Below are positions 1-64,000 of a DNA stretch of 64,000 nt, piece by piece. The translations under genes were made by a program, and so were the position numbers. Within the stretch, counting starts at the first letter, position 1, and every line of letters starts with the position of its first letter. The notes under the pieces are model-generated. The model was not told where the DNA came from, made no database searches, and saw only the letters and a list, made by a program, of their open reading frames with translations. The stretch spans positions 372,001 through 436,000 of the forward strand of contig NZ_SGXD01000001.1 of the NCBI RefSeq assembly GCF_004216915.1. The letters are read 5' to 3'. Origin of the DNA: Motilibacter rhizosphaerae. Lineage in GTDB: Bacteria; Actinomycetota; Actinomycetes; Motilibacterales; Motilibacteraceae.

Positions 1-2
1 CC

Positions 3-629
3 CTGCGCCAGCTCGTCATCCTGCGCGTGCTGGCGGTCGAGCGCATCGTGCGCGGGCTGGTGCTCGTCGCCGCGGCGTACGGCATCCACCGCTTCGCGAG
101 CGCCCAGCGCGCCCTGCGCGACTCGTTCGGCCACCTGCTGCCGGCGGCCCGCCCGCTTGCCGACCGGCTCGGCGTCGACCTGGACCAGAACACGCTGGTC
201 AAGGAGGCGACCAAGGCGCTGCACGCCGGCCAGGGCACGCTCAACCTCGTCGCGCTCGGCGTCCTGCTCTACGGCCTGCTCGAGGGCACCGAGGGCGTCG
301 GGCTGTGGCTCGCGAAGCGCTGGGGCGAGTACCTCACGGTCGTCGGCACGGCGGCGTTCCTGCCGCTGGAGGTGCACGAGCTGACGAAGTCCGTGACGGC
401 GACGAAGGTCGTGACGTTCCTCATCAACGTCGCCGCCGTGGTCTACCTCGTCTGGGCCAAGCGCCTGTTCGGCGTGCGCGGCGGCACCGGCGCGTACGAG
501 CAGGAGCTGCGCGGCCAGAGCCTGCTCGAGGTCGAGGCGTCGGCCGGCGAGGGCGGCGGGCTCGGATCCGGCCGGGACGTCGGCATGTCCGACCGGCAGC
601 CCACGTCGGCGGAGGCGCCGCACGCCTAG
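3..629 (+). CDS. DUF2127-like predicted membrane protein, 5' end outside window
   Basis: Integral membrane protein of unknown function. The reading frame is open back to base 3 with family-like residues (LRQLVILRVLAVERIVRGL), so the gene begins upstream and the GTG at 27 is probably not its start. At least three hydrophobic segments are visible: about residues 8-20, 72-90 and 130-145 counted from the GTG. The Leu/Val-rich N-terminal helix with an ERIVRG motif and the later LHAGQGTLNLVALG segment resemble DUF2127. The tail is polar, with a Gly/Ser-rich stretch. Its last four bases overlap the convergent histidine kinase gene. Family assignment is by eye. Confidence 0.7.
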   Translation: MRQLVILRVLAVERIVRGLVLVAAAYGIHRFASAQRALRDSFGHLLPAARPLADRLGVDLDQNTLVKEATKALHAGQGTLNLVALGVLLYGLLEGTEGVGLWLAKRWGEYLTVVGTAAFLPLEVHELTKSVTATKVVTFLINVAAVVYLVWAKRLFGVRGGTGAYEQELRGQSLLEVEASAGEGGGLGSGRDVGMSDRQPTSAEAPHA

Positions 630-2371
630 CCGACGGGCAGCGGGATCTCCGACCGCACGAGCCACCCCTCGGGCGTGGGGCCGGCGCGGAGCGTCCCGCC
701 GAGCTCGGCCGAGCGCTCGCGCATGGACGAGACCCCGACGCCCGGGCTCCAGCCCGTCGGGGCGGCGCCGGTGTCCGCGACCTCGACGAGCAGGCGCCCG
801 CCGTCGCACGACATCCGCACGGTCGCCGCATCCGTGCCGCTGTGCCGCGCGGTGTTGTCGAGGGCTCCCGCCACGATGCGGTACGCCGCGACCTCCCACG
901 CCGCCGGCAGCTCGGGCAGCCCCGGCACCTCGAACTCCACGCGGAGCGGGCGGTCGTCCGCCGTCCGCAGCGTCGCGGCGTGCTGGCGCAGCGCGCGGAG
1001 CAGACCGAGCTCGTCGAGCGCCGGCGGCCGCATGCCGTAGACCAGCCGGCGCACCTCGCCGATCGCCGCGACCGCTTCGGCGCGCACCGTGCCGAGCAGG
1101 GCGTCCGCGCCCGCGGGGTCGTGGTGCAGCGTGTTGCGGGCGGCGTCGGCGGTGAACGCGATGCCCGAGAGCCGGGGGCCCAGCTCGTCGTGGAGGTCGC
1201 GGCGCAGCCGGCGGCGCTCCTCCTCGACCGCCTGCACCGTGGCCTCGCGCGAGGAGCGGACGGCCGCGGCCTCCTGCTGCGCGCGCAGGGTCTGGGCGAG
1301 CAGCGGGGCGACGAGGTGGAGGACGTCCTCCTCCGCGGGGTGCATCCGCAGGTCGCCCGGGCGCAGGCCGACGAGCAGCTCCCCGCGCCGCCCGTCGCGC
1401 AGCGGCAGGGGCAGGGCGCGCTGCGTCGTCGGGGGCTCCCCCGACGCGGCGACGACCTGCCCGTCGACGGCCACCGCGGCGTACGGCAGCACGAGGGACT
1501 CGCGCACGGCGGCCAGGGCGGAGGCGGGGTCGTCCCCGAGGCTGTCGACCATGCGCGTCGCCGCCCGGAGCGGGTCCGGCCGCTGCCCGAAGAGCACGGC
1601 GTCGAGGACCTCGCGCAGGACGCGCCGCGCGGGAGCGACGCCGAACGCGCAGAGCGCCGCGAGCAGGGCGGTCGCGCCGGGCGTCGCGGGCCTCCCGCTG
1701 CCCAGCTCGACCAGGGAGGTGGCGGACTCGAGCAGCGCGACGTACACCGCCACGGTCGTCACGGCCACCGTCGTCGCCACCACCAGCCCGCGCACGTCGA
1801 GCACCTGCGGGCGCCCGGCTCCGGCCCACAGGCACCAGGGCAGCAGCGCCAGGACGAGGCAGAGCACGACCCACCCCGCGGTCACCGGGGCGACGAAGGT
1901 GACGACGCCGAGGACCAGCGTGGCGACGCTGACCGGCAGGGCCATCCAGAGCAGCGTCGAGCGGGCCGGGCCGCTGCTGCGCTCGAGCCGCCACCAGGTG
2001 TGCAGCGCGAGGACGAGGGCGCTCGCACCGCACACCGCGCCCCGCCACCAGCCGAGCACTTCGCCCGTCGCCCACCTGCCGCTCAGCAGCAGGACGAGCG
2101 GCGCCGCGGTCGTGAGCAGGGCCGCCAGCCGGTCCTCGGGTCGGCGGGCGGGGAGCTCGGGGTACGCGACGAGCGCTGCCGCCGCGACGACACCGGTGAG
2201 CTCGAGCAGGAGCGCAGCGCCGCCGGTGGCGACCGCGCCGAGGAGCGCCGCGCCGCTCAGCGCGAGCAGCACTCCCGCGGGGAGGGGGCCGCCCAGCCGG
2301 GCGAGCGCCGCTCCGCCGCCGACCGCCGACGCGCCGGTGACGGCCATCGCCACGAGCACCCACGCCGTCAC
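626..2371 (-). CDS. NarL/DegS-type sensor histidine kinase
   Basis: Membrane-bound histidine kinase of 581 residues, the second gene of a two-component operon. The first 215 residues are a series of hydrophobic helices, followed by a GAF-like region (about 260-365) and a HisKA_3 dimerisation domain with phospho-acceptor H394 in RRDLHDELG. A C-terminal HATPase domain has the N-box ALDNTARHS near residue 510 and a GxG near GVGVSSMRERSAELGG. It is expected to autophosphorylate and pass phosphate to the response regulator encoded 1 nt upstream. The input signal is unknown. The 3' end overlaps the DUF2127-like gene by 4 bp in convergent orientation. Confidence 0.9.
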   Translation of the reverse strand: MTAWVLVAMAVTGASAVGGGAALARLGGPLPAGVLLALSGAALLGAVATGGAALLLELTGVVAAAALVAYPELPARRPEDRLAALLTTAAPLVLLLSGRWATGEVLGWWRGAVCGASALVLALHTWWRLERSSGPARSTLLWMALPVSVATLVLGVVTFVAPVTAGWVVLCLVLALLPWCLWAGAGRPQVLDVRGLVVATTVAVTTVAVYVALLESATSLVELGSGRPATPGATALLAALCAFGVAPARRVLREVLDAVLFGQRPDPLRAATRMVDSLGDDPASALAAVRESLVLPYAAVAVDGQVVAASGEPPTTQRALPLPLRDGRRGELLVGLRPGDLRMHPAEEDVLHLVAPLLAQTLRAQQEAAAVRSSREATVQAVEEERRRLRRDLHDELGPRLSGIAFTADAARNTLHHDPAGADALLGTVRAEAVAAIGEVRRLVYGMRPPALDELGLLRALRQHAATLRTADDRPLRVEFEVPGLPELPAAWEVAAYRIVAGALDNTARHSGTDAATVRMSCDGGRLLVEVADTGAAPTGWSPGVGVSSMRERSAELGGTLRAGPTPEGWLVRSEIPLPVG

Positions 2372-2372
2372 C

Positions 2373-3032
2373 TCAGCCGCCCAGCCCCTCCTGCCGCGCG
2401 CGGATGATCGCGCCCGCCCGGTCGGTGACCTGCAGCTTGCCGAAGATGCTCGTCATGTGGTTGCTCACCGTCTTCGGTGACAGCGCGAGCCGCTCGGCGA
2501 TGGCCGCCGTCCGCAGCCCGGTGGCGAGCAGCTCGAGCACCGCCCGCTCGCGCTCGGTGAGCTCGGGGAACGCGGCCGGGGCCGCGGGGCGCTCGGCGAG
2601 CTGGGCGAGCACGCGGGACGCGACGCCCTGGCCGAACACCGCCTGGCCGGCGGCGACGGCGCGGATGCCGGCGAGGAGCTCCTCCTGGCCGACGTCCTTG
2701 AGCAGGTAGCCGCGGGCGCCGGCCTGCAGGGCGGTGAGGACGGTGGCGTCGTCCTCGTACATCGTCAGCACGAGCACGGCGGTGTCGGGGACGCGGGCGC
2801 GGATCAGCCGCGTCGCCTCCACGCCGTCGAGCCCCGGCATCCGCACGTCCATGAGCACGACGTCAGGACGCAGCAGCTGGGCTTCGCGCACAGCCGCCTG
2901 CCCGTCGGCCGCCTCGCCCACGACCTCCAGGCCGTCGAGGGTCTCGACGAGGGCGCGCAGGCCGGCGCGGACGACCGGGTGGTCGTCGGCCAGCAGGAGT
3001 CGCAGCGCCACGCTGCCATCGTCGGGCACCAT
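2373..3032 (-). CDS. NarL/FixJ-family response regulator
   Basis: DNA-binding response regulator of 219 residues. The receiver domain has acidic residues ADD at 15-17 and phospho-acceptor D62 in VVLMDVRMPG. The C-terminal LuxR-type HTH contains LTERERAVLELLATG and LSPKTVSNHMTSIFGKL. I chose the ATG at 3032; a GTG at 3011 (VALRLLLADD) is also possible, and the long open frame farther upstream is non-coding by composition. It is transcribed just ahead of the histidine kinase, whose ATG lies one base after its stop, so they are a cognate pair. Confidence 0.9.
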   Translation of the reverse strand: MVPDDGSVALRLLLADDHPVVRAGLRALVETLDGLEVVGEAADGQAAVREAQLLRPDVVLMDVRMPGLDGVEATRLIRARVPDTAVLVLTMYEDDATVLTALQAGARGYLLKDVGQEELLAGIRAVAAGQAVFGQGVASRVLAQLAERPAAPAAFPELTERERAVLELLATGLRTAAIAERLALSPKTVSNHMTSIFGKLQVTDRAGAIIRARQEGLGG

Positions 3033-3179
3033 CGCCTCGACGGGACCGGGAATCCCTTCCCTGCTGCCCGGGAAGCCGCCGGGAGGAGTCGGGGAGCGCG
3101 CCCCTGCCCTCCCCGGTGCCGGTCGCCGCACTCTCGGAGTGCGGCGCAGGTGGCGCCGCGGTTGAGGAGGAGGCACAGC

Positions 3180-3572
3180 ATGACGACCAGCAGCACCGTT
3201 CCCGTCACGAGCCGGCAGGGGGCGGGCTACGTGCTCGGCATCCTCGTCGGGCTCGCCAACATCCCCGGCGCCTTCATCCCGGCCGGCGACGACGGCGCCG
3301 GTCCCCCGGTCGCCGTGCTCGTCGTGTCCCTCGTGCTCGGGGTGCTGACCGTCGCCCTGCTGGCCCTGGCCTGGCGCACCCGCAGCCGGGGCGCGCTGCG
3401 GGCCAGCGCCGTGCTGCTCGTCATCAACGTCATCACCTCGCTGCCGGCGTTCTTCGTCAGCGGCGTCCAGGCGTGGGTGCGGCTGGTGGCCGGGCTGTTC
3501 GTCCTCGCCTCGGTCGCGGCGCTCGTCCTGCTCTTCTCGCCGGACGGCCGGGGGGACCGCGTACCCGCGTGA
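3180..3572 (+). CDS. small four-helix membrane protein, unknown function
   Basis: A 130-residue protein preceded by a GAGGAGGAG ribosome-binding site. Four hydrophobic segments are visible: GYVLGILVGLANIPGAF, VAVLVVSLVLGVLTVALLAL, ASAVLLVINVITSLPAFFV and LVAGLFVLASVAALVLLF. There is no catalytic motif. It is divergent from the response regulator and could be a target of that system, but this is inference from position only. The stop is followed within 2 bp by the stop of the convergent VOC gene. Confidence 0.75.
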   Translation: MTTSSTVPVTSRQGAGYVLGILVGLANIPGAFIPAGDDGAGPPVAVLVVSLVLGVLTVALLALAWRTRSRGALRASAVLLVINVITSLPAFFVSGVQAWVRLVAGLFVLASVAALVLLFSPDGRGDRVPA

Positions 3573-3573
3573 G

Positions 3574-3945
3574 CTAGGCGCTGCGCAGCAGGCAGAACTC
3601 GTTGCCCTCGGGGTCGGCGAGCAGGAACCACCCACCGCCGTCGGGCCGGCTCAGGTCGGCGACCACGGTCGCCCCGAGCCCGAGCAGCCGCTCCAGCTCC
3701 TCGTCGCGTGAGCCCTGCGCCGGGCGGAGGTCGAGGTGGAGCCTGTTCTTCACCTGCTTGACGTCCGGCACCTGCTTGAACAGCAGCCGGCGCCGGCCGT
3801 CGGCGGACGCGATCAGGCACTCCTCGTGGCCGGGCTCGTTCGGGTCGTCGGGGTCAGCCCGGTAGTCGAGGACCGAGCCCCACCACGAGGACAGGGCGTA
3901 CGCGTCGGTGCAGTCGACGACGAGGTGCGCGACGAGGGCGGTCAT
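3574..3945 (-). CDS. VOC-family (glyoxalase-like) protein
   Basis: Small cytoplasmic protein of 123 residues from the ATG at 3945; a 12-codon extension upstream is unlikely. It shows the vicinal-oxygen-chelate pattern: HLVVDCTDAYALSSWWGSVL at the start, NRLHLDLRP in the middle and GGWFLLADPEGNEFCLL at the end. His, Asp and Glu are spaced as potential metal ligands. Members of this branch are often annotated as glyoxalase/bleomycin-resistance proteins without a known substrate, so no specific reaction is assigned. Confidence 0.85.
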   Translation of the reverse strand: MTALVAHLVVDCTDAYALSSWWGSVLDYRADPDDPNEPGHEECLIASADGRRRLLFKQVPDVKQVKNRLHLDLRPAQGSRDEELERLLGLGATVVADLSRPDGGGWFLLADPEGNEFCLLRSA

Positions 3946-4003
3946 GGCGCGATCCTGGCGCACGAGGGGCGCTCGAGGCACGGACGTCGCCGTGGCCGCG
4001 CCG

Positions 4004-4603
4004 TCAGCCAGCGTCGGCCGCGAGCCCGGCGGCGCGGGGCTCGGGCACCCCGAGCAGGAGCAGGGTCGTGACCGTCACCGCCCGGACGGCCGCAGTGCCC
4101 TCCGGGAGCTCGTGGTCGGCGATCGCGAAGAGGGCGGACCAGGCGATGCGGCTGAGGACGTCCGCCGGCAGGTGGCGGCCGAACACGCCGCTCGCCTGCC
4201 CCCGCGCCACGAGGCCCGCGAGGACCTCCTCCACCGGTCCGAGCAGGGCGTGGATGTCCGGTCCGTGCTCGCCGCGCCGGAGCACCACCAGCACCCGGTA
4301 GCGGTCCACGACGGGCCACAGCCGGGCGATGAACCGCGCCCACACCTCGTCGGCCGGCCGCCCGGCGTCCTCGACCTCGTCGAGCACTGCGGCGATCTCC
4401 CCGACCGCCCGCTGCCCGAGGTCGCGCACCAGTTCGGTACGCGACGGGAAGTGCCCGTAGACCGTGCGGCGCACGACGCCGGCAGCGGACGCGATCTCGC
4501 CCATGCCGGCGTCGGGGTCCTCGCCGAGGACGACGCGCGCGGCCTCGAGGACGCGGTCGCGGGTGGCGCTCACCGGCGGGCGGCGAGCGGGGGCGGTGTC
4601 CAC
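4004..4603 (-). CDS. TetR-family transcriptional repressor
   Basis: DNA-binding regulator of about 199 residues. The N-terminal TetR HTH is clear (TRDRVLEAARVVLGEDP, then GMGEIASAAGVVRRTVYGHFPSRTELV), followed by a helical ligand-binding domain. I chose the GTG at 4603. An in-frame ATG at 4621 lies inside the proximal operator, which argues against it. The gene is divergent from the epoxide hydrolase with two palindromes between them, so it most likely represses itself and the hydrolase until an effector, perhaps the epoxide or related substrate, binds. Confidence 0.88.
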   Translation of the reverse strand: MDTAPARRPPVSATRDRVLEAARVVLGEDPDAGMGEIASAAGVVRRTVYGHFPSRTELVRDLGQRAVGEIAAVLDEVEDAGRPADEVWARFIARLWPVVDRYRVLVVLRRGEHGPDIHALLGPVEEVLAGLVARGQASGVFGRHLPADVLSRIAWSALFAIADHELPEGTAAVRAVTVTTLLLLGVPEPRAAGLAADAG

Positions 4604-4613
4604 GCGGCCATGG

Positions 4614-4631
4614 TTGCACATCGGTGTGCAA
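4614..4631. promoter_or_regulatory. TetR operator 1 overlapping the epoxide hydrolase promoter
   Basis: Perfect inverted repeat TTGCACA-N4-TGTGCAA. Its left arm doubles as a plausible -35 (TTGCAC) for the hydrolase gene, with TAGATT at 4638-4643 as -10 and an 18-bp spacer, so binding would occlude polymerase. Confidence 0.75.
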
Positions 4632-4641
4632 CGGGACTAGA

Positions 4642-4659
4642 TTGCACAGCGGTGTGCAG
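4642..4659. promoter_or_regulatory. TetR operator 2
   Basis: TTGCACA-N4-TGTGCAG, a near-perfect second copy of operator 1. The centres are 28 bp apart, and it overlaps the -10 TAGATT of the hydrolase promoter. Two tandem sites suggest two repressor dimers acting on both divergent genes. Confidence 0.72.
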
Positions 4660-4714
4660 TACGGGCCCGTGCTCCTCCGCCGTCAGCGACCTGCCCCCGT
4701 CAAGGAGTCCTCCC

Positions 4715-5890
4715 ATGACCTCACCTGCGTCCGCGGCCCTCGTCCGCCCCTTCCGCGTCTCCATCCCCGCTGCCGACCTCGCCGACCTCCGGCAGCGCCT
4801 CCTGGGCACCCGGTGGCCCGCCGAGGAGACCGTCCCCGACTGGTCCCAGGGCGTGCGCACCCAGCACCTGCGCTCGCTCGTCGACACCTGGGCGACCGAC
4901 TACGACTGGCGGCGGTTCGAGGAGCGGCTGAACGGCGTGCCGCAGTTCCTCACCAGCATCGACGGGCTGGACATCCACGTCCTGCACGTCCGGTCGGCGA
5001 ACCCCGGCGCGCTGCCGCTCCTGCTCACGCACGGGTGGCCCGGCTCCGTCGCCGACTACCTCGAGCTCGTCGGGCCCCTCACCGACCCCGCGGCGCACGG
5101 CGGCGACCCCGCCGACTCCTTCGACGTCGTCATCCCCTCGCTGCCGGGCTTCGGGTTCTCGGGGAAGCCGACCGGTACGGGGTGGAGCGTCCCGCGGATC
5201 GCGCGCGCCTGGGCCGAGCTCATGCACCGGCTCGGGTACGAGCGCTGGGCCGCGCACGGCGGCGACTGGGGCGCGGCCGTCACGACCGCCCTGGGAGCAC
5301 TGCGGCCCGAGGGGCTGCTCGGCGTCCACCTCACCACGCCGTTCGCCGTCCCGGCGCAGCTGCCCAGCACGCTGTCGCCCGAGGAGCAGGCCGCCGTCGA
5401 CAGCCTCGCGCACTACACCGGCGAGCTGGGCGGCGCGAACCACCTGCAGGGGACGAAGCCGCAGACCGTGGGCGTCGCGCTCGCCGACTCCCCCGCGGGT
5501 CAAGCAGCGTGGATCTACGACAAGCTCCAGTCCAAGTCCGACAACGCCGGCCTCGCCGAGGACGCGATCAGCACCAGCACCATCCTCGACGCGATCTCGC
5601 TCTACTGGTTCACCAACACCGCGGCGTCGTCCGCCCGGATCTACTGGGAGAACACGGGGAGCGGCTTCGCCGGGCCGACGCTGACGCTGCCGGTCGCCGT
5701 CACGGTGTTCCCGCGCGACGTCCCGCGCCTGCCGCGCAGCTGGATCGAGGCCGCGTACCCCGACCTCGTGCACTACGGCGAGGCGCCGCGGGGCGGGCAC
5801 TTCGCCGCCCTCGAGCAGCCGGAGCTCCTCGTGGAGGAGCTGCGGACGGGCCTGCGCAGCCTGCGCAGGGGTGGCGGGAAGCAGGGCTGA
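4715..5890 (+). CDS. epoxide hydrolase, alpha/beta-hydrolase fold
   Basis: Cytoplasmic enzyme of 391 residues, predicted to open epoxides to vicinal diols. The N-terminal EHN region (RPFRVSIPAADLADLRQRL) is typical of microsomal-type epoxide hydrolases. Oxyanion-hole HGWPGS, nucleophile motif GGDWGA (the Asp), a cap-domain Tyr region (SLYWFTNTAASSARIYWENTG) and the catalytic His in GGHFAALEQPE are all present. The start is the ATG after AAGGAG at 4702-4707. It is divergent from a TetR regulator with shared operators, which fits an inducible detoxification or catabolic role. The physiological substrate is unknown. Confidence 0.9.
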   Translation: MTSPASAALVRPFRVSIPAADLADLRQRLLGTRWPAEETVPDWSQGVRTQHLRSLVDTWATDYDWRRFEERLNGVPQFLTSIDGLDIHVLHVRSANPGALPLLLTHGWPGSVADYLELVGPLTDPAAHGGDPADSFDVVIPSLPGFGFSGKPTGTGWSVPRIARAWAELMHRLGYERWAAHGGDWGAAVTTALGALRPEGLLGVHLTTPFAVPAQLPSTLSPEEQAAVDSLAHYTGELGGANHLQGTKPQTVGVALADSPAGQAAWIYDKLQSKSDNAGLAEDAISTSTILDAISLYWFTNTAASSARIYWENTGSGFAGPTLTLPVAVTVFPRDVPRLPRSWIEAAYPDLVHYGEAPRGGHFAALEQPELLVEELRTGLRSLRRGGGKQG

Positions 5891-5897
5891 GGGACGC

Positions 5898-6110
5898 TCA
5901 GTCGTCCCGCAGCCGCAGCTCGTCCGCCTGACGCGGGGACACCGCCCCGCCGTGCACGCGGACGAGCGCGCCCTGCTGCTCCAACGCCTCGAGGTCGCGG
6001 CGCACCGTGTACGCGGACACCCCCAGCAGCCGGGCCAGCTCCGCGGCGCTCGCGGTGCCGGACGCGTCGACCCGCTCACGGATCTCGCGTCGTCGCAGCT
6101 CGGGCAGCAC
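5898..6110 (-). CDS. stand-alone DeoR-type HTH protein, 70 residues
   Basis: Consists almost only of a DeoR-family winged HTH (LPELRRREIRERVDASG, ELARLLGVSAYTVRRDLEALEQQGALVRVHGGA) and then stops. It lacks the roughly 170-residue sugar-phosphate sensor domain of full DeoR repressors (about 250 residues). The start is the GTG at 6110, preceded by GAGGAG at good spacing, so the ORF looks translated rather than decayed. It follows the LacI gene by 50 bp and may be the last gene of the transporter operon. It could be a remnant, or a ligand-independent accessory regulator. Confidence 0.65.
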   Translation of the reverse strand: MLPELRRREIRERVDASGTASAAELARLLGVSAYTVRRDLEALEQQGALVRVHGGAVSPRQADELRLRDD

Positions 6111-6160
6111 GGCACTCCTCGGATCGTGGACGGGCGGGCGAGCTGACCCGGCCACGACGC

Positions 6161-7213
6161 TCAGGTCGTGGCGGGCGGGGGCGCGGTGCTGCTGCGCACG
6201 ACGAGCCGCGTGGCGACGAGGGTGGCGCCGCTCGGCACGTCCTCGTCGTGCAGCTGCTGCAGCACCCGCTCCACGCAGAGGCGCCCTACCTCGGTGAAGT
6301 CCTGGTGCACGGTCGTCAGCGGCGGGAAGTACCCGGCGGCGTCGGGCACGTCGTCGAAGCCGACGACGCTGACGTCCTCGGGCACGTGGCGGCCGGCCTC
6401 GTGCAGCGCGCGCAGGACGCCTAGCGCCATCTGGTCGTTGGCCACGAACACCGCAGTGCACGAGGGCTCCCGGGCCAGCTCGAGCCCTGCGGCGTAGCCG
6501 GACTCGGCCGTCCAGTCGCCGCGCAGCACGCGGGGCACCCGCTTGCGGCGGCGCCGCAGGGCCTCCCTCCACGCGTCCGTGCGCCGGCCGCTCGCGTACG
6601 AGCCCTCCGGGCCGGCGACGTGCCAGACGGTCCGGTGGCCGAGGTCCAGCAGGTGCTCGACCGCTTGCCGGGTGCCGTCGGCCTGGTCGGTGTCGACCAC
6701 GGTGTAGTGCTCGCCGGCGTCGCTGTCGACGACCACCACCTTCGCGCCCGGGGGCAGGGTGACCGTGGCGGCATCGAGCAGGTGGTTCTCGATGATGACG
6801 ACCACGGCATCGACCGCGAGCTCGCCCAGCCGGGTGAAGGCGCCGCGGACGCGCTCCTGCGTCGGCGCGGTCACCGGCAGCAGGGTGATGGCGTAGCCCG
6901 CCTCGGCCGCCGAGTGGGCGATCGCGTCCACCGTGCGGACGTTGCCGGTGGTCACGAGGTTCGAGAGGATCACGCCGATCGTCCGGAACGATCCCCACTT
7001 CAGCGCCCGGGCGGCCCCGTTGGGGCGGTAGCCCAGCTCGGACATCGCGGCGAGGACCTGCTGGCGCGTCGACTCGACGACTCCGGCGTGCCCGTTGGAG
7101 ACCCGGGAGACCGTCTGCGACGAGACGCCCGCGAGCTTCGCGACGTCCGCCATCGAGACGCGGCGCACCCGCTCGGGGCGGGTCCGCTGCTGCGCCTGCT
7201 CGGGCACCGTCAC
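6161..7213 (-). CDS. LacI-family repressor of the beta-galactoside locus
   Basis: Regulator of 350 residues. The N-terminal LacI HTH is VSMADVAKLAGVSSQTVSRVSNG with hinge GYRPNGAARAL; a periplasmic-binding-like effector domain follows (RTIGVILSNL, DAVVVIIENHL, AVFVANDQMALGVLRAL, VSVVGFDDVPDAAGYFPPLTTV). The start is a GTG with a purine-rich upstream stretch. It lies downstream of the ABC importer genes. Four TGTTTRCGYAAACA-type boxes in front of the importer, GH35 and both GH5 genes are its probable operators, since 14-bp palindromes with a central CG are characteristic of this family. Confidence 0.9.
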   Translation of the reverse strand: MTVPEQAQQRTRPERVRRVSMADVAKLAGVSSQTVSRVSNGHAGVVESTRQQVLAAMSELGYRPNGAARALKWGSFRTIGVILSNLVTTGNVRTVDAIAHSAAEAGYAITLLPVTAPTQERVRGAFTRLGELAVDAVVVIIENHLLDAATVTLPPGAKVVVVDSDAGEHYTVVDTDQADGTRQAVEHLLDLGHRTVWHVAGPEGSYASGRRTDAWREALRRRRKRVPRVLRGDWTAESGYAAGLELAREPSCTAVFVANDQMALGVLRALHEAGRHVPEDVSVVGFDDVPDAAGYFPPLTTVHQDFTEVGRLCVERVLQQLHDEDVPSGATLVATRLVVRSSTAPPPATT

Positions 7214-7274
7214 GGTGGCACCGCCCCCCTTCCCTGGACTCCGGCCGTCAGTATGCCCGGGCGGCGCCAGTAAG

Positions 7275-7304
7275 GGGGCGACCCGAACGAAGTCGGGCCG
7301 CCCC
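7275..7304. terminator. hairpin between binding-protein and LacI genes
   Basis: GGGGCG-A-CCCGA pairs with TCGGG-C-CGCCCC across a 6-nt loop, giving 11 pairs with one mismatch, just after the solute-binding protein stop. There is no U-tract. It probably attenuates transcription into the regulator or protects the upstream mRNA. Confidence 0.5.
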
Positions 7305-7310
7305 GCCCCG

Positions 7311-8687
7311 TCACGTCGCCGTCACGTCGAAGCCCTGCTGCTTGCCGTACTTCACGATCGCGTCCTGCCAGGCCTTCAGCCCGTCGTCGAGACTGCCGCC
7401 GCCCTGGTACGCCTTGCCCACGGTGTCCCCGAAGACGCTGTTGGCGTAGACCTGGTAGGGCAGGTAGTTCCAGCCCGCGGACACGGTGTTCGCCGCGCCC
7501 TGCAGCACCTCGTTGATGGCCTGGCCGGAGAAGTAGGCCGGCTTGGTGGCGACGAACTCCGGAGACGACAGGTCGGCCTTGGTGGCGGGGAAGCCGCCGT
7601 TCGCGAGGAACACCTTGATGCTGTCCGGGCTGGCGTTCAGCCACTTGAGGAACGCGGCGGCGAGGTCAGGGGTCTTGCTCTGCTTCATGACGGACTCGGC
7701 GCTGCCGCCGTTGTTGGCCGTGACGGGCTTGCCGTCGTAGGTCGGGATGGGCGCGACCGCCCAGTCACCGCTCGCCGCCTTGACCGAACCCTCCAGCACC
7801 CCGGGCATCCATGCCCCGGTGACGAGCGAGGCGATCTGCCCGTTGCCGAGCTGCTTGTACCAGTCGTCCGTCCAACCCGGGGTCGGCGAGAGCAGCTTGC
7901 CCTGGATGAGCTGGCTCCAGACCGCGGTCCACTTCTTCGTGCCCGGGTCCTGCAGGTCGACGCTCACCTTCGTGCCGTCGGTCCGGAACGGGCGCCCGCC
8001 GGCCTGCCAGATGAGGCTCGTCGTCATACCGGCGTCGCCGGTGTCGGACGTGATGTACGCCTTCGGGTCGGCCGCGTGGATCTTCTTGGCGGCGGCGACG
8101 TACTCGTCCCAGGTCTTCGGGACGGCGACGCCGTCCTTGGCGAAGACCTTCTTGTTGTAGAACAGGGCCATGGGCCCCGAGTCCTGCGGGAGGCCGTAGA
8201 CCTTCCCGCCGATGCTGACGGAGCCGAAGGTGCCCGCGCCGTACCGGTCGGCGAGGCTGGAGAAGCCGTAGCCCGAGAGGTCCAGCAGCGAGTCCGAGAG
8301 GGCGAACTGAGGGAGCGCGAAGTACTCGATCTGCGCGACGTCGGGAGCGCCCGAGCCGGCCTTCACGGCGTTCTGCAGCTTCGTGTACTCGTCGTTGCCG
8401 GTGCCGGCGTTGACGAGGTTCACCTTGACCTTGGGGTACGCCGCCTCGAAGGCCTTCACCTGTGCCTGGGCCGAAGGTGTCCAGGTCCAGTAGGTGAGCT
8501 CGCCGCCCTTCTGCAGCGCGGCGGCGAGCTTGTCGGAGCCGCCAGCCCCTGCAGCAGCGGCAGAACCGCCGCTGCTCGTGGAGCTTGCGGTGTCCGAGCC
8601 ACTGCTGCTGCCACAGGCCGCGAGCGCCAGACTGGCGGCGGTCGCCAGCCCGACGAGGCCGACGGACGTGCGGGTCTTGCGGGACAT
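7311..8687 (-). CDS. ABC sugar importer, extracellular solute-binding lipoprotein
   Basis: Substrate-binding protein of 458 residues (family 1, MalE-like). The type II signal peptide ends in the lipobox LALAACGSSSG, so it is anchored outside the cell membrane. Typical landmarks are GGELTYWTWTPSAQAQVKAFE, YNKKVFAKDGVAVPKTWDEYVAAAKK and GAWMPGVLEG. It is the third gene of the importer operon, unusually placed after both permeases. No ATPase gene is present, so the importer probably uses a shared MsmK-type ATPase. The likely ligand is a galacto-oligosaccharide or related sugar, judged from the neighbouring GH35 and GH5 enzymes. Confidence 0.9.
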   Translation of the reverse strand: MSRKTRTSVGLVGLATAASLALAACGSSSGSDTASSTSSGGSAAAAGAGGSDKLAAALQKGGELTYWTWTPSAQAQVKAFEAAYPKVKVNLVNAGTGNDEYTKLQNAVKAGSGAPDVAQIEYFALPQFALSDSLLDLSGYGFSSLADRYGAGTFGSVSIGGKVYGLPQDSGPMALFYNKKVFAKDGVAVPKTWDEYVAAAKKIHAADPKAYITSDTGDAGMTTSLIWQAGGRPFRTDGTKVSVDLQDPGTKKWTAVWSQLIQGKLLSPTPGWTDDWYKQLGNGQIASLVTGAWMPGVLEGSVKAASGDWAVAPIPTYDGKPVTANNGGSAESVMKQSKTPDLAAAFLKWLNASPDSIKVFLANGGFPATKADLSSPEFVATKPAYFSGQAINEVLQGAANTVSAGWNYLPYQVYANSVFGDTVGKAYQGGGSLDDGLKAWQDAIVKYGKQQGFDVTAT

Positions 8688-8732
8688 GGGTGTCCCTCCA
8701 CTTCGTTGTGCGGGGTGGGATGGGGAAGGGGT

Positions 8733-9614
8733 CTACTGCTTGACGCTGCCGGCCGACAGGCCGGACTGCCAGTAGCGCTGCAGCAGCAGGAACGCCGCGA
8801 CGATCGGCAGGATGGTGAGCAGGGAGCCGGTCACCACGAGGTTGTAGATGGGGTGCGCCGCCACTCCGGTGGCCTGGGCGCTCCACTGGTTGAGCCCGAC
8901 CGTCAGCGGATACCACTTCGGGTTGCTCAACATGATGAGCGGCAGGAAGTAGTTGTTCCACGTGGCGACCACGGCGAAGAGCAGCACGGTCACGATGCCC
9001 GGGGAGAGCAGGCGCACCGCGATGGTGAAGAAGATGCGGATCTCCCCGGCGCCGTCGAGGCGGGCCGCCTCGAGCAGCTCACCGGGGACCGCGTCCACGG
9101 CGTAGGTCCAGATGAGGTAGAGGCCGAACGGGCTCACGAGCGAGGGCAGGATGATGGCGAACGGCGTGTTGGTCAGCCCGATCTTGCTGAACAGCAGGAA
9201 GGTCGGCACCGCCAGCGCTGTCCCGGGGATCGCGATGGCGCCCAGCACCACGGCGAACACCGCACGGCGGCCGGGGAAGGCGTACTTCGCCATGCCGTAG
9301 CCCGCGACGGTGGCGAGCACGGTCGCCCCACCCGCGCCGAGCACGACGTAGAGCAAGGTGTTGCCGAGCCAGTGCAGGAAGATGCCGTGGTCGTAGGTCA
9401 GCGTCTCGCGGATGTTGCCGAAGAGCCGGAAGTCGCCGAACCACAACCCGAAGCTGGACAGCAAGGAGTCCTGGGACTTCGTCGCGTTGATGACGAGGTA
9501 GGCGAGGGGGACGAAGGAGTAGGTGACGAACAGCGCCATGACAGCCGTCAGCGCGAGGGACTTGCGCTGCCTCGGGGAGCGGCGGGCGGACGCGCGGTGC
9601 GCGGCGATGCTCAT
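8733..9614 (-). CDS. ABC sugar importer permease, MalG type
   Basis: Inner-membrane permease of 293 residues with six predicted helices and the EAA-type coupling motif ELLEAARLDGAGEIRIFFTIAVRLLSP that contacts the ATPase. The ATG at 9614 overlaps the stop of the preceding permease gene (ATGA). It ends NYNLVV..RYWQSGLSAGSVKQ, the usual MalG tail. It works with the 9611-10537 permease and the 7311-8687 binding protein. Confidence 0.9.
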   Translation of the reverse strand: MSIAAHRASARRSPRQRKSLALTAVMALFVTYSFVPLAYLVINATKSQDSLLSSFGLWFGDFRLFGNIRETLTYDHGIFLHWLGNTLLYVVLGAGGATVLATVAGYGMAKYAFPGRRAVFAVVLGAIAIPGTALAVPTFLLFSKIGLTNTPFAIILPSLVSPFGLYLIWTYAVDAVPGELLEAARLDGAGEIRIFFTIAVRLLSPGIVTVLLFAVVATWNNYFLPLIMLSNPKWYPLTVGLNQWSAQATGVAAHPIYNLVVTGSLLTILPIVAAFLLLQRYWQSGLSAGSVKQ

Positions 9615-10537
9615 CGGTCCTCCTCGCGGGTGCCGCGTGCCTGCACGGTGTAGGCGATGACGGCGGTGATGACGCCCATGACGATCGCGACGGTGGCTGA
9701 GTAGTTGTACTGCTGGCCGGCGAAGGAGAGGTTGTAGGCGTACATGTTCGGGGTGAACGCCGTCCCGATGACGTTGGGGGCGAACACCTTGAGCAGGTTG
9801 GGCTCGTTGAAGAGCTGGAAGCTGCCGATGATCGAGAAGATCGTGGCGATGACGATCGCTCCGCGCAGGGCTGGGAGCTTGACCGAGACGATCGTCCGGA
9901 GGGCGCCGGCGCCGTCGATCTCCGCTGCTTCGTACAGCTCGCCAGGGACGATGCGCAGTGCAGAGTAGAAGATCAGCATGTTGTAGCCGAGGTACTCCCA
10001 CGTCACGACGTTGCCGATGGAGGCCAGCACGACCTTCGGGCTGAAGGGGTGGAGCACCGCTGAGCCGAGCGCGTCGTTGAGCGAGCCGGTGAGCCCGAAG
10101 CGGGGTCCGTAGATGAAGCCCCAGATCAGCGCGGCGACCACCCCCGGCACGGCGTAGGGCAGGAAGAGCGCGATCCGGAAGAACGACGGCAGGAAGAGCT
10201 TCGCACTGTCGATCGCGAGCGCGGCGACGAGCGCCAGCCCGAGCATCACCGGCACCTGCACGGCGAGGAAGAGCAGGGCGCGCAGGAAGGCGTGCCAGAA
10301 GTCGCTGTCGTGCAGCACCTCCTCGTAGTTCGAGAACCACACGAGGTGGTTGCCGCCGATGAGCTGCTTGCGGTGCAGGCTGAGGAAGAACGCGTAGCCG
10401 ATGGGGACGAGCAGCATCGCCACGAGGACCAGCACGAACGGCCCGACGAACAGCCACCCGGTCCAGGACCGCTTGCTCCGTCGGGTCCGCACTGCCACGG
10501 GTGGTGCCGAGCGTTCCGCGAGGACTGTGGGCGCCAT
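9611..10537 (-). CDS. ABC sugar importer permease, MalF type
   Basis: First gene of the importer operon, 308 residues, with six helices. The coupling loop is GELYEAAEIDGAGALRTIVSVKLPAL. The start is the ATG at 10537 (MAPTVLAERS), because the open frame upstream passes through the promoter and operator region. It is divergent from the GH35 gene. The palindromic box at 10551-10564 sits immediately upstream, consistent with repression by the local LacI protein. Confidence 0.9.
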   Translation of the reverse strand: MAPTVLAERSAPPVAVRTRRSKRSWTGWLFVGPFVLVLVAMLLVPIGYAFFLSLHRKQLIGGNHLVWFSNYEEVLHDSDFWHAFLRALLFLAVQVPVMLGLALVAALAIDSAKLFLPSFFRIALFLPYAVPGVVAALIWGFIYGPRFGLTGSLNDALGSAVLHPFSPKVVLASIGNVVTWEYLGYNMLIFYSALRIVPGELYEAAEIDGAGALRTIVSVKLPALRGAIVIATIFSIIGSFQLFNEPNLLKVFAPNVIGTAFTPNMYAYNLSFAGQQYNYSATVAIVMGVITAVIAYTVQARGTREEDR

Positions 10538-10550
10538 CGACCCTCCACCA

Positions 10551-10564
10551 TGTTTACGCAACCG
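10551..10564. promoter_or_regulatory. LacI-type operator A
   Basis: TGTTTACGCAACCG; its reverse complement CGGTTGCGTAAACA is nearly identical to the box at 13916. It overlaps a possible -35 (TTACGC, 10554-10559) for the GH35 gene and lies 14 bp upstream of the permease start. Confidence 0.65.
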
Positions 10565-10582
10565 TCTTCGGCAGAGTAGCGT
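10554..10582 (+). promoter_or_regulatory. probable promoter of the GH35 gene
   Basis: TTACGC (10554-10559) and TAGCGT (10577-10582) are separated by 17 bp and flanked by operators A and B, which overlap the two hexamers. Prediction by pattern only. Confidence 0.45.
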
Positions 10583-10595
10583 GTTTACGTCAACA
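10582..10595. promoter_or_regulatory. LacI-type operator B
   Basis: TGTTTACGTCAACA, an imperfect 14-bp palindrome with central CG. It is located over the expected transcription start of the GH35 gene and its centre is 31 bp from that of operator A, about three helical turns. Confidence 0.7.
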
Positions 10596-10622
10596 TACAA
10601 GCCCTCCATGCGAAGGACCGCG

Positions 10623-12377
10623 ATGGCCCGCACGTTCGAGATCGGCGAGCAGGACTTCCTCCTCGACGGCAAGCCCTTCCGGATCCTGTCGGGCGCCCTG
10701 CACTACTTCCGCGTGCACCCCGACCAGTGGGAGGACCGGATCCGCAAGGCGCGCCTGCTGGGTCTCAACACCGTCGAGACCTACGTGGCGTGGAACGCGC
10801 ACGCGCCGGACCCCGACGTGTTCGACCTCTCCGGAGGCCTCGACCTCGGTCGCTTCCTCGACCTCGTGCACGCTGCGGGACTGCTCGCGATCGTGCGGCC
10901 CGGCCCCTTCATCTGCGCCGAGTGGGACGGAGGAGGCCTGCCCGCGTGGCTCTTCCGCGACCCCGCCACCGGTGTGCGCGGCCACGAGGAGCGCTACCTC
11001 GCCGCGGTCGACGCGTACCTCGAGCGGCTCGCACCCGTGCTCGTGCCCCGCCAGGTCGAGGCCGGCGGGCCCATCGCGCTCGTGCAGGTGGAGAACGAGT
11101 ACGGCGCGTACGGCGCGGACCAGGACTACCTGCGCCACCTGGTGGAGCTGTACCAGCGGGTCGGGCTCACGGTGCCGTACACCACGGTCGACCAGCCCAC
11201 GGACGAGATGCTGGCGGCGGGCAGCCTCCCCGAGCTGCACAAGACCGCGTCGTTCGGCTCGCGCCCTGCCGAGCGGTTGGCGACGTTGCGGCGGCACCAG
11301 CCGACAGGCCCGTTGATGTGCGCGGAGTTCTGGAACGGGTGGTTCGACGCGTGGGGCGAGCACCACCACACGACCGATGCCCAGCAGTCCGCCGCCGACC
11401 TCGACGAGCTGCTCTCCCTCGGTGCGTCGGTCAACCTCTACATGCTGCACGGCGGCACGAACTTCGGCTTCACCAACGGCGCCAACGACAAGGGCGTCTA
11501 CCGGCCGACGGTGACGAGCTACGACTACGACGCGCCGCTCGACGAGGCCGGGCACCCCACCGCGAAGTTCTGGGCGTTCCGCGAGGTGCTCGCACGCCAC
11601 ACCGTCGTCCCGGACGAGGAGATCGCTCCCGCCGCTCCCGCTCCCGCCCTCCGGGTGCCGGTGCAGCGCGTACGCGCCCTGTCCGACGCCCTGGGCGAGC
11701 TGGGCACCTGGCGGCGGGGGACCAGGCTGCCGTCCTTCGACGACCTCGGCCACTGGTCCGGCTTCGCGGTCTACCGCACGCGACTGCCGCACGGTGCAGG
11801 TGGTGTGCTCGAGCTGGGTGAGGTGCGCGACCGCGCCCTGGTCAGCGTGGACGGCCGCCCAGTGGGGGTCCTGGCCCGCGACTCGCACGAGCGGAGGCTG
11901 TCCCTCCCGCCTGGGGAGGTCCTCGAGCTGCTGGTGGAGGACCAGGGCCGGGTCAACTACGGCGCACGCATCGGCGAGGCGAAGGGCCTGGTCGGGCCGG
12001 CCCGCGTCGACGGCGCGCCCCTGCGGGACTGGGAGGTCATGCCGCTGGAGCTGGACCGTGCGGCCGAGGCGCTGTCCGGGGCGCCAGGACCGCGGTCAGC
12101 ACTGAGCGCTGGGCCGGTCCTCGTGGGCACCACCTTCGACGTCGCGAGCGCTCCGGCGGACCTGTTCCTCGACACCTCCGGCTGGGGCAAGGGCGTGGCA
12201 TGGGTCAACGGCTGGCCGCTCGGCCGCTACTGGTCGCGCGGACCGCAGACGACGCTGTACGTGCCCGGCCCCGTCGTCCGCGAGCGCGGCAACGAGCTGG
12301 TACTGCTCGAGCTCCACGCCGCGCGCGACTCCGTGTCGTTCGTGGAGGGACTGCGCCTCGGCCACACCGAGGCCTGA
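10623..12377 (+). CDS. GH35 beta-galactosidase, cytoplasmic
   Basis: Enzyme of 584 residues that hydrolyses terminal beta-galactosides. GH35 landmarks are LSGALHYFRVHPDQW at the start, GPFICAEWDGGGLPAWL, the acid/base motif VQVENEYGAYG (E159) and the nucleophile in CAEFWNGWFDAWGEHH (E235), then LHGGTNFGFTNGAN. C-terminal jelly-roll domains end with WGKGVAWVNGWPLGRYWSRGPQ. There is no signal peptide, so it acts on imported oligosaccharides. The start is the ATG after GAAGGA; an ATG 15 bp upstream has no good ribosome site. It is divergent from the importer and flanked by LacI operators A and B. Confidence 0.93.
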   Translation: MARTFEIGEQDFLLDGKPFRILSGALHYFRVHPDQWEDRIRKARLLGLNTVETYVAWNAHAPDPDVFDLSGGLDLGRFLDLVHAAGLLAIVRPGPFICAEWDGGGLPAWLFRDPATGVRGHEERYLAAVDAYLERLAPVLVPRQVEAGGPIALVQVENEYGAYGADQDYLRHLVELYQRVGLTVPYTTVDQPTDEMLAAGSLPELHKTASFGSRPAERLATLRRHQPTGPLMCAEFWNGWFDAWGEHHHTTDAQQSAADLDELLSLGASVNLYMLHGGTNFGFTNGANDKGVYRPTVTSYDYDAPLDEAGHPTAKFWAFREVLARHTVVPDEEIAPAAPAPALRVPVQRVRALSDALGELGTWRRGTRLPSFDDLGHWSGFAVYRTRLPHGAGGVLELGEVRDRALVSVDGRPVGVLARDSHERRLSLPPGEVLELLVEDQGRVNYGARIGEAKGLVGPARVDGAPLRDWEVMPLELDRAAEALSGAPGPRSALSAGPVLVGTTFDVASAPADLFLDTSGWGKGVAWVNGWPLGRYWSRGPQTTLYVPGPVVRERGNELVLLELHAARDSVSFVEGLRLGHTEA

Positions 12378-12402
12378 GCCGCCCGGCCGGTCTCGCGCAC
12401 GA

Positions 12403-12441
12403 CGGCGGCCGGGTCGGGGACGCTCCCCGGCCCGGCCGCCG
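12403..12441. terminator. bidirectional terminator between convergent GH35 and GH5 genes
   Basis: CGGCGGCCGGG and CCCGGCCGCCG form an 11-bp stem, and the intervening 17 bases contain a second GGGG/CCCC stem. It lies between two converging genes, so it probably serves both. Confidence 0.6.
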
Positions 12442-12457
12442 CGCTCGTGCGCCTGGC

Positions 12458-13897
12458 TCAGCTGGTGGACCAGCTCTGCCCCGACCGCCCGTCGCAGGTG
12501 CCGACCTCGACCGCGGTGCCGTTGCCGGTGCCGCCGCCCACGGTCTCGAGGCACAGGCCCGGGTAGCCGACGCTCGCGATCGCGCCGCTCTCCTGCACCT
12601 GCCAGTGCTGGGCCGCGGAACCGTCGCAGGGCCGGATCTCCGCCGCGCTGCCCGCAGTCCCCGCGACCGGCTGGACGCAGCTGCCGCCGTAGATGCGCAG
12701 CTCGCCCGCTGCCGTCACGTCGAAGGCCTGGTTGCCCCCGCCGTTGCACTCCCACAGGTCGAGCGCCGTACCCGGCGTGGTGGCGAAGCCGGGCACGTCG
12801 AGGCAGCGTCCCGCGGCGACGTTGGTGACGGGACCACCGGGAGGAGCGGCCGGCAGGTCGTTGACCGGCTCGTGCGTGCCGTAGCCCCAGCCCCAGCGCA
12901 GCTGCGCGACGCCGCTGGCGTTGTTGTCGATGAGCTTCCCGCTCGTCGTCAGCGACTCGATGGAGTACGAGTCGCCGGTGCGCAGGCCGGGCCAGTAGAC
13001 GATGCCCATGTGGCGCGCACGGGCGATGTCCGTCGTCGCGGCGAAGTAGGCGGTGGACGTGTTGCCGTCGTGCGCGCCGTAGTTCAGCCCGGTGGTCATC
13101 GGAGAGCCTGCCTCGTCGATGATCGTGCGCCCTGAGTACGCGCCGATGCGCGGCTCGAGGTTGGCGACCCACTCGGCCTCGGTCGTCGCGCTGCCCCAGA
13201 AACCGTAGAAGTGCAGCGACAGCAGAGTCCCGTCGAGGGCCGCTGTGCCGCCTACGCCGGTGACGTCGTCGTTGTAGCCCGTGCCGGAGATGACGACGCG
13301 GCCGCGGGGGACGTCAGCGTGGCGGGCGAGCCAGCCCGACGTGACGGAGACCCACTGCGCGAGCGTGTAGCCGTGGGGTTCGTTCATCGGCTCGAAGTAG
13401 ACGCGCGGGTTGCCCTCGTACGCCTCCACCACGGTGTCCCACATGGTGTTCCACGCCGCGGTGTCGTCGACCTTGCCGTCCTTGCTGGTGTCGGCCTCCC
13501 AGTAGCTGAGGATGACCTTGTCCCCGCGGTCGGTCGCAGCGTCGATCGCGCCGCGGTACGAGTCCCACCATGCGGTACCCACGCTCGCCGGGTTGACGGG
13601 CAGGCGCAGGGTGTTCGCGCCGAGGTTGCGCTCGAACCCCTTGGTGATGTCGCGAGCCTTCGCGTAGACCGTCCGGTAGCTGTCGGCCGTCGAGAGGCCA
13701 CTGGGGACGACGGCATCGCTGGCGTAGTTGTCCCGCGGGTCGGCCCAGTTGACGCCGCGGAAGTCGTTGGTGCCGGCCTTCGGGACCTCGAGATGGCTGG
13801 CCGAGGCGACGGCGGCAGGGCCGAGGACGACGGCCGCGGCCGTCATCGCGACAGCCGCTCGCCGCAAGCGCGGAGCGAGGCGGGGGGTACGGATCAC
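12458..13897 (-). CDS. secreted GH5 glycoside hydrolase with C-terminal ricin-B (CBM13) domain
   Basis: Exported enzyme of 479 residues. A signal peptide (RRAAVAMTAAAVVLGPAAVASAS) is followed by a TIM-barrel starting FRGVNWADPRDNY. The acid/base is in YFEPMNEPHGY and the nucleophile region is RTIIDEAGSPM. From about residue 345 there is a beta-trefoil lectin module with CLDVPGF, LDLWECNGGGNQAFDV and HWQV repeats, a sugar-binding CBM13. The start is a GTG after AAGGAGG. It is divergent from a close paralogue lacking the lectin. The GH5 subfamily and substrate are not resolved; the context suggests a galactose-containing polysaccharide. Confidence 0.87.
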   Translation of the reverse strand: MIRTPRLAPRLRRAAVAMTAAAVVLGPAAVASASHLEVPKAGTNDFRGVNWADPRDNYASDAVVPSGLSTADSYRTVYAKARDITKGFERNLGANTLRLPVNPASVGTAWWDSYRGAIDAATDRGDKVILSYWEADTSKDGKVDDTAAWNTMWDTVVEAYEGNPRVYFEPMNEPHGYTLAQWVSVTSGWLARHADVPRGRVVISGTGYNDDVTGVGGTAALDGTLLSLHFYGFWGSATTEAEWVANLEPRIGAYSGRTIIDEAGSPMTTGLNYGAHDGNTSTAYFAATTDIARARHMGIVYWPGLRTGDSYSIESLTTSGKLIDNNASGVAQLRWGWGYGTHEPVNDLPAAPPGGPVTNVAAGRCLDVPGFATTPGTALDLWECNGGGNQAFDVTAAGELRIYGGSCVQPVAGTAGSAAEIRPCDGSAAQHWQVQESGAIASVGYPGLCLETVGGGTGNGTAVEVGTCDGRSGQSWSTS

Positions 13898-13915
13898 GAG
13901 CTCCTCCTTGAGTCA

Positions 13916-13929
13916 TGGTTGCGTAAACA
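13916..13929. promoter_or_regulatory. LacI-type operator C
   Basis: TGGTTGCGTAAACA, one of four copies of the box. It lies 19 bp upstream of the GH5/CBM13 start, downstream of a possible -35 TTGACG on the minus strand (13959-13964), a position expected to block transcription start. Confidence 0.68.
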
Positions 13930-14059
13930 GCGGTCATGGTCGCTCCTCTGTGGCGGCGCGTCAAGACGGCGCCGCGTCCGGTTCGTGTGCTTCTCGGAGC
14001 AAGGGGCCTCCGGGGCCGGCCTTGACAGCCCGTGTCGGCGCAGCACACACTCGTGAGGC

Positions 14060-14073
14060 TGTTTGCGCAAACA
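14060..14073. promoter_or_regulatory. LacI-type operator D, perfect palindrome
   Basis: TGTTTGCGCAAACA is a perfect 14-bp palindrome. It follows a TTGACA hexamer at 14022-14027 and a CACACT at 14046-14051, so it sits near the transcription start of the downstream GH5 gene. Confidence 0.75.
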
Positions 14074-14127
14074 TGCCAAGCAGCAGCGACGTCCTCGTCG
14101 CCACGCGCTCGAGTCGAGGGAGACTCC

Positions 14128-15129
14128 GTGCTACCTCCGCGTACCCGCGTCCGGCTGCTCACCTCCGCCGCAGCGGCCCTGCTCGCGGCGCCCCTGGTCA
14201 CCGCGGTCGGCGCCCCCGACGCGGCCGCGGCGACCAGCGGCATCCGCGGCGTCAACTGGGCTGACGCCCGCGACAACTACGTCGCCGGGTGGGTGATCCC
14301 GACCGGACTGACCGCGTCCGACACGTACGCGACGGTGCGCAGCAAGGCCGCCGGCATCCTCGGCGGCTTCCAGTCCCAGCTCGGGGCGAACACCGTGCGG
14401 CTGCCCGTGAACCCCCAGTCCGTCAGTTCGTCCTGGTGGGCGAGCTACAAGGGGGCGATCGACGAGGCGCGCGCCCGGGGCATGAGCGTGGTCCTGGGCT
14501 ACTGGGAGGCTGACACCAGCAAGGACGGCACGATCGACGACACGGCCGCCTGGAACGCCATGTGGGACACCGTGGTCACGGACTACGGCAGCGACAGCGG
14601 CGTGTCCTTCGAACCGATGAACGAGCCGTTCGGCTACAGCCTCAGCGCGTGGACCTCGGTCGCTTCCGGATGGCTCTCCCGCCACGCGAGCGTCCCGCGC
14701 GGCCGGGTGCTCGTCAGCGGCACTGGCTACGACGACGACGTCACCGGGGTCTGCGCCGCGAGCGCGCTGTCAGGAACCCTGCTGGCCCTGCACTTCTACG
14801 GCTACTGGGCGAACGACACGACCCGCTCCGCCTGGACCACCAACCTCAGCGGGCGCATCGGGAGCTGCGGCTCTCGCACGGTCATCGACGAGGCGGGCGC
14901 TCCCATGACCACCGGGCTGCAGTACAGCGGCGGCCCGCAGGACGGCAACACCTCCACCGCGTACTTCGCTGCCACGACGGACTACGCGCGCGCGAACGGG
15001 ATCGGGCTGGTCTACTGGCCGGGGCTGCGGTCGGGTGACACGTACTCCATCACCAGGCAGAGCGGGTCCGGGCTCGCGGTGAACAATGCCTCCGGCGTCA
15101 CACAGCTGCGGTGGGGCTGGGGGCTCTGA
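14128..15129 (+). CDS. secreted GH5 glycoside hydrolase, paralogue without lectin domain
   Basis: Exported enzyme of 333 residues. The signal peptide (RLLTSAAAALLAAPLVTAVGAPDAAAA) is followed by IRGVNWADARDNYVAGW. The acid/base motif SFEPMNEPFGYS and nucleophile region RTVIDEAGAPM match the divergent paralogue almost throughout, but this copy ends after the barrel (LRWGWGL). The start is the GTG after GAGGGAG at 14116-14122; an in-frame ATG at 14032 lies upstream of operator D and is unlikely. Likely a tandem-inverted duplication followed by loss or gain of the CBM13 module. Confidence 0.87.
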   Translation: MLPPRTRVRLLTSAAAALLAAPLVTAVGAPDAAAATSGIRGVNWADARDNYVAGWVIPTGLTASDTYATVRSKAAGILGGFQSQLGANTVRLPVNPQSVSSSWWASYKGAIDEARARGMSVVLGYWEADTSKDGTIDDTAAWNAMWDTVVTDYGSDSGVSFEPMNEPFGYSLSAWTSVASGWLSRHASVPRGRVLVSGTGYDDDVTGVCAASALSGTLLALHFYGYWANDTTRSAWTTNLSGRIGSCGSRTVIDEAGAPMTTGLQYSGGPQDGNTSTAYFAATTDYARANGIGLVYWPGLRSGDTYSITRQSGSGLAVNNASGVTQLRWGWGL

Positions 15130-15178
15130 GCGGACGTCCTCCGCGGACGGGCCCACCACCCTATAGGGTCCCCAGCCA
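15130..15178. other. flank outside the putative transposon left end
   Basis: Short non-coding stretch after the GH5 stop. It contains a perfect 12-bp palindrome, ACCCTATAGGGT (15158-15169), ten bases outside the first TTGTCC repeat. This could be part of a GH5 terminator or a feature of the insertion site. Confidence 0.35.
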
Positions 15179-15251
15179 CTTGTCCGCGTGTGAGCGTGAG
15201 TTGGCGGCTCGTCTCGAGCTCTTGTCCGACGGTTGTCTCACCAGAGTTGTT
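15179..15251 (+). repeat. putative transposon left end with TTGTC repeats
   Basis: CTTGTCC at 15179-15185 and 15221-15227, TTGTCTCA at 15233-15240 and TTGTTC at 15246-15251. All read on the plus strand. The same words occur on the opposite strand at 53242-53308. Confidence 0.5.
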
Positions 15252-15439
15252 CTTGTTGGGCAGGTGGCGTCGGGGCGTCCGCGAGGGGCCGGCGGCGGTA
15301 CTCGAGAAGGTGCCGAGGGGCACGGTGCGGTGAGAGTCCGGAGCGATTGGTCTGTGCGCGGGATTCGCCTGTTGCCGCTCGAAGCGGGAGCCGTCCGGGG
15401 GACGCCGAGGCCGTTCCCTCGCCGTTCGTTGCGCGCCGG

Positions 15440-15689
15440 GGTCGTTGTCCCAGCCCAGTAGCCGGCCCGGGCGGCGGCGACGTCGGCGGGGCGCCGGGGG
15501 TCGCTGCTCGCGCCGTTGTCGGTGAAGTCCTCCTTGTGCGGCTCGTAGCCTTGGGTCAGGCCGTTCCGCCGGCGCCGCCTATGTAGGCGACGGTGACTTC
15601 GTCGAGGGTGATCGCGAGGGGCTCGCTGACGGCCGGTCGCGGACGGCGTGGGGGTTCCGCTGCAGTTCCTCGATCCTGACGGTGAGCAT
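15440..15689 (-). pseudogene. frameshifted remnant of a small gene, unknown
   Basis: An ATG at 15689 with AGAAGGA upstream opens MLTVRIEELQRNPHAVRD. Coding character then jumps frame to RPAVSEPLAITLDEVTVAYIG and jumps again to NGLTQGYEPHKEDFTDNGA followed by DPRRPADVAAARAGYWAG. All three segments use nearly 100% G/C third positions, which supports former coding. Two small indels would restore one ORF of roughly 80 residues. It could be a decayed gene inside the transposon end, or an assembly error in GC-rich runs. Family not recognised. Confidence 0.4.
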
Positions 15690-15877
15690 CGTCCTTCTCG
15701 TTCTGGCCGGGCCGCTCCTTGGGCTCGGGCCCGGTCGCCGACCGCCCGCGGCTCCCGGATGGGCAGCGGCGGTCGCGCCTTCCCTATCGGTGTCCGGGGT
15801 CGGAGCGGGCTACCGGGCGACCCGTCCGGGAACGGGGGCGTCTCGGTGCCGGGGTGCGCGTCCGCGGGGCCGGGGTG

Positions 15878-17587
15878 TCAGGGGGCGACGGTCGGGGTCC
15901 ACGTGACGGGTTCGTGGATGCCTTCGCGGGCGAGTCGGGCGGCGGCGGTCTCGTGGAGGGCGGGGGCCGCGTCGGGGAGCCGGGCGCGGGTGAAGGTGCG
16001 GTAACCGTTGACAAAGCCCTTGCTGTAGTCGGGGTTTCCGGTCCGGCCGATCGGGTCGCTGCCGGTGAGGATCTCGTGGAGCGCCATCGCGGTGTAGGCG
16101 TCTCGGGGGGAACCGGCGGGCGGGAGGTCCCATCCGGTGGTTGTGACGACGTTGTCCCACTCGTCGTCGGTGAGGGGGTCGACGTCCGGGAAGCGGCGGC
16201 GGCGCCGGTCGTAGTCGATGGGGGGCGGCGCGTCGCTCAGGGTCTGCCTGACGGACGTGACGAACCGTTCGGCGAAGTCGAGGAGTCCGCGGTCGCGGAT
16301 GCAGGCCCAGGCATAACTGACGGAGCGGGGCTCGTCGACGCCGAGGTCGAGCTGGGCGCGTTGCCAGTTGCGGCCGTCGCTGGTGAGGACGGCGGCGCTG
16401 AGGGCGAGGGCGAGGAGCTGGGGCTGGCAGACGGAGCGGAGGAGGTGGGGTGTCGCGTCGTGCCAGAAGAGCTGCGGCACGTTCGCGGTGGTGACGGTGG
16501 CGGCGTCGTCGCGGGCGCGGACGCGTTCGAGGGACCCGCGTAGCGGGCGGGCCGCGAGGACGAGGATGTCGCCGAGCAGCGGGGTCGACGCGCCGATCTG
16601 GTTGCGCAGGACGCTGGGGGTGATCGGCTTGCCCTGGTCGCGGCGGCGGCGGACGTAGAGCTCGAGCCCGGTCGCGGCGTCGCCGCGGCTGGGCGCGTCG
16701 AGGGCGGGCGCTGCGACGGCGAGGGCCGCGGCGGTCAGCGCTGCGGTCGGTGGGGCGGTGAAGGTGCGGGTTCGCGGGAGGCGGGCTGCGGCGAGGGCGG
16801 TGACCGCTTCGAGGAGTTCGGGGTGGTCGGGCGGGACGTCGGCGGGTTCGATGCTGCCGAGGACGAACCCGGCGAGGGTCTTGAGGTCGGTGAACGCGTC
16901 GGCGGTGGGGACCGTCTCCCCGGCGACTGGGTGGGCGCCGCCGGCCAGCCACGTGTCGATGACGCGCTGGGCATGCAGGACCGGGGAGGCGTCCGGGAGC
17001 TCGGGCGCGGGGGTGCCGGCGAGCGGGAAGCCGCAGGCGTCGGCGGCGCGGCCCCGGTTCCGTCCGTCCGTCGACGGGGAGCCGCACTCCCCCGGCTCGG
17101 GGACGAGCCAGTTGCGGGAGTCGCGGTAGCGCGGGACCTTTCCGCAGTGGGGGCAGGCGTCGGCGAGGAGGAGGCGGTGCTCGGGGCAGGCGACGGCCCA
17201 GGCGAGCTGCCAGGAGAGCTTCCAGCGGCCCCCGGTCTCGTCGAGGCAGGCGGGGCAGAACCGGGAGCCGCGCCCGCGGGTCCACAGGTTCTTGCGGTCG
17301 GGGAGCAGGGTGGTCGGGTCGATGCGGAGCGCGACGCCGTCCCACCGGTTGAGGGCGAGGGCGGTGACGGCGTCGCGGTCGAGCCCGGCGGTGGCGGCGA
17401 GGGCGTCGGTCTCGGCATCGTCGAGGACGGTGCGGTGGGCGCGGTAGGCGGTGAGGCGGGACAGGCCGAGGGCGCGGAGGAGGTCGCCGGTGGGGGTGTG
17501 GAGGTCGTGGGCGTAGGCGTCGACCCAGGAGTCGAGGGCCTCGCCGGGCAGGGGCGCGAGGCGGACGGCGATGGCTGCGTGCGTCAC
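15878..17587 (-). CDS. tniQ: TniQ/TnsD-family transposon target-selection protein
   Basis: Targeting subunit of the Tn7-like transposase, 569 residues. The family N-terminus is RLAPLPGEALDSWVDAYAHDL. Zinc-finger ligands are C111/C114 (FCPAC), C134/H137 (CPEH) and C145/C148 (CPHC), the arrangement seen in TniQ. The length is closer to site-specific TnsD proteins than to short TniQ, so it may recognise a fixed attachment site. The GTG at 17587 overlaps the tnsC stop (GTGA). It is the last gene of the tns operon. Known role: bridges target DNA to the TnsC ATPase. Confidence 0.88.
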   Translation of the reverse strand: MTHAAIAVRLAPLPGEALDSWVDAYAHDLHTPTGDLLRALGLSRLTAYRAHRTVLDDAETDALAATAGLDRDAVTALALNRWDGVALRIDPTTLLPDRKNLWTRGRGSRFCPACLDETGGRWKLSWQLAWAVACPEHRLLLADACPHCGKVPRYRDSRNWLVPEPGECGSPSTDGRNRGRAADACGFPLAGTPAPELPDASPVLHAQRVIDTWLAGGAHPVAGETVPTADAFTDLKTLAGFVLGSIEPADVPPDHPELLEAVTALAAARLPRTRTFTAPPTAALTAAALAVAAPALDAPSRGDAATGLELYVRRRRDQGKPITPSVLRNQIGASTPLLGDILVLAARPLRGSLERVRARDDAATVTTANVPQLFWHDATPHLLRSVCQPQLLALALSAAVLTSDGRNWQRAQLDLGVDEPRSVSYAWACIRDRGLLDFAERFVTSVRQTLSDAPPPIDYDRRRRRFPDVDPLTDDEWDNVVTTTGWDLPPAGSPRDAYTAMALHEILTGSDPIGRTGNPDYSKGFVNGYRTFTRARLPDAAPALHETAAARLAREGIHEPVTWTPTVAP

Positions 17588-18666
17588 GAGCTGGTGCGGT
17601 CCTTCCGGGTGTGCTCGGCGGCGTAGTCCAGGCGGACCCGCTCGAGGATGTCGCGGTTGAGGGCTTCCTCGCGGGTCGTGACGGCGAGGTGGCAGCCGCG
17701 GTGGATGAGGGTCATGAGGCTTCCGATGACTCCGGCGCTGCGTGCCCACAGGTACTCGGGGAGGTCGCGGTGGAGCATCCCGGGCCACGCGGAGCCGAGG
17801 ACGAGGTTCTGCTCGATGCCGGAGAGCAGGCGCCGCCACTCACGTGACCAGTCCGAGTCGGACTGGTGCCACGGCTCCATCGGCACGAGGGTCCAGCGGC
17901 GGCGGGTCTGGGCGCCGGCGGGGGTGTCGCCGCCGAGGAGGGCGCTGGAGCGGTCGAGGTCGATGCCGGCGTACACGAACGTGCACGGCAGGGTCTCGGC
18001 GAGGTGCTTGAGGTGGTTGTTGACGGCCTGGCCGGCGGCGTGGGTCGGCTGGACGAAGTGGACGTCGTCGAGGATGACGACCTCGGTCTCGCAGCGGGCG
18101 ATGGCGTCCTGGGCGCGGCGGGCGAGGACGGGGGCGGTCTGCCTGTTGGTGCCGGGAAGCCCGTAGAACATGCAGAGCATCTCGTTGAGGGTGCGGGGGT
18201 GCGTCTGTCCGGTGAGCCGGATGTAGCAGACGGGGACGCGCTCGTCGCCGGTGGCGGTCCGGTCGCCGAGTTCGGCGACGCGGCGGCGGTGGAGGTCCTG
18301 GCCGTAGCTGACGACGGCGGTGGTCTTTCCGAGGTTGGCCTGCCCGCTGACCGCGACGGCCGGCCTGATCCTCTGCCTGACCTCGCTGTTGGACTCGACG
18401 ACGAGGTCGAGGTCCTCGAGGACCCGCCGCAGGGACGGGGTCTTGAACGGGCCGAGGTTCTGGTGCCAGGCGCGCCGCTCCCGGTTGTAGCGGGCCAGGT
18501 CGAGCTGGGACACGGCGGCGAGGTCGGCGGTGGGGATGGTGGTGGGCTTCGGGGGCTTCTGCTCGTTGACGGCGGCGAGCCATCCGGTGCGACTGTTGAG
18601 CGGCTCCTCCATCGTCTCCGGCGCCGGCGGGGCGGCGCGTCGGGCGGTGCTCCTGCGTGCGGTCAC
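17584..18666 (-). CDS. tnsC: TnsC-like AAA+ transposition regulator
   Basis: ATPase of 360 residues. Walker A is GQANLGKTT (about 108-116) and Walker B VVILDD (196-201), followed by HFVQP. It lacks the long C-terminal region of E. coli TnsC (555 residues), similar in size to TniB/IstB-type regulators. Expected to polymerise on target DNA marked by TniQ and to activate TnsA/TnsB. GTG start at 18666 overlapping the tnsB stop by 4 bp, and its own stop overlaps the tniQ start the same way. Confidence 0.88.
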   Translation of the reverse strand: MTARRSTARRAAPPAPETMEEPLNSRTGWLAAVNEQKPPKPTTIPTADLAAVSQLDLARYNRERRAWHQNLGPFKTPSLRRVLEDLDLVVESNSEVRQRIRPAVAVSGQANLGKTTAVVSYGQDLHRRRVAELGDRTATGDERVPVCYIRLTGQTHPRTLNEMLCMFYGLPGTNRQTAPVLARRAQDAIARCETEVVILDDVHFVQPTHAAGQAVNNHLKHLAETLPCTFVYAGIDLDRSSALLGGDTPAGAQTRRRWTLVPMEPWHQSDSDWSREWRRLLSGIEQNLVLGSAWPGMLHRDLPEYLWARSAGVIGSLMTLIHRGCHLAVTTREEALNRDILERVRLDYAAEHTRKDRTSS

Positions 18667-20879
18667 AGCATCTCCATGGGCTCGATGTCGTCGTCCTGGT
18701 CGGGGGCGGGGCCGCGGCGCTCCTCGTCGGGGAGGTCGAGGTCGGCCAGGGGCGCGCCCGTCGCGGGGGGCGCGTCTGCCGCGCCCCGGGGAACCGCGGC
18801 AGCGGGGGTCGGGTCGAGCGCGATGGCGCTGTAGACGTACTCCTCCGGGGTCTGGTCCCCGGAGACGGGAGCCGCTACGACGGCGGCCGCCTTGAGGTCG
18901 CCGCGGGCCGCTGCGGAGCGGATGGCGGCAATGCGCTGCGGGCGGGTCGCGACGATGCCGGACGTCCAGTCGTCGATGAGACGGAGCAGGACGGGCTCGA
19001 CGTCGCGCCGTTCCTCACGGGCGAGCGCCTTCGCGATGGCGACGACCTCCTCCCCGAACGGGGCGGGGACCTCGGGGGCGTGGACCCAGCGGAGGCGGTG
19101 CCACGTGTTGTCGGCCGGGTCCTGGAAGTAGGCGTGCCGGACGTCGTCGGGGTCGCGGCGCACCGGCCACCGGCCCTCCCGCGCGGGGTAGGGGCTGGCC
19201 TGGTCGCGGTAGGGGGTGAGGGCGGGGCCGTTGTAGCGCAGGCCGTCGAACTCGATGCCGTAGTGCTTGATGTGGACCCATCGGGTCGGCAGGAAGTTGA
19301 AGATGTGGGTGCGACTGGCGGGCAGCCGGAGGAGCCCGGCCCTGGCGATGCCGACGTTGAGCATGTCGCGGGGGCTGACGGGCACGCCGGGCCGCTCCGG
19401 CAGCGCGAGCCCGTCGTGGGGCCTGGCGTGGTAGCAGTCGCGGATCCACTCGCGCAGGATCGCCTCGAGCTCGTCGAGGTAGTAGAACGCCTTGCTCTCG
19501 ATGTCCACGCCTCGGGCGAGGGGGTCAGAGCCCTTGAACCCGGGCAGGTTCTGCAGGACCTCGTGCACGGTGCGGAAGAACCGCTCGACCCTGGCCTTGT
19601 CCGTCGGGGTGCGGGGGCGGGCGGGCTGCACGGTGGCGCCGATGGCGGCGCACGCGGACAGGAACAGGTCGGACAGGTAGACCTTGCCGTGGTCGATGAC
19701 CACGTTCTCCGGGGCGACGGAGGGGAGTTCTCCGCCCATCTCGCGGAGCCGCTGGTTCACGCCGCGGCGCTCCTCGTTGTGAGTGAGCGGGCGGCCGGTC
19801 TCCATCTGGTCGGCGTCGACGACGACGAAGCTCGGGACGCCCGCGTACTCCCCCTCGTTGGGGACGACCACCTCGTAGAGGACGAGGGACGCGTCGACCG
19901 CGCGGGTGGACCAGGGGGACAGCTTCAGCCCGAGGATGCACGCGGAGAACAGGTCGATCGCGACGGTGCACTCGCAGCGGACCCACTTGTGCGTCACCGG
20001 GTCCACGGCGAACACGTCGAGGACCGTGCTGTCGAGGAGCACGTACTCGCCGGGGCGGGTCGCGCGCAGCTTCCCGTAGGCGCCCTGCGGGGAGTTCGCT
20101 ACCGAGCGCCGACGCTTCGCCGTGGTGAAGGAGGCGCGGCCCTGGGACAGCGCGGTCAGCGCCCGGTGCGCGGTGGCGCGCGACGGGAGCGGCACGACGC
20201 ACCGGCCGTCGCCGTCGACGCCGTACTTCCGGCAGAGCACGACTTCGATCCGGCGGATCACTGTGTCCTTCCACCGGGTCGACTCCTCCTCGAGGTCGTC
20301 CAGCTCGGCGCGCGCGGCGTCCAGCCACCGGTGGTCCAGGCGGGCGAGGGGTCCGCTGCGGGCCCCGAACCGGCGGTCGGCGAGGCCCGCGGGCCCGCCT
20401 TCCAGGTAGGCGCCGACCCACCGCTTGATCGTCTTGGTGCTGACGCCGAGCTCGCGGGCCTTCTCCGCCATGCGGTCCCGGCGCGGGCGTGCTGGTAAGT
20501 ACGCGTCCCGCGGTTCCCCGGGCGCGGGGACCTCCGCGCTCCCGGACCCGTACCCGGTCAGGACCTCGCGGACGTGCCGGGAGCGTTCGCGGACCTGCTC
20601 CAGCGCCTCGGGAGGCAGCGCGGCCAAAACGGTCCCGAGAGCCTCGCCGCCGGTGTCGTCTGACCCGGAGCCGGGCCGGTGGCCCTGGTCGTCCGCGGCT
20701 GCGCTGGGCGCGTCGACGAGGAGGTCGCCGGTGAGCCGGGTGACGGCGACCTGCCGGACAGTGCCGTGTCCGTCGTCGAGGATCACCGACGCCCCGTCGA
20801 TCCCTTGCACGGCCCAGCGCGCGCCGTCCCAGTCGACACGCCCGCCCATGCGGAGGACGAGCCCTGCCCCGGCGCTCAC
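18663..20879 (-). CDS. tnsB: TnsB-like DDE transposase
   Basis: Catalytic transposase of 738 residues of the Mu/TnsB class. The N-terminal HTH region (MAEKARELGVSTKTIKRWVGAYLEGG) is for end binding. The RNase H-fold core has D283 in LLDSTVLDVF, D396 in VVIDHGKVYLSD and E432 in TDKARVERFFRTVHE, with 36 residues between the last two as usual. A Mu-type C-terminal beta-barrel follows, then an acidic tail (DQDDDIEPMEML) for TnsC contact. It cuts and joins the 3' ends. The start is the GTG at 20879, overlapping the tnsA stop. Confidence 0.92.
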   Translation of the reverse strand: MSAGAGLVLRMGGRVDWDGARWAVQGIDGASVILDDGHGTVRQVAVTRLTGDLLVDAPSAAADDQGHRPGSGSDDTGGEALGTVLAALPPEALEQVRERSRHVREVLTGYGSGSAEVPAPGEPRDAYLPARPRRDRMAEKARELGVSTKTIKRWVGAYLEGGPAGLADRRFGARSGPLARLDHRWLDAARAELDDLEEESTRWKDTVIRRIEVVLCRKYGVDGDGRCVVPLPSRATAHRALTALSQGRASFTTAKRRRSVANSPQGAYGKLRATRPGEYVLLDSTVLDVFAVDPVTHKWVRCECTVAIDLFSACILGLKLSPWSTRAVDASLVLYEVVVPNEGEYAGVPSFVVVDADQMETGRPLTHNEERRGVNQRLREMGGELPSVAPENVVIDHGKVYLSDLFLSACAAIGATVQPARPRTPTDKARVERFFRTVHEVLQNLPGFKGSDPLARGVDIESKAFYYLDELEAILREWIRDCYHARPHDGLALPERPGVPVSPRDMLNVGIARAGLLRLPASRTHIFNFLPTRWVHIKHYGIEFDGLRYNGPALTPYRDQASPYPAREGRWPVRRDPDDVRHAYFQDPADNTWHRLRWVHAPEVPAPFGEEVVAIAKALAREERRDVEPVLLRLIDDWTSGIVATRPQRIAAIRSAAARGDLKAAAVVAAPVSGDQTPEEYVYSAIALDPTPAAAVPRGAADAPPATGAPLADLDLPDEERRGPAPDQDDDIEPMEML

Positions 20880-21592
20880 CGCGGCCACATCTCGGTGTCG
20901 CCGCACAGGACCTTCGTCAGGTCGCAGGCGCGCTCCCCATTCCAGAGCAGGTGCAGCAGCGCGGGCCGCAGGAGCGGCACGTCCCCGGGGGCGGCGGCGG
21001 CGAGGGCGAGGCGGAACGTCGTCGGCGCCCCGGTCGCGCCCCGGGCGACGGCGAGGGACGCCGGGTCGATCCGGTCGGCCCAGCGGTACCCGGAGAGGAA
21101 CCGGACGTTCGACACGACCAACGGGTCGGCGCCGGTCCACACCTCGTGGTCCCAGCCGCGGGCGCGGAGCGCGGCGCCGACCTGCCGTGCGCGCTCCCGC
21201 AGCCGCGGCCGGGTCAGGGCGTCGCGGCGGACGACGTCCACGACCGTCGCGCCCCCGCCGCGGCGGACGAGGAGGATGTCCGGGGTTGCGGCGCGCCCCC
21301 CGTCGGGGCGGAGGAAGACGAAAGGCTGGGTGAGCATCGCGGTCACGTCGGGGTCGTGCTCCCCGAGCAGCAGCCGGCTGAGCTCGAGCTGCGACTCGAA
21401 CGGCAGGTGCCGGCCGTCCTTCTCGCTCCAGTAGTCGCCCGGGATGTTGGGCGCCCCCTTCCGACCGACGATCCGCCGCACCGGATTCCCGGCGGCGATC
21501 TCGGCCGCGGTCACGTCCTCGAGTCGCACGTGCCGCGACGCCCCGTCGCGTCCGCGGAGGAGCACCAACGGCAGGTACGCCGGCCCGGTCAC
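20876..21592 (-). CDS. tnsA: TnsA-like transposon end nuclease
   Basis: Restriction-endonuclease-fold subunit of 238 residues that cleaves the 5' ends in Tn7-like cut-and-paste transposition. The first two catalytic residues are apparent: E66 in LPFESQLEL and D105 in ATPDILLV. The third motif reads ATVVDVVRRDA (116-125), where the conserved Lys of the E-D-QxK core is not present and Arg or Val stands in its place. Either the enzyme tolerates this, or 5' cleavage is impaired and the element would form cointegrates. GTG start overlapping the upstream stop. Confidence 0.78.
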   Translation of the reverse strand: MTGPAYLPLVLLRGRDGASRHVRLEDVTAAEIAAGNPVRRIVGRKGAPNIPGDYWSEKDGRHLPFESQLELSRLLLGEHDPDVTAMLTQPFVFLRPDGGRAATPDILLVRRGGGATVVDVVRRDALTRPRLRERARQVGAALRARGWDHEVWTGADPLVVSNVRFLSGYRWADRIDPASLAVARGATGAPTTFRLALAAAAPGDVPLLRPALLHLLWNGERACDLTKVLCGDTEMWPR

Positions 21593-21870
21593 GGCTCCTC
21601 CCCCCGGACGACCGCGCGGCCGCCGGCGACCGGCGGCTCACGGAACGCCACCGGACCGGGGGCGGCGCCCGCGGGAAGGTCGAGGATCAGCCCGTAGGCG
21701 TCCTCGAGCTCGTCCTCGACCTCGTCGAGGACGTTCCGGGGGACGCCGCGGGCGGCGAGCGGGGCGAGGGACCGGGCGCGCACGGCGTTGAGGCACACCG
21801 TGTACGGCTCGCCGGTGATCTCCTGGACGAGCCGGGCGGCTCGCTTCTCGGTGCTGTTGTGCCTGGGCAT
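21589..21870 (-). CDS. small leader protein of the tns operon, unknown
   Basis: 93 residues, ATG at 21870 after GGGAGAT, stop overlapping tnsA (GTGA). The N-terminus MPRHNSTEKRAARLVQEITGEPYTVCLNAVRAR resembles short actinobacterial proteins with a helix-turn-helix-like KRRA..LQ..TG..Y segment. The rest is acidic then Pro-rich. Its tight coupling to tnsABC-tniQ suggests a role in transposition or its control. No catalytic motif was seen. Confidence 0.7.
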   Translation of the reverse strand: MPRHNSTEKRAARLVQEITGEPYTVCLNAVRARSLAPLAARGVPRNVLDEVEDELEDAYGLILDLPAGAAPGPVAFREPPVAGGRAVVRGEEP

Positions 21871-22083
21871 CGTGATCTCCCTGAGGGGTCGGCGGGGTTG
21901 GGTCGCCGCGGTTGCGGCCGCGAGGTCGTGGCTGCCGGGTCGTGGACGCCGGGTCGTGGACGGGCGTGAGCGGGGCAGGCAGACGCGCCCCTGCTGGCCG
22001 CTGCCGGCAGGGGCCAGCGGTTACGGCCGGAGGGACGTCGGCGGGCGCCGTCCCGCGGGAACGGGCCCGCGGGACGGCGGCGG

Positions 22084-22365
22084 TCAGAGCGCCGGGTGAG
22101 TCAGGAGGGGGTCCACGGCGGCTGCGTGGCCCCGGCCCCGCACGGGCGCCCGGTCCCCGGGGGACGCCGCGGCCACAGCCCGGGCCGGGGTCTCACGCCG
22201 CGGACGGTCACCCGGGAGCGGGAGCGTCGGGGTGACGACGGGGCGGGGCGGCATGACGGCGGGCGCCGCGGCGGGCGACGGGGCGGGAAGGGCGAGCGAC
22301 GTGCGCTCGGCTGTCCCGGACGGCGGGATGGGCGCGCGCTTGCGCGCCACCGCGAGAGGTGTCAC
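22084..22365 (-). CDS. possible small Pro/Ala-rich protein
   Basis: 93 codons from a GTG with an AGGAGACC/AGGAA-like stretch upstream. The product is low-complexity (PAPSPAAAPAVMPPRP) with no domain. It lies 214 bp upstream of the tns leader gene on the same strand, so it could be the first gene of that transcript. Coding status is uncertain because GC-rich DNA yields such ORFs by chance. Confidence 0.3.
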   Translation of the reverse strand: MTPLAVARKRAPIPPSGTAERTSLALPAPSPAAAPAVMPPRPVVTPTLPLPGDRPRRETPARAVAAASPGDRAPVRGRGHAAAVDPLLTHPAL

Positions 22366-22684
22366 GATGGTTCCTGGTCTCCTGGTCGCTGATCTCGGCA
22401 GTGAGGCCCGGCTAGTCGGCTCCACCCGACTTCGCCAAGCGCATGGCGTCGAACCCGTCGCGGTCGACGCCATGACGCCGTCCGGACCTGTTCCCCGTCG
22501 GAAGCCGCTGGCTGCTCGCCTCGGGACGGGTTGCCAGGTGCCACGCTAGATCACCAGCCCCTATCATGCGCCGTTCCATGCCGTCAACCATGGAATTCGT
22601 GAGCGCTAATCGTGGCCCGCCCCGCCGTGCAGTCGAGGCCCCCTTGTCAGGCTCCTGCAGTCAAAGTCATCCGCCGAGGCAGCC
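22366..22684. other. non-coding region upstream of the tns operon
   Basis: No convincing gene. The AT content rises at about 22550-22610 (CTATCATGCG, CATGGAATTCGTGAGCGCTAATCG), unlike its surroundings, which suggests promoter DNA or a junction. I looked here for TTGTCC-type end repeats and saw only one weak match (CCTTGTCAGG). Confidence 0.4.
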
Positions 22685-22713
22685 TTGCCACCGCCCCGTG
22701 CCGCGAATATCGT
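22685..22713 (+). promoter_or_regulatory. promoter for a leaderless mRNA
   Basis: TTGCCA (22685-22690), a 17-bp spacer, TATCGT (22708-22713), then the GTG start at 22721. The spacing puts the transcription start at or next to the GTG, and there is no Shine-Dalgarno sequence. Confidence 0.55.
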
Positions 22714-22720
22714 TCGAATT

Positions 22721-23431
22721 GTGACCGCCGACGCCCTAGACCTGCGCGCGGTGGTCGACGACCTGGGACCCATTCCGTGCGCCAACCCCACGTGCCGCAC
22801 TCCGCTGCGTCCGGTCGAGCCGGGCACGAGAGGCCGCCGCTCCCCCTACTGCTCCGACGGACGCTGCAAGGGCGAGGTCCACCGGCAGCGACAGAGGCTG
22901 CGGAAGGTGCACGCCCTCCTCCTCGCCGAGCATCCCGACTCGTCCGAGCTGTCCCAGCACCGCGCGATGGTCAACCACGTGGAACGGCTCATGACCGCCT
23001 ACGGACTCGAGCCCGACGCACGTGATCCCCGCCCCGGCCGGCGACGCCCCGACGAGGGATCAGTGACCGGCGGCGTCGGGCGAGCGGTCGCCGACGCGCC
23101 TGCACCGCGGCCGGAGCCGATCACGACCTTCGTGTCCAACCCCGCGATCTGGCTGGACGGCTGCACCCAGAGAGAGTTCGACGAACACCAGCGCCGCCTC
23201 GGCAAACACCTTCAAGCCGCCATCACGAACCTGCGGACGCTCACCGGAGGCAAGTCACTCGCCACGGTCCAGGCGACCCTGGGAAGCGTGTACGACAACG
23301 TCGCCGGCGCACAGTCCCACTTCCGTTCGCTCGACCTCGCCGTCATCCGAGGCGACCCGACCGACGCCGACGCCGCAGAACGCTCCACCGGCGAGCACCG
23401 GGAGCCGACCGGACAGGCGCCCACGTTCTAG
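22721..23431 (+). CDS. zinc-ribbon-like protein of unknown function
   Basis: 236 residues from the GTG at 22721. The N-terminal part has four cysteines, CANPTC then YCSDGRCKGEVHR, which probably bind one zinc, followed by a basic helical segment (RQRQRLRKVHALLL) and a predicted helical C-terminus (FDEHQRRLGKHLQAAITNL). It is likely a DNA- or RNA-binding protein. A decayed second copy lies 2.3 kb away at 24990-25613, so the family may travel with this element. No function can be assigned. Confidence 0.7.
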   Translation: MTADALDLRAVVDDLGPIPCANPTCRTPLRPVEPGTRGRRSPYCSDGRCKGEVHRQRQRLRKVHALLLAEHPDSSELSQHRAMVNHVERLMTAYGLEPDARDPRPGRRRPDEGSVTGGVGRAVADAPAPRPEPITTFVSNPAIWLDGCTQREFDEHQRRLGKHLQAAITNLRTLTGGKSLATVQATLGSVYDNVAGAQSHFRSLDLAVIRGDPTDADAAERSTGEHREPTGQAPTF

Positions 23432-23483
23432 CGTCCTCCTCGCCGCCGAAGGCGCCCTGGCCGCGTCCGGAGCGCTGGCCGCG

Positions 23484-24121
23484 CTACCTGCCGGTGGCCG
23501 CGTCGCCGGCGATGTCGGTGAGGGCGTCCTCGAACTCGAAGGACTCGTCTTGCGCGCCGCTTCGGGCGTGGGCGGCCTCGTGCAGGAGCGTGCGGGCGAA
23601 CGCCACCGGGTCGGCGAGCTGGTCGCGGCGCACGACGATCGCCTGTTCCTCGCCTAGCCACTGCCCGCGGACGTTGTCCCCGCGGGCCCCAGGCGCATCG
23701 TTCTCAAGACGCGGACGGCCTTGACCCGCCCGCCGAGCCGTGTCCCCGCGAGGCGGAGCAGGGACCGGGCAAGGGCGAGGACGGCCTGCTCCTGCTCCGT
23801 GAGGTCCGCAGCGGCGACGAAGTCGTAGGCGAAGCTGTCGTTGTACCGCGCCTCGAAGCGGCTCAACGTGGTCACCGGCTGATCACCAGTCGTCGGCCTG
23901 CCAAGCATGCGTGCCACGCCGGGAGGGACGATCACGAGCCGGTACCCGTCGTCCCTGGCCCGGCCGATCGAGGCACGGGCCTCGTCGAGTTCGGCGACGG
24001 TGACGAACAGGACCCGCTCGTGCCGGTCGAGGACCCTGCACGCGTGCACGGCCACCCTGATCCAGCCCAGCTCGTCTCGGAACCCCTCCGTGCCGAACTC
24101 CTGCAGACGACGCCCGGGCAA
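23484..24121 (-). pseudogene. remnant of an ATP-binding (HSP90-like) protein, C-terminal HEAAHA part
   Basis: Coding character runs from about 24121 to about 23700 in one frame (RVLFVTVAELDEARASIG, YRLVIVPPGVARMLGRP, NDSFAYDFVAAADLTEQEQAV). It continues after a frameshift in another frame (QWLGEEQAIVVRRDQLADP, then ARTLLHEAAHARSGAQDESFE) to a stop at 23484-23486. This order resembles the C-terminal half of actinobacterial HSP90-type ATP-binding proteins that end in an HExxH-like helix. The N-terminal ATPase domain is missing, so the gene is both truncated and frameshifted. Confidence 0.5.
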
Positions 24122-24220
24122 ACCAGCTCTGGGGCTTCGTCGACGTGGGCGCCCGGGGCGAGCTCAGCGGCGTCATCCACCTCACCCCCGACTTTGGGCG
24201 CTGCGCCTGCCCGCCGTGCG

Positions 24221-24880
24221 TCAGCCGCACGACCCGGAGGAGTCCGCGCTAGGGCCTCGCCTTCGCCCTGCGGAGGCGTCCCCGGGGCCGGCCGTCGTCA
24301 TCCCCGCTGCGGCGACGGCCGCCGCCGCGGCTCTCCCGCTCGCTGCGCGCCCTCGGAGGGTCGAGGAGGCTCTCAGCCGAGCTGCTCCTGGCCGGTTGGC
24401 TGCGTCCGCCGCGCCCGCGCTAGCGGGGATCCTTGCAGCGTCGCTCACCGGGAGCACGCCGGCCTCGGTCAGGTCCCTCTGCGTCAGTCGGGGGGACTCG
24501 AGGACCAGGTCGAGGAGGACCTGCTGGTCGGTCTCTAGGTCGGTGAGCAGGACGAGCACGTCGAGCAGGTCCGTCGTGTACGCCGAGGGCCAGGAGGTCG
24601 GCCGGATGTCGTCGAGCGGCGACCGGGGTCCGCGGGTCTGGGGTCGCGTTGCCCGGCGGTACCCGAACCACTTGCGCAGGACGTTCGTGCCGGACACCTG
24701 GTACTGGACGACCGCGGGGGGCACGGGCGCGATCCTGCTCTCGCCGACGAGCAGGGATGCCCGTGTGTGCGCGTCGTAGACGAGGGTGTCGGGCATCGTG
24801 CTCCGTCCACGCGCATCTTCGAGGAAGTCCAGCAGCCCCATCGCCATCGCCGTCTTCGCCCTCACCGCGTCCACGGACAC
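24221..24880 (-). pseudogene. 3' remnant of a type ISP restriction-modification enzyme
   Basis: About 150 residues match the C-terminal target-recognition end of type ISP enzymes (fused nuclease-helicase-methyltransferase, normally over 1000 residues): LVYDAHTRASLLVGESRI, VQYQVSGTNVLRKWFGYRR, SPLDDIRPTSWPSAYTTDLL and TEAGVLPVSDAARIP. The helicase and methyltransferase domains are absent upstream. The tail after SDAARIP is an unrelated Ala/Arg-rich read-through. It is interpreted as the scar of a deleted defence gene. Family recognised by eye. Confidence 0.55.
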
Positions 24881-24989
24881 CGGGACGCCCGCCCGGATCA
24901 GGTACCGCGCAGTCTCGACGACGACGGCTGGGAGGCATGCCCGACCGACTGGACCGCTCCGTTCCTGCGCCTGCTCGCTCGCGGGCGAA

Positions 24990-25613
24990 CGGGGGTAGCC
25001 GGGACCGGCGGTCCCCGTACTGCCCCGACGGCCGCTGCCAGGGCGAGGTCCACCGCAAGCGTCGAGAGCTTCGCCGCGTGCACGACCTCCTCTTGGCCGA
25101 GCGGCCCACCCGCCCGCGCGATACCCGGGAACACCGGGCCATGGTCAGCCAGTTCGCCCGCCTCCTGGCCCCGTAAGGGATCGAGCCCGACAACGCCGCC
25201 CGCCCGAGTCCGAGGACGAGCCCTACACCGCCCACCCCGAGATTCCAGCGGCACCGACCCGCGCAGCACGTGCGGAGACCCCTCAGTCGCGCGAGCCGAC
25301 GCTCCCCGACGTTCGTGTCCAGCCCCGCCGTCTGGCTCGACCGCTGCATCCCCTATCAGTTCTCGAGCACCAGCGGAACCTGGGCACGCACCTCGAAGAC
25401 GCCCTCCGCGACCTCCGCAGGCTGAGTGACAGCCATGGCCGCATGGCAATTCGGGCGGCCATAGCGAGCGCCCAAGACAACCTGGGGAAGGCGTGCGGCC
25501 ACTCGCGCGCCCTGGACCGCGCTGTCATACGCAACGAGCCGACGGACGCGCAGGCAGCCGGAAGGGCCGCCGCGGACTACGTGGAGCCCTCGCCCGACGA
25601 GGCGGCACGCTAG
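24990..25613 (+). pseudogene. decayed paralogue of the 22721 zinc-ribbon gene
   Basis: Three segments in different frames align in order with the intact gene. RRSPYCPDGRCQGEVHRKRR then LRRVHDLLLAE ends at a TAA near 25176. FVSSPAVWLDRC lies near 25310. AQDNLGKACGHSRALDRAVI then RNEPTDAQAAGRAA ends at 25613. At least one stop and two frameshifts separate them. Shows duplication followed by inactivation. Confidence 0.6.
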
Positions 25614-26056
25614 GGACACCTCGCGCATCTGCTGCCCAGGAGCGGGCGCCCGGGACGGGCGGCAGCGAGCGACGCGCACGGACAGCGAGTCCTGCGGGAA
25701 GCGGCACGGCGCCCCACTCGCCGTACCCCCGACGACCGCGACCCGCGCCCCACCCGGCGGGGTGAGCGAGCAGATGCACACGCCCTCGGCTGCGGGGTGC
25801 TCGTGGAGGGCGAGCCGGGCTAGGGGCGCGGGCGACCAGTGCGAGCACACCGCGCCACCAGCTCGGACACGGCGACGAGGGCGTGCCCCTCGGGCTCCCC
25901 GAACTTGGGCCGGCAGCACAGCCCATGCATCCAAAGCCGGTGCACCCCCGACGCCGGGCGGCCAACGGCCGTGTGGGACAGGAGGGCGAGCGACGCACCG
26001 GCACGGGGACCCGGAACACCTACGCGCCGCCCTCGGGCTCGCCCTCGCCTCCCGGG
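25614..26056. other. intergenic stretch without recognised features
   Basis: About 440 bp between the decayed zinc-ribbon copy and the convergent GH5 gene. No ORF with convincing coding character, repeat or hairpin stood out. Confidence 0.4.
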
Positions 26057-28897
26057 CTAGTAGGAGGAGTACACGGTGACGTCGTCGATGCTCCACCACT
26101 GCGGCGCCGAGCCCGTCTGCGCGATGCGGATGAACCTCGCGGTCGACGGCGCGGTCGCGATCGGGCGCTTCCACCCGTACCCGGCCCCGGTCGCGACCCG
26201 GGTCCACGTCACGCCGTTGGTCGACACCTCGATGTCGAAACCCCGGGGGTAGTCGTCGACTGACGCTGTCGGGGTCTGGACAGTGATCATGGCCACCGAC
26301 TGAGCGGCACCCATGTCGATCTCGTACCACTCGTCGCCGGTCATGTTCCGGCCGCTGTACCAGCCGGCCCCGTTGGTTCCATCGATCCCCCACGCGGGGG
26401 AGCTGTTCGTCGCGGTCGAGGACGCCGTTGCAGTCCACCCGTCGTGGCTGACGACCTTCGGAGCGTATGCCGACCGCCCGCCGGAGAACTGCTTGATGAC
26501 CCCGACGAGTCCCGTATTCTCATGGAACCTCGACGTGTCGAACTGCCTCAGCTTCGCCGTGAAGGTCGCCTGGTCGTCGCTGTTCACGATCGGCACGGGC
26601 TGCGGGTCGTCGTAGTACTGGCCCCAGTAGGCGAACCCGTCGTCGGCGGCACCCTTCACCTTGTAGGCCCAGTTCGACCAGGACACGCTGGCGGCGTTGA
26701 GGCCGGCCATGAAGCGCGCCCACTCGTCGTCGTTGTAGTAGAGGGAGAACTCTCCGACGAGCAGGGGGGCGCCGAAAGCGGCGAAACGGTCGGGGATCGC
26801 GGCGAGCTCGTTGGTGACGAGGTTGTCCTGCGCTGTCCAGTCCTTCGGGCCGGACATGTCGTACGGGTGGAACTCGTACATGACGTTCGTCCAGCCGTAC
26901 GTCGCGGGCTTGGCGACCGAGTCCGCGCCGAGGAACGCGGGCATGACGACGACGTGGTCGGGGTCGACCGCGCGGACGGTCTTGTAGAGCCGGTTGAAGT
27001 AGTCGTTCTTCTGCTGGATGTCGGCGGCGTCCTCGGCCGGGTCGACGAGGGGCTCGTTGATGAGGTCGTAGCCGGCGACCCCGGGGTTGCCGGCGTAGCG
27101 GCTCGCCATTGCCTTCCAGATGTCGTCGACCTGGTCCTGGTAGCGGGGCGTGCCCCAGAAGCTGTTCGGGCTCGGGCCCACGCGTCCGCAGCTCGCCCAT
27201 GAGCATCCGCCGCCGGGGACGGTGTGCAGGTCGAGGAGGACGTAGATGCCGCGCGACGAGGCCTCTCGGACGACCCAGTCGAGCCTATCCCAGGGGCTGG
27301 CCTTCCAGGTCCCGTCGAGGTTCAGGAACGTGTTCCAGCCGATCGGGACCCTGATGTAGTTCAGCCCCGCTGCCTTGATGCTGTCCAGGTCGGAGGTCTG
27401 CAGCCAGGTGTCCCGGTGCGCGTCGATGACGGCCTGTGCGCCGGTGACCCCGAACCGCTGGGTGAGGGTGGTGTTGAGGTTGTAGTCGTCGTTGTAGAGG
27501 CCTGCGGTGAGCTCGCCGATGGACCACCATTGCAGGGCGCTGCCGGTCTGGGTCAGCCGGAGGTAGCGTGCCGCCTGCGCGGGGAAGCTGATGTTGGTCG
27601 CCTTGAAGGTCCCGGCGCCGGTGGCCGCGGTCGTCCAGGTGGTGCCGTCCCTGGACAGCTCGAGGGTGAAGCCGCGAGCCCAGTCACCTTCCGAGGTCGT
27701 GTTCTTGGCCGTGTCGATCGCGACGTCGTTGAGTGTGGTGAGAGCGCCCATATCGACCTGGAACTTCTGGCCGGCGGTCTGCGCGGTCCCGGTGGTCCAG
27801 CGGGTGTTGACGTCCCCGTCGAGGGCGTTGACCGGTGCGTCGCCGCCGGTCGCCGTAGCGACCCAGCCGCTGCGATCGAGGGTGGTGCCGGTGGAGACGG
27901 CGATCTCAGCGATCGACCACCACTGGTCGGCGGTGCCGGTGGAGGTGATGCGCAGGTACCGGGGGTACTTGAAGCCTTGGAAGTCCGCCTGGATCACCCG
28001 GTTGTGCCCGTAACCGCTGGCGGCCTGGACGAAGGTGCTGCCGTCCTCGGAGGTCGCGACCTGCCAGGACCTCGGGTAGTCGTTGGCGGTGTCGGCTCCG
28101 GAGTCGAACAGGACCTTGTCCGCTGCGACGACGCGACCCAGGTCGACGGTGATGCTCTGCCCGGGGACCTGCGGCGTACCTGTCTGCCAGACGGTGGAGG
28201 GGTTGCCGTCGACTGCCATCGACGGCGAGGTGTTCACCGAGCTAGAGGAGGCGGTGGCCGTCTGGCTTCCCGGGTGAAGGGTGGGGTCGTCGAAGAGGTT
28301 GAGCTCGCTCACGGACCAGGGCACCGCTGCGTCGCCCGTCTGCGTGACGCGCAGGTACCGGGCTGCCTGCAGCGCGAACCGGACAGTGGTGACGCCTTCG
28401 GCCCCGGGTTGGTTGGCAACGCTGGTCCACGCGGAGCCGTCCTTCGACGTCTCGACGTCGAGGTTGCGCGCGTACTGCCCGGGACTCGCGCTGTCGTCCA
28501 CGGAGAGCCGGTCGAAGAACGTCGTCGCCCCGAGGTCGATGCGCAGCCACTCCCCGCCGCTCTGGCTGGCACCGGTGGACCAGACCGTGCTGCGGGAACC
28601 GTCCAGGACGTTCTCGGCGGGGCCGCTGGACGCGGTCGCGGACCAGCCCGTCCGGTCAAGCGCGAACTCGCCCAGGGGGGACATCCAGTCCTCCTGGGTC
28701 AGCCAGCCTCCTACGTTGGTGCCGCGCAGGTTGATGGTCTTGCCGGTGCCGGCGTTCGTCTTGAGGACGTGACCACTCGCCTTGAGGAAGTCCACGGACC
28801 CGAGTCCGGAGGCGTGTGCGGCCGGCGCGTGAGACAGCACGGAGAGCAGCAGGCTCGCTATCGCGACCGCAACAGGTAGTGGGCGGCGCTTGTTCAT
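26057..28897 (-). CDS. secreted GH5 glucanase-like enzyme with inserted F5/8-type-C domains
   Basis: Exported enzyme of 946 residues; ATG at 28897 after AAGGAGG. After the signal peptide the barrel begins INLRGTNVGGWLTQEDWMSPLG (54-76). Residues about 79-467 are three discoidin-like modules, each ending like YLRVTQTG..WSVSEL, and the barrel resumes at NDDYNLNTTLTQRFG. Acid/base E615 is in DLINEPLV and nucleophile E716 in LLVGEFSLYY. A fourth discoidin module forms the C-terminus (about 812-946). The barrel resembles exo-beta-1,3-glucanase-type GH5 proteins. It is encoded just after a secreted GH3 and probably digests a beta-glucan or glucoside outside the cell. Confidence 0.85.
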   Translation of the reverse strand: MNKRRPLPVAVAIASLLLSVLSHAPAAHASGLGSVDFLKASGHVLKTNAGTGKTINLRGTNVGGWLTQEDWMSPLGEFALDRTGWSATASSGPAENVLDGSRSTVWSTGASQSGGEWLRIDLGATTFFDRLSVDDSASPGQYARNLDVETSKDGSAWTSVANQPGAEGVTTVRFALQAARYLRVTQTGDAAVPWSVSELNLFDDPTLHPGSQTATASSSSVNTSPSMAVDGNPSTVWQTGTPQVPGQSITVDLGRVVAADKVLFDSGADTANDYPRSWQVATSEDGSTFVQAASGYGHNRVIQADFQGFKYPRYLRITSTGTADQWWSIAEIAVSTGTTLDRSGWVATATGGDAPVNALDGDVNTRWTTGTAQTAGQKFQVDMGALTTLNDVAIDTAKNTTSEGDWARGFTLELSRDGTTWTTAATGAGTFKATNISFPAQAARYLRLTQTGSALQWWSIGELTAGLYNDDYNLNTTLTQRFGVTGAQAVIDAHRDTWLQTSDLDSIKAAGLNYIRVPIGWNTFLNLDGTWKASPWDRLDWVVREASSRGIYVLLDLHTVPGGGCSWASCGRVGPSPNSFWGTPRYQDQVDDIWKAMASRYAGNPGVAGYDLINEPLVDPAEDAADIQQKNDYFNRLYKTVRAVDPDHVVVMPAFLGADSVAKPATYGWTNVMYEFHPYDMSGPKDWTAQDNLVTNELAAIPDRFAAFGAPLLVGEFSLYYNDDEWARFMAGLNAASVSWSNWAYKVKGAADDGFAYWGQYYDDPQPVPIVNSDDQATFTAKLRQFDTSRFHENTGLVGVIKQFSGGRSAYAPKVVSHDGWTATASSTATNSSPAWGIDGTNGAGWYSGRNMTGDEWYEIDMGAAQSVAMITVQTPTASVDDYPRGFDIEVSTNGVTWTRVATGAGYGWKRPIATAPSTARFIRIAQTGSAPQWWSIDDVTVYSSY

Positions 28898-28960
28898 CGT
28901 CTTGATCCTCCTTGACCAATGTCTCGGCACCGTTGCCGTGGATGCGTTTCTCCCCGCGCG

Positions 28961-28998
28961 GCGGGAGGGGACGGCGCGACCGCGCCGTCCCCTCCCGC
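28961..28998. terminator. intercistronic hairpin, 18-bp arms
   Basis: GCGGGAGGGGACGGCGCG (28961-28978) and its exact complement (28981-28998) lie just after the GH3 stop and before the GH5 gene. Strong enough to stall polymerase or to protect the GH3 mRNA. No U-tract. Confidence 0.6.
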
Positions 28999-29003
28999 TT
29001 CGG

Positions 29004-31832
29004 TCAGCTCACCTTGATCCGCGTGTCCGCGGCGCCAGGCTGGAGCGTTTGGCTACCGCTGTACTGGACGGTGATCCTGTTCGTCCCTCGTGGCAGCCGC
29101 CCGATGGAGACCACGGCGGTGCCTCCCAGGAGGGTGCCGGGGTAGGTGCGCCCGTCGGCGACCACCGAGACGGTCCCCTCCGCCGTCGCGGCGGACGCGG
29201 CGGCCGTCACCTGGACCGACACGCTGAAGCGGGTCGACGTGTCGCCGGTCGCCGGGTTGGCCTTCACCGCGACCGTCGAGCCGTAGCGGACGAGGACGGG
29301 AGCGCTGGTCGCCGTGCCGGTCGGCCCGGCGTGCGGCGTGGCCGTGACGCGGACACTGATGCTCTTACCCGCGTCGATGGCGCCGACTCGGTATGAGTGC
29401 TTGTCCTCGCCGGGGATTGCCTGCCCGTCCCGGAGCCACTGGTAGGCGAAGCGGAGCTGCGGCTGGGTCCACTGGCCGGGGGTCGCCGAGAGCGTCTGGC
29501 CGATCTCGCCGGGACCGGTGATGGTGGGCGGGACCGTGGCGGTCGGCGCGTCCACGCCGACCGTTCCGGTGAGGCGCAGGTCGCGCGACGAGGAGCCGAC
29601 CGCGACGACGTAGTCGCCCGGGACCGTCTTCCAGCCGTTGCTGCTCGTGTCCCAGATCGAGTACGGGTGGTTGGGGGCGGCCGCGTCGACGACGACGCTG
29701 ACGGTGCGTCGCTCGCCGGGGGCGAGGTCGATGCGGTCGAACCCGACGAGCCTCTTCCCGGGCTCCGCGGCCGCGGTCGGGAAGGTGAGGTAGATCTGGG
29801 GAACCTCGGACCCGGCGATCTTGCTCGTGTTCTTCACGTTGAAGCTGACGGTGGTGCGCGGCGCGCCGGATGCCGGGTCGTAGGTGGTGTTCAGCTTGAG
29901 GCCCGAGTAGTTGAACGTGCTGTAGGAGAGGCCGCGGCCGAACTCGAACTGGGGGGTGATGTTCTGCTGGTCGTACCACTTGTAGCCGAGCTGGAGGCCC
30001 TCGGTGTAGTTCACCTGCCGGATCTCCTTGGACCCGGCCGGGCGGGTGGTGGAGCCGTCGGAGAAGACGCCGGGGTACTGCGCGTTGGGCGCCGTGCCCG
30101 TGGGGAGATCGGCCTCGGCCTTGGGGAAGGTGATGGGCAGCTTGCCGGAGGGGTTGACGTCGCCGAACAGGAGCGCCGCGATGGCGTCGCCACCGGCCTC
30201 TCCGGGCCACCATGCCTCGAGGATCGAGGGGACGCTGTCGGCCCACGGCGTGAGGACGGCGCTGCCGGTCTCGAGCACGACGGTGGTGTGCGGGTTGGCG
30301 GCGGAGACGGCCTTGATCAGCTCGTCGCCGTGGTCGAACAGGTTGATGGTGTCGAGGTCGAACGACTCGCCGGTGCGGTTGTAGCCGAACGCGATGACGA
30401 CGTCCGCCGCTGCGGCGACCTTAGCGGCGGAGGCGATGTCGCTGCCGTCGTTGAACACGACGGTGTTCCCGTCCTTGGCGGCGCGGGCCTTGATGGCGTC
30501 CAGGGGGGCGCTCGGGTTCGGGCAGTCGACGGCGAGGGGCGCCACGGACAGGCCGAACAGGGGCGAGGAGCAGACGGACTCGGCGCTGATCCCGTTGGTG
30601 GGGGTGTTCGACGCGGTGGCGCCGATAACGGCGATGGTCTTGCCGTGGACGGTCAGCGGAAGGTTGCGGCCGTCGTTCTTGAGGAGGACGGCGCCCTTGT
30701 CCTCCATCTCTCGGGCGACGGCGTGCGCGGCCGGAGTGCGCTGGTCGTCGAAGCGCCCCGTCGCCGGGAGGGCGTGGTCCATGAGGCCGTGGGCGAACTT
30801 GGCGAGGACCACGCGGTAGGCCGCCTGGCGGATCTGGGTGGCGGTGATCTCGCCGGCGTCGAGGGCCGCGTGCAGCCTCGGCGGGGTGAAGTAGAGCGGG
30901 AGGCCGAGCTCCTGGGACAGGCCGGAGTTCAGCGCGGTCGCCGTGGAGTGCTGCGCGGTGTTGTCGGTCACGACGTAGCCGTCGAACCCGAGGTCGTCGC
31001 GCAGGTACTTGGTGAGCAGGTCGGGGTTCTCGCAGGAGTAGATGCCGTTGAACTGGTTGAACCCGCACATGACTCCTGCGGGCTTGCTCTCCTTCATGGT
31101 GATCTCGTACGGCAGGCCGTACAGCTCGTGCATGGTGCGGGCGTCCATGTTGGAGGAGCTGGACGCGCGGTCGAGCTCCTGCGAGTTGCCCAGGAAATGC
31201 TTGAGGACCGCGGAGACCGGCTGGTTCGGGTTGTCCTCGAGCGCGTTCACCCACGTCGCGGAGATGGTCCCGGCGAGGAAGGGGTCCTCGCCGAGGTACT
31301 CGGCGTTGCGGCCGTTCCACGGGTGACGGACCAGGTCCAGGCCGGGGGCGAAGAGGTTGTCGTACTGCTTGCGCCAGGCCTCGTCGGCCATGGCCTCACC
31401 CTTGGCCTTGGTGACGGCCAGGTCCCAGCTCGCGGCCTGCGCCACGGGAACGGGGAAGGCGGTCGTCCCTCCGACGTAGGCGATGCCCCAGGGGCCGTCG
31501 GTGTCGGCGGTGAACGCGACGCAGGGGACCTGGGCGGCGAAGGTGACCGGCGGGCCGGGGGGCTGGCCAAGGCCGCCCTGCGTGGGGGTCGTCGTGATCG
31601 ACGGGTCGCCGGCGGTCACCTCGTTGAGCCAGCGCATCTGCTGGTCCAGCGTCGAGGCGTCGAGCAGGAGGTTCGTTCGCTGCTCGGGGGTCTTGCTCGT
31701 GTCCATCCACGGGCAGTCGGCCGGCGTGGCGGCGACGGCGGGCGCCGCGCTGACGAGGGCGGGACCCGCGAGCACTGCCAGCCCCGCCAGGGTCGCCACC
31801 ACCCCCGCCCTCGTTCGGGACCGGTTCTTCAT
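29004..31832 (-). CDS. secreted GH3 beta-glycosidase with C-terminal Ig-like domains
   Basis: Exported enzyme of 942 residues with signal peptide (VATLAGLAVLAGPALVSAAPAVAA). GH3 landmarks: WGIAYVGGTTAFPVPVAQAASWD, FAPGLDLVRHPWNGRNAEYLGEDP, the KHF motif in VLKHFLGNSQELDR, and nucleophile Asp in GFDGYVVTDN (Asn follows where Trp is usual). The (alpha/beta)6 sandwich ends near PSGKLPITFPKAEADLP and is followed by a fibronectin-III-like domain (VSFNVKNTSKIAGSEVPQIYL). Two Ig-like repeats follow (PPTITGPGEIGQTLSATPGQW; TVAVKANPATGDTSTRF). First gene of a two-gene operon with the GH5 enzyme, behind a LacI-type operator. Confidence 0.88.
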   Translation of the reverse strand: MKNRSRTRAGVVATLAGLAVLAGPALVSAAPAVAATPADCPWMDTSKTPEQRTNLLLDASTLDQQMRWLNEVTAGDPSITTTPTQGGLGQPPGPPVTFAAQVPCVAFTADTDGPWGIAYVGGTTAFPVPVAQAASWDLAVTKAKGEAMADEAWRKQYDNLFAPGLDLVRHPWNGRNAEYLGEDPFLAGTISATWVNALEDNPNQPVSAVLKHFLGNSQELDRASSSSNMDARTMHELYGLPYEITMKESKPAGVMCGFNQFNGIYSCENPDLLTKYLRDDLGFDGYVVTDNTAQHSTATALNSGLSQELGLPLYFTPPRLHAALDAGEITATQIRQAAYRVVLAKFAHGLMDHALPATGRFDDQRTPAAHAVAREMEDKGAVLLKNDGRNLPLTVHGKTIAVIGATASNTPTNGISAESVCSSPLFGLSVAPLAVDCPNPSAPLDAIKARAAKDGNTVVFNDGSDIASAAKVAAAADVVIAFGYNRTGESFDLDTINLFDHGDELIKAVSAANPHTTVVLETGSAVLTPWADSVPSILEAWWPGEAGGDAIAALLFGDVNPSGKLPITFPKAEADLPTGTAPNAQYPGVFSDGSTTRPAGSKEIRQVNYTEGLQLGYKWYDQQNITPQFEFGRGLSYSTFNYSGLKLNTTYDPASGAPRTTVSFNVKNTSKIAGSEVPQIYLTFPTAAAEPGKRLVGFDRIDLAPGERRTVSVVVDAAAPNHPYSIWDTSSNGWKTVPGDYVVAVGSSSRDLRLTGTVGVDAPTATVPPTITGPGEIGQTLSATPGQWTQPQLRFAYQWLRDGQAIPGEDKHSYRVGAIDAGKSISVRVTATPHAGPTGTATSAPVLVRYGSTVAVKANPATGDTSTRFSVSVQVTAAASAATAEGTVSVVADGRTYPGTLLGGTAVVSIGRLPRGTNRITVQYSGSQTLQPGAADTRIKVS

Positions 31833-31942
31833 GGTTCCTCCATAGCGGGACGTGGGTGTGGTGGCTTGAGGTACTGCTGAGGGCCGAGGCCAGGCGCTCG
31901 TCCGGTGCGTGAGGCCAGCGCCTTTTCAGACGTTGTCGCCGC

Positions 31943-31971
31943 AACGTAGACCGGTCTATATGGTCTGTCAA
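31943..31971 (-). promoter_or_regulatory. promoter of the GH3-GH5 operon
   Basis: On the minus strand TTGACA (31966-31971) and TACGTT (31943-31948) are separated by 17 bp. The operator at 31947 occupies the spacer and the edge of the -10, in the same register as at the importer promoter (40101-40129). Confidence 0.65.
31947..31958. promoter_or_regulatory. LacI-type operator, GH3-GH5 operon, site 1
   Basis: TAGACCGGTCTA, a perfect 12-bp palindrome within the promoter spacer. Same core as the sites around 40084-40158. Confidence 0.75.
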
Positions 31972-31980
31972 CCGATCTAC
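31967..31980. promoter_or_regulatory. LacI-type operator, site 2 (one good half-site)
   Basis: GTCAACCGATCTAC keeps the ACCGATCTAC half of the consensus. It overlaps the -35 TTGACA, about 20 bp centre to centre from site 1, the same spacing as two sites before the importer operon. Confidence 0.55.
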
Positions 31981-32101
31981 ACAGATGGCAAGTCCTGGCT
32001 TACTGTTTGCATCCAAGGGGCGACGGACGTCGTCCCCGGCTTGACCATCGGCCGACCGGAGGCTTGGCCGACGGCGGCAACGCGCGGACCTCCTGGCCCT
32101 G

Positions 32102-34408
32102 CTAGCTCCCCCGCTGGTGCATCACGCGGAACCGCGCGCAGAGCAGGTCAGGGCGACGGGACGTCGGGCCGACTCGCAACTCGAACTCTCCCGGCTCGGT
32201 CACCCGCACGCCCCGTGCGTCGACCAGGGAGCAAGCGGCCGCCGGAACGCTCAAGGACACGACGGTCCTCTCGCCCGGCTCCAACGGGACCTGCACGAAC
32301 GCCTTCAGCTCCTGCTCCGCCCACGTGACGCTGGTCGCGAGGTCCGAGACGTATGCCTGCACCGTCTCGAGGACGGGCCTGCTGCCCGTGTTCGAGACGG
32401 CGATCGACGCGACGACGGCCCCGGCCGGGTCGACCTCGTCCCGTTCGAGGGCAAGGTCCTCGTAACGGACGGTCGAGTAGCTCATCCCCTCGCCGAACAC
32501 GAACTGCGGCTCCTGCGTGAGGTCCGCGTACCGGTTCCCGTGCTGCCCGCGCACCTGGTTGTAGTACACGGGCTGCTGGCCGACGTGCAGCGGAACGGAG
32601 ATGGGGAGACGGCCGGTCGGTTCGATCAAGCCGAGCAGCAACTCGGCGACCGCCCTCCCCCCGCGCATGCCGGGGTTGAAGGCCTCGACGAGCGCGGACA
32701 CCTTCGACGCCGACGCGGGCAGCACGGCCGGCTTGGAGTGGACCAGGACGAGCACGACGGGCGTTCCCGTCGCGGTCAACGCGTCGACCAGGGCCGACTG
32801 CCCGCCCTGGAGCTCGAGGGTCGCGGTCGAGCGGCCCTCACCGGCCAGGCCGATCGTGTCGCCGAGCACCGCGACGACGACGTCGGACGCACGGGCCGCC
32901 GCGACCGCGCCCGCGATGGCCCGCTCGTCGGGCTCGGCGGGGGAGAACACGCCCGGGCGCGGCTGCCCGTCCGGGAAGAGCGGTCCCTCCGGCGCCTCGA
33001 CGATCGTCCCGATCTCCGCGCCCCTGGAGTAGGTGACGGACCAGTCGCGGGGCACGAGGGCGCGGAGTCCGTCCAGCACGGTCTCGGTGAGGTGACGCGG
33101 ATGCCCCTCGCCCATCCAGTTCACCTGCCCGGAGGCGCCGGCCCAGTCGCCGAGCTGCGCGTGCTGATCGTCCGCATTGGGCCCCACGACAGCGACCGTC
33201 CAGGGCCGGTCGGCCGCGGCGCCGCGGCCGTCGACGCCGGGCGACAGGCCACCCGCGAGGGGCAGCACTCCGTCGTTGCGCAGCAGCACCAGCGAGCGGC
33301 GGGCGACCTCCAGGTTCAGCTCGGCGTGCTCGGGGCGTCCGATGACCGCGGCCTGGCGCGCCCGGTCTGGCGCCCGCGGATCCTCGAACAGGCCGAGCTC
33401 GAACTTGAGCCGGAGGATCCGCCGAACGGCCTCGTCGATCTCGGTCTCCTTCAGGTCCCCCTGGGAGACTGCCTGGAGCGCGCCCTCGAGAAACTCCGGC
33501 GTCGTCATGACGAGGTGGTTGCCCGCGCGGACCGCCACGGCGGCGGCCTCGACGTGGGACTCGCAGACCTGCTGCTCCCAGACCATCCGACCGACGTTGT
33601 CCCAGTCGGTGACGAGAGTCCCGTTGAAGCCCCACTCGCCGCGCAGGACCTCGTCCAGCAGCCAGCCGTTCGCCGTGACGGGAACCCCGTCGATCGCCTG
33701 GTAGCCGAGCATGACGGTCCGGCAGCCCGCGCGGACCGCGCGCTCGAACGGAGGGAGGAACCAGGACCTGAGGGCGCGCCGGCTGAGGTCGGCCTCGCTC
33801 GCGTCTCGCCCGCCCTGCGTCTCGCTGTACCCGGCGAAGTGCTTCGCGCACGCCAACACGGCGGTCGGGTCGGCCAGCCCGTCGCCCTGGTAGCCCCGGA
33901 CCATCGCGGCTCCGAGTTCCCCGATGAGGTACGGATCCTCCCCGAACGTCTCGTCGACCCGGCCCCACCGGAGGTCGCGCGCGATGCACAGCACCGGCGA
34001 GAACGTCCAGTGCAGCCCGGTGGCCGAGACCTCGACCGCAGCCGCCCTCGCCGCGCGCTCGAGGAGGTCCGCGTCCCAGGTGCAGGCCATACCGAGCTGC
34101 GTCGGGAAGATCGTCGCGCCGGGCCAGAACGAGTGGCCGTGGATGGCGTCGTCCGCGGTCAGCAGGGGGATCCCGAGCCGCGTCCGTGACGCGAGCGCGA
34201 TGGCCTCGAGCATCGCCTCGGGCGAGGCGTGCAGGATGGACCCGGCGCCCCGCACGGTCACGATGTCGTTCAAGTCCCCCCGCGCGTCCAACTGGAGCAT
34301 CTGGCCGACCTTCTCCCGCAAGGTCATACGCGCCAGCAGGTCCTCGACTCGCTGCTCAACCGGGCGGCTGGGATCCCGGTAGGGGCTGGGTGCTGCGTCG
34401 ATGCTCAT
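32102..34408 (-). CDS. cytoplasmic GH3 beta-glycosidase
   Basis: 768 residues, no signal peptide. GH3 landmarks: IPLLTADDAIHGHSFWPGAT, FSPVLCIARDLRWGRVDETFGEDPYL, ACAKHFAGYSETQGGRD, and nucleophile Asp in NGTLVTDWDNVGRM. The C-terminal domain contains GEGRSTATLELQGGQ and a fibronectin-III-like end (SVSNTGSRPVLETVQAYV). It is the last gene of a five-gene operon, overlapping the rhamnosidase stop by one base. It probably releases glucose (or xylose) from imported glycosides after rhamnose is removed. Confidence 0.9.
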   Translation of the reverse strand: MSIDAAPSPYRDPSRPVEQRVEDLLARMTLREKVGQMLQLDARGDLNDIVTVRGAGSILHASPEAMLEAIALASRTRLGIPLLTADDAIHGHSFWPGATIFPTQLGMACTWDADLLERAARAAAVEVSATGLHWTFSPVLCIARDLRWGRVDETFGEDPYLIGELGAAMVRGYQGDGLADPTAVLACAKHFAGYSETQGGRDASEADLSRRALRSWFLPPFERAVRAGCRTVMLGYQAIDGVPVTANGWLLDEVLRGEWGFNGTLVTDWDNVGRMVWEQQVCESHVEAAAVAVRAGNHLVMTTPEFLEGALQAVSQGDLKETEIDEAVRRILRLKFELGLFEDPRAPDRARQAAVIGRPEHAELNLEVARRSLVLLRNDGVLPLAGGLSPGVDGRGAAADRPWTVAVVGPNADDQHAQLGDWAGASGQVNWMGEGHPRHLTETVLDGLRALVPRDWSVTYSRGAEIGTIVEAPEGPLFPDGQPRPGVFSPAEPDERAIAGAVAAARASDVVVAVLGDTIGLAGEGRSTATLELQGGQSALVDALTATGTPVVLVLVHSKPAVLPASASKVSALVEAFNPGMRGGRAVAELLLGLIEPTGRLPISVPLHVGQQPVYYNQVRGQHGNRYADLTQEPQFVFGEGMSYSTVRYEDLALERDEVDPAGAVVASIAVSNTGSRPVLETVQAYVSDLATSVTWAEQELKAFVQVPLEPGERTVVSLSVPAAACSLVDARGVRVTEPGEFELRVGPTSRRPDLLCARFRVMHQRGS

Positions 34409-36687
34409 CAGGGCGCCTCCCCCGCGATCACCATGTCCTGGGGACGGAAGGTCCGACGGTGCGTGCCGTCGCCCACCTCTTCCTTCTGCCGGCCGGGGAG
34501 GTCGATCAGGCCCGCGACGCCGGGCGGGATCGTGGCGTGCACGGTGACCTCGTCCTGACCCTGTTCCCATCGGACACGGACCCGCCCGTGAGGAGTCTCC
34601 AGGCTGGACTCCGCCCACGTGAGCCCGCCGCCGGGGCGCGGCGCGATCAGGACGCGGGAGTACCCAGGCTGCAGCGGCGCTATCCCCCCGACGACTCGGT
34701 GGATCCAGTCGGCGACCGCCCCGAGCGCGTAGTGGTTGAAGCTGGTCATCTCCCCGGGGTTGACGGTCCCGTCGGGAAGCATGGAGTCCCACCGCTCCCA
34801 GATGGTGGTCGCCCCCATGGTGACGGGGTACAGCCAGGACGGGCACTCGGTCTCGAGGAGCAGACGGTAGGCCTCGGTGAGGTGACCCGTCACGGTGAGG
34901 GCGTCGGTGACGTAGGCGGTGCCCGCGAACCCGGTCGCTACCCGGAACCCGTTCTCCGCCACGAGCTGGGCGAGGCGCTCCCCCGCGAGGCGAGAGGTCT
35001 CCTCGTCGAGGAGCCCGAAGGCGATGGCGAGGGCGTAGACGGTTGGCGCATCGCTGGTGACGGTCCCATCGTGCCGGACGTAGTGCAGCCGAAACGCGGC
35101 CCGCAGCCGTTCGCTGAGATGCGCGAAGCGCCTCGAGTCTTCGCTGTCTCCGAGGAGGGCGGCGGCCTCGCTGACGATGCGCGCGGTCCGGTAGGCGCAG
35201 GCGGTCGCAACGACGCTGCTGTCGGCGCGTGCAGTGAACGGGTCGTTCGGCGGGGCCTGCGGGTCGAGCCAGTCCCCGAACTGGAATCCGCTGTCCCAGA
35301 GACCGGAGGGCGAGAGAAGGGACTCGACGCGGCGGGCGTGCGAGGCCATGGACGTGTACTGCTCCTGAAGCACCTGGCGGTCGCCGTAGGCGAGCCACAG
35401 GGACCAGGGCACCCAGACGGCGGCGTCGCCCCAGATCGCGGTCGACTCGTGGGCGAAGTCGGTCGCGGCCTCGGGAAGGAGCTTCAGGGCATCGGGGACG
35501 ACGTACGGCACACGCCCGCCCGCGGCGGACTGCTCTGCGGACAGGTCGTGCAACCAGTCCCGGAGGAACTCTCGGACGTCGAACAGGAACGCGGCGCTGG
35601 GCGCGAAGACGGCGATGTCGCCCGTCCACCCGAGTCGCTCGTCACGCTGCGGGCAGTCCGTCGGCAGGTCCAGGAAGTTGCCCTTGAGGCCCCACACGAC
35701 ATTGCTGTGCAGTTGGTTGAGCAGGGGGTCCGAGCATGTGAAGTACCCGGTCCGGGCGAGGTCCGAGTGGACGACGACCGCCTCGACGGAGCGGGAGTCG
35801 AGGTCGCCGTTCCAGCCGGAGATCTCGGCGAACCTGAACCCGTGGAAGGTGAGTGTCGGCTCGAAGACGTCCAGTTCGCCGCTGAGCACGTACCGGTCGG
35901 TCGCCTGCGCCGATCGCAGCGGGCGGACTGCCAGTTCGCCGTTCTCGAGCACCTCGGCGTGGCGCACCGCTATCTCGGTCCCCGCGCTTCCGCGCACTTC
36001 GAGCCTGAGCCATCCGACGAGGTTCTGACCGAAGTCGAAGAGGGTGTTCCCGGCCGGTGAAGTCCACACCCGGGTGGGCGCGAGGGTCTCCTGGCGACGG
36101 ACGGGCGGCCCCACGTACGGCGTGAGGCGACTCGTGTCGAATGGCAGTACCTCGACCGGGGCCCAGGTTGACAGATCGGCGCCGGGTCGGGTCCAGTTCC
36201 GGTCGCGCCGACGGGCGTCGACGGTCTGGCCGTCGTACAGGTCGTCAGAGGTGATCTCGGAGGGCCCCGCGAGCCAGGCGTCACTGGTCAGAACCGTTTG
36301 AACGTGCCCGTCCGCGAACGTGACGTCGAGTTGTGCGATGGCGCCGAGGCGGTCGCCGTACACGCACCGGGCGCCTGTCCAGCCCAGGCGGCCCCGGTAC
36401 CAGCCGTTCCCGAGCAGGATGCCGAGGACGGAGCGGGGGCGCAGCAGGCGCGTGACGTCGTAGGTGCGGAACCGCACGCGCCACTCGTAGCTGCTCCACC
36501 CGGGGGACAGCACCTCGTCGGAGACGGGGACTCCGTTGACCGTCGCCTCGAAGATGCCGAAGCTCGAGGCCGAGAGCAGGGCGGAGGCCACGGGGCCGTG
36601 CCCCGCTTCAAGGGCGAACTCCGTTCGCAGGATGGGCGCCGCTGCGAGCTCCTGGGCAGGGGTGATCATGGCGGCGAGCCATTGCAT
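34408..36687 (-). CDS. GH78 alpha-L-rhamnosidase, cytoplasmic
   Basis: 759 residues, no signal peptide. The N-terminal beta-sandwich (VLSPGWSSYEWRVRFRTYDVT; GNGWYRGRLGW) is typical of GH78. The (alpha/alpha)6 catalytic domain has the signature DLPTDCPQRDERLGWTGD, with the general-acid Glu in DERLGWTGD. GFQFGDWLDP and the second catalytic region GEMTSFNHYALGAVADWIHRVVGG follow. It removes terminal alpha-L-rhamnose, as found in rutinosides, saponins and some glycans. Operon position between the importer permease and GH3 suggests sequential trimming of an imported rhamnosyl-glucoside. Confidence 0.92.
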   Translation of the reverse strand: MQWLAAMITPAQELAAAPILRTEFALEAGHGPVASALLSASSFGIFEATVNGVPVSDEVLSPGWSSYEWRVRFRTYDVTRLLRPRSVLGILLGNGWYRGRLGWTGARCVYGDRLGAIAQLDVTFADGHVQTVLTSDAWLAGPSEITSDDLYDGQTVDARRRDRNWTRPGADLSTWAPVEVLPFDTSRLTPYVGPPVRRQETLAPTRVWTSPAGNTLFDFGQNLVGWLRLEVRGSAGTEIAVRHAEVLENGELAVRPLRSAQATDRYVLSGELDVFEPTLTFHGFRFAEISGWNGDLDSRSVEAVVVHSDLARTGYFTCSDPLLNQLHSNVVWGLKGNFLDLPTDCPQRDERLGWTGDIAVFAPSAAFLFDVREFLRDWLHDLSAEQSAAGGRVPYVVPDALKLLPEAATDFAHESTAIWGDAAVWVPWSLWLAYGDRQVLQEQYTSMASHARRVESLLSPSGLWDSGFQFGDWLDPQAPPNDPFTARADSSVVATACAYRTARIVSEAAALLGDSEDSRRFAHLSERLRAAFRLHYVRHDGTVTSDAPTVYALAIAFGLLDEETSRLAGERLAQLVAENGFRVATGFAGTAYVTDALTVTGHLTEAYRLLLETECPSWLYPVTMGATTIWERWDSMLPDGTVNPGEMTSFNHYALGAVADWIHRVVGGIAPLQPGYSRVLIAPRPGGGLTWAESSLETPHGRVRVRWEQGQDEVTVHATIPPGVAGLIDLPGRQKEEVGDGTHRRTFRPQDMVIAGEAP

Positions 36688-36791
36688 GGCGAGGCTGTCC
36701 TTCGAGTGAGGAGGTTCTGGGTTCCCGCGGGTTGACGCACTCGTCGATCGCGGGCGGCCGATCGGGTGGGGCGGGGCAGGAGGGCTGATCG

Positions 36792-37619
36792 CTAGCCCTT
36801 CACTGCGCCCGCGGCCATCCCCTCGACGATCTTGCGGTTCAGGAAGACGAAGAGGATCAGCGGCGGGATCGTGACGAGGAGGATGTCGGCGAAGAGCAGG
36901 TTGTACTGCGTCGTGAACTGGCTCTGGAAGTTGAACAGGGTCAGTTGGACGGTGGGGTGGTCGTCCCCCGGGAGGAAGTACAGCGGGTTCTGGAAGTCGT
37001 TGTAGATGAAGACCGTCTGCAGGACCACCACGGTGACAATGACCGAGCGAAGGACGGGGAAGATGATCTGGAAGAAGATCCGTAGCGGGCCGGCGCCGTC
37101 GATCATCGCGGCCTCGTCGAGCTCCCGCGGGATGGTGGCGATGAACGCGCGGAAGAGCAGGACGCAGAACGGCAGGCCGTAGGCGATCTCGATGAGCATG
37201 AGCCCCTCGAGCGTCTTGAAGACGTGGGCCTTCTGCAGGACCCAGATCGTGGGCACGACCGCAGGGGGGACGATGAGCCCCGCGAGCACGAGCAGGTTGA
37301 TGGCGGGGTTCAGGCGACTCGCGCGGCGCTGCAGGACGAAGGCCACCATCGCGCCGAGGATCACGAGGGCCGTGACGCTGACGACGGTGACGACGATGCT
37401 GTCGACGAAGGCGGTGAGGATCATGTAGTCCCGCGCCTGCACGACGGACTTCAGGTTGTCGATGAGATGGAAGCCGTGCGGCAGCGCGAACGACAGGTCG
37501 CCCGACTGCACGGTGTTCATGCTTGCCGTCAGGAAGATGAACGCGAAGGGCACGAGGAAGAACACGGCGGACACGACGATGGCCGCTCCGCCGACGAGTG
37601 CTGGCCGGGCGTTCCTCAT
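36792..37619 (-). CDS. ABC sugar importer permease, MalG type
   Basis: 275 residues, six predicted helices. The coupling motif is ELDEAAMIDGAGPLRIFFQIIFPVLR. The C-terminal NRKIVEGMAAGAVKG is the standard MalG-type tail. The ATG at 37619 overlaps the preceding permease stop (ATGA). Third gene of the importer operon, with the rhamnosidase gene following after 104 bp. Confidence 0.9.
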   Translation of the reverse strand: MRNARPALVGGAAIVVSAVFFLVPFAFIFLTASMNTVQSGDLSFALPHGFHLIDNLKSVVQARDYMILTAFVDSIVVTVVSVTALVILGAMVAFVLQRRASRLNPAINLLVLAGLIVPPAVVPTIWVLQKAHVFKTLEGLMLIEIAYGLPFCVLLFRAFIATIPRELDEAAMIDGAGPLRIFFQIIFPVLRSVIVTVVVLQTVFIYNDFQNPLYFLPGDDHPTVQLTLFNFQSQFTTQYNLLFADILLVTIPPLILFVFLNRKIVEGMAAGAVKG

Positions 37620-38551
37620 GCCTGCACCTCCTTCCGGTTCAGGAACCACGAGAGGGGGACCGCGATGATCGCCACGACGACGAAGAGGACGACGTTGCCC
37701 GCGGTCGAGAGTCCGTAGAAGCCCGCCTGGTACTGCTTGTAGACGACGGAGGCGATCACGTCGGAGGTGAAGCCCGGTCCGCCCCCGGTCATGGTCCAGA
37801 TGAGGTCGAAGGAGCGGAGGCCGCCGATGAGCGAGAGAAGGACGACGGTGGCGGTCGCGGGACGTGCCAGCGGGAGCATGATGTGGCGGAACACGGTCCA
37901 GGACGACGCACCGTCGACGCGTGCTGCCTCGTAGTACTCCTGCGGGATGGAGACGAGCCCGGCGATGTAGATCACGGTGGCGAGGCCGACGCCTTTCCAG
38001 ACGTCGACGAAGGCGACCGAGTACAGGGCCCAGCTCGGGTCGACCAGCCATGCGGGGCCCGTGACTCCCGCGTGGCTGAGCATGTTGTTGATCAGGCCCT
38101 TCTCGGGGTTCATGAGGACCGTGAACGTGATGCCGATGCCGATGGTGCTGACCAGCGTCGGGAAGAAGAGCACCGACCGGAGGTAGCCCCGGGCGATGAT
38201 CTTCGAGGTGAGGAGCACGGCGAGGGCCATCCCGAGGACCACCTTGAGTCCGGAGGTGATCGCCGCGTAGATCAGGGTGTTCGTGAGTCCCCGGACGAGG
38301 GACTGCTCCTGGAAGAAGGTTCGGAAGTTCTCGAGCCCGACCCAGTGGGCGGTGAAGAGGTCCCAGCGAGTGAACGCGTAGTAGAACGAGACGACGGTCG
38401 GCACGAGGAAGAAGACCCCGTAGACCACGGCCGGCAGCAGGTAGAACCAGTAGGGGTACCGCGCGTCGACCGGGGCCGTCCGGGTCCGGTGGCGGCGGGC
38501 GACGGGTCGAGCCGTGCCAGTCGACTGCTGGAGTGTGGTCACGGGGGTCAT
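37616..38551 (-). CDS. ABC sugar importer permease, MalF type
   Basis: 311 residues, six predicted helices beginning YWFYLLPAVVYGVFFLVPTVVSFYYAF. Coupling motif IPQEYYEAARVDGASSWTVFRHIMLPLARP. Second gene of the operon, 82 bp after the binding-protein gene; that gap holds a strong hairpin. Works with the 36792-37619 permease. No ATPase gene is linked. Confidence 0.9.
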   Translation of the reverse strand: MTPVTTLQQSTGTARPVARRHRTRTAPVDARYPYWFYLLPAVVYGVFFLVPTVVSFYYAFTRWDLFTAHWVGLENFRTFFQEQSLVRGLTNTLIYAAITSGLKVVLGMALAVLLTSKIIARGYLRSVLFFPTLVSTIGIGITFTVLMNPEKGLINNMLSHAGVTGPAWLVDPSWALYSVAFVDVWKGVGLATVIYIAGLVSIPQEYYEAARVDGASSWTVFRHIMLPLARPATATVVLLSLIGGLRSFDLIWTMTGGGPGFTSDVIASVVYKQYQAGFYGLSTAGNVVLFVVVAIIAVPLSWFLNRKEVQA

Positions 38552-38591
38552 TCTCCGATCGGTGCGATCGCATGCCCGGCCGGGCAGGCGG

Positions 38592-38630
38592 CGACCCTGC
38601 TGGCGGCCGCCGGGGCCGCCAGCAGGGTCG
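38592..38630. terminator. intercistronic hairpin between binding-protein and permease genes
   Basis: A 17-bp perfect stem (arms 38592-38608 and 38614-38630, 5-nt loop GCCGG) begins three bases after the binding-protein stop. Such hairpins often raise binding-protein mRNA relative to permease mRNA by partial termination or 3'-end protection. Confidence 0.62.
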
Positions 38631-38633
38631 GGT

Positions 38634-39992
38634 TCACGAGGCCCAGCTCAGGCCGAGCTGCTGCGCCTGCTTGCGGACGTCCTGGTCGTAGTCCTGGGCG
38701 CCCTTCTGCGCGGACTCGATGCCGGACCCGACCTGGATGAGGATCTTCTCGAGGTTTGGGCCCTTGACGGGGGACTTGAACTCGAGGGCCGTGCTGGCCT
38801 TGCCCTCGGTGATGTACTTGGTGGTGTCCTTCGTGACCTGCGTGACGTCGGCGGGCAGGGTGCACTGCTTGGACATGTAGGGGCCGGTCGGGGCCTGGCC
38901 CTTGGTCAGGGCGTCACAGGCGGCCTTGGTGGCGAAGAACGCCTGGAACTCCTTGGCTGCGGCGAGCTTGTCGCCCTTGGTCGTCTTGGGGATGTAGATG
39001 CCGTTGGCCGGCCAGATCGTGAGGCCGTTGGTCGCGGCGCTGTCGCCGGGGACCGGGAAGAAGCCGACGTCGTTGATCTTGCCGGGGACCTGCTGCTCGA
39101 TGCCCGCGACGACGGATCCGAGCATGGGGTACTGCGCGCCGGTGCCGGTGGCGAGCTCCTTGAGGCCGTCGTTCAGCTTCGCGGAGCGGTAGTCCTTGTT
39201 GAAGTAGCCAGCCTTGTGCAGGTCCTCGAGGTGCTGGAAGCTGCGGAGTGCAGCGGGGTCGGTGGCGTACTTGATCTGGCCGTTCGAGTACTTGGTGGCC
39301 CAGTCGGGTGTGGTGGCCTCGACGTTGTGGTAGTCGCCGAGGACGATGAGCTGGGAGGTCCAGGTGTCGCCGTAGGTCTGGATGACGGGCGCGATGCCGG
39401 CGGCCTTGATCTTGGCGCTGTTCGCCATGAACTGGGCCCAGGTCTGGGGGATCTGCAGGCCGAGCTTCTTGTAGACGGGGATGTTGTAGAGGATGCCGCC
39501 GCCGAAAGCCGGCCCCCAAGGCGAGCCGTAGAGCTTGCCATCCACGGTGGTGGAGTCGACGAAGTTCTTGTCCAGATCGCTCGTCCAGGAGGCGGCGTCG
39601 ACGGGGACGAGCGTCTGCGCGGGCTTGAGCGGCTGGAGCAGGGAGCCGTTGTTGTACTGGAAGACGTCGGCCATGTCGCCTGTCGAGAGGCGGGTCTTGA
39701 CGATGTTGTCGCCGTCACCGCCGCCCGGTCGGGTCTGGACGTCGACGGTGATGTTCGGGTGCGCGGCGTGGAAGGCATCCGTGACGGCCTTCGCCATCGC
39801 GACGGTGCCGTCGCCGTTGTCGACGAGGAACGAGATCTTCGTCGTCTTCCCGCTGGAGTTCGAGGTGGTGCCGGTGGTGGTCGAAGCCGAGGAGGACCCC
39901 CCGGAGCTTCCGCCGCAGCCGGCGAGCAGGGTGCCCACCGCCGCGAGTGCGGCGATGGCGCCTCGGCGTCGCAGGCGAGTCTGGATCTTCAC
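38634..39992 (-). CDS. ABC sugar importer, solute-binding lipoprotein
   Basis: 452 residues from the GTG at 39992, which follows GAGGAGA. The lipobox is VGTLLAGCGG. Family-1 binding-protein features: KTTKISFLVDNGDGTVAMAKAVTDAFHAAHPNITVDVQ, SPWGPAFGGGILYNIPVYKKLGLQIPQTW and WPANGIYIPKTTKGDKLAAAKEFQAFF. First gene of the importer/rhamnosidase/GH3 operon, controlled by three palindromes in the divergent region shared with the LacI gene. The ligand is likely a rhamnose-containing or glucose-containing oligosaccharide. Confidence 0.9.
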   Translation of the reverse strand: MKIQTRLRRRGAIAALAAVGTLLAGCGGSSGGSSSASTTTGTTSNSSGKTTKISFLVDNGDGTVAMAKAVTDAFHAAHPNITVDVQTRPGGGDGDNIVKTRLSTGDMADVFQYNNGSLLQPLKPAQTLVPVDAASWTSDLDKNFVDSTTVDGKLYGSPWGPAFGGGILYNIPVYKKLGLQIPQTWAQFMANSAKIKAAGIAPVIQTYGDTWTSQLIVLGDYHNVEATTPDWATKYSNGQIKYATDPAALRSFQHLEDLHKAGYFNKDYRSAKLNDGLKELATGTGAQYPMLGSVVAGIEQQVPGKINDVGFFPVPGDSAATNGLTIWPANGIYIPKTTKGDKLAAAKEFQAFFATKAACDALTKGQAPTGPYMSKQCTLPADVTQVTKDTTKYITEGKASTALEFKSPVKGPNLEKILIQVGSGIESAQKGAQDYDQDVRKQAQQLGLSWAS

Positions 39993-40083
39993 TGCGCTGT
40001 CTCCTCTGTCATAGCGGCTTCGGGGCGGTGGACCGCTTGCGGCACGACCGTGGCACTCGCTCGCGGCCCGGCCGGGCTGCTGT

Positions 40084-40096
40084 GTAGATCGGTCTC
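40084..40096. promoter_or_regulatory. LacI-type operator, importer operon, site 1
   Basis: GTAGATCGGTCTC. Located downstream of the predicted -10 of the importer operon, 20 bp centre to centre from site 2. Confidence 0.7.
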
Positions 40097-40100
40097 CGGA

Positions 40101-40129
40101 AACGTAGACCGGTCTCGACTCCACAGCAA
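40101..40129 (-). promoter_or_regulatory. promoter of the importer-rhamnosidase operon
   Basis: On the minus strand TTGCTG (40124-40129) and TACGTT (40101-40106) are separated by 17 bp. The operator at 40104-40116 fills the spacer and touches the -10, exactly as at 31943-31971. Confidence 0.62.
40104..40116. promoter_or_regulatory. LacI-type operator, importer operon, site 2
   Basis: GTAGACCGGTCTC, within the promoter spacer. Same core and register as the GH3-GH5 promoter. Confidence 0.75.
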
Positions 40130-40145
40130 GGGCCGTTATCGAACC

Positions 40146-40158
40146 GAGACCGATCTAC
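40146..40158. promoter_or_regulatory. LacI-type operator, autoregulatory site
   Basis: GAGACCGATCTAC, reverse complement of site 1. It ends ten bases before the LacI GTG and overlaps a possible -10 TACACT (40156-40161), so it probably mediates autorepression. That -10 lies only 7 bp from the GTG, suggesting a leaderless transcript. Confidence 0.68.
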
Positions 40159-40167
40159 ACTCATGCC

Positions 40168-41268
40168 GTGACCGAGTCTCCCAGCCAACGCCGCCCCACG
40201 ATCCTGGACGTCGCGCGGGCCGCGGGGGTGTCGCGCGCCGCGGTCTCCAAGGTCATCCGGGACGCGTACGGCGTGAGCCCGGCCATGCGCGAGCGCGTGC
40301 TCGCCGCGATCGAGGAGCTCGACTACCGCCCGAGCGCTGCCGCGCGCGGCCTCCGCGGCTCGAGCTACACCATAGGCATGGAGCTCCCGCACCTGACGAA
40401 CCCGTTCCTCACCGAGATCGCCGACGGCGCTCGGCAGGCGTTGCTGGGGACCCCGTACCACCTCGTGGTCGCACCTGCCGCCGGGCCGGAGCGGGGCGCG
40501 ATCGAGGCGTTGGTCGACCACCGCGTCGACGGGATCATCGCGATCTCGCCGCTGGTGCAGCCGGACTGGCTGGAGGAGCTGGCCCTGCGCGTCCCACTTG
40601 TCATGGTCGGGATCCACGACGACGCGGCCAGCTACGACACGGTCGTGGGCGACGACGTGGAGGGCGCGCGCCAGGTGATGGGGCACCTGCTCGGGCTGGG
40701 GCATCGGCGGATCGCACACCTCACGGAGGGCGAGGAGGTCACTGCAGCCCGTTCGACCCCGCACGCGCTCCGGCTTCAGTCGTACCTCGAGTGCATGCGC
40801 GAGGCCGGTCTCGAGCGTCATGTCCGCGTCGTCCACGTGAAGAACGAGCAGGACGAGGCGCGGGATGCCACCCTGGCGCTGCTGCGAGAGCCGGACCGGC
40901 CAAGCGCGGTCTTTGCCGCCCATGACTCCCTCGCGATCGGGGCACTGGCCGCGATCTCCGAGAGCGGTCTGACGGCGTCGGACGTCGCCGTCGTGGGGTA
41001 CGACAACATCGCCCTCGCCGGCCATCCGCTCATCTCGCTGACCTCTGTCGACCAGTCGGGGCGCAGCCTTGGGCAGCAGGCCGTTGCAATGATCCGCGAA
41101 CGGCTCGAGGGGCGCGCGGACGCCCGCCGATTCATGGCGCAACCTCGACTCGTCGTGCGGTCGTCGAGCGCCGCGGCCGCCGCTTCGGTGGAGGAGTCAA
41201 GTGGGCGGGCGCGGCGACGGACGCCGCACCGCGCGGACGCGAGCACCGGGGTCTCCCCTACCCGCTAG
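40168..41268 (+). CDS. LacI-family repressor of the glycoside island
   Basis: 366 residues. HTH TILDVARAAGVSRAAVSKVIRDAYGVS, hinge YRPSAAARGL, effector domain with MELPHLTNPFLTEIADGAR, DGIIAISPLVQPDWLEEL, AVFAAHDSLAIGALAAI and DVAVVGYDNIALAGHPLISLTSVDQ. Divergent from the importer operon. Its presumed 13-bp operators occur at that operon, at the GH3-GH5 operon 8 kb away and at 41628, which defines a small local regulon. The C-terminal 25 residues are low-complexity Arg/Ala/Ser. Confidence 0.9.
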   Translation: MTESPSQRRPTILDVARAAGVSRAAVSKVIRDAYGVSPAMRERVLAAIEELDYRPSAAARGLRGSSYTIGMELPHLTNPFLTEIADGARQALLGTPYHLVVAPAAGPERGAIEALVDHRVDGIIAISPLVQPDWLEELALRVPLVMVGIHDDAASYDTVVGDDVEGARQVMGHLLGLGHRRIAHLTEGEEVTAARSTPHALRLQSYLECMREAGLERHVRVVHVKNEQDEARDATLALLREPDRPSAVFAAHDSLAIGALAAISESGLTASDVAVVGYDNIALAGHPLISLTSVDQSGRSLGQQAVAMIRERLEGRADARRFMAQPRLVVRSSSAAAAASVEESSGRARRRTPHRADASTGVSPTR

Positions 41269-42012
41269 GCGCGAGGACGTCGTTCCAGCATCGACCCCGC
41301 TGGACCGACCGCCCCTGCCGCGCCCCGTCGCCGTCACGAGCCCATTCGTCGCTCCTTGGGCTCACCCGCCTCGGGCCTCTCGCGGCACGGGGACGACGGC
41401 CTGCGGGCACGCGTGCCGCGGCGCACGAGGCCCACAGTGCCCCGGCCCCGTCGCCGCAGTCCGGACCGAGGGCGCCCGGATCAAGGATCGGCCAATGATC
41501 ACTGGCGGCTCCACGCGGGTACGCCCCTCGCCGCGCTGCAGTCTGTGCCGCGGCCCCGTACTTGGCCTCCGATGCCGCAGGGCGCCTGATCTGTTGCCCT
41601 GGTTCGTCCGTGTGTATAGTCGCGAACGGAGACCGGTCTACGGACTCCTCATGCAGATGCTGCGACGCCTACGGCCGCGACTCGCGACGCGGCCGCGAGG
41701 CAGGCGCAGGTCGGTGCAACACCCTGCTCCGGATCTTGCCGGCCGCTGGGCAAATCGGCCCTACTACACGTGCCGAGGACCTTCAGGTCGGGCCCCACCC
41801 GGCCCGGTTCGCTGTTGCGCCTGCTCCTCACCCCACCCCGGGGATTGCCGCACGCCAGGGCACTCCTGCCCGCCGCTAGCTCAGGCACGAGCACGTCCCT
41901 ACCGCGGCGGCGGTACAGCGCGAACACCGCGGCGGGCTGACGCGCAGGGCCCCAAAGTTCCGAAGAATTGACGCTGTCCAGCCAATCAATCTCGTCGAGA
42001 GGTCTCGCTGCC
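41269..42012. other. 744-bp intergenic region before the MMPL gene
   Basis: No ORF here has convincing coding character. It carries one LacI-type operator (41628-41640) directly behind a TATAGT hexamer (41614-41619). The transcript toward the MMPL gene would have a leader of about 370 nt; no riboswitch fold was recognised by eye. Confidence 0.5.
41628..41640. promoter_or_regulatory. LacI-type operator upstream of the MMPL gene
   Basis: GAGACCGGTCTAC, a full match to the island's operator core. It lies about ten bases after a plausible -10 (TATAGT), suggesting that the MMPL gene, or an unseen short transcript, belongs to the same regulon. Confidence 0.6.
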
Positions 42013-44211
42013 ATGACAGGTCTTGCCCGGTGGTGCGTACGGCACCGAAAGCTGGTGCTCGGCGCCTGGGTCGTCGTTCTGGTGGTGCTCGGCGGGATCG
42101 TCGGCGTGTCCGGATCAGGATTCAGCGACTCGACCCGGCTCCCCGCGAGTGACTCCAGCACCGCCTACGACCTGCTCGCACAGGGCGGCAGCGACGCCGC
42201 GCAGGTGAAGCGCGGAACCATCGTCTGGCACGCGGACGACGGCACGGCAGTATCCGCCGCGACCCGCTCCTCCATCGAGCCGATGCTCAAGCGCGCGAGC
42301 CGCGTCGAGGGCGTGGAGGCCGTGCTCAGCCCGTTCGACGCGGCCGGCGCCAAGCAGGTCAGCGCCGACCAGCGCACCGCCTTCGCGACGGTGCTGTTCA
42401 GCTCGGACGGCTCCGCCAAGAACGTGAAGGACATGGCCCTGAAGGCCGGCACCGACCGGTTGACCGTCCAGGTCGGCGGCGCCGCATTCACCACGATCCC
42501 CGTCGGCGGCCTCAGCGAGATCATCGGCGTCCTCGCCGCCCTGCTCATCCTCCTGCTGGTGTTCAGGTCGGTCTGGGCCGCCGTCCTGCCCATCATCACC
42601 GGCGTCGTGGGCGTGGGCCTGTCGACCCTGGCCGTCGTCTGCTTGTCGCACGCGATCCCCCTGAACAGCGTCGCCCCCGAGATGGGCGCCCTGATCGGCC
42701 TCGGCGTCGGTATCGACTACGCGCTGTTCATCGTCAACCGGCACCGCAAGGCCCTGCTCGGCGGTGCCGACGTCCCGACCGCGGTCGCGACCTCGTTGGG
42801 CACGTCGGGCCGGGCGGTCCTGTTCGCCGGGGGCACCGTCATCGTCGCCCTGCTGGGCATGGCCATCCTGAGGGTCGGGTTCCTCACCGGACTGGGTTTC
42901 GCCGCTGCCGTCACCGTGTTCCTCACCGTGCTCGCGGCCGTCACGCTGCTCCCCGCCCTGCTCGGGCTGATCGGGCGCCGCGTCCTCCGCCGCTCCGACC
43001 GGCGTGCCGCCGGGGACGCTCCGATCAACGGCGTGCAGCGCCCCGCGGCGCAGCCCCGGGGCCTCTGGGCCTGGTGGGCGCGCGTCGTGCAGCGCCACCC
43101 GCGGGTCACCGGTGTCGCGGCCCTGATCCTTCTGATCGGGCTCGCCGCGCCCGCCGCGGCGATCCGACTGGGCTCCGCCGACGCGAGCAGCGACCCGCAC
43201 GGTACCGACACGCGGTCGTTCTCCGACACCATGTCCACGTCCTTCGGCAAGGGGTTCGACTCCGCCCTGTTGCTGGTCGCCCAGACCCCCGACGAGAAGT
43301 CCCGCGCCGCCTGGAACGGCCTCGTGAAGAAGCTCCCGGACGTCAAGGACGTCACCTCCGTCGGGGCGCCGCAGCCCGTGACGAAGACCCTGTCGTCGCT
43401 GCAGGTCGTCCCTAGCTCGTTCGGCCAGGACAAGGCGACCAGCGACCTGGTTCACACACTGCGCACCGACGTCATCTCGCACGCCGAAGCCGGCACGAAC
43501 CTCCACGTGTACGTAGGCGGCACGACCGCCTCGAACGTCGACTTCGCGAACGCGCTCACGAGCAAGCTCCCGCTCTTCCTCGGGGTCATCGCCGCACTCG
43601 GGTTCCTGCTGCTGATGGTCGCGTTCCGCAGCCTACTCGTCCCGCTGATCGGGGCGCTGTGCAACCTGCTCACGATCGCGGTCGCCCTGGGCGCTACGGT
43701 CGCCGTCTTCCAGTGGGGGTGGGGCCCGGCCCAGTTCGGTGTCGGCGGCCCCGGGCCGGTCGAGTACATCGTGGCCATGCTGATGGTGGGCGTCGTGTTC
43801 GGCCTCTCGATTGACTACCACGTCTTCCTCGTCAGCCGCATGCACGAGGAGTGGAGCCACACCGGGGACAACGGCCGCGCGATCCGGGTAGGCGTCGGTG
43901 ACACCGGCACCGTCATCGTGACCGCGGCAACGATCATGACGTGCGTCTTCGCCTCGTTCGGCGTCGCTGGCGTCCGCACGATCTCGGAGTTCGGGGTCGG
44001 CCTGGCGGTGGCGGTCCTCGTGGACGCGCTCTTCCTCCGGATGACCATGATCCCGGCGCTCATGCACGGGGTCGGCCCACGGAATTGGTCCCTGCCCCGG
44101 TTCCTTGATCGGGTCCTGCCGCGCGTGTCGATCGAGGGCGGCGACCACGAGCTGGCGCCCGCCGGGCTCCCGCACGCGGAGCAGGCGCGGACCTCCTCAG
44201 GTGCTTCTTGA
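42013..44211 (+). CDS. MMPL/RND-family membrane transporter
   Basis: 732 residues from the ATG at 42013, which follows GAGAGG; a TTG 45 bp upstream is less likely. The topology is of the MMPL type: one N-terminal helix (RKLVLGAWVVVLVVLGGIVGV), an extracytoplasmic loop, then five helices with GLGVGIDYALFIVNRHRKAL, and the same layout repeated with VFGLSIDYHVFLVSRMHEEW. The Asp-Tyr pairs in the fourth helix of each half are the proton-relay residues of the family. Probably exports lipids or drugs. It is followed by a two-component system and a cutinase. Confidence 0.9.
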   Translation: MTGLARWCVRHRKLVLGAWVVVLVVLGGIVGVSGSGFSDSTRLPASDSSTAYDLLAQGGSDAAQVKRGTIVWHADDGTAVSAATRSSIEPMLKRASRVEGVEAVLSPFDAAGAKQVSADQRTAFATVLFSSDGSAKNVKDMALKAGTDRLTVQVGGAAFTTIPVGGLSEIIGVLAALLILLLVFRSVWAAVLPIITGVVGVGLSTLAVVCLSHAIPLNSVAPEMGALIGLGVGIDYALFIVNRHRKALLGGADVPTAVATSLGTSGRAVLFAGGTVIVALLGMAILRVGFLTGLGFAAAVTVFLTVLAAVTLLPALLGLIGRRVLRRSDRRAAGDAPINGVQRPAAQPRGLWAWWARVVQRHPRVTGVAALILLIGLAAPAAAIRLGSADASSDPHGTDTRSFSDTMSTSFGKGFDSALLLVAQTPDEKSRAAWNGLVKKLPDVKDVTSVGAPQPVTKTLSSLQVVPSSFGQDKATSDLVHTLRTDVISHAEAGTNLHVYVGGTTASNVDFANALTSKLPLFLGVIAALGFLLLMVAFRSLLVPLIGALCNLLTIAVALGATVAVFQWGWGPAQFGVGGPGPVEYIVAMLMVGVVFGLSIDYHVFLVSRMHEEWSHTGDNGRAIRVGVGDTGTVIVTAATIMTCVFASFGVAGVRTISEFGVGLAVAVLVDALFLRMTMIPALMHGVGPRNWSLPRFLDRVLPRVSIEGGDHELAPAGLPHAEQARTSSGAS

Positions 44212-44296
44212 GCCTGACCCCTGAGAGGGGACACTACTCACGGGGCCCCGCGCGGGACCCCGTGAGGACGTGAGGGAACGGGGACGGCGGCCTTCC

Positions 44297-45511
44297 ATGA
44301 CGTGGACGCAGCAGTGGGCGCCGACGCGCCGCCTAGCGCCTTCGACCTGGCTGACGCTGGCGGCGCTGCCCCTGATGGCGGCGCTGGCCCTCACCACCGC
44401 TGACGGCCCGCGGTCGGTGCCCCTGATCGGCGCGCTCGTCGTCGTCGCCTGGCTGCCGCTCACCCTCCGTTCGCGCCACCCCTGGGCGGTACTCGTCGCC
44501 GTCGGCGCACTCGACACCGCCGGCATCGCGGCCGCAGGTCACGCGCACCCGCCGAGCACGATCGTCCCGGTCGCGACGATCCTCGCGCTCGGCACCGTCG
44601 CCACACGCTTCTCGTCGAACCTGGTCTGGGCCGCGACCGCCTCGGTCATCGCCGTCCAGCTCGGCGCCGCCGTGGTGCAGCACCCCTCGGGTTCGGACTG
44701 GCTCTACCTCAACTGGCCCATCCTCGCGACCGTGGTAGGACGACTTGTGAAGGAGCGGAAGGAGAGGATCGAGGCCGCCGACCTCCGAGCGGAGAACGCC
44801 GAGCGCACGAAGGTCGCGGAGGCCGAGCGGCGCGTCACGGCCGAACGCGTGCGCATCGCCCACGAGCTGCACGACGTCCTCGCGCACCACATAGCGCTGG
44901 TGAACGCGCAAGCGAGCGTCGCCCAGTACCTGCTCGAGCGTGACCCGGCCGCCGCCGCGGAAGCGCTCGACGGGATCGCCGCCAACAGCAGTGCCGCGAT
45001 GGAGGAACTCCGCGCGACCCTCGGGCTCCTGAGGGACAGGGACGCTGAGCACGACAGCGACCGCCGGCCGCCCGCTCCCACCCTCGACCAGCTCGACCGC
45101 CTGCTCGCAACCTTCACGGACGCCGGACTCCGGCTCACATGCACACGGCGGGGAACGCCGCGGCCCCTCACCGGACCTGCCGAGGTCGCCCTCTACCGGA
45201 TAGTCCAGGAGGCCCTGACCAACGCGACGAAGCACGCGCCCGGAGCGCAGGTGGAACTCACGATCGAGTGGACCGACCACGGCGTCGACCTCACCGTCCT
45301 GAACACCCCGCCGACGCACGGCGGCGCACTCGTCGACAAGGGCACAGGACACGGGCTCGTGGGCATTCGGGAGCGAGCGGCCGCCGCCGAGGGCCTCGCC
45401 ACCGCCGGCCCGAGCGCCGACGGCGGGTTCCGCGTGCGGGCGCACTTGCCGCTGCGCGGCGCCCCCGCGTCCGGCAGCGTCGCCCCGCTCCCCGACACGG
45501 CCACCCCATGA
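44297..45511 (+). CDS. NarL-type sensor histidine kinase
   Basis: 404 residues from the ATG at 44297; a GTG at 44270 is an alternative. Hydrophobic helices occupy about residues 17-145, then a coiled segment (KERKERIEAADLRAENAERTK) leads to HisKA_3 with H192 in AHELHDVLAHHIALV. The HATPase N-box is VQEALTNATKHA with the G box GHGLVGIRERA. The stop overlaps the response-regulator start (ATGA). It follows the MMPL gene by about 85 bp, so the pair may control membrane stress or export. Confidence 0.9.
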   Translation: MTWTQQWAPTRRLAPSTWLTLAALPLMAALALTTADGPRSVPLIGALVVVAWLPLTLRSRHPWAVLVAVGALDTAGIAAAGHAHPPSTIVPVATILALGTVATRFSSNLVWAATASVIAVQLGAAVVQHPSGSDWLYLNWPILATVVGRLVKERKERIEAADLRAENAERTKVAEAERRVTAERVRIAHELHDVLAHHIALVNAQASVAQYLLERDPAAAAEALDGIAANSSAAMEELRATLGLLRDRDAEHDSDRRPPAPTLDQLDRLLATFTDAGLRLTCTRRGTPRPLTGPAEVALYRIVQEALTNATKHAPGAQVELTIEWTDHGVDLTVLNTPPTHGGALVDKGTGHGLVGIRERAAAAEGLATAGPSADGGFRVRAHLPLRGAPASGSVAPLPDTATP

Positions 45512-46179
45512 CGACCGGAGTCGCCCTCGTCGACGACCAGGCGCTTCTCCGGGCGACGTTCCGCCTGCTGATCGACTCCACGACCGACCTCGCTGTCGTC
45601 GGGGAGGCCGCGAACGGACACGAGGCGCTGACGCTCGTGCGCCGCACGAAGCCCGACGTCGTCCTGATGGACATCCGCATGCCCGAGTGCGACGGCATAG
45701 AGGCCACACGCCAGATCAGCGCTTCCGAGGACCTGAACCACGTCAGAGTCATCATGCTGACGACGTTCGAGACCGACGAGCTGATCATGGACGCCCTCCG
45801 CGCGGGCGCGAGCGGCTACCTCGGCAAGGGAGTCGGCCCGCAGGCCCTGCTCGACGCCATCCGGAGCGTCGCGGCCGGTGAATCACTGCTCTCCCCCACC
45901 GCGACCCGGCTGCTGGTCTCGCGGGTCCTCGCCCAACCCCGGGTCACCACGGCGAGCACGCCCGCCGCGCTGGCGGACCTCACCGCGCGCGAGAGGGAGG
46001 TCCTGACCCTCGTGGGCTCCGGGCTATCGAACGACGACATCGCCAAGCGGCTGTTCATCAGCCCCGCCACCGCGAAGACCCACATCAACCGCACGATGGC
46101 GAAGCTGCACGCACGGGACCGCGCGCAGCTCGTGATCTTCGCCTATGAGACGGGCCTCATCACTCCCGGCCAGCACTAG
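45508..46179 (+). CDS. NarL/FixJ-family response regulator
   Basis: 223 residues. Receiver domain with VDD at 8-10 and phospho-acceptor D55 in VVLMDIRMPECDG. C-terminal LuxR HTH: LTAREREVLTLVGSGLSNDDIAKRLFISPATAKTHINRTMAKL. Translationally coupled to the preceding kinase by an ATGA overlap, so they form a cognate pair. Confidence 0.92.
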   Translation: MTTGVALVDDQALLRATFRLLIDSTTDLAVVGEAANGHEALTLVRRTKPDVVLMDIRMPECDGIEATRQISASEDLNHVRVIMLTTFETDELIMDALRAGASGYLGKGVGPQALLDAIRSVAAGESLLSPTATRLLVSRVLAQPRVTTASTPAALADLTAREREVLTLVGSGLSNDDIAKRLFISPATAKTHINRTMAKLHARDRAQLVIFAYETGLITPGQH

Positions 46180-46360
46180 TCCTCCTTCGCGGTCCCGCCG
46201 GAGCGTGAGACACGCGCTGCAGCGCGCCGGCCTCACCTGCACCCGCGGCGGTACCCCGGAGACACCCCGCTGGGTTGATGAGCCACAAACAGCCCGGGAC
46301 GAGAGTGGTCGCGGCACCTCACGAACCCGACAGACAGGTGCTAGACGGCGAGGAAATCCG

Positions 46361-47083
46361 ATGTACCAGCAAGAAGGCGACACCCCGGCAGACAGTCGCC
46401 CAGTCATACCCGGCTTACTCGCGCGCCGCCGCCGAAGGATCAAGGCCCTGGGTGTGGTCGCGCTGTTCCTCGCGACCGTAGGGGGCCTTCTCCTCACCCA
46501 CCCGGCCGACGACCCGGGCGACGACACGTGCCCTTCGGTCGAGATCGCCTTCGCCCGCGGGACCGGCGAGCCCGCAGGGCTCGGCGGCGTCGGCAGCGCG
46601 TTCACCTCGGGCCTTGCCCGCCTGCTCGAGGGAAAGCACGTGTCGGCCTACGCGGTCAACTACACCGCCGCGGAGAACCAGCTCGGCGTCGGAGCGGGAG
46701 CGGCCGACCTCGTCGGGCACCTCAAGGCGAGGGCCGACGCGTGCCCCAGTACCCGCTTCGTCCTGGCCGGCTACTCGCAGGGGGCCAGCGTCGTCGATGA
46801 GGCCCTGGGCATCTTCGGCGGCAGCGTCGACCAGCAACTCCCGGCGACTCTCAGCAGCCACGTCGGCGCGGTCGTCGTCTTCGGCAACCCTCTCGGCCTC
46901 CTCGGGCGAACTATCGAGACCAGCAGCCCCGTCTACGGACCCCTCGCCTCCTCGTTCTGCGCCGCCGGAGACCCGGTTTGCGGCGGAGGGTTCGACATGC
47001 GCGCCCACCACATCTACCTCACCAACGGTGACGCCGACGCTGGCGCTGCCGCGGCCTTCCGACACCTGAAGCAGCACAGTTGA
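46361..47083 (+). CDS. membrane-anchored cutinase-like serine esterase
   Basis: 240 residues with an N-terminal transmembrane segment (KALGVVALFLATVGGLLL) instead of a cleavable signal. The cutinase fold is clear: CPSVEIAFARGTGEPAGLGG, nucleophile Ser in VLAGYSQGASVVDEA, then VVVFGNPLG and a Cys/Asp/His end (SFCAAGDPVCGGGFDMRAHHIYLTNG). It hydrolyses cutin-like polyesters or other lipid esters. Starts at the ATG after GAGGAAAT. It follows the two-component pair by 180 bp on the same strand. Confidence 0.88.
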   Translation: MYQQEGDTPADSRPVIPGLLARRRRRIKALGVVALFLATVGGLLLTHPADDPGDDTCPSVEIAFARGTGEPAGLGGVGSAFTSGLARLLEGKHVSAYAVNYTAAENQLGVGAGAADLVGHLKARADACPSTRFVLAGYSQGASVVDEALGIFGGSVDQQLPATLSSHVGAVVVFGNPLGLLGRTIETSSPVYGPLASSFCAAGDPVCGGGFDMRAHHIYLTNGDADAGAAAAFRHLKQHS

Positions 47084-47264
47084 GTCCCGCACCCGGCTTC
47101 GTACGGGGTGCCACTGAGCGCCACCACCTGCCGCCGGAGCCCCGGAACTGGTTCGCGAGGGCGTCCTACCGGATCCCGGGCCGCGGGCCGCGGGCGCATC
47201 ACGCCATGTCAGCGTCAGCAGATGTGCTTGGCTGTCAGTGGGCGCGCGATCCGTGGCCAAGACG

Positions 47265-48182
47265 TCAGCGGGGGGAAACGCTCTCCCGCACCGGGACGGA
47301 TTCCACGTAGAGGCGTGACGGGAGTTCATCGAGAGTCTGGAACAGGACTGGGTCCATCTCGCTCCCGGCGGTGGAAGCCATCTCCTTGCCGAAGGCCTTC
47401 GCCCAGGAGCGCCAGACCTCGCGCTCCTCGGCGTCCAGCGGTACCCGCTCGACGAAGATGAGTTGCACGCGCATGGGCCGGAGCCTGGTTCCGTCGAGGA
47501 CGCGGACGCGGATCTCGTCGAGCTTCTGCCACCACTCCGGTTTTTGCTTCCGGACGGAGCGCATGTGCGCGGCGAGGGAGTCTGGGAGCTTCTCGCTGAG
47601 CGAGGAGTGAAGGGCGGGGCGGTAGAACTTGACGGCGATCCGCTCGGCGAAGGCCAGCGCGTCGTTCTCGGTGGCGAAGCCCGGTCTCGGCACGCCGGCG
47701 AGGAGAGCCTCCTTGGTGACGGGCAAGCTGACCCGGAGGTCGACGGCCCAGTCCCCTGGGGAGGGCGGAGCTGTAAGGGCGACCAGGTCGACCCGGCCGT
47801 GCTTCTTGATGGTGGTGATGCTGTTCTCGGACCACCCCTCGAGCGAGATGACAGGGCTGACCTGGACGAAGGGGTGGCGGCTGCCCGGAGGGGCAGCGCC
47901 GATGTCGCAGGTCTGGCTGGTGATCGCGGCCCAACGGAACGGGATGTCACTACGAGAGACCTGCCAGTTACGGAGCGCCCGGTCGGCGGCTTCCGCTGTT
48001 GTGTCGACCAACACAGGTGCGACGTACGCGTCGGTGCTGGGCTCGGCCCACGCCAGGTGTGGGCCGTCCAGTAGGTCTCCCTGAGACCACCGGCCGAGGA
48101 GGGCGGCCTCGTCATCCGTCCAAGATCGGCCGTAGTCGTCGACGGAGAGGTCGCCGGGTGGGTCGGGGGCCGGTTCGGTCAC
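47265..48182 (-). CDS. hypothetical protein, third gene of a GTGA-coupled operon
   Basis: 305 residues, soluble. Not assigned to a family. Notable features are an N-terminal WSQGDLL motif, an internal ITSQTCDIG element, a middle basic segment and a Trp-rich C-terminal half (KPEWWQKLDEIRVRVLDGTR; EVWRSWAKAFGKEM). SQTCDI-type sequences occur in poorly characterised accessory-region proteins. The GTG at 48182 overlaps the upstream HTH gene by 4 bp, so the three products are likely made together and may act as one system. Confidence 0.72.
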   Translation of the reverse strand: MTEPAPDPPGDLSVDDYGRSWTDDEAALLGRWSQGDLLDGPHLAWAEPSTDAYVAPVLVDTTAEAADRALRNWQVSRSDIPFRWAAITSQTCDIGAAPPGSRHPFVQVSPVISLEGWSENSITTIKKHGRVDLVALTAPPSPGDWAVDLRVSLPVTKEALLAGVPRPGFATENDALAFAERIAVKFYRPALHSSLSEKLPDSLAAHMRSVRKQKPEWWQKLDEIRVRVLDGTRLRPMRVQLIFVERVPLDAEEREVWRSWAKAFGKEMASTAGSEMDPVLFQTLDELPSRLYVESVPVRESVSPR

Positions 48183-48994
48183 TCGCGGAGTCCCGCCGGG
48201 GCGTCGACGGAGCCGTCCCGGCCGACGACGCGGCCGTCGGCGGGGACGCTCCGGCGCCGGTCGGGTCGGCGGGCGGCGACGTCCGGCTCGTCGCCGGGGT
48301 GGCGGTCGGCTCCGGCGGCGGCGAGCTGGGCGATGGCGCGCCGATGCGGGTCGGCAGCCCGTGCTCGGGTGTCGAGCAGGGCAGCGGCTACGAGGCGGTC
48401 GGTGTCGCCTGCCCGGAAGGCGGTGCGGCGGTCTGGATCACGGCGGATCCACGCGGCTACTTCCTCGGGCGTGCCCAGGAGTGCGAGGAGGTCCTCGGCG
48501 ACCTGGACGAGGAGCCAGAGGGAGCCCTGGGTCTGCACTCGAGGGGTGACGCCACCGAACCACGAGTAGAAGGTCCGCGGGGCGATGCCCGCGGCGGTGG
48601 TGACGTCGGCCAGGGGCAACCCCATGACCTGCGAGACGTAGTGGACGGCCTCGAACGCGCTGTCGGGGCGGCTGGGCTCCCGCATGTCTGCGGCGGACCG
48701 TGCGGCCCGGGCGGGCGGAGCCAGAGCGTCGGCGACCCTGCCGACGACGACAGCTACGCCGTCCAGGACGGAGGTCACGATGTCGGTCGCGGTGAAGCGG
48801 AAGGTGTCGCCGACAGTTGACGGGGCGCTGCGGAACTCGCCGTCCATGTCGGCGATGGCGGCCCTGACGGACAGGTCGCGCACGCCTCGCAGGTCGAGCG
48901 GAGTGCCTGCGCTCGCAGCCGACGACAAGTGCGCGGAGGCCAGGTCCGGGGCGGTGTGACGCGAAGAGAGCGGTTCGACGAGCGTGGCGGTCAC
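48179..48994 (-). CDS. HTH-domain protein, second gene of the operon
   Basis: 271 residues. An N-terminal region with no recognised fold is followed by a helix-turn-helix stretch (AFEAVHYVSQVMGLPLADVTTAAGIAPRTFYSWFGG). A helical segment, VAEDLLALLGTPEEVAAWIRRDP, resembles antitoxin-type Xre proteins. The basic C-terminus is disordered. Starts at the GTG at 48994, overlapping the TIGR04255-like stop. Likely a DNA-binding regulator or antitoxin partner for its neighbours. Confidence 0.7.
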   Translation of the reverse strand: MTATLVEPLSSRHTAPDLASAHLSSAASAGTPLDLRGVRDLSVRAAIADMDGEFRSAPSTVGDTFRFTATDIVTSVLDGVAVVVGRVADALAPPARAARSAADMREPSRPDSAFEAVHYVSQVMGLPLADVTTAAGIAPRTFYSWFGGVTPRVQTQGSLWLLVQVAEDLLALLGTPEEVAAWIRRDPDRRTAFRAGDTDRLVAAALLDTRARAADPHRRAIAQLAAAGADRHPGDEPDVAARRPDRRRSVPADGRVVGRDGSVDAPAGLRE

Positions 48995-49872
48995 TGGGCC
49001 TCCTCCCTCTGGTCGGTGTCGCCCGCATTCTCCACGGTGGGGGCGGCCTCGGTGTAGGGCCCCAAGGTGTCCCGCCACTCCCGTGTCACGATCTGCTGGA
49101 ACAGCGACAGGGCGCTGCGGTTCAGCGCCTGAGCCAGGACGGCGAGGGCTTCGAGATCGAACCGGGCCGAGCGGGTGTCGAAGACGTCGATGTCGAGCAG
49201 GTAGGCGAAGCCGTCTCCGGCGGTGGCGTCGCGGAAGGGACCGTGCCGGATGATAGCCCCGGACGTCTCTTCGAGCTGCATCTCGACCTGCTGCTGGAGG
49301 CCGACGACCCGTGTGCCCAGTTCCGGGTGCAGCAGGGGGCCGAGGAAGGAGGGCTCAATCCTCCCGCGCCATGCTTGCGTCCCCTGGGTGTCGCCGCCGG
49401 CGAGCCTGTTGACGTAGCGCAGCCCGACGCGCTGCACCAAGTGCGGGTCCATGACGTCCCGCACCGCCGACGCGGCCGCGGCAATCTGTGGGGCCAGGCT
49501 GTCCCGGTACCGGCGGTAGGCGTTGGCCTGCACCACCAGGGAGTCCGGGAAGACCGTGACCGCTAGCAGTCCGTCGGCCGTCGTGAGTCTGACGCCTGCG
49601 ACCCTCGGGTCCAGGGCCGTTACAGGCCCCTCGGGGCTCATCTCGACGCGGACCTGCTGCTGCTGGACGGGCTCGACGTGCGCGAGGTGCAGGCCGTGGC
49701 CGGCGGCCGCGTCGCGGAGCTCGAGGCCGCGGTCTTCATCGAGATCGTGCCCCGTCCGCGCCCAGCGGACCTCTGCCACGGCGACCTGCAGGGGCGCGTC
49801 GCGCAGGAGGTCGCGCGTCGCCGGCGGCAGCCCGCCCAGTGGCAGATCAGGCTGGCTGGTGGTCGTGGTCAT
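48991..49872 (-). CDS. TIGR04255-like protein, first gene of the operon
   Basis: 293 residues from the ATG at 49872. The pattern fits TIGR04255: an early beta-strand AVAEVRWA, a middle VQANAYRRYRDSL, the signature VQRVGLRYVNRLAGG, then EMQLEETSGAIIRHG, FAYLLDIDVFD and a long C-terminal helix with LNRSALSLFQQIV. This family is sporadic, of unknown function, and common in accessory DNA. Preceded by an inverted repeat at 49901-49916 that could be an operator. Confidence 0.72.
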   Translation of the reverse strand: MTTTTSQPDLPLGGLPPATRDLLRDAPLQVAVAEVRWARTGHDLDEDRGLELRDAAAGHGLHLAHVEPVQQQQVRVEMSPEGPVTALDPRVAGVRLTTADGLLAVTVFPDSLVVQANAYRRYRDSLAPQIAAAASAVRDVMDPHLVQRVGLRYVNRLAGGDTQGTQAWRGRIEPSFLGPLLHPELGTRVVGLQQQVEMQLEETSGAIIRHGPFRDATAGDGFAYLLDIDVFDTRSARFDLEALAVLAQALNRSALSLFQQIVTREWRDTLGPYTEAAPTVENAGDTDQREEAQ

Positions 49873-49900
49873 CGTCGCCGTCCCATCGAGTTGCACACTA

Positions 49901-49916
49901 CCTGCATACTCGCAGG
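49901..49916. promoter_or_regulatory. inverted repeat upstream of the TIGR04255-like operon
   Basis: CCTGC-N6-GCAGG, 29 bp upstream of the start codon. A candidate operator for the HTH protein of the same operon. Confidence 0.4.
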
Positions 49917-50142
49917 CACTGACATGATCGGCAGCGCAAGCCGGGGATCCATCCTCCGGACGGCCCCGTTCCATGACGAGATGCGGCGCCCTCGCTCGCG
50001 CGTCAGGTCCGGTCAGCCCCTGAGCCGGAGGAGGTCGTGGTTGCCGGCACTAGCCGCGGGCCGCGAGGGGCTGGAGCGCGAGTGGCCGCGCGGCTCGAGG
50101 TCGAGGTCACGGGTTGACTCGCGGGGGGCGTGGCCAGTGGAG

Positions 50143-50652
50143 CTACCGGCGTGTCCGCGGGCTACCCCCGACGACGGGGATGCCGAACCGCTGGTCGAAC
50201 TCGGCCCGCTCCTCGACCGCGAGGGCCTGCGCGTGTCGGCTCATGGTCACCGTGAAGCGCTGCATGAAGCCCACCTGCCCGAGGAGCACGGGCCATGTGG
50301 GGCGCCAGGACCTGAGGAAGCCGACCTCGTCTTCCCACTCGACGTAGTCGCTGTCGCTCCCTCCCGGCGCCAGGAGGCGTAGACGTACGTCGAGGAAGCG
50401 GACGGTCACGGTGTCCCCGCCCAGACCTAGTTGGATCGTGCGGTCGGAGGCGTCGGCGTCCACGCCGATCGCGGAGGCCAACCACGGGGCAGCGAGCGTG
50501 TGGCTACATCCCGAGTCCACGAGCGCGGAGACCGGCGGACTCACGTCGACCGGACCGCACAGGGCGACGCTGACCACGGGGCGAAGGACGACGCTCTCGA
50601 GGCGCGGGCCGTCCTCCTCGTAGGGGAAGACCCACGGGAACGGTGTGCCCAC
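50143..50652 (-). CDS. retropepsin-like aspartyl protease-fold protein
   Basis: 169 residues with one Asp-Ser-Gly motif in SALVDSGCSHTLAAPW, then IQLGLGGDTVTVRFLDVRLRL and a closing VLLGQVGFMQRFTV, the order of a single retropepsin domain that works as a dimer. There is no signal peptide, so it would be intracellular. It begins 9 bp after the DUF5678-like gene stop and is cotranscribed with it. The substrate is unknown; pairing with a small partner suggests a regulated proteolysis or toxin-antitoxin-like unit. Confidence 0.75.
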   Translation of the reverse strand: MGTPFPWVFPYEEDGPRLESVVLRPVVSVALCGPVDVSPPVSALVDSGCSHTLAAPWLASAIGVDADASDRTIQLGLGGDTVTVRFLDVRLRLLAPGGSDSDYVEWEDEVGFLRSWRPTWPVLLGQVGFMQRFTVTMSRHAQALAVEERAEFDQRFGIPVVGGSPRTRR

Positions 50653-50661
50653 GGAAGGCTG

Positions 50662-50892
50662 TCAGCCGAGTCCCACCAGCTCGGGCTCTAAGGGATCGGG
50701 TGCGCGGACGACCGACACTCCGGTCAGCCGGTCGCTCTTGATGATAGCCGCGAGCTCGTAGGGGCTCTTCGCCACGGCGCGCGGCTCGTTGGTCTGCCTG
50801 TCCACGGCGACCCAACAGCCCGGCACCTCGGCCAACACCTCGGCGAGCGGGCGCTTCACTCCCGCGTCAGGTGCGGTGCCAGCCGACGACAT
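50662..50892 (-). CDS. DUF5678-like small protein
   Basis: 76 residues from the ATG at 50892. The core is PGCWVAVDRQTNEPRAVAKS then PYELAAIIKSD..GVSVVRAPDP, resembling DUF5678 (a WVA.D....V..S...EL.......V..V.VP pattern). First gene of a two-gene operon with the retropepsin-like protein and divergent from a winged-helix gene. Confidence 0.65.
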   Translation of the reverse strand: MSSAGTAPDAGVKRPLAEVLAEVPGCWVAVDRQTNEPRAVAKSPYELAAIIKSDRLTGVSVVRAPDPLEPELVGLG

Positions 50893-51002
50893 ACCACGAC
50901 CGTAGCGCAGACGTCGCACGACACGCCGTAGCATCATCGAGCACCCCGTTCAGCGTTATGTGGATCGCACTACGCAGCATAGGGGTCCGGGGAGGCTGAG
51001 CG

Positions 51003-51308
51003 ATGGCTGGCGCGCTGGGAGTGCGCGAGGTCTCCTCCGCCCTGTTCAACAACGACAAGATGATCGAGGTCGTCCTCGAGCTCGATCGCTGGCGAGGCGT
51101 AGGGGTCACCACGCGCGAACTCGCTCGCACGATCGGCATCGCGGACGACCTCGTGAAGAAGGTCATCCTCCGACTACTCGACGCGGGACTCGTCAAGCAG
51201 TTGAACCGGGTCGGCGGGCGGAGAGGGCCGCTGCCCTACGAGGTCCAGGAGACGGCCGCCTGGCGCGCGCTCGTCGACCTCGCGACCGCCCTGAAGGCAG
51301 CAGCGTGA
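51003..51308 (+). CDS. winged-helix DNA-binding protein
   Basis: 101 residues. N-terminal helices, then VTTRELARTIGIADDLVKKVILRLLDAGLVKQL, a MarR/ArsR-like HTH, with a wing RVGGRRGPLPYEV. Divergent from the DUF5678-like/retropepsin pair across 110 bp, so it is the likely regulator of that pair. Confidence 0.75.
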   Translation: MAGALGVREVSSALFNNDKMIEVVLELDRWRGVGVTTRELARTIGIADDLVKKVILRLLDAGLVKQLNRVGGRRGPLPYEVQETAAWRALVDLATALKAAA

Positions 51309-51748
51309 CCAACGCCGGCCCGGCGCGACTTCCGCGTCTCGGCCTGGCCACCGTGTCGAATGCGGCGTTGCACGGAACTCAGGCTGCCCACCCGAAGGTC
51401 GTTCCACGAGATGTACCAGGTGGCTTCACGCGGGTCCATCTCCCGCACTCCGGTCGCTTCGCGCCCTGAACCGCCCCGGGGTGTCCGGAGACTCCGATCG
51501 TTGGGAGGGTCGCCGATGCCGACCGCTGTCGCGCCGCCTACCCGTGCGGGGCATGCCCACGTTCGCCGCGGGCAGCAGGCCCGGCGGAGGCACCTGGTCA
51601 GAGAACGAGGGCAGGTCCAAGAGGACCTGCCCTCGTTCCCACCGGCCCGTGCGTCCGGCACTGTCAGAAGCGACACCCTCGCGGGAGCGCAGGTACAGCA
51701 TCGGCACGGGAACAGCCGGAGTCAAGTCGCGACGCACGAGACGCTCCC
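51309..51748. other. intergenic region with a strong hairpin
   Basis: 440 bp without a convincing ORF, between the converging winged-helix and NYN genes. It contains the hairpin at 51603-51638. Confidence 0.5.
51603..51638. terminator. 16-bp perfect hairpin, probable bidirectional terminator
   Basis: Arms GAACGAGGGCAGGTCC (51603-51618) and its complement (51623-51638) with the 4-nt loop AAGA. It lies between converging genes. No U-tract follows on either strand. Confidence 0.65.
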
Positions 51749-53038
51749 TCAGCCGAGCGGCGACGACACAGCCACCGCGGTGACGTGAACGCCGGAAGGC
51801 ACCTCCGTATGCCCGATTGGCGTCGCGGCGAACAGCTCTCCGGCGACGGCGCGGTGGTCCCGCGGGGGGCGCAGTGTGATCTGCTCGCTCCCGAGCATGG
51901 CCCTCACCAGAGCGCCGACGGACGGGGCCGTCGTGATCGCCCGCACAATCTCGGGGCACGTCGCGTCGGCCCAGCCCGGCGTCTCGGTGCGGGCCGCGAC
52001 GGCACCCACGAGCCGCCAGGCGTCCTGGTCGCCCTGCCGCGCGTGATGGACGACCACGCGGCCTCCTGGGAGGAGGCTCCCGCACGGCGCCTCCACGGTG
52101 TGCCGGCCGCCGTCAGCAACCACTCGGACAAGCGCCCGTGTCGGGGATTGCCACCTGACCACCTCGGCCTCGTGCACGCCGACGAGCGGCCACGCCGCAG
52201 GCTCGGCGTCGGACACCGTCAACCTCGGGAACGGGCCCTCGTCGAAGTCGACCCCCGTGACGTGCAGGTCGAACTTGTCGCCCTTGCGCCTGATCTTGGC
52301 GGTGGACCAGACCGCCCTCGCCCCGGAATTGTGCTGCAGGTACACCCGCCCGGCCGCCAGGTCCGCACCAGTCACCTTGAACGTCATCGTCACCTGCTGC
52401 TCGGCCAGGAGGAGGCGTGCGATGACGCGACGGAGCGCACTCCCCTGGTCGCGCCCCAGCAGACGACCGAAGCCCAGCGACAGAGCGCCCTCGGGAAGCA
52501 GCAGCCACCGGGAGTGCTCCGACCGTGTGTCCACCGTCTCGTTCGCGGCGGCGTACACGGGAACGTCGAGCTCACGGGCGAACTCGTACGATGGGATGAG
52601 GTCCATGTCCTCGGACAGAACCACGATGCTGCCGGAACGACGCCCCGCGTTGATGTCGTGCGCAAGCCGCGAGACCTGCATGGCGCAGAGCACGTCGACC
52701 AGCTTCTCCTCAGTGCGGAGGCCGGTCCCCGCGCCCCGCCGTTCGACCAGACGGCCCTCGAGCACCCTGCCTCGGGCATCGGCCGTCACCCGAGCGGCGA
52801 AGTCGGCGTTCTTGTCGAGCTCGCTCGCGAGGTGCGCGGACGGGTTCTTGGGGCCCGTGGTGGCGATGCCGAACCACACCTCCTGCACGTCGAACCCGAA
52901 CCGGGACAGGATCTGGCAGACCCCGGGTACGGAGACGTGCCGACCGACCCCGAATAGGTCCTTGACCTGACCGCGCACGTTACGACTGTCCACGACGACG
53001 TACGCCGGGACGGGGAGCGCAGACCCGGCGATGCCCAT
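51749..53038 (-). CDS. NYN-domain (PIN-like) nuclease-type protein
   Basis: 429 residues; ATG after GGAGG. The N-terminal NYN domain has acidic residues in YVVVDSRNVRG, EEKLVDVLCAMQVSRLAHD and IVVLSEDMDLIPSYEFARE, a metal-dependent RNase fold, followed by PVYAAANETVDTRSEHSRW. The C-terminal 200 residues look like beta-rich domains (TMTFKVTGADLAAGRVYL; ALVRVVADGGRHTVEAP) of unknown role, perhaps RNA binding. The last gene before the putative right end of the transposon. Probably RNA processing or defence. Confidence 0.8.
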   Translation of the reverse strand: MGIAGSALPVPAYVVVDSRNVRGQVKDLFGVGRHVSVPGVCQILSRFGFDVQEVWFGIATTGPKNPSAHLASELDKNADFAARVTADARGRVLEGRLVERRGAGTGLRTEEKLVDVLCAMQVSRLAHDINAGRRSGSIVVLSEDMDLIPSYEFARELDVPVYAAANETVDTRSEHSRWLLLPEGALSLGFGRLLGRDQGSALRRVIARLLLAEQQVTMTFKVTGADLAAGRVYLQHNSGARAVWSTAKIRRKGDKFDLHVTGVDFDEGPFPRLTVSDAEPAAWPLVGVHEAEVVRWQSPTRALVRVVADGGRHTVEAPCGSLLPGGRVVVHHARQGDQDAWRLVGAVAARTETPGWADATCPEIVRAITTAPSVGALVRAMLGSEQITLRPPRDHRAVAGELFAATPIGHTEVPSGVHVTAVAVSSPLG

Positions 53039-53241
53039 GCCACCTCCTCGTCAGAGACCACAACCAGCCGACCGAAGCCCAGGCATCGCGCGGTCGCGCG
53101 CAAACCTCCGGAACGAGCACGCACGGAGCGCGCCGCGCAGGCAGGTAAGCGCCCGCGACTACCCGCCCTCCCCCAGCCCGCCGCTCCGCACGCGGCCAAG
53201 GACTGCACGACGCGCGCTGTGCCCCTCCGGGCCAGCTCTGA

Positions 53242-53320
53242 GGACAAGTACCTGAGACAAACCCTTGAAAAGGACATCTCGTGGACAAGTGTCGTGAGAT
53301 AAGGACATCCGGCGTGAGAT
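53242..53320 (-). repeat. putative transposon right end with repeated GGACAAG/TGAGACAA motifs
   Basis: GGACAAG-N4-TGAGACAA (53242-53260), GGACAT (53272-53277), GGACAAG-N5-TGAGATAA (53283-53302) and GGACATC-N6-TGAGAT (53303-53320) are imperfect tandem copies. Reverse complements match the 15179-15251 cluster. An alternative reading is a cluster of DnaA-box-like sites, as TTGTCCAC resembles the actinobacterial TTGTCCACA box. Confidence 0.5.
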
Positions 53321-53339
53321 CCTAGAGCCGGAGCGGGTG

Positions 53340-55637
53340 TCAGGACTGCATGTCGACGAACCGCGAGTAGTGCCCCTGGAACGCCACGGTGATGGTCGCG
53401 GTGGGGCCGTTGCGGTGCTTCGCCACGATGATGTCGGCCTCGCCGGCGCGCGGGGACTCCTTCTCGTAGAGGTCCTCGCGGTGCAGCAGCATGACCATGT
53501 CGGCGTCCTGCTCGAGCGACCCCGACTCGCGCAGGTCGCTCATCATCGGCTTCTTGTCCGTGCGCTGCTCGGGTCCTCGGTTCAGCTGCGAGAGCGCGAT
53601 GACGGGGACGTCGAGCTCCTTGGCGAGCAGCTTCATCGACCGGGAGAACTCGGAGACCTCCTGCTGGCGCGACTCGACCCGCTTGCCGGACTGCATCAGC
53701 TGGAGGTAGTCGACGATGACGAGCTTGAGGTCGTGGCGCTGCTTGAGCCGCCGGCACTTCGCCCGGATCTCCATCATCGTCATGTTGGGCGAGTCGTCGA
53801 TGAACAGCGGCGCCTCGGAGACCTCCCCCATCCGGCGGGCGAGGCGGTTCCAGTCGTCATCGGTCATCGAGCCCGTGCGCATGTGGTGCAGCGGGACGCG
53901 CGCCTCAGCGGAGAGCAGGCGCATCGTGATCTCGTTCTTCCCCATCTCCAGGCTGAAGAAGACGGTCGAGAGGTGGTTCTTGATGGCCGAGGCGCGGGCG
54001 AAGTCCAGCGCCAGCGTCGAGTTGTGCGTCGGCACCATGGCGCGGCCGGCGAGGTAGAGGTGCGACTCGTGCGCGATCTGCACGCAGCGCACGGGCACGG
54101 AGGGCACCGGGCGGACGTCGGTGATGAAGCGGGCGTCGCGCCGGCGCGGGGACCGGGCGCTGCGCTCCTTGTGCAGCAGGCGCTTGCGCTCGAGGCGGAA
54201 CACGTCGTCCTCGGCCGTCAGCGTCACCAGCCACGCGGTCGCGCTGCGCCCCGTGCCGCGGGTCTTCACCGTGCAGCGCATGCCGAGGCCGGCCACGAGG
54301 TCGGCGAGGTCGTCGGCGAGGCGCTGCGAGCCCACACGTACGCGCACCGTCCCGGACGGCTGCACGACGCCGAGGGTGTCGAGCACGCCGGCCAGCAGGT
54401 CGCGGCGCTGGCGCAGCCCCGCCCGGAGGTACGCGGTCGGCAGGTGCGGGGCGTGCACCATGCCGAGCCCGGTGGCGACGGGGCCCACGACGTCGGGCTC
54501 GACCTCGCCCTCGACCCACGCGTCGACCTCGAACTCGTCGTCGGGGTCCTGGCCGAGCGGGCCCGCCTCGCGGCGGCCGAGCCAGGCGCCGAGCGCGTAG
54601 GGCGGGACGGGCAGCTCGCGGTCCGGCAGCTGGAGCGGGCGGGCGTTGGCGACCGCGTGGTCGAGGCCGGTCGCGCCGCTCAGCCGCGCGGCGATCTCGG
54701 CCGTGGTCCGCACCTCGGCGGCCGCCCACCGCGTCTCGGTCACCCACTGGTGCTCGGCGTCGGCGACGACGACCGTCCCGTCGGAGAAGTGCACCTCGTA
54801 GCAGGGGCGGTCGTGCATGACCTCCGTCGCCGCGACGACCAGGGTCGGGGTGCCGTCCGCCGCGAGCACCTCGTCGCCCACGGCGACCTCGCCCATGGTC
54901 GTCCAGCCCGTGGGCGTGGGCAGCGGGGTGTCGAGGGCGAGCGCCTTCCCGACCGCGGGGCGGGCGGCGATGATGACCATCTGGCCGCCGTGCAGGCCGT
55001 TGGTCAGCTCGTCGAGGTCGGCGAAGCCCGTCGGCACGCCGACCAGCTGGCCGCCGCGCGAGCCGATGGCCTCGATCTCGTCGAGCGCGCCCTCCATGAT
55101 CGCGGAGAGCGGCTGGTAGTCCTCGCTCGCGCGCTTGTCGGTCACGCCGTAGACCTCGGCCTGCGCCCGGTCGACGATCTCGTCGGCGTTGGCGCCGTCT
55201 CCGGCGTAGCCCATCTGCACGATGCGCGTGCCGGCCTCGACCAGGCGGCGCAGGACCGCGCGCTCCCGCACGATCTCGGCGTAGTAGCCCGCGTTGGCCG
55301 CGGTCGGCACCATCGAGATCAGCGTGTGGATGTACGCCGCGCCGCCCACCCGGCCGATCTCGCCGCGCCGGGTCAGCTCGGCGGAGACCGTGACGGCGTC
55401 GGCCGGCTCGCCCTTGCCGTAGAGGTCGAGCACCGCGTCGAAGATCGCCTCGTGCGCGGGCCGGTAGAAGTCCCCGCCGCGCAGCGCCTCGACCACGTCG
55501 GCGATCGCGTCCTTGCTCAGCAGCATCGCGCCGAGCACGGACTGCTCGGCAGCCACGTCCTGCGGCGGCAGCCGGTCCTGCCGGTCGCCGGGCCCGTCAG
55601 AGCGCGGCTCCTGCACCAGGACGTCTGCGACCGTCAC
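53340..55637 (-). CDS. dnaB: replicative DNA helicase DnaB with intein
   Basis: Precursor of 765 residues; 457 after intein removal. The N-terminal primase-interacting domain starts LPPQDVAAEQSVLGAMLLSKDAI. The RecA-like helicase core is split at Walker A: RPAVGK (226-231), then the intein (232-539), then STLALDFARAS. Walker B/H2 region is LKLVIVDYLQLM, H3 includes IALSQLNRGPEQR, and the arginine-finger end is AKHRNGPT. GTG start at 55637 after GGGAGGAG. It unwinds DNA ahead of the replisome as a hexamer, so intein splicing is essential for function. Confidence 0.95.
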   Translation of the reverse strand: MTVADVLVQEPRSDGPGDRQDRLPPQDVAAEQSVLGAMLLSKDAIADVVEALRGGDFYRPAHEAIFDAVLDLYGKGEPADAVTVSAELTRRGEIGRVGGAAYIHTLISMVPTAANAGYYAEIVRERAVLRRLVEAGTRIVQMGYAGDGANADEIVDRAQAEVYGVTDKRASEDYQPLSAIMEGALDEIEAIGSRGGQLVGVPTGFADLDELTNGLHGGQMVIIAARPAVGKALALDTPLPTPTGWTTMGEVAVGDEVLAADGTPTLVVAATEVMHDRPCYEVHFSDGTVVVADAEHQWVTETRWAAAEVRTTAEIAARLSGATGLDHAVANARPLQLPDRELPVPPYALGAWLGRREAGPLGQDPDDEFEVDAWVEGEVEPDVVGPVATGLGMVHAPHLPTAYLRAGLRQRRDLLAGVLDTLGVVQPSGTVRVRVGSQRLADDLADLVAGLGMRCTVKTRGTGRSATAWLVTLTAEDDVFRLERKRLLHKERSARSPRRRDARFITDVRPVPSVPVRCVQIAHESHLYLAGRAMVPTHNSTLALDFARASAIKNHLSTVFFSLEMGKNEITMRLLSAEARVPLHHMRTGSMTDDDWNRLARRMGEVSEAPLFIDDSPNMTMMEIRAKCRRLKQRHDLKLVIVDYLQLMQSGKRVESRQQEVSEFSRSMKLLAKELDVPVIALSQLNRGPEQRTDKKPMMSDLRESGSLEQDADMVMLLHREDLYEKESPRAGEADIIVAKHRNGPTATITVAFQGHYSRFVDMQS
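54021..54944 (-). other. DnaB intein (class-3 type) with degenerate homing endonuclease
   Basis: 308-residue intein between GK and ST of Walker A. It begins with Ala232 rather than Cys/Ser. It carries W298 (HQW), C518 (VRCVQI) and T537 (VPTHN), matching the Trp-Cys-Thr triad of class 3 inteins, and ends N539 followed by S540. The central region keeps LAGLIDADG-like blocks, YALGAWLGRREAG and LLAGVLDTLGVV, but both catalytic Asp positions are replaced (Arg and Leu), so the endonuclease is probably dead while splicing is intact. Confidence 0.82.
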
Positions 55638-55924
55638 GAGCACTCCTCCCCTGCTGCTTCGGTGTCGAACAGGTGTCCTACCGGAGACCACCGACAGAGC
55701 GGGTCCGCCCGCCGTCCCGCCGGTGCCCCCGGCCCCCCCGGAGGACCGCGCTGCGCCACCGTACGGACGCCCCCCGGACGACTCAAGGACCCCTGTGCGT
55801 AGCCTGGGGACGACCCTGGGAACGACCGGGGGAAACGTGTGCACACCCTGTGGGAAACCCTGGGGATGACGGCGCGACCTCACGGACACGCCGTCGCTGA
55901 CCTGCGAGGACGGGAATCCACGGG
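55638..55924. promoter_or_regulatory. divergent promoter region of dnaB and MATE gene
   Basis: 287 bp without an ORF. Contains a 10-bp palindrome GTGTGCACAC at 55837-55846 flanked by CCCTGGG/TGTGGGAAAC repeats. No hexamer pair was convincing. Confidence 0.35.
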
Positions 55925-57247
55925 ATGTGGACGCCGCGAGTTCGCGACGAGCGCGGCCTCCCCCGGGAGGGTGACGCCCGCGAGGTGGCCCGCCTCGCGC
56001 TGCCCGCCCTCGCGACCCTCGTCGCCGAGCCGCTGTTCCTCCTCGCCGACAGCGCGGTCGTCGGCCGGCTCGGCACCCTGCCGCTCGCCGCGCTCGGGCT
56101 GGCCGGGGCAGCGCTGGCGTCCGCCGCGAGCCTGTGCGTGTTCCTCGCGTACGCGACCACCGCCTCCGTCGCGCGCCTGCTCGGCGCCGGCCGGGAGCGC
56201 GAGGCCCTGCGCGAGGGCGTCGACGGGCTCTGGCTCGCGCTCGTCATCGGCGGGGCGGTCGCCGTCCTCGGCCAGCCCGCGGCCCCGGCGCTCGTCCGCC
56301 TGCTGGGCGCGGACGAGGGGACGGCGGGGCCGGCCGCGACGTACCTCCGCGTCGGGCTGCTCGGCCTCCCGGGCATGCTCGTCGTCCTCGCGGCCACCGG
56401 GGTGCTGCGCGGCTCCCGCGACACCCGTACGCCGCTCGTCGTCGGCCTCGCCGGAGCCGTCGTCAACACCGCGCTCAACGTCGTGCTCGTGCACCCCGCC
56501 GGGCTGGGGCTCGTCGGCTCGGCGGTCGGCACCGCCGTCACGCAGACCGCCATGGCCCTCGCGCTCGCGGCCCCGGTGCTGCGTCGCGCCCGCTCGGCCG
56601 GCGTCGGGCTCCGCCTGCGGCTGTCCGGGCTGCGCCGGGCCGGGGCGGCCGGTCTCCCGCTGCTCGTCCGCACGGTCACGCTGCGCCTCGCGCTGCTGCT
56701 GACGACCTGGGTCGCGGCCGGGCTCGGGCCGGCGCCGCTCGCCGCCTCGCAGGTCGCCTTCGCGGTCTGGTCGCTGCTGGCCATGGGCTCGGACGCCCTG
56801 GCCGTCGCCGCCCAGGCGCTCGTCGCGGGCGCGCTCGGTGCAGGGGACGCCGCGCGGGCGGGGGCCCTCACTGCGCGGCTCGTCGGGCTCGGGGCGCTGG
56901 TCGGCGTGGGCCTCGGGGTGCTGGTGCTGGCGGTGCGCCCGGCGTACGTGCCGCTGGCGACACCGGTCCCGGCCGTGCGCCACGAGCTCGCCGCGGCGCT
57001 GCTCGTCGTCGCGCTCCTGCAGCCACTGGCCGCGGTGGTGTTCGTGCTCGACGGCGTGCTCATCGGCGGGGCCGACGGCCGCTACCTCGCGGGTGCGGGG
57101 CTCGTGACGCTCGCGGCGTACGCGCCGGCGGCGTGGGCCGTGCACCTCGCGCACGGGGGCCTGGTCGCCCTGTGGCTGGCGTTCGGGGTGTTCCTCGTGG
57201 CACGGGCCGCGACCCTGGTGCCGCGCTGGCGGGCGACGCTGCGCTGA
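55925..57247 (+). CDS. MATE-family efflux transporter (DinF-like)
   Basis: 440 residues with twelve predicted helices. The N-terminal segment REVARLALPALATLVAEPLFLLADSAVVGRLG is typical of the DinF branch, and RGSRDTRTPLVVGLAG and GSDALAVAAQALVAG follow at the expected places. It exports cationic drugs or metabolites using a Na+ or H+ gradient. Starts at the ATG at 55925, with only a weak GGGA stretch upstream. Convergent with rplI. Its position between dnaB and rplI is outside the putative transposon. Confidence 0.9.
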   Translation: MWTPRVRDERGLPREGDAREVARLALPALATLVAEPLFLLADSAVVGRLGTLPLAALGLAGAALASAASLCVFLAYATTASVARLLGAGREREALREGVDGLWLALVIGGAVAVLGQPAAPALVRLLGADEGTAGPAATYLRVGLLGLPGMLVVLAATGVLRGSRDTRTPLVVGLAGAVVNTALNVVLVHPAGLGLVGSAVGTAVTQTAMALALAAPVLRRARSAGVGLRLRLSGLRRAGAAGLPLLVRTVTLRLALLLTTWVAAGLGPAPLAASQVAFAVWSLLAMGSDALAVAAQALVAGALGAGDAARAGALTARLVGLGALVGVGLGVLVLAVRPAYVPLATPVPAVRHELAAALLVVALLQPLAAVVFVLDGVLIGGADGRYLAGAGLVTLAAYAPAAWAVHLAHGGLVALWLAFGVFLVARAATLVPRWRATLR

Positions 57248-57289
57248 GCACGTACGCGCGCCCAGGCTCCGTCCGGGTGAGCACGCAGC

Positions 57290-57321
57290 GAGGCCCGCCC
57301 CCCGAGCAGGGGACGGGCCTC
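57290..57321. terminator. terminator between MATE and rplI
   Basis: GAGGCCCG (57290-57297) pairs with CGGGCCTC (57314-57321); adjacent CCCC and GGGG extend the stem. Placed between converging genes. Confidence 0.55.
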
Positions 57322-57337
57322 GGAGCGGGCGCGGGCG

Positions 57338-57784
57338 TCAGCCCGAGACGACCTCGAAGGAGACCTTCGCGGTGACCTCGGGGTGCAGCCGGACGCTGAC
57401 CTCGTGCTTGCCGAGCGTGCGGATCGGCTCGGCGATGACGACCTGGCGCTTGTCGACGTCCGGGCCGCCGGTGCTGCTGATCGCCTCGACGACGTCGGAG
57501 GGCGTCACAGCGCCGAACAGCCGGCCGGTGCCGCCGGCACGGGCCGTGAGCTTGACCTTGAGGCCCTCGATGCTCGACTTGAGCGTCTGGGCCGTCGCCA
57601 GCTCCTTGACCGCCCGCTGGGCGCGCGCCCGGCGGATGGTCTCGATCTGCTTCTCGCCGCCGCGCGTCCACTGCAGGGCGAGGCCCTGGGGGACGAGGAA
57701 GTTGCGGCCGTAGCCGTCCTTCACCTCGACGACGTCACCGGGACCGCCGAGGTTCTGGACCTCCTGGGTGAGGATGAGCTTCAT
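57338..57784 (-). CDS. rplI: 50S ribosomal protein L9
   Basis: 148 residues, standard length. Begins [37 protein letters not shown], the L9 signature that binds 23S rRNA, followed by a long helix and the C-terminal domain with [16 protein letters not shown]. Last gene of the rpsF-ssb-rpsR-rplI operon, 17 bp after rpsR. Confidence 0.97.
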
Positions 57785-57801
57785 CGCAGTCTCGTCCCTT
57801 C

Positions 57802-58038
57802 TCAGCGAGCGGTGCTCGTGTAGGGCAGCAGCGCCATCTCACGGGCGTTCTTGATCGCCCGCGCGATCTCGCGCTGCTGCTGGACGGACACGCCCGTGAC
57901 GCGACGGGCGCGGATCTTGCCGCGGTCGGACACGAACTTGCGCAGCAGCGCGGTGTCCTTGTAGTCGATGTTCTCGATCTTCGCCGCAGCGAGCGGGTTG
58001 ACCTTCTTCTTGGGCTTGCGCACAGGAGGCTTGGCCAT
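57802..58038 (-). CDS. rpsR: 30S ribosomal protein S18
   Basis: 78 residues, ATG at 58038. Contains [29 protein letters not shown] and [29 protein letters not shown], diagnostic of S18, which pairs with S6 on the small subunit platform. No four-Cys zinc motif, so it is the zinc-free form. The open frame upstream of the ATG is not coding. Confidence 0.97.
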
Positions 58039-58189
58039 CGTGGTGCTCCACTCCGCCGCTCTTCCGAGCGGCTGTTGGTAGCCCGGCTCTGGTGCCGGGA
58101 GGGCCTGGTACGGGGTCGGGGCTCTCGCCCCGGGGGGCGCCCGGTCCGGGGACCGGGGCGCCAGCAGGTCGCGGTGACCCTGCGAGGAC

Positions 58190-58771
58190 CTAGAAGGGCG
58201 GCTCGTCGTAGCTGCCGCCGCCGCCCCCGAAGGAGCCGCCGCCGCCACCACCGCCACCGCCGAAGGAGCCGCCGCTGCCGCCGCCGGACGGGCCCGCGGT
58301 CGCCCACGGGTCGTCGGCCGGGCCGCTGCCGAAGCCGCCGCCCCCGCCGCCGCCCCCGTAGGAGCCGCCGCCGCCACCGCCGCCGAACCCGCCCTCGCCG
58401 CCTCCGCGGCTCGTGCGGTTGACCTTGGTGGTGGCCGAACGGAGCGACGGGCCGATCTCGTCGACCTCGAGCTCGACGACGGTGCGCTTCTCGCCCTCCT
58501 TCGTCTCGTACGAGCGGCTCTTCAGCCGGCCCGTGACGATGACGCGGGTGCCCCGCTGCAGCGACTCGGCGACGTTCTCCGCCGCCTGCCGCCACACCGA
58601 GCAGCGCATGAACAGCGTCTCCTGGTCCTTCCACTCGTTCGACTGGCGGTCGAACTGGCGGGGGGTGGACGCGACCGTGAAGTTCGCGACCGCCGCTCCG
58701 CTCGGCGTGAAGCGCAGCTCCGGGTCACCGGTGAGGTTGCCGACGATCGTGACGACGGTGTCGCCTGCCAT
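58190..58771 (-). CDS. ssb: single-stranded DNA-binding protein
   Basis: 193 residues. OB-fold at 1-110 ([80 protein letters not shown]). A long Gly-rich linker of about 60 residues follows, ending in the acidic tip YDEPPF used to recruit replication proteins. Coexpressed with rpsF and rpsR and located near dnaB, a common actinobacterial arrangement. Confidence 0.96.
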
Positions 58772-58824
58772 GCAGCGCTCCTAGCTCGAGGGGGTCGGGG
58801 AGACGGTCGGACCGGCGGGGCCGG

Positions 58825-59109
58825 TCAGGCGGCGCGCAGCACCTTGGTGCGGAGCACGGCCTCGTTGAGGTTCAGCTGGCGGTCGAGCTCCTTGACGGCC
58901 GCGGGGTTCGCGGTCAGGTCGACGACGGCGTAGACCGCCTCGGCCTTCTTCTGGATCTCGTAGGCGAGCCGGCGACGGCCCCAGATGTCGACCTTCTCCA
59001 CGGACCCGCCGTCCTGGCGGATGACGTTGAGGAACTGGTCGAGGGACGGGGCGATCGTCCGCTCCTCGAGATCGGGGTCGAGGATGACCATGAGCTCGTA
59101 ACGACGCAT
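58825..59109 (-). CDS. rpsF: 30S ribosomal protein S6
   Basis: 94 residues. [30 protein letters not shown] and [26 protein letters not shown] are diagnostic. First gene of the operon; the ATG follows a GGAGGTG ribosome site. Forms a heterodimer with S18. Confidence 0.97.
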
Positions 59110-59259
59110 GACAGACCCACCTCCTTCGGACTCAGGCGGCCACGGTCTCTCCGTGGCAGGAGGGCACTGCGTCGAGCAGCACCCCCAAGGGTACCGGGCG
59201 CGGGCACCGGGGCGTACCGGTCTTCCACAGGGCCGCGGTCACGCGGCCGTCCACAGGCC

Positions 59260-60078
59260 TCAGCCGTCGAGCTGCCCGCGGAGGAAGGCGATGTCGGCGG
59301 CTTGGCCCTCGGCCCCGCCCGGCGTCTCGACCACCACTGGGGCACCAGCGGCGCGGACGACCTCAGCCACGAGCTCGCCGGAGATCGTCCCGCTGCCGAG
59401 GTTGGCGTGGCGGTCGGCGCCGGAGTCGAAGGCGTCGCGGCTGTCGTTGGCGTGCACGAGGTCGATGCGCCCGAGCAGCGACCGGACCCGGTCGACGATC
59501 CCGGCCAGCTCCTCCCCGCCGGCGTGCGCGTGGCAGGTGTCGAGGCAGAACCCGATCCGGTCGCTGTCGACCCGGTCGGTCACCCGCTCCCACAGCCGGG
59601 CGAGGCGGTCGAGCCGCCGCGCCATGGCCCCGTCGCCGCCGGCGGTGTTCTCGATGAGCACCGGGAGGGGCAGCTCCATCCGCTCGAACGTCTTCGCCCA
59701 GTTGTCGAAGCCGAGCTCCGGGTCGTCGTCCTTCAGCACGTGGCCGCCGTGCACGACGATCCCCTTCGCCCCGATCGAGGCCGCGGCCTCGACGTGCTGG
59801 GCCAGCAGCTTGCGGCTCGGGATGCGGATCCGGTTGTTGGAGGTCGCGACGTTGATGACGTAGGGCGCGTGGACGTAGAGGTCGACCCCCGCCTCCGCGG
59901 CCGCTGCCTTGAGCGCCTCCGGCCCGCCGGGGTAGCGCACCTGCGGACCCTTCCAGCCCTGCGGGTCGCCGAGGAAGAACTGGGAGAGGCCGGCCTTGCG
60001 CTCGACGGCCTCGGCGACGGGGTCGTCCTGCTCGACGTGACCGCCGAGGACGAGCGGCGAGGAGGGGTCCGTGCTCAT
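59260..60078 (-). CDS. nfo: endonuclease IV (AP endonuclease)
   Basis: 272 residues from the ATG at 60078. TIM-barrel with metal-ligand motifs GIVVHGGHV, LIENTAGGDGAMAR, FCLDTCHAHAGGEE, LVHANDSRDAFDSGADRHANLGSG and VVVETPG, characteristic of the Nfo family. Incises DNA at abasic sites and trims 3' blocks in base-excision repair. Starts with MSTDPSSPLVLGGHVEQ. Not obviously in an operon. Confidence 0.92.
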   Translation of the reverse strand: MSTDPSSPLVLGGHVEQDDPVAEAVERKAGLSQFFLGDPQGWKGPQVRYPGGPEALKAAAAEAGVDLYVHAPYVINVATSNNRIRIPSRKLLAQHVEAAASIGAKGIVVHGGHVLKDDDPELGFDNWAKTFERMELPLPVLIENTAGGDGAMARRLDRLARLWERVTDRVDSDRIGFCLDTCHAHAGGEELAGIVDRVRSLLGRIDLVHANDSRDAFDSGADRHANLGSGTISGELVAEVVRAAGAPVVVETPGGAEGQAADIAFLRGQLDG

Positions 60079-60153
60079 GCGCGACACCGTACGCCGGGAC
60101 GCCGACACTCCCTCGGCCTCGGCGGCGCCGGTCCTGGCGCTCGGGGCTGCCCG

Positions 60154-60249
60154 CTTGATCGGGGGCCCCGATCAACTGGGGGTCGGGTACGAGCGACTGG
60201 GGGTCACCCCGAGCACATGTCCTGGGGACGGGCCCCACCTGCTCGGGAC
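60154..60249. repeat. 95-bp direct repeat, copy 1, with hairpin
   Basis: Begins with an inverted repeat at 60155-60175 (arms TTGATCGGGG, one-base centre), then GGTCGGGTACGAGC and ACCCCGAGCACAT. Matches copy 2 with few substitutions and a one-base indel. The start-to-start distance is 155 bp. Confidence 0.8.
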
Positions 60250-60308
60250 CGGCTCGTGCCCCTCGGCCCCGAGCCGGGTCGACGCGCCGGCTGGAGGACA
60301 GGGGCCTC

Positions 60309-60403
60309 CTTGATCGGGGGCCCCGATCAACTGGGGGTCGGGTACGAGCAGGTGGGGGTCACCCCGAGCACATCTCCTCGGGACCAGCCCACCTGCTCGG
60401 GAC
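60309..60403. repeat. 95-bp direct repeat, copy 2, with hairpin
   Basis: Second copy; inverted repeat at 60310-60330. This copy additionally has GAGCAGGTGGG and CCCACCTGCTC as an internal inverted pair, which copy 1 has partly lost. Confidence 0.8.
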
Positions 60404-60506
60404 GAGCCCCGGCGACCCCGCCCTCGGGACCCCTCCCCGGCAGCGCCCCGACCCTCGCGCGAGCCCGATCTTGACATCCCTCCCCAAGCGGGACGAAGGT
60501 AGAGAA

Positions 60507-60514
60507 AACCGGTT
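60507..60514. promoter_or_regulatory. LacI-type operator core
   Basis: AACCGGTT within GAAAACCGGTTAAA, an A/T-flanked palindrome with a central CG, 23 bp before the LacI start. Probably autoregulatory. Confidence 0.55.
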
Positions 60515-60536
60515 AAATGCAGCGGAGGAGGTGAAC

Positions 60537-61553
60537 ATGCCCTCCCGGGTGACGATCGCGGACGTCGCGGCGCGCGCCGGCGTCAGCAAGGGCGCGGTCT
60601 CGTACGCGCTCAACGGCAAGCCCGGCCTCACGGACGCCACGCGGCAGCGGATCCTGTCCGCCGCGGACGACCTCGGCTGGCGGCCGAGCTCCCGCGCCAG
60701 GGCCCTGTCCGACGGGCGCGCGCTCGCGCTGGGCCTCGTCGTCGCGCGGCCGCCGCAGCTGCTCGGTGCGGACCCCTTCTTCCCGGCCTTCATCGCCGGC
60801 GTCGAGACCTCGCTCGCGGAGGTCGGCCAGTCGCTCGTGCTGCAGGTCGTCCTCGACGAGGAGCGCGAGGAGGCGGGCTACCGCCGCCTCGCCCGCGACC
60901 GCACGGTCGACGGGGTGTTCCTGCTCGACCTGCGCGTCCACGACGCCCGCATCCCGCTGCTGCGCGAGCTCGGCATGCCGGCCGTCACCCTCAACCGGCC
61001 CACGTCGCCGAGTCCCTTCCCGGCCGTCTGCGTGAGCCAGACCCGCGGCATCGAGGAGGTCGTCGACCTGCTGGTCGGGCTCGGGCACCGGCGCATCGCC
61101 CACGTCTCCGGGCCCCGGGACCTCGCGCACGCCGAGGCACGGCGCGGCGCCCTCAGCGACGCGCTCGCCCGGCACGGGCTCGAGCCGGCTGCGGTGCTCG
61201 AGGGCGACTTCTCCGCCCCGAGCGGCGCGGAGCAGACCCGCCGCCTGCTCGCCGCCGGCACCCGCGTCACCGCGGTCGTCTACGCCAACGACCTCATGGC
61301 CGTCGCCGGCATGGCGACCCTGTCCGACGCCGGCCTGCGCGTCCCCGAGGACGTCTCGGTGACCGGCTTCGACGACACCCTGCTCGCGGCGTACGCGCGC
61401 CCCGGGCTCACGACCGTCGCGACCGACGCCCTCACCTGGGGGCGGCAGGCCGCGCTCACCCTGCTCCAGCTCGTCGAGCACGGGCACGCCGACGACGTCG
61501 TGCTCGAGCCCACCCGCCTCGTCCGGCGCACCTCGGTGGCACCCGCGCCCTAG
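60537..61553 (+). CDS. LacI-family transcriptional regulator
   Basis: 338 residues from the ATG after GGAGGAGGT. HTH VTIADVAARAGVSKGAVSYALNGKPGL, hinge WRPSSRARAL, effector domain with FFPAFIAGVETSLAEVGQSL, DGVFLLDLRVHDARIPLL, HRRIAHVSGPRDLAHAEARRGAL and VSVTGFDDTLLAAYARPGLTTV. Transcribed in the same direction as the binding protein, which begins 29 bp later, so it may be the first gene of the importer operon. Confidence 0.92.
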   Translation: MPSRVTIADVAARAGVSKGAVSYALNGKPGLTDATRQRILSAADDLGWRPSSRARALSDGRALALGLVVARPPQLLGADPFFPAFIAGVETSLAEVGQSLVLQVVLDEEREEAGYRRLARDRTVDGVFLLDLRVHDARIPLLRELGMPAVTLNRPTSPSPFPAVCVSQTRGIEEVVDLLVGLGHRRIAHVSGPRDLAHAEARRGALSDALARHGLEPAAVLEGDFSAPSGAEQTRRLLAAGTRVTAVVYANDLMAVAGMATLSDAGLRVPEDVSVTGFDDTLLAAYARPGLTTVATDALTWGRQAALTLLQLVEHGHADDVVLEPTRLVRRTSVAPAP

Positions 61554-61582
61554 CCCGCCCTGCCCTCCCACGGAGAGACGCG

Positions 61583-62863
61583 ATGAAGCGAACGACCCGT
61601 ACGTGCAGCGCCCTCGCCCTCGTGGCCGTCCTCACGGCCGCCTGCGGCAGCCAAGGCTCGGTCGGCTCACCGACCGCCCGCGGTCCCATCACGATCTGGT
61701 ACTCGAACAACGAGCAGGAGATCGACTGGGGCAAGGCGATGGTCGCGGAGTGGAACTCCAGCCACCCCAACGAGCACATCACCGCGCAGGAGATCCCCGC
61801 CGGCAAGAGCTCCGAGGAGGTCATCCACGCGGCGATCATCGCGGGCAACACGCCCTGCCTCGTCCTCAACACCGCACCCTCCGCGGTCGCGCAGTTCCAG
61901 CGCGAGGGCGGGCTCGTCCCGCTCGACGACTTCCCCGACGGTGTCCAGTACGCGACCGCGCGCACGGGAGCAACCGTGCAGCAGTACAAGAGCGCCGACG
62001 GCAAGCTCTACCAGCTGCCGTGGAAGACCAACCCGGTCATGCTGTTCTACAACAAGAAGGTCTTCGCGAAGGCCGGCCTCGATCCGGACCACCCGCAGCT
62101 CCAGACGTACGCGCAGGTGCTCGCCGCCGCGCGCACGCTCAAGCAGAAGGGCGGCGTGAAGGCGGCGATCTGGCCGGCCCCGAGCAACGAGTACTTCCAG
62201 TCGTGGTTCGACTTCTACCCGCTGTTCGCGGCGGCGACCGGCGGGCAGCAGCTGCTCAAGGGGGACACCCCGCAGTTCGACTCGCCGCAGGGACTGGCGG
62301 TGGCGCAGTTCTACCGCACGCTCTACGACGAGGGCCTGGCGCCGCGCGAGACCTACAACGGCGACAGCTTCGCCGAGGGCAAGGCCGCGATGTCCTTCGC
62401 CGGCCCGTGGGCGGTCGCGGCGTACAAGGGCAAGGTCGACTGGGGCGCCGTCCCGGTGCCGACGCCCACGGGCGAACCCGCCGACCAGGTGCACACGTTC
62501 TCGGACGCGAAGAACATCGCGATCTACTCCGCGTGCAAGAACCAGGCGACGGCGTGGGACGTCGCGAAGTTCGCCACCAGCCCGGAGCAGGACGGCAAGC
62601 TGCTCCAGATGACGGGGCAGATGCCGCTGCGCCAGGGGCTGACGAGCGCCTACGCCTCCTACTTCGAGAAGAACCCCGCGTACAAGGACTTCGCCTCCGC
62701 GGCGTCGCGCACCGTCGAGGTGCCCAACACGCTCAACTCGACGGCGGTGTGGCAGGCGTTCCGCGACGAGTGGGGCAGGGGCGTCATCTTCGGCAAGGAG
62801 TCGCCGCAGCAGGACCTGAGCAAGGCCGCCAGGAAGATCTCTACCACCGTCACGAAGTCCTGA
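61583..62863 (+). CDS. ABC sugar importer, solute-binding lipoprotein
   Basis: 426 residues. Lipobox VLTAACGSQG. Family-1 binding-protein pattern: GPITIWYSNNEQEIDWGKAMVAEWN, LYQLPWKTNPVMLFYNKKVFAKAGL, EGKAAMSFAGPWAVAAYKG and GQMPLRQGL. First transport gene behind the LacI regulator, followed by two permeases. Sugar ligand not predictable. Confidence 0.92.
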   Translation: MKRTTRTCSALALVAVLTAACGSQGSVGSPTARGPITIWYSNNEQEIDWGKAMVAEWNSSHPNEHITAQEIPAGKSSEEVIHAAIIAGNTPCLVLNTAPSAVAQFQREGGLVPLDDFPDGVQYATARTGATVQQYKSADGKLYQLPWKTNPVMLFYNKKVFAKAGLDPDHPQLQTYAQVLAAARTLKQKGGVKAAIWPAPSNEYFQSWFDFYPLFAAATGGQQLLKGDTPQFDSPQGLAVAQFYRTLYDEGLAPRETYNGDSFAEGKAAMSFAGPWAVAAYKGKVDWGAVPVPTPTGEPADQVHTFSDAKNIAIYSACKNQATAWDVAKFATSPEQDGKLLQMTGQMPLRQGLTSAYASYFEKNPAYKDFASAASRTVEVPNTLNSTAVWQAFRDEWGRGVIFGKESPQQDLSKAARKISTTVTKS

Positions 62864-62873
62864 GGGAGAAGCG

Positions 62874-63851
62874 ATGTCCAGAGTCGAGCACGCACCCTCG
62901 CTCACCAAGCACCGCCTGCAGGTCCTCCACTCCCACGAGCCGAGAGCGAGCAAGGGCCGCCGCCTCTCCGGCGGGCGTGCCGGCCGGCAGCCCATCGGCG
63001 CGGTCTTCTCCCTGCCGTACGTCGCCTTCCTCGCCGTCGTCTTCGCCTACCCGCTCGGCTCGGCGGTCTGGATCTCGCTGCACGACTACTTCTTCGCCGC
63101 CCCCGGCGCGAAGGTGTCCCGCCCCTGGGTCGGCCTCGAGAACTACCGCGCCGCGCTGAGCGACCCCGCAGTGCACAGCGCCTTCCTGCACGTGCTCGTG
63201 TTCCTCGTCATCAACGTTCCGCTGACGGTGGTCCTCTCGCTCGTCCTCGCGAGCGCGCTCAACGCCGCCATCCCGTTCCGGTCGTTCTTCCGCACGAGCT
63301 ACTACCTGCCCTACGTCACGGCGAGCGTCGCGGTGGTCGGCGTCTGGCTCTTCCTCTTCAGCTCCGACGGCATCGTCAACAAGGGCCTCGGTGGCCTGGC
63401 GCCCAACCCCTCCTGGCTCGTCAACGAGCACCTCGCGATGCCGGTCATCGCGGTGTTCGTGACGTGGAAGCAGCTCGGCTTCTTCATCCTGCTCTACCTC
63501 GCCGCGCTGCAGAACGTGCCGAAGGAGCTCTACGAGAGCGCCTCGGTCGACGGAGCCTCGCGCTTGCAGGCCTTCCGGTCGGTGACGGTCCCCGGCGTAC
63601 GCCCCGCGACGACGCTCGTCGTCATCCTCGCGACCATCACCGGCGCGAACCTCTTCACCGAACCGTACCTCCTCACCGGCGAGGGCGGTCCGAACGGCGC
63701 GTCCACGACGCCCGTGCTGCTGATGTACCAGAAGGGCCTCGAGCAGACCGACCCCGACATCGCCGCCGCGATCGGCGTGATCCTCGTCATCGGCGTGCTG
63801 CTGCTCGCCGGCCTCCAGCGCCTGCTCCTCGAGAGGAACGATGCCCGATGA
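62874..63851 (+). CDS. ABC sugar importer permease, MalF type
   Basis: 325 residues with six helices after a 45-residue cytoplasmic N-terminus. Coupling motif VPKELYESASVDGASRLQAFRSVTVPGVRP. Begins 10 bp after the binding-protein stop and overlaps the next permease start (ATGA). Confidence 0.92.
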   Translation: MSRVEHAPSLTKHRLQVLHSHEPRASKGRRLSGGRAGRQPIGAVFSLPYVAFLAVVFAYPLGSAVWISLHDYFFAAPGAKVSRPWVGLENYRAALSDPAVHSAFLHVLVFLVINVPLTVVLSLVLASALNAAIPFRSFFRTSYYLPYVTASVAVVGVWLFLFSSDGIVNKGLGGLAPNPSWLVNEHLAMPVIAVFVTWKQLGFFILLYLAALQNVPKELYESASVDGASRLQAFRSVTVPGVRPATTLVVILATITGANLFTEPYLLTGEGGPNGASTTPVLLMYQKGLEQTDPDIAAAIGVILVIGVLLLAGLQRLLLERNDAR

Positions 63852-64000
63852 GCACGTCCACGACCTCCCGCGCACCGATGCGCGGCTCGACCGGCGGGCG
63901 GGCGACCCGCCTGGTGCTGCTCGCGATCGGTGCCGTGGTCTTCCTCTTCCCCTTCTACTACATGATCGTCGGCGCCCTGCAGCGCAAGCACGACACCTCG
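63848..64000 (+). CDS. ABC sugar importer permease, MalG type, 3' end outside window
   Basis: The first 51 residues are visible (MSTSTTSRAPMRGSTGGRATR, then LVLLAIGAVVFLFPFYYMIVGALQ), the usual first helix of a MalG-type permease. The ATG overlaps the upstream stop by 4 bp. Third gene of the operon; truncated by the window end. Confidence 0.85.
   Translation, partial: MSTSTTSRAPMRGSTGGRATRLVLLAIGAVVFLFPFYYMIVGALQRKHDTS

Follow-up and report, generated by a model that had tools for sequence, protein, structure and literature searches.

Relation to described systems

Four kinds of described system come nearest to the operon studied here. In MazEF/PemIK, a DNA-binding partner (MazE) accompanies MazF, the catalytic residues of which are Arg25 and Thr48 (PMC7354611). 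CmdTAC and other TAC systems combine an effector (an ADP-ribosyltransferase or HigB) with a partner and a SecB-like third component. HipBST consists of three overlapping genes that include a helix-turn-helix (HTH) protein and a kinase, and bears signs of lateral transfer (PMC6581861), and the RES-Xre toxin–antitoxin systems pair a RES-domain protein with an Xre-like HTH protein.

The locus lies in a 64,000-nucleotide stretch of Motilibacter rhizosphaerae DNA (hereafter the window) and comprises three minus-strand genes with two GTGA overlaps, at exactly the coordinates proposed in a previous, sequence-only reading of the window:

48991..49872, minus strand: g1, opening gene of the operon, a 293-aa member of the TIGR04255 family with an ATG start
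48991..48994, minus strand: GTGA shared by the g1 stop and the g2 start, read from the sequence
48179..48994, minus strand: g2, Xre-like HTH protein, 271 aa, which begins with GTG and overlaps the end of g1 (GTGA)
48179..48182, minus strand: GTGA shared by the g2 stop and the g3 start, read from the sequence
47265..48182, minus strand: g3, candidate effector, 305 aa, with a QGD...SQTCD core and, at about residues 32-190, a domain remotely like MazF/PemK
49901..49916, no strand: inverted repeat CCTGC-N6-GCAGG, situated 28-44 bases upstream of g1 and no better than chance

As in MazEF/PemIK, a DNA-binding partner precedes g3, and the core of g3 can be aligned with the MazF/PemK domain in its full length, from the GD start through the 'VxS' and VxxxP strands to the DL...K segment. 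However, Arg25/Thr48 are not conserved in g3, which has a new [ST]QxCD motif and a long C-terminal extension, the partner is Xre-like rather than MazE, and there is an additional TIGR04255 gene. The three-gene layout recalls CmdTAC/TAC, with a presumed effector, partner and third component, but here TIGR04255 takes the third place and is not recognisably like SecB, and the effector is neither an ADP-ribosyltransferase nor HigB. HipBST shares with this operon its three overlapping genes, the HTH protein and the signs of lateral transfer, whereas no kinase was found here and the protein families differ. The likeness to RES-Xre systems lies in the Xre-like HTH (PF20432) of five g2 orthologues; by contrast, no RES family appears among the g3 matches and the operon has no RES-domain partner. 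A description of the g1-g2-g3 module was not found in the open-access literature.

The sequence-only reading had also taken the inverted repeat in the promoter as a sign of autoregulation. The repeat is present, but dinucleotide shuffles gave an equal or better one in 35 of 40 cases, and it stays at chance level in the window as well as in most orthologous promoters. The promoter argument for self-regulation fails because the repeat is no better than shuffled sequence.

The three genes are inherited as one unit

Searches with g3 alone over genomes, plasmids, GTDB and IMG/VR yielded 22 loci, many of the mycobacterial ones being copies of one element. One locus (L089) ends at a contig edge and was excluded. 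In all of the 21 testable loci, g1 and g2 lie directly upstream of g3 in the same order, with orthologues of g1 in every linked locus; this favours a module over the singly scattered, unlinked homologues that the sequence-only reading had named as evidence to the contrary. The loci span Actinomycetota, Alphaproteobacteria and proviral contigs, and the genes in high-GC loci were called with a simple ORF picker. The distribution of g3 is sporadic (5 of 396 genomes).

The distance matrices of g1, g2 and g3 correlate with one another across 12 non-redundant loci (r 0.77-0.86; 0 of 2000 permutations). Values of dN/dS, taken from the mycobacterial pair L074-L077 only, were 0.066, 0.134 and 0.065 for g1, g2 and g3, respectively, indicating purifying selection on all three genes; the g2 values from L079 were set aside, as the sequences were not codon-aligned. 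The three genes are a single co-inherited, overlapping unit. In Mycolicibacterium frederiksbergense (L081, 7032-8829), g2 and g3 are each split in two frames while g1 is intact.

Protein families and the probable fold of g3

The first gene is a clear member of TIGR04255, as had been proposed from the sequence (NCBIfam model, 4e-24, 85.8 bits against a cut-off of 30, model positions 2-251 of 252). The window copy of the second matched no Pfam, NCBIfam or PADLOC model above cut-off. The HTH previously noted in it was nevertheless borne out through its relatives: HTH_3 was matched in 13 aligned proteins and PF20432 ('Antitoxin Xre-like HTH') in the five mentioned above, the window copy taken by itself having no Pfam match, and Trp145 within the HTH is invariant in the alignment with 14 g2 orthologues. 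Judged by these matches, g2 is a member of a family with an Xre-like HTH. The g2 proteins are about 180-325 aa long, more than typical antitoxins.

Window g3 reached no family above cut-off in Pfam, NCBIfam or PADLOC, and in plain HMM searches PF02452 was matched neither by window g3 nor among the families listed for 25 third genes. A search of solved structures by sequence returned nothing credible for g1 or g3. The g3 orthologues keep G35, Q90, C92, D93, P110, D148 and K157, with the motif GD...[ST]QxCD; in the distant third genes of TIGR04255 operons the GD is mostly kept, and the C positions are kept in all. In profile comparisons with g3, g3B joined clearly (97%) and g3C and g3D weakly, g3C reaching 79% against a cluster of g3 proteins.

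For the comparison with PemK/MazF, an alignment was built from PF02452 matches and compared by hhalign. The score of the g3 profile rose from 25.6 to 34.7 once all third genes were merged (probability 65%), and the alignment spans the domain end to end. Block-permuted PemK alignments, used as controls, gave a mean of 16.1 (sd 3.2, maximum 24.6) and the reversed one 10.3. Unrelated families generally scored 10-20 against g3, one of them reaching 22.5 against g3A, not far below what g3A itself scored with PemK before merging. In the alignment, the catalytic Arg25/Thr48 of MazF are not conserved in g3, and two positions after the conserved Pro the aligned g3 proteins have I, R, V or F, never Thr. 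Because the profile match exceeds the controls but the catalytic Arg/Thr are not kept, g3 is probably a relative of the MazF fold with changed chemistry and not a MazF. A more specific description is supported, if not proven: g3 may be a MazF/PemK-like beta-barrel that has diverged, with GD, [ST]QxCD, D and K as its different conserved centre and with an extended C terminus. At 305 aa, it exceeds typical type II toxins.

TIGR04255 in other operons

In the window's phylum, 31 of 396 genomes have TIGR04255, as do 17 of 230 genomes of Alphaproteobacteria (the class of Xaviernesmea). Among 36 TIGR04255 places in the phylum, 15 have an HTH gene and a third gene with a GD...C core, as assigned by reading of the loci; at the remaining places TIGR04255 is accompanied by HEPN-like or HicA-like genes or by other pairs, or stands without a partner, with six of the 36 not assigned. 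Partnerless genes were seen in mycobacteria (L044, L046, L047 and L054), and the third genes of L043, L061 and L057 are weakly HicA-like (E 0.045) or HEPN-like (E 0.048) in Pfam, below cut-offs. In Alphaproteobacteria, a different conserved partner pair (about 180 + 150 aa) dominates the TIGR04255 operons. Since operons with other pairs begin with TIGR04255 as well, g1 seems to be the constant, shared part of these loci, with an exchangeable downstream pair.

A bolder generalization, which we regard as doubtful, would make TIGR04255 the hub common to a class of three-gene conflict systems not described before. The downstream pair would be exchanged between an Xre-HTH with an altered MazF fold, a 'WDG' pair in Alphaproteobacteria, HEPN-like genes and HicA-like genes, and in the window version the MazF fold would have acquired a new active centre of Cys-Asp type. 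If so, a widely scattered orphan family would find its role as the part that swappable toxin–antitoxin-like operons have in common, and the MazF fold would gain a branch with a different conserved centre. TIGR04255 is not mentioned by name in the open-access literature searched.

The 'WDG' pair belongs to a second recurrent TIGR04255 three-gene operon, made up of TIGR04255, a 'WDG' middle protein and a third protein of 140-175 aa (L169, L172-L173, L175-L180, L182-L184 and L042). In the alphaproteobacterial operons, this third protein is unrelated to both g3 and MazF. For g1, whose family has been given no fold, a limited comparison with three SecB-like sequences showed no similarity to the SecB chaperone (probability 0.1). 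Beside some TIGR04255 operons, in L088 (3406-4323) and downstream of g3 in L050, there are genes that by eye look like defence proteins of TIR or SIR2 type.

The module travels on mobile DNA

In many loci the module is cargo on integrated elements, a plasmid or proviral contigs. In one mycobacterial genome (G396) it lies about 2.6 kb from a gene that is tyrosine-integrase-like by eye, beside tRNA-Pro, and the 3' end of this tRNA gene is repeated perfectly over 44 bp at a distance of 65.6 kb; these att repeats mark an integrated element. This 65.6-kb element at tRNA-Pro(CGG) (contig C1, 3698167-3763810), with the module near the integrase, has a cargo that is metabolic-looking by eye. Another copy (L010) is located beside an integrase and tRNA-Ser, one is on a conjugative plasmid, and the copies on proviral contigs have a recombinase-like or tail-like gene (by eye) on the same contig. 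A tRNA was found near 7 of 13 module loci versus 1 of 14 control regions, the control regions being shorter and the windows thus of unequal size.

Near-identical copies of the module, and of stretches of the element around it, occur in several mycobacterial species (L074-L082). About 14.5 kb at 97-100% identity is common to L075, L076, L080 and L082, and L078 is 94-97% identical to this block, while the flanks of the blocks are only 78-80% identical in several pairs. Regarding viruses, the first scans with window-type queries gave no matches, and a phage collection gave none for g3 and one weak TIGR04255 match in an unannotated record; among the PHROGs, proviral g1 matches one family of unknown function.

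Candidate functions of the module

The sequence-only reading had proposed a defence or toxin–antitoxin cassette and a search for its three families near known defence genes. The linkage of the three families in one unit, in many loci on mobile DNA, speaks for a module, and the Xre-like HTH and the remote MazF/PemK-like match of g3 lend support to the toxin–antitoxin-like reading; the comparison with defence families gave none to the defence reading in particular. With PADLOC-DB 2.0, g1 and g2 had no match and g3 only an unconvincing one (PDC-M20B, 15.4 bits, E 0.0019). Defence families showed no excess beside the module when 100 neighbour proteins were compared in PADLOC with 102 control proteins, from control loci that happened to include a Dnd/Pbe-type locus.

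From the sequence evidence, we tentatively read the operon as a tripartite toxin–antitoxin-like module with an altered MazF-fold effector, carried as mobile-element cargo, an account to which we give somewhat less than an even chance. g3 would be a growth-inhibiting effector, g2 would bind g3 and repress the operon, and g1, the third component, would either stabilise the complex of g2 with g3 or sense a trigger. Such a trigger, for example infection by a phage or the element being lost, would set g3 free.

The same parts could form an anti-phage abortive-infection system, in which g1 would be the infection sensor, the part played by CmdC in CmdTAC. The three-gene architecture resembles that of CmdTAC (PMC11618068), proviral contigs and an integrated element carry the module, in the latter case close to the integrase, and the sporadic occurrence of g3 fits; yet this function seems unlikely, given a PADLOC match that does not convince, neighbours not clearly enriched in defence families over control loci and a g1 that did not appear SecB-like in a limited test. 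We are also sceptical that the module serves mobile elements as an addiction (stability) cassette, devoid of an anti-phage role. The toxin–antitoxin-like parts and the location of other copies on a conjugative plasmid, a tRNA-integrated element and proviral contigs speak for it; against it, the window copy is chromosomal and no integrase was recognised nearby. The absence of the MazF catalytic residues from g3, the length of g3, its own conserved Cys-Asp motif and g2 proteins exceeding the usual antitoxin length would all suit a non-toxic module, in which g2 would act as a transcription factor, with g1 and g3 as the sensor or enzyme subunits behind some regulatory or metabolic function that the element has. 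This, too, is improbable in our judgement, as the weakly HicA-like and HEPN-like third genes of other TIGR04255 operons, albeit below cut-offs, lean to toxins.

Genes around the window copy

The accessory character ascribed to the region was confirmed, since g3 and the neighbouring gene at 51749-53038 are both missing from the family's other four genomes. The operon stands just beyond an adjoining ssb-rplI-MatE-dnaB block that is conserved in relatives. The broken restriction genes reported earlier as neighbours were not seen among the genes scanned between about 41.9 and 57 kb.

Three further genes of this neighbourhood deserve mention. Adjoining the operon, the gene at 50143-50652 has a retropepsin-like aspartyl protease domain (PF13650, 28 bits). 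The 429-aa protein encoded at 51749-53038 looks like an NYN/PIN-type nuclease by eye and has no Pfam match at 0.01. DnaB (53343-55889, 849 aa) carries about 300 extra residues (320-622) between its N- and C-terminal domains, an intein-like insertion that is missing in two relatives (G002 and G004) and present in a third (G001).
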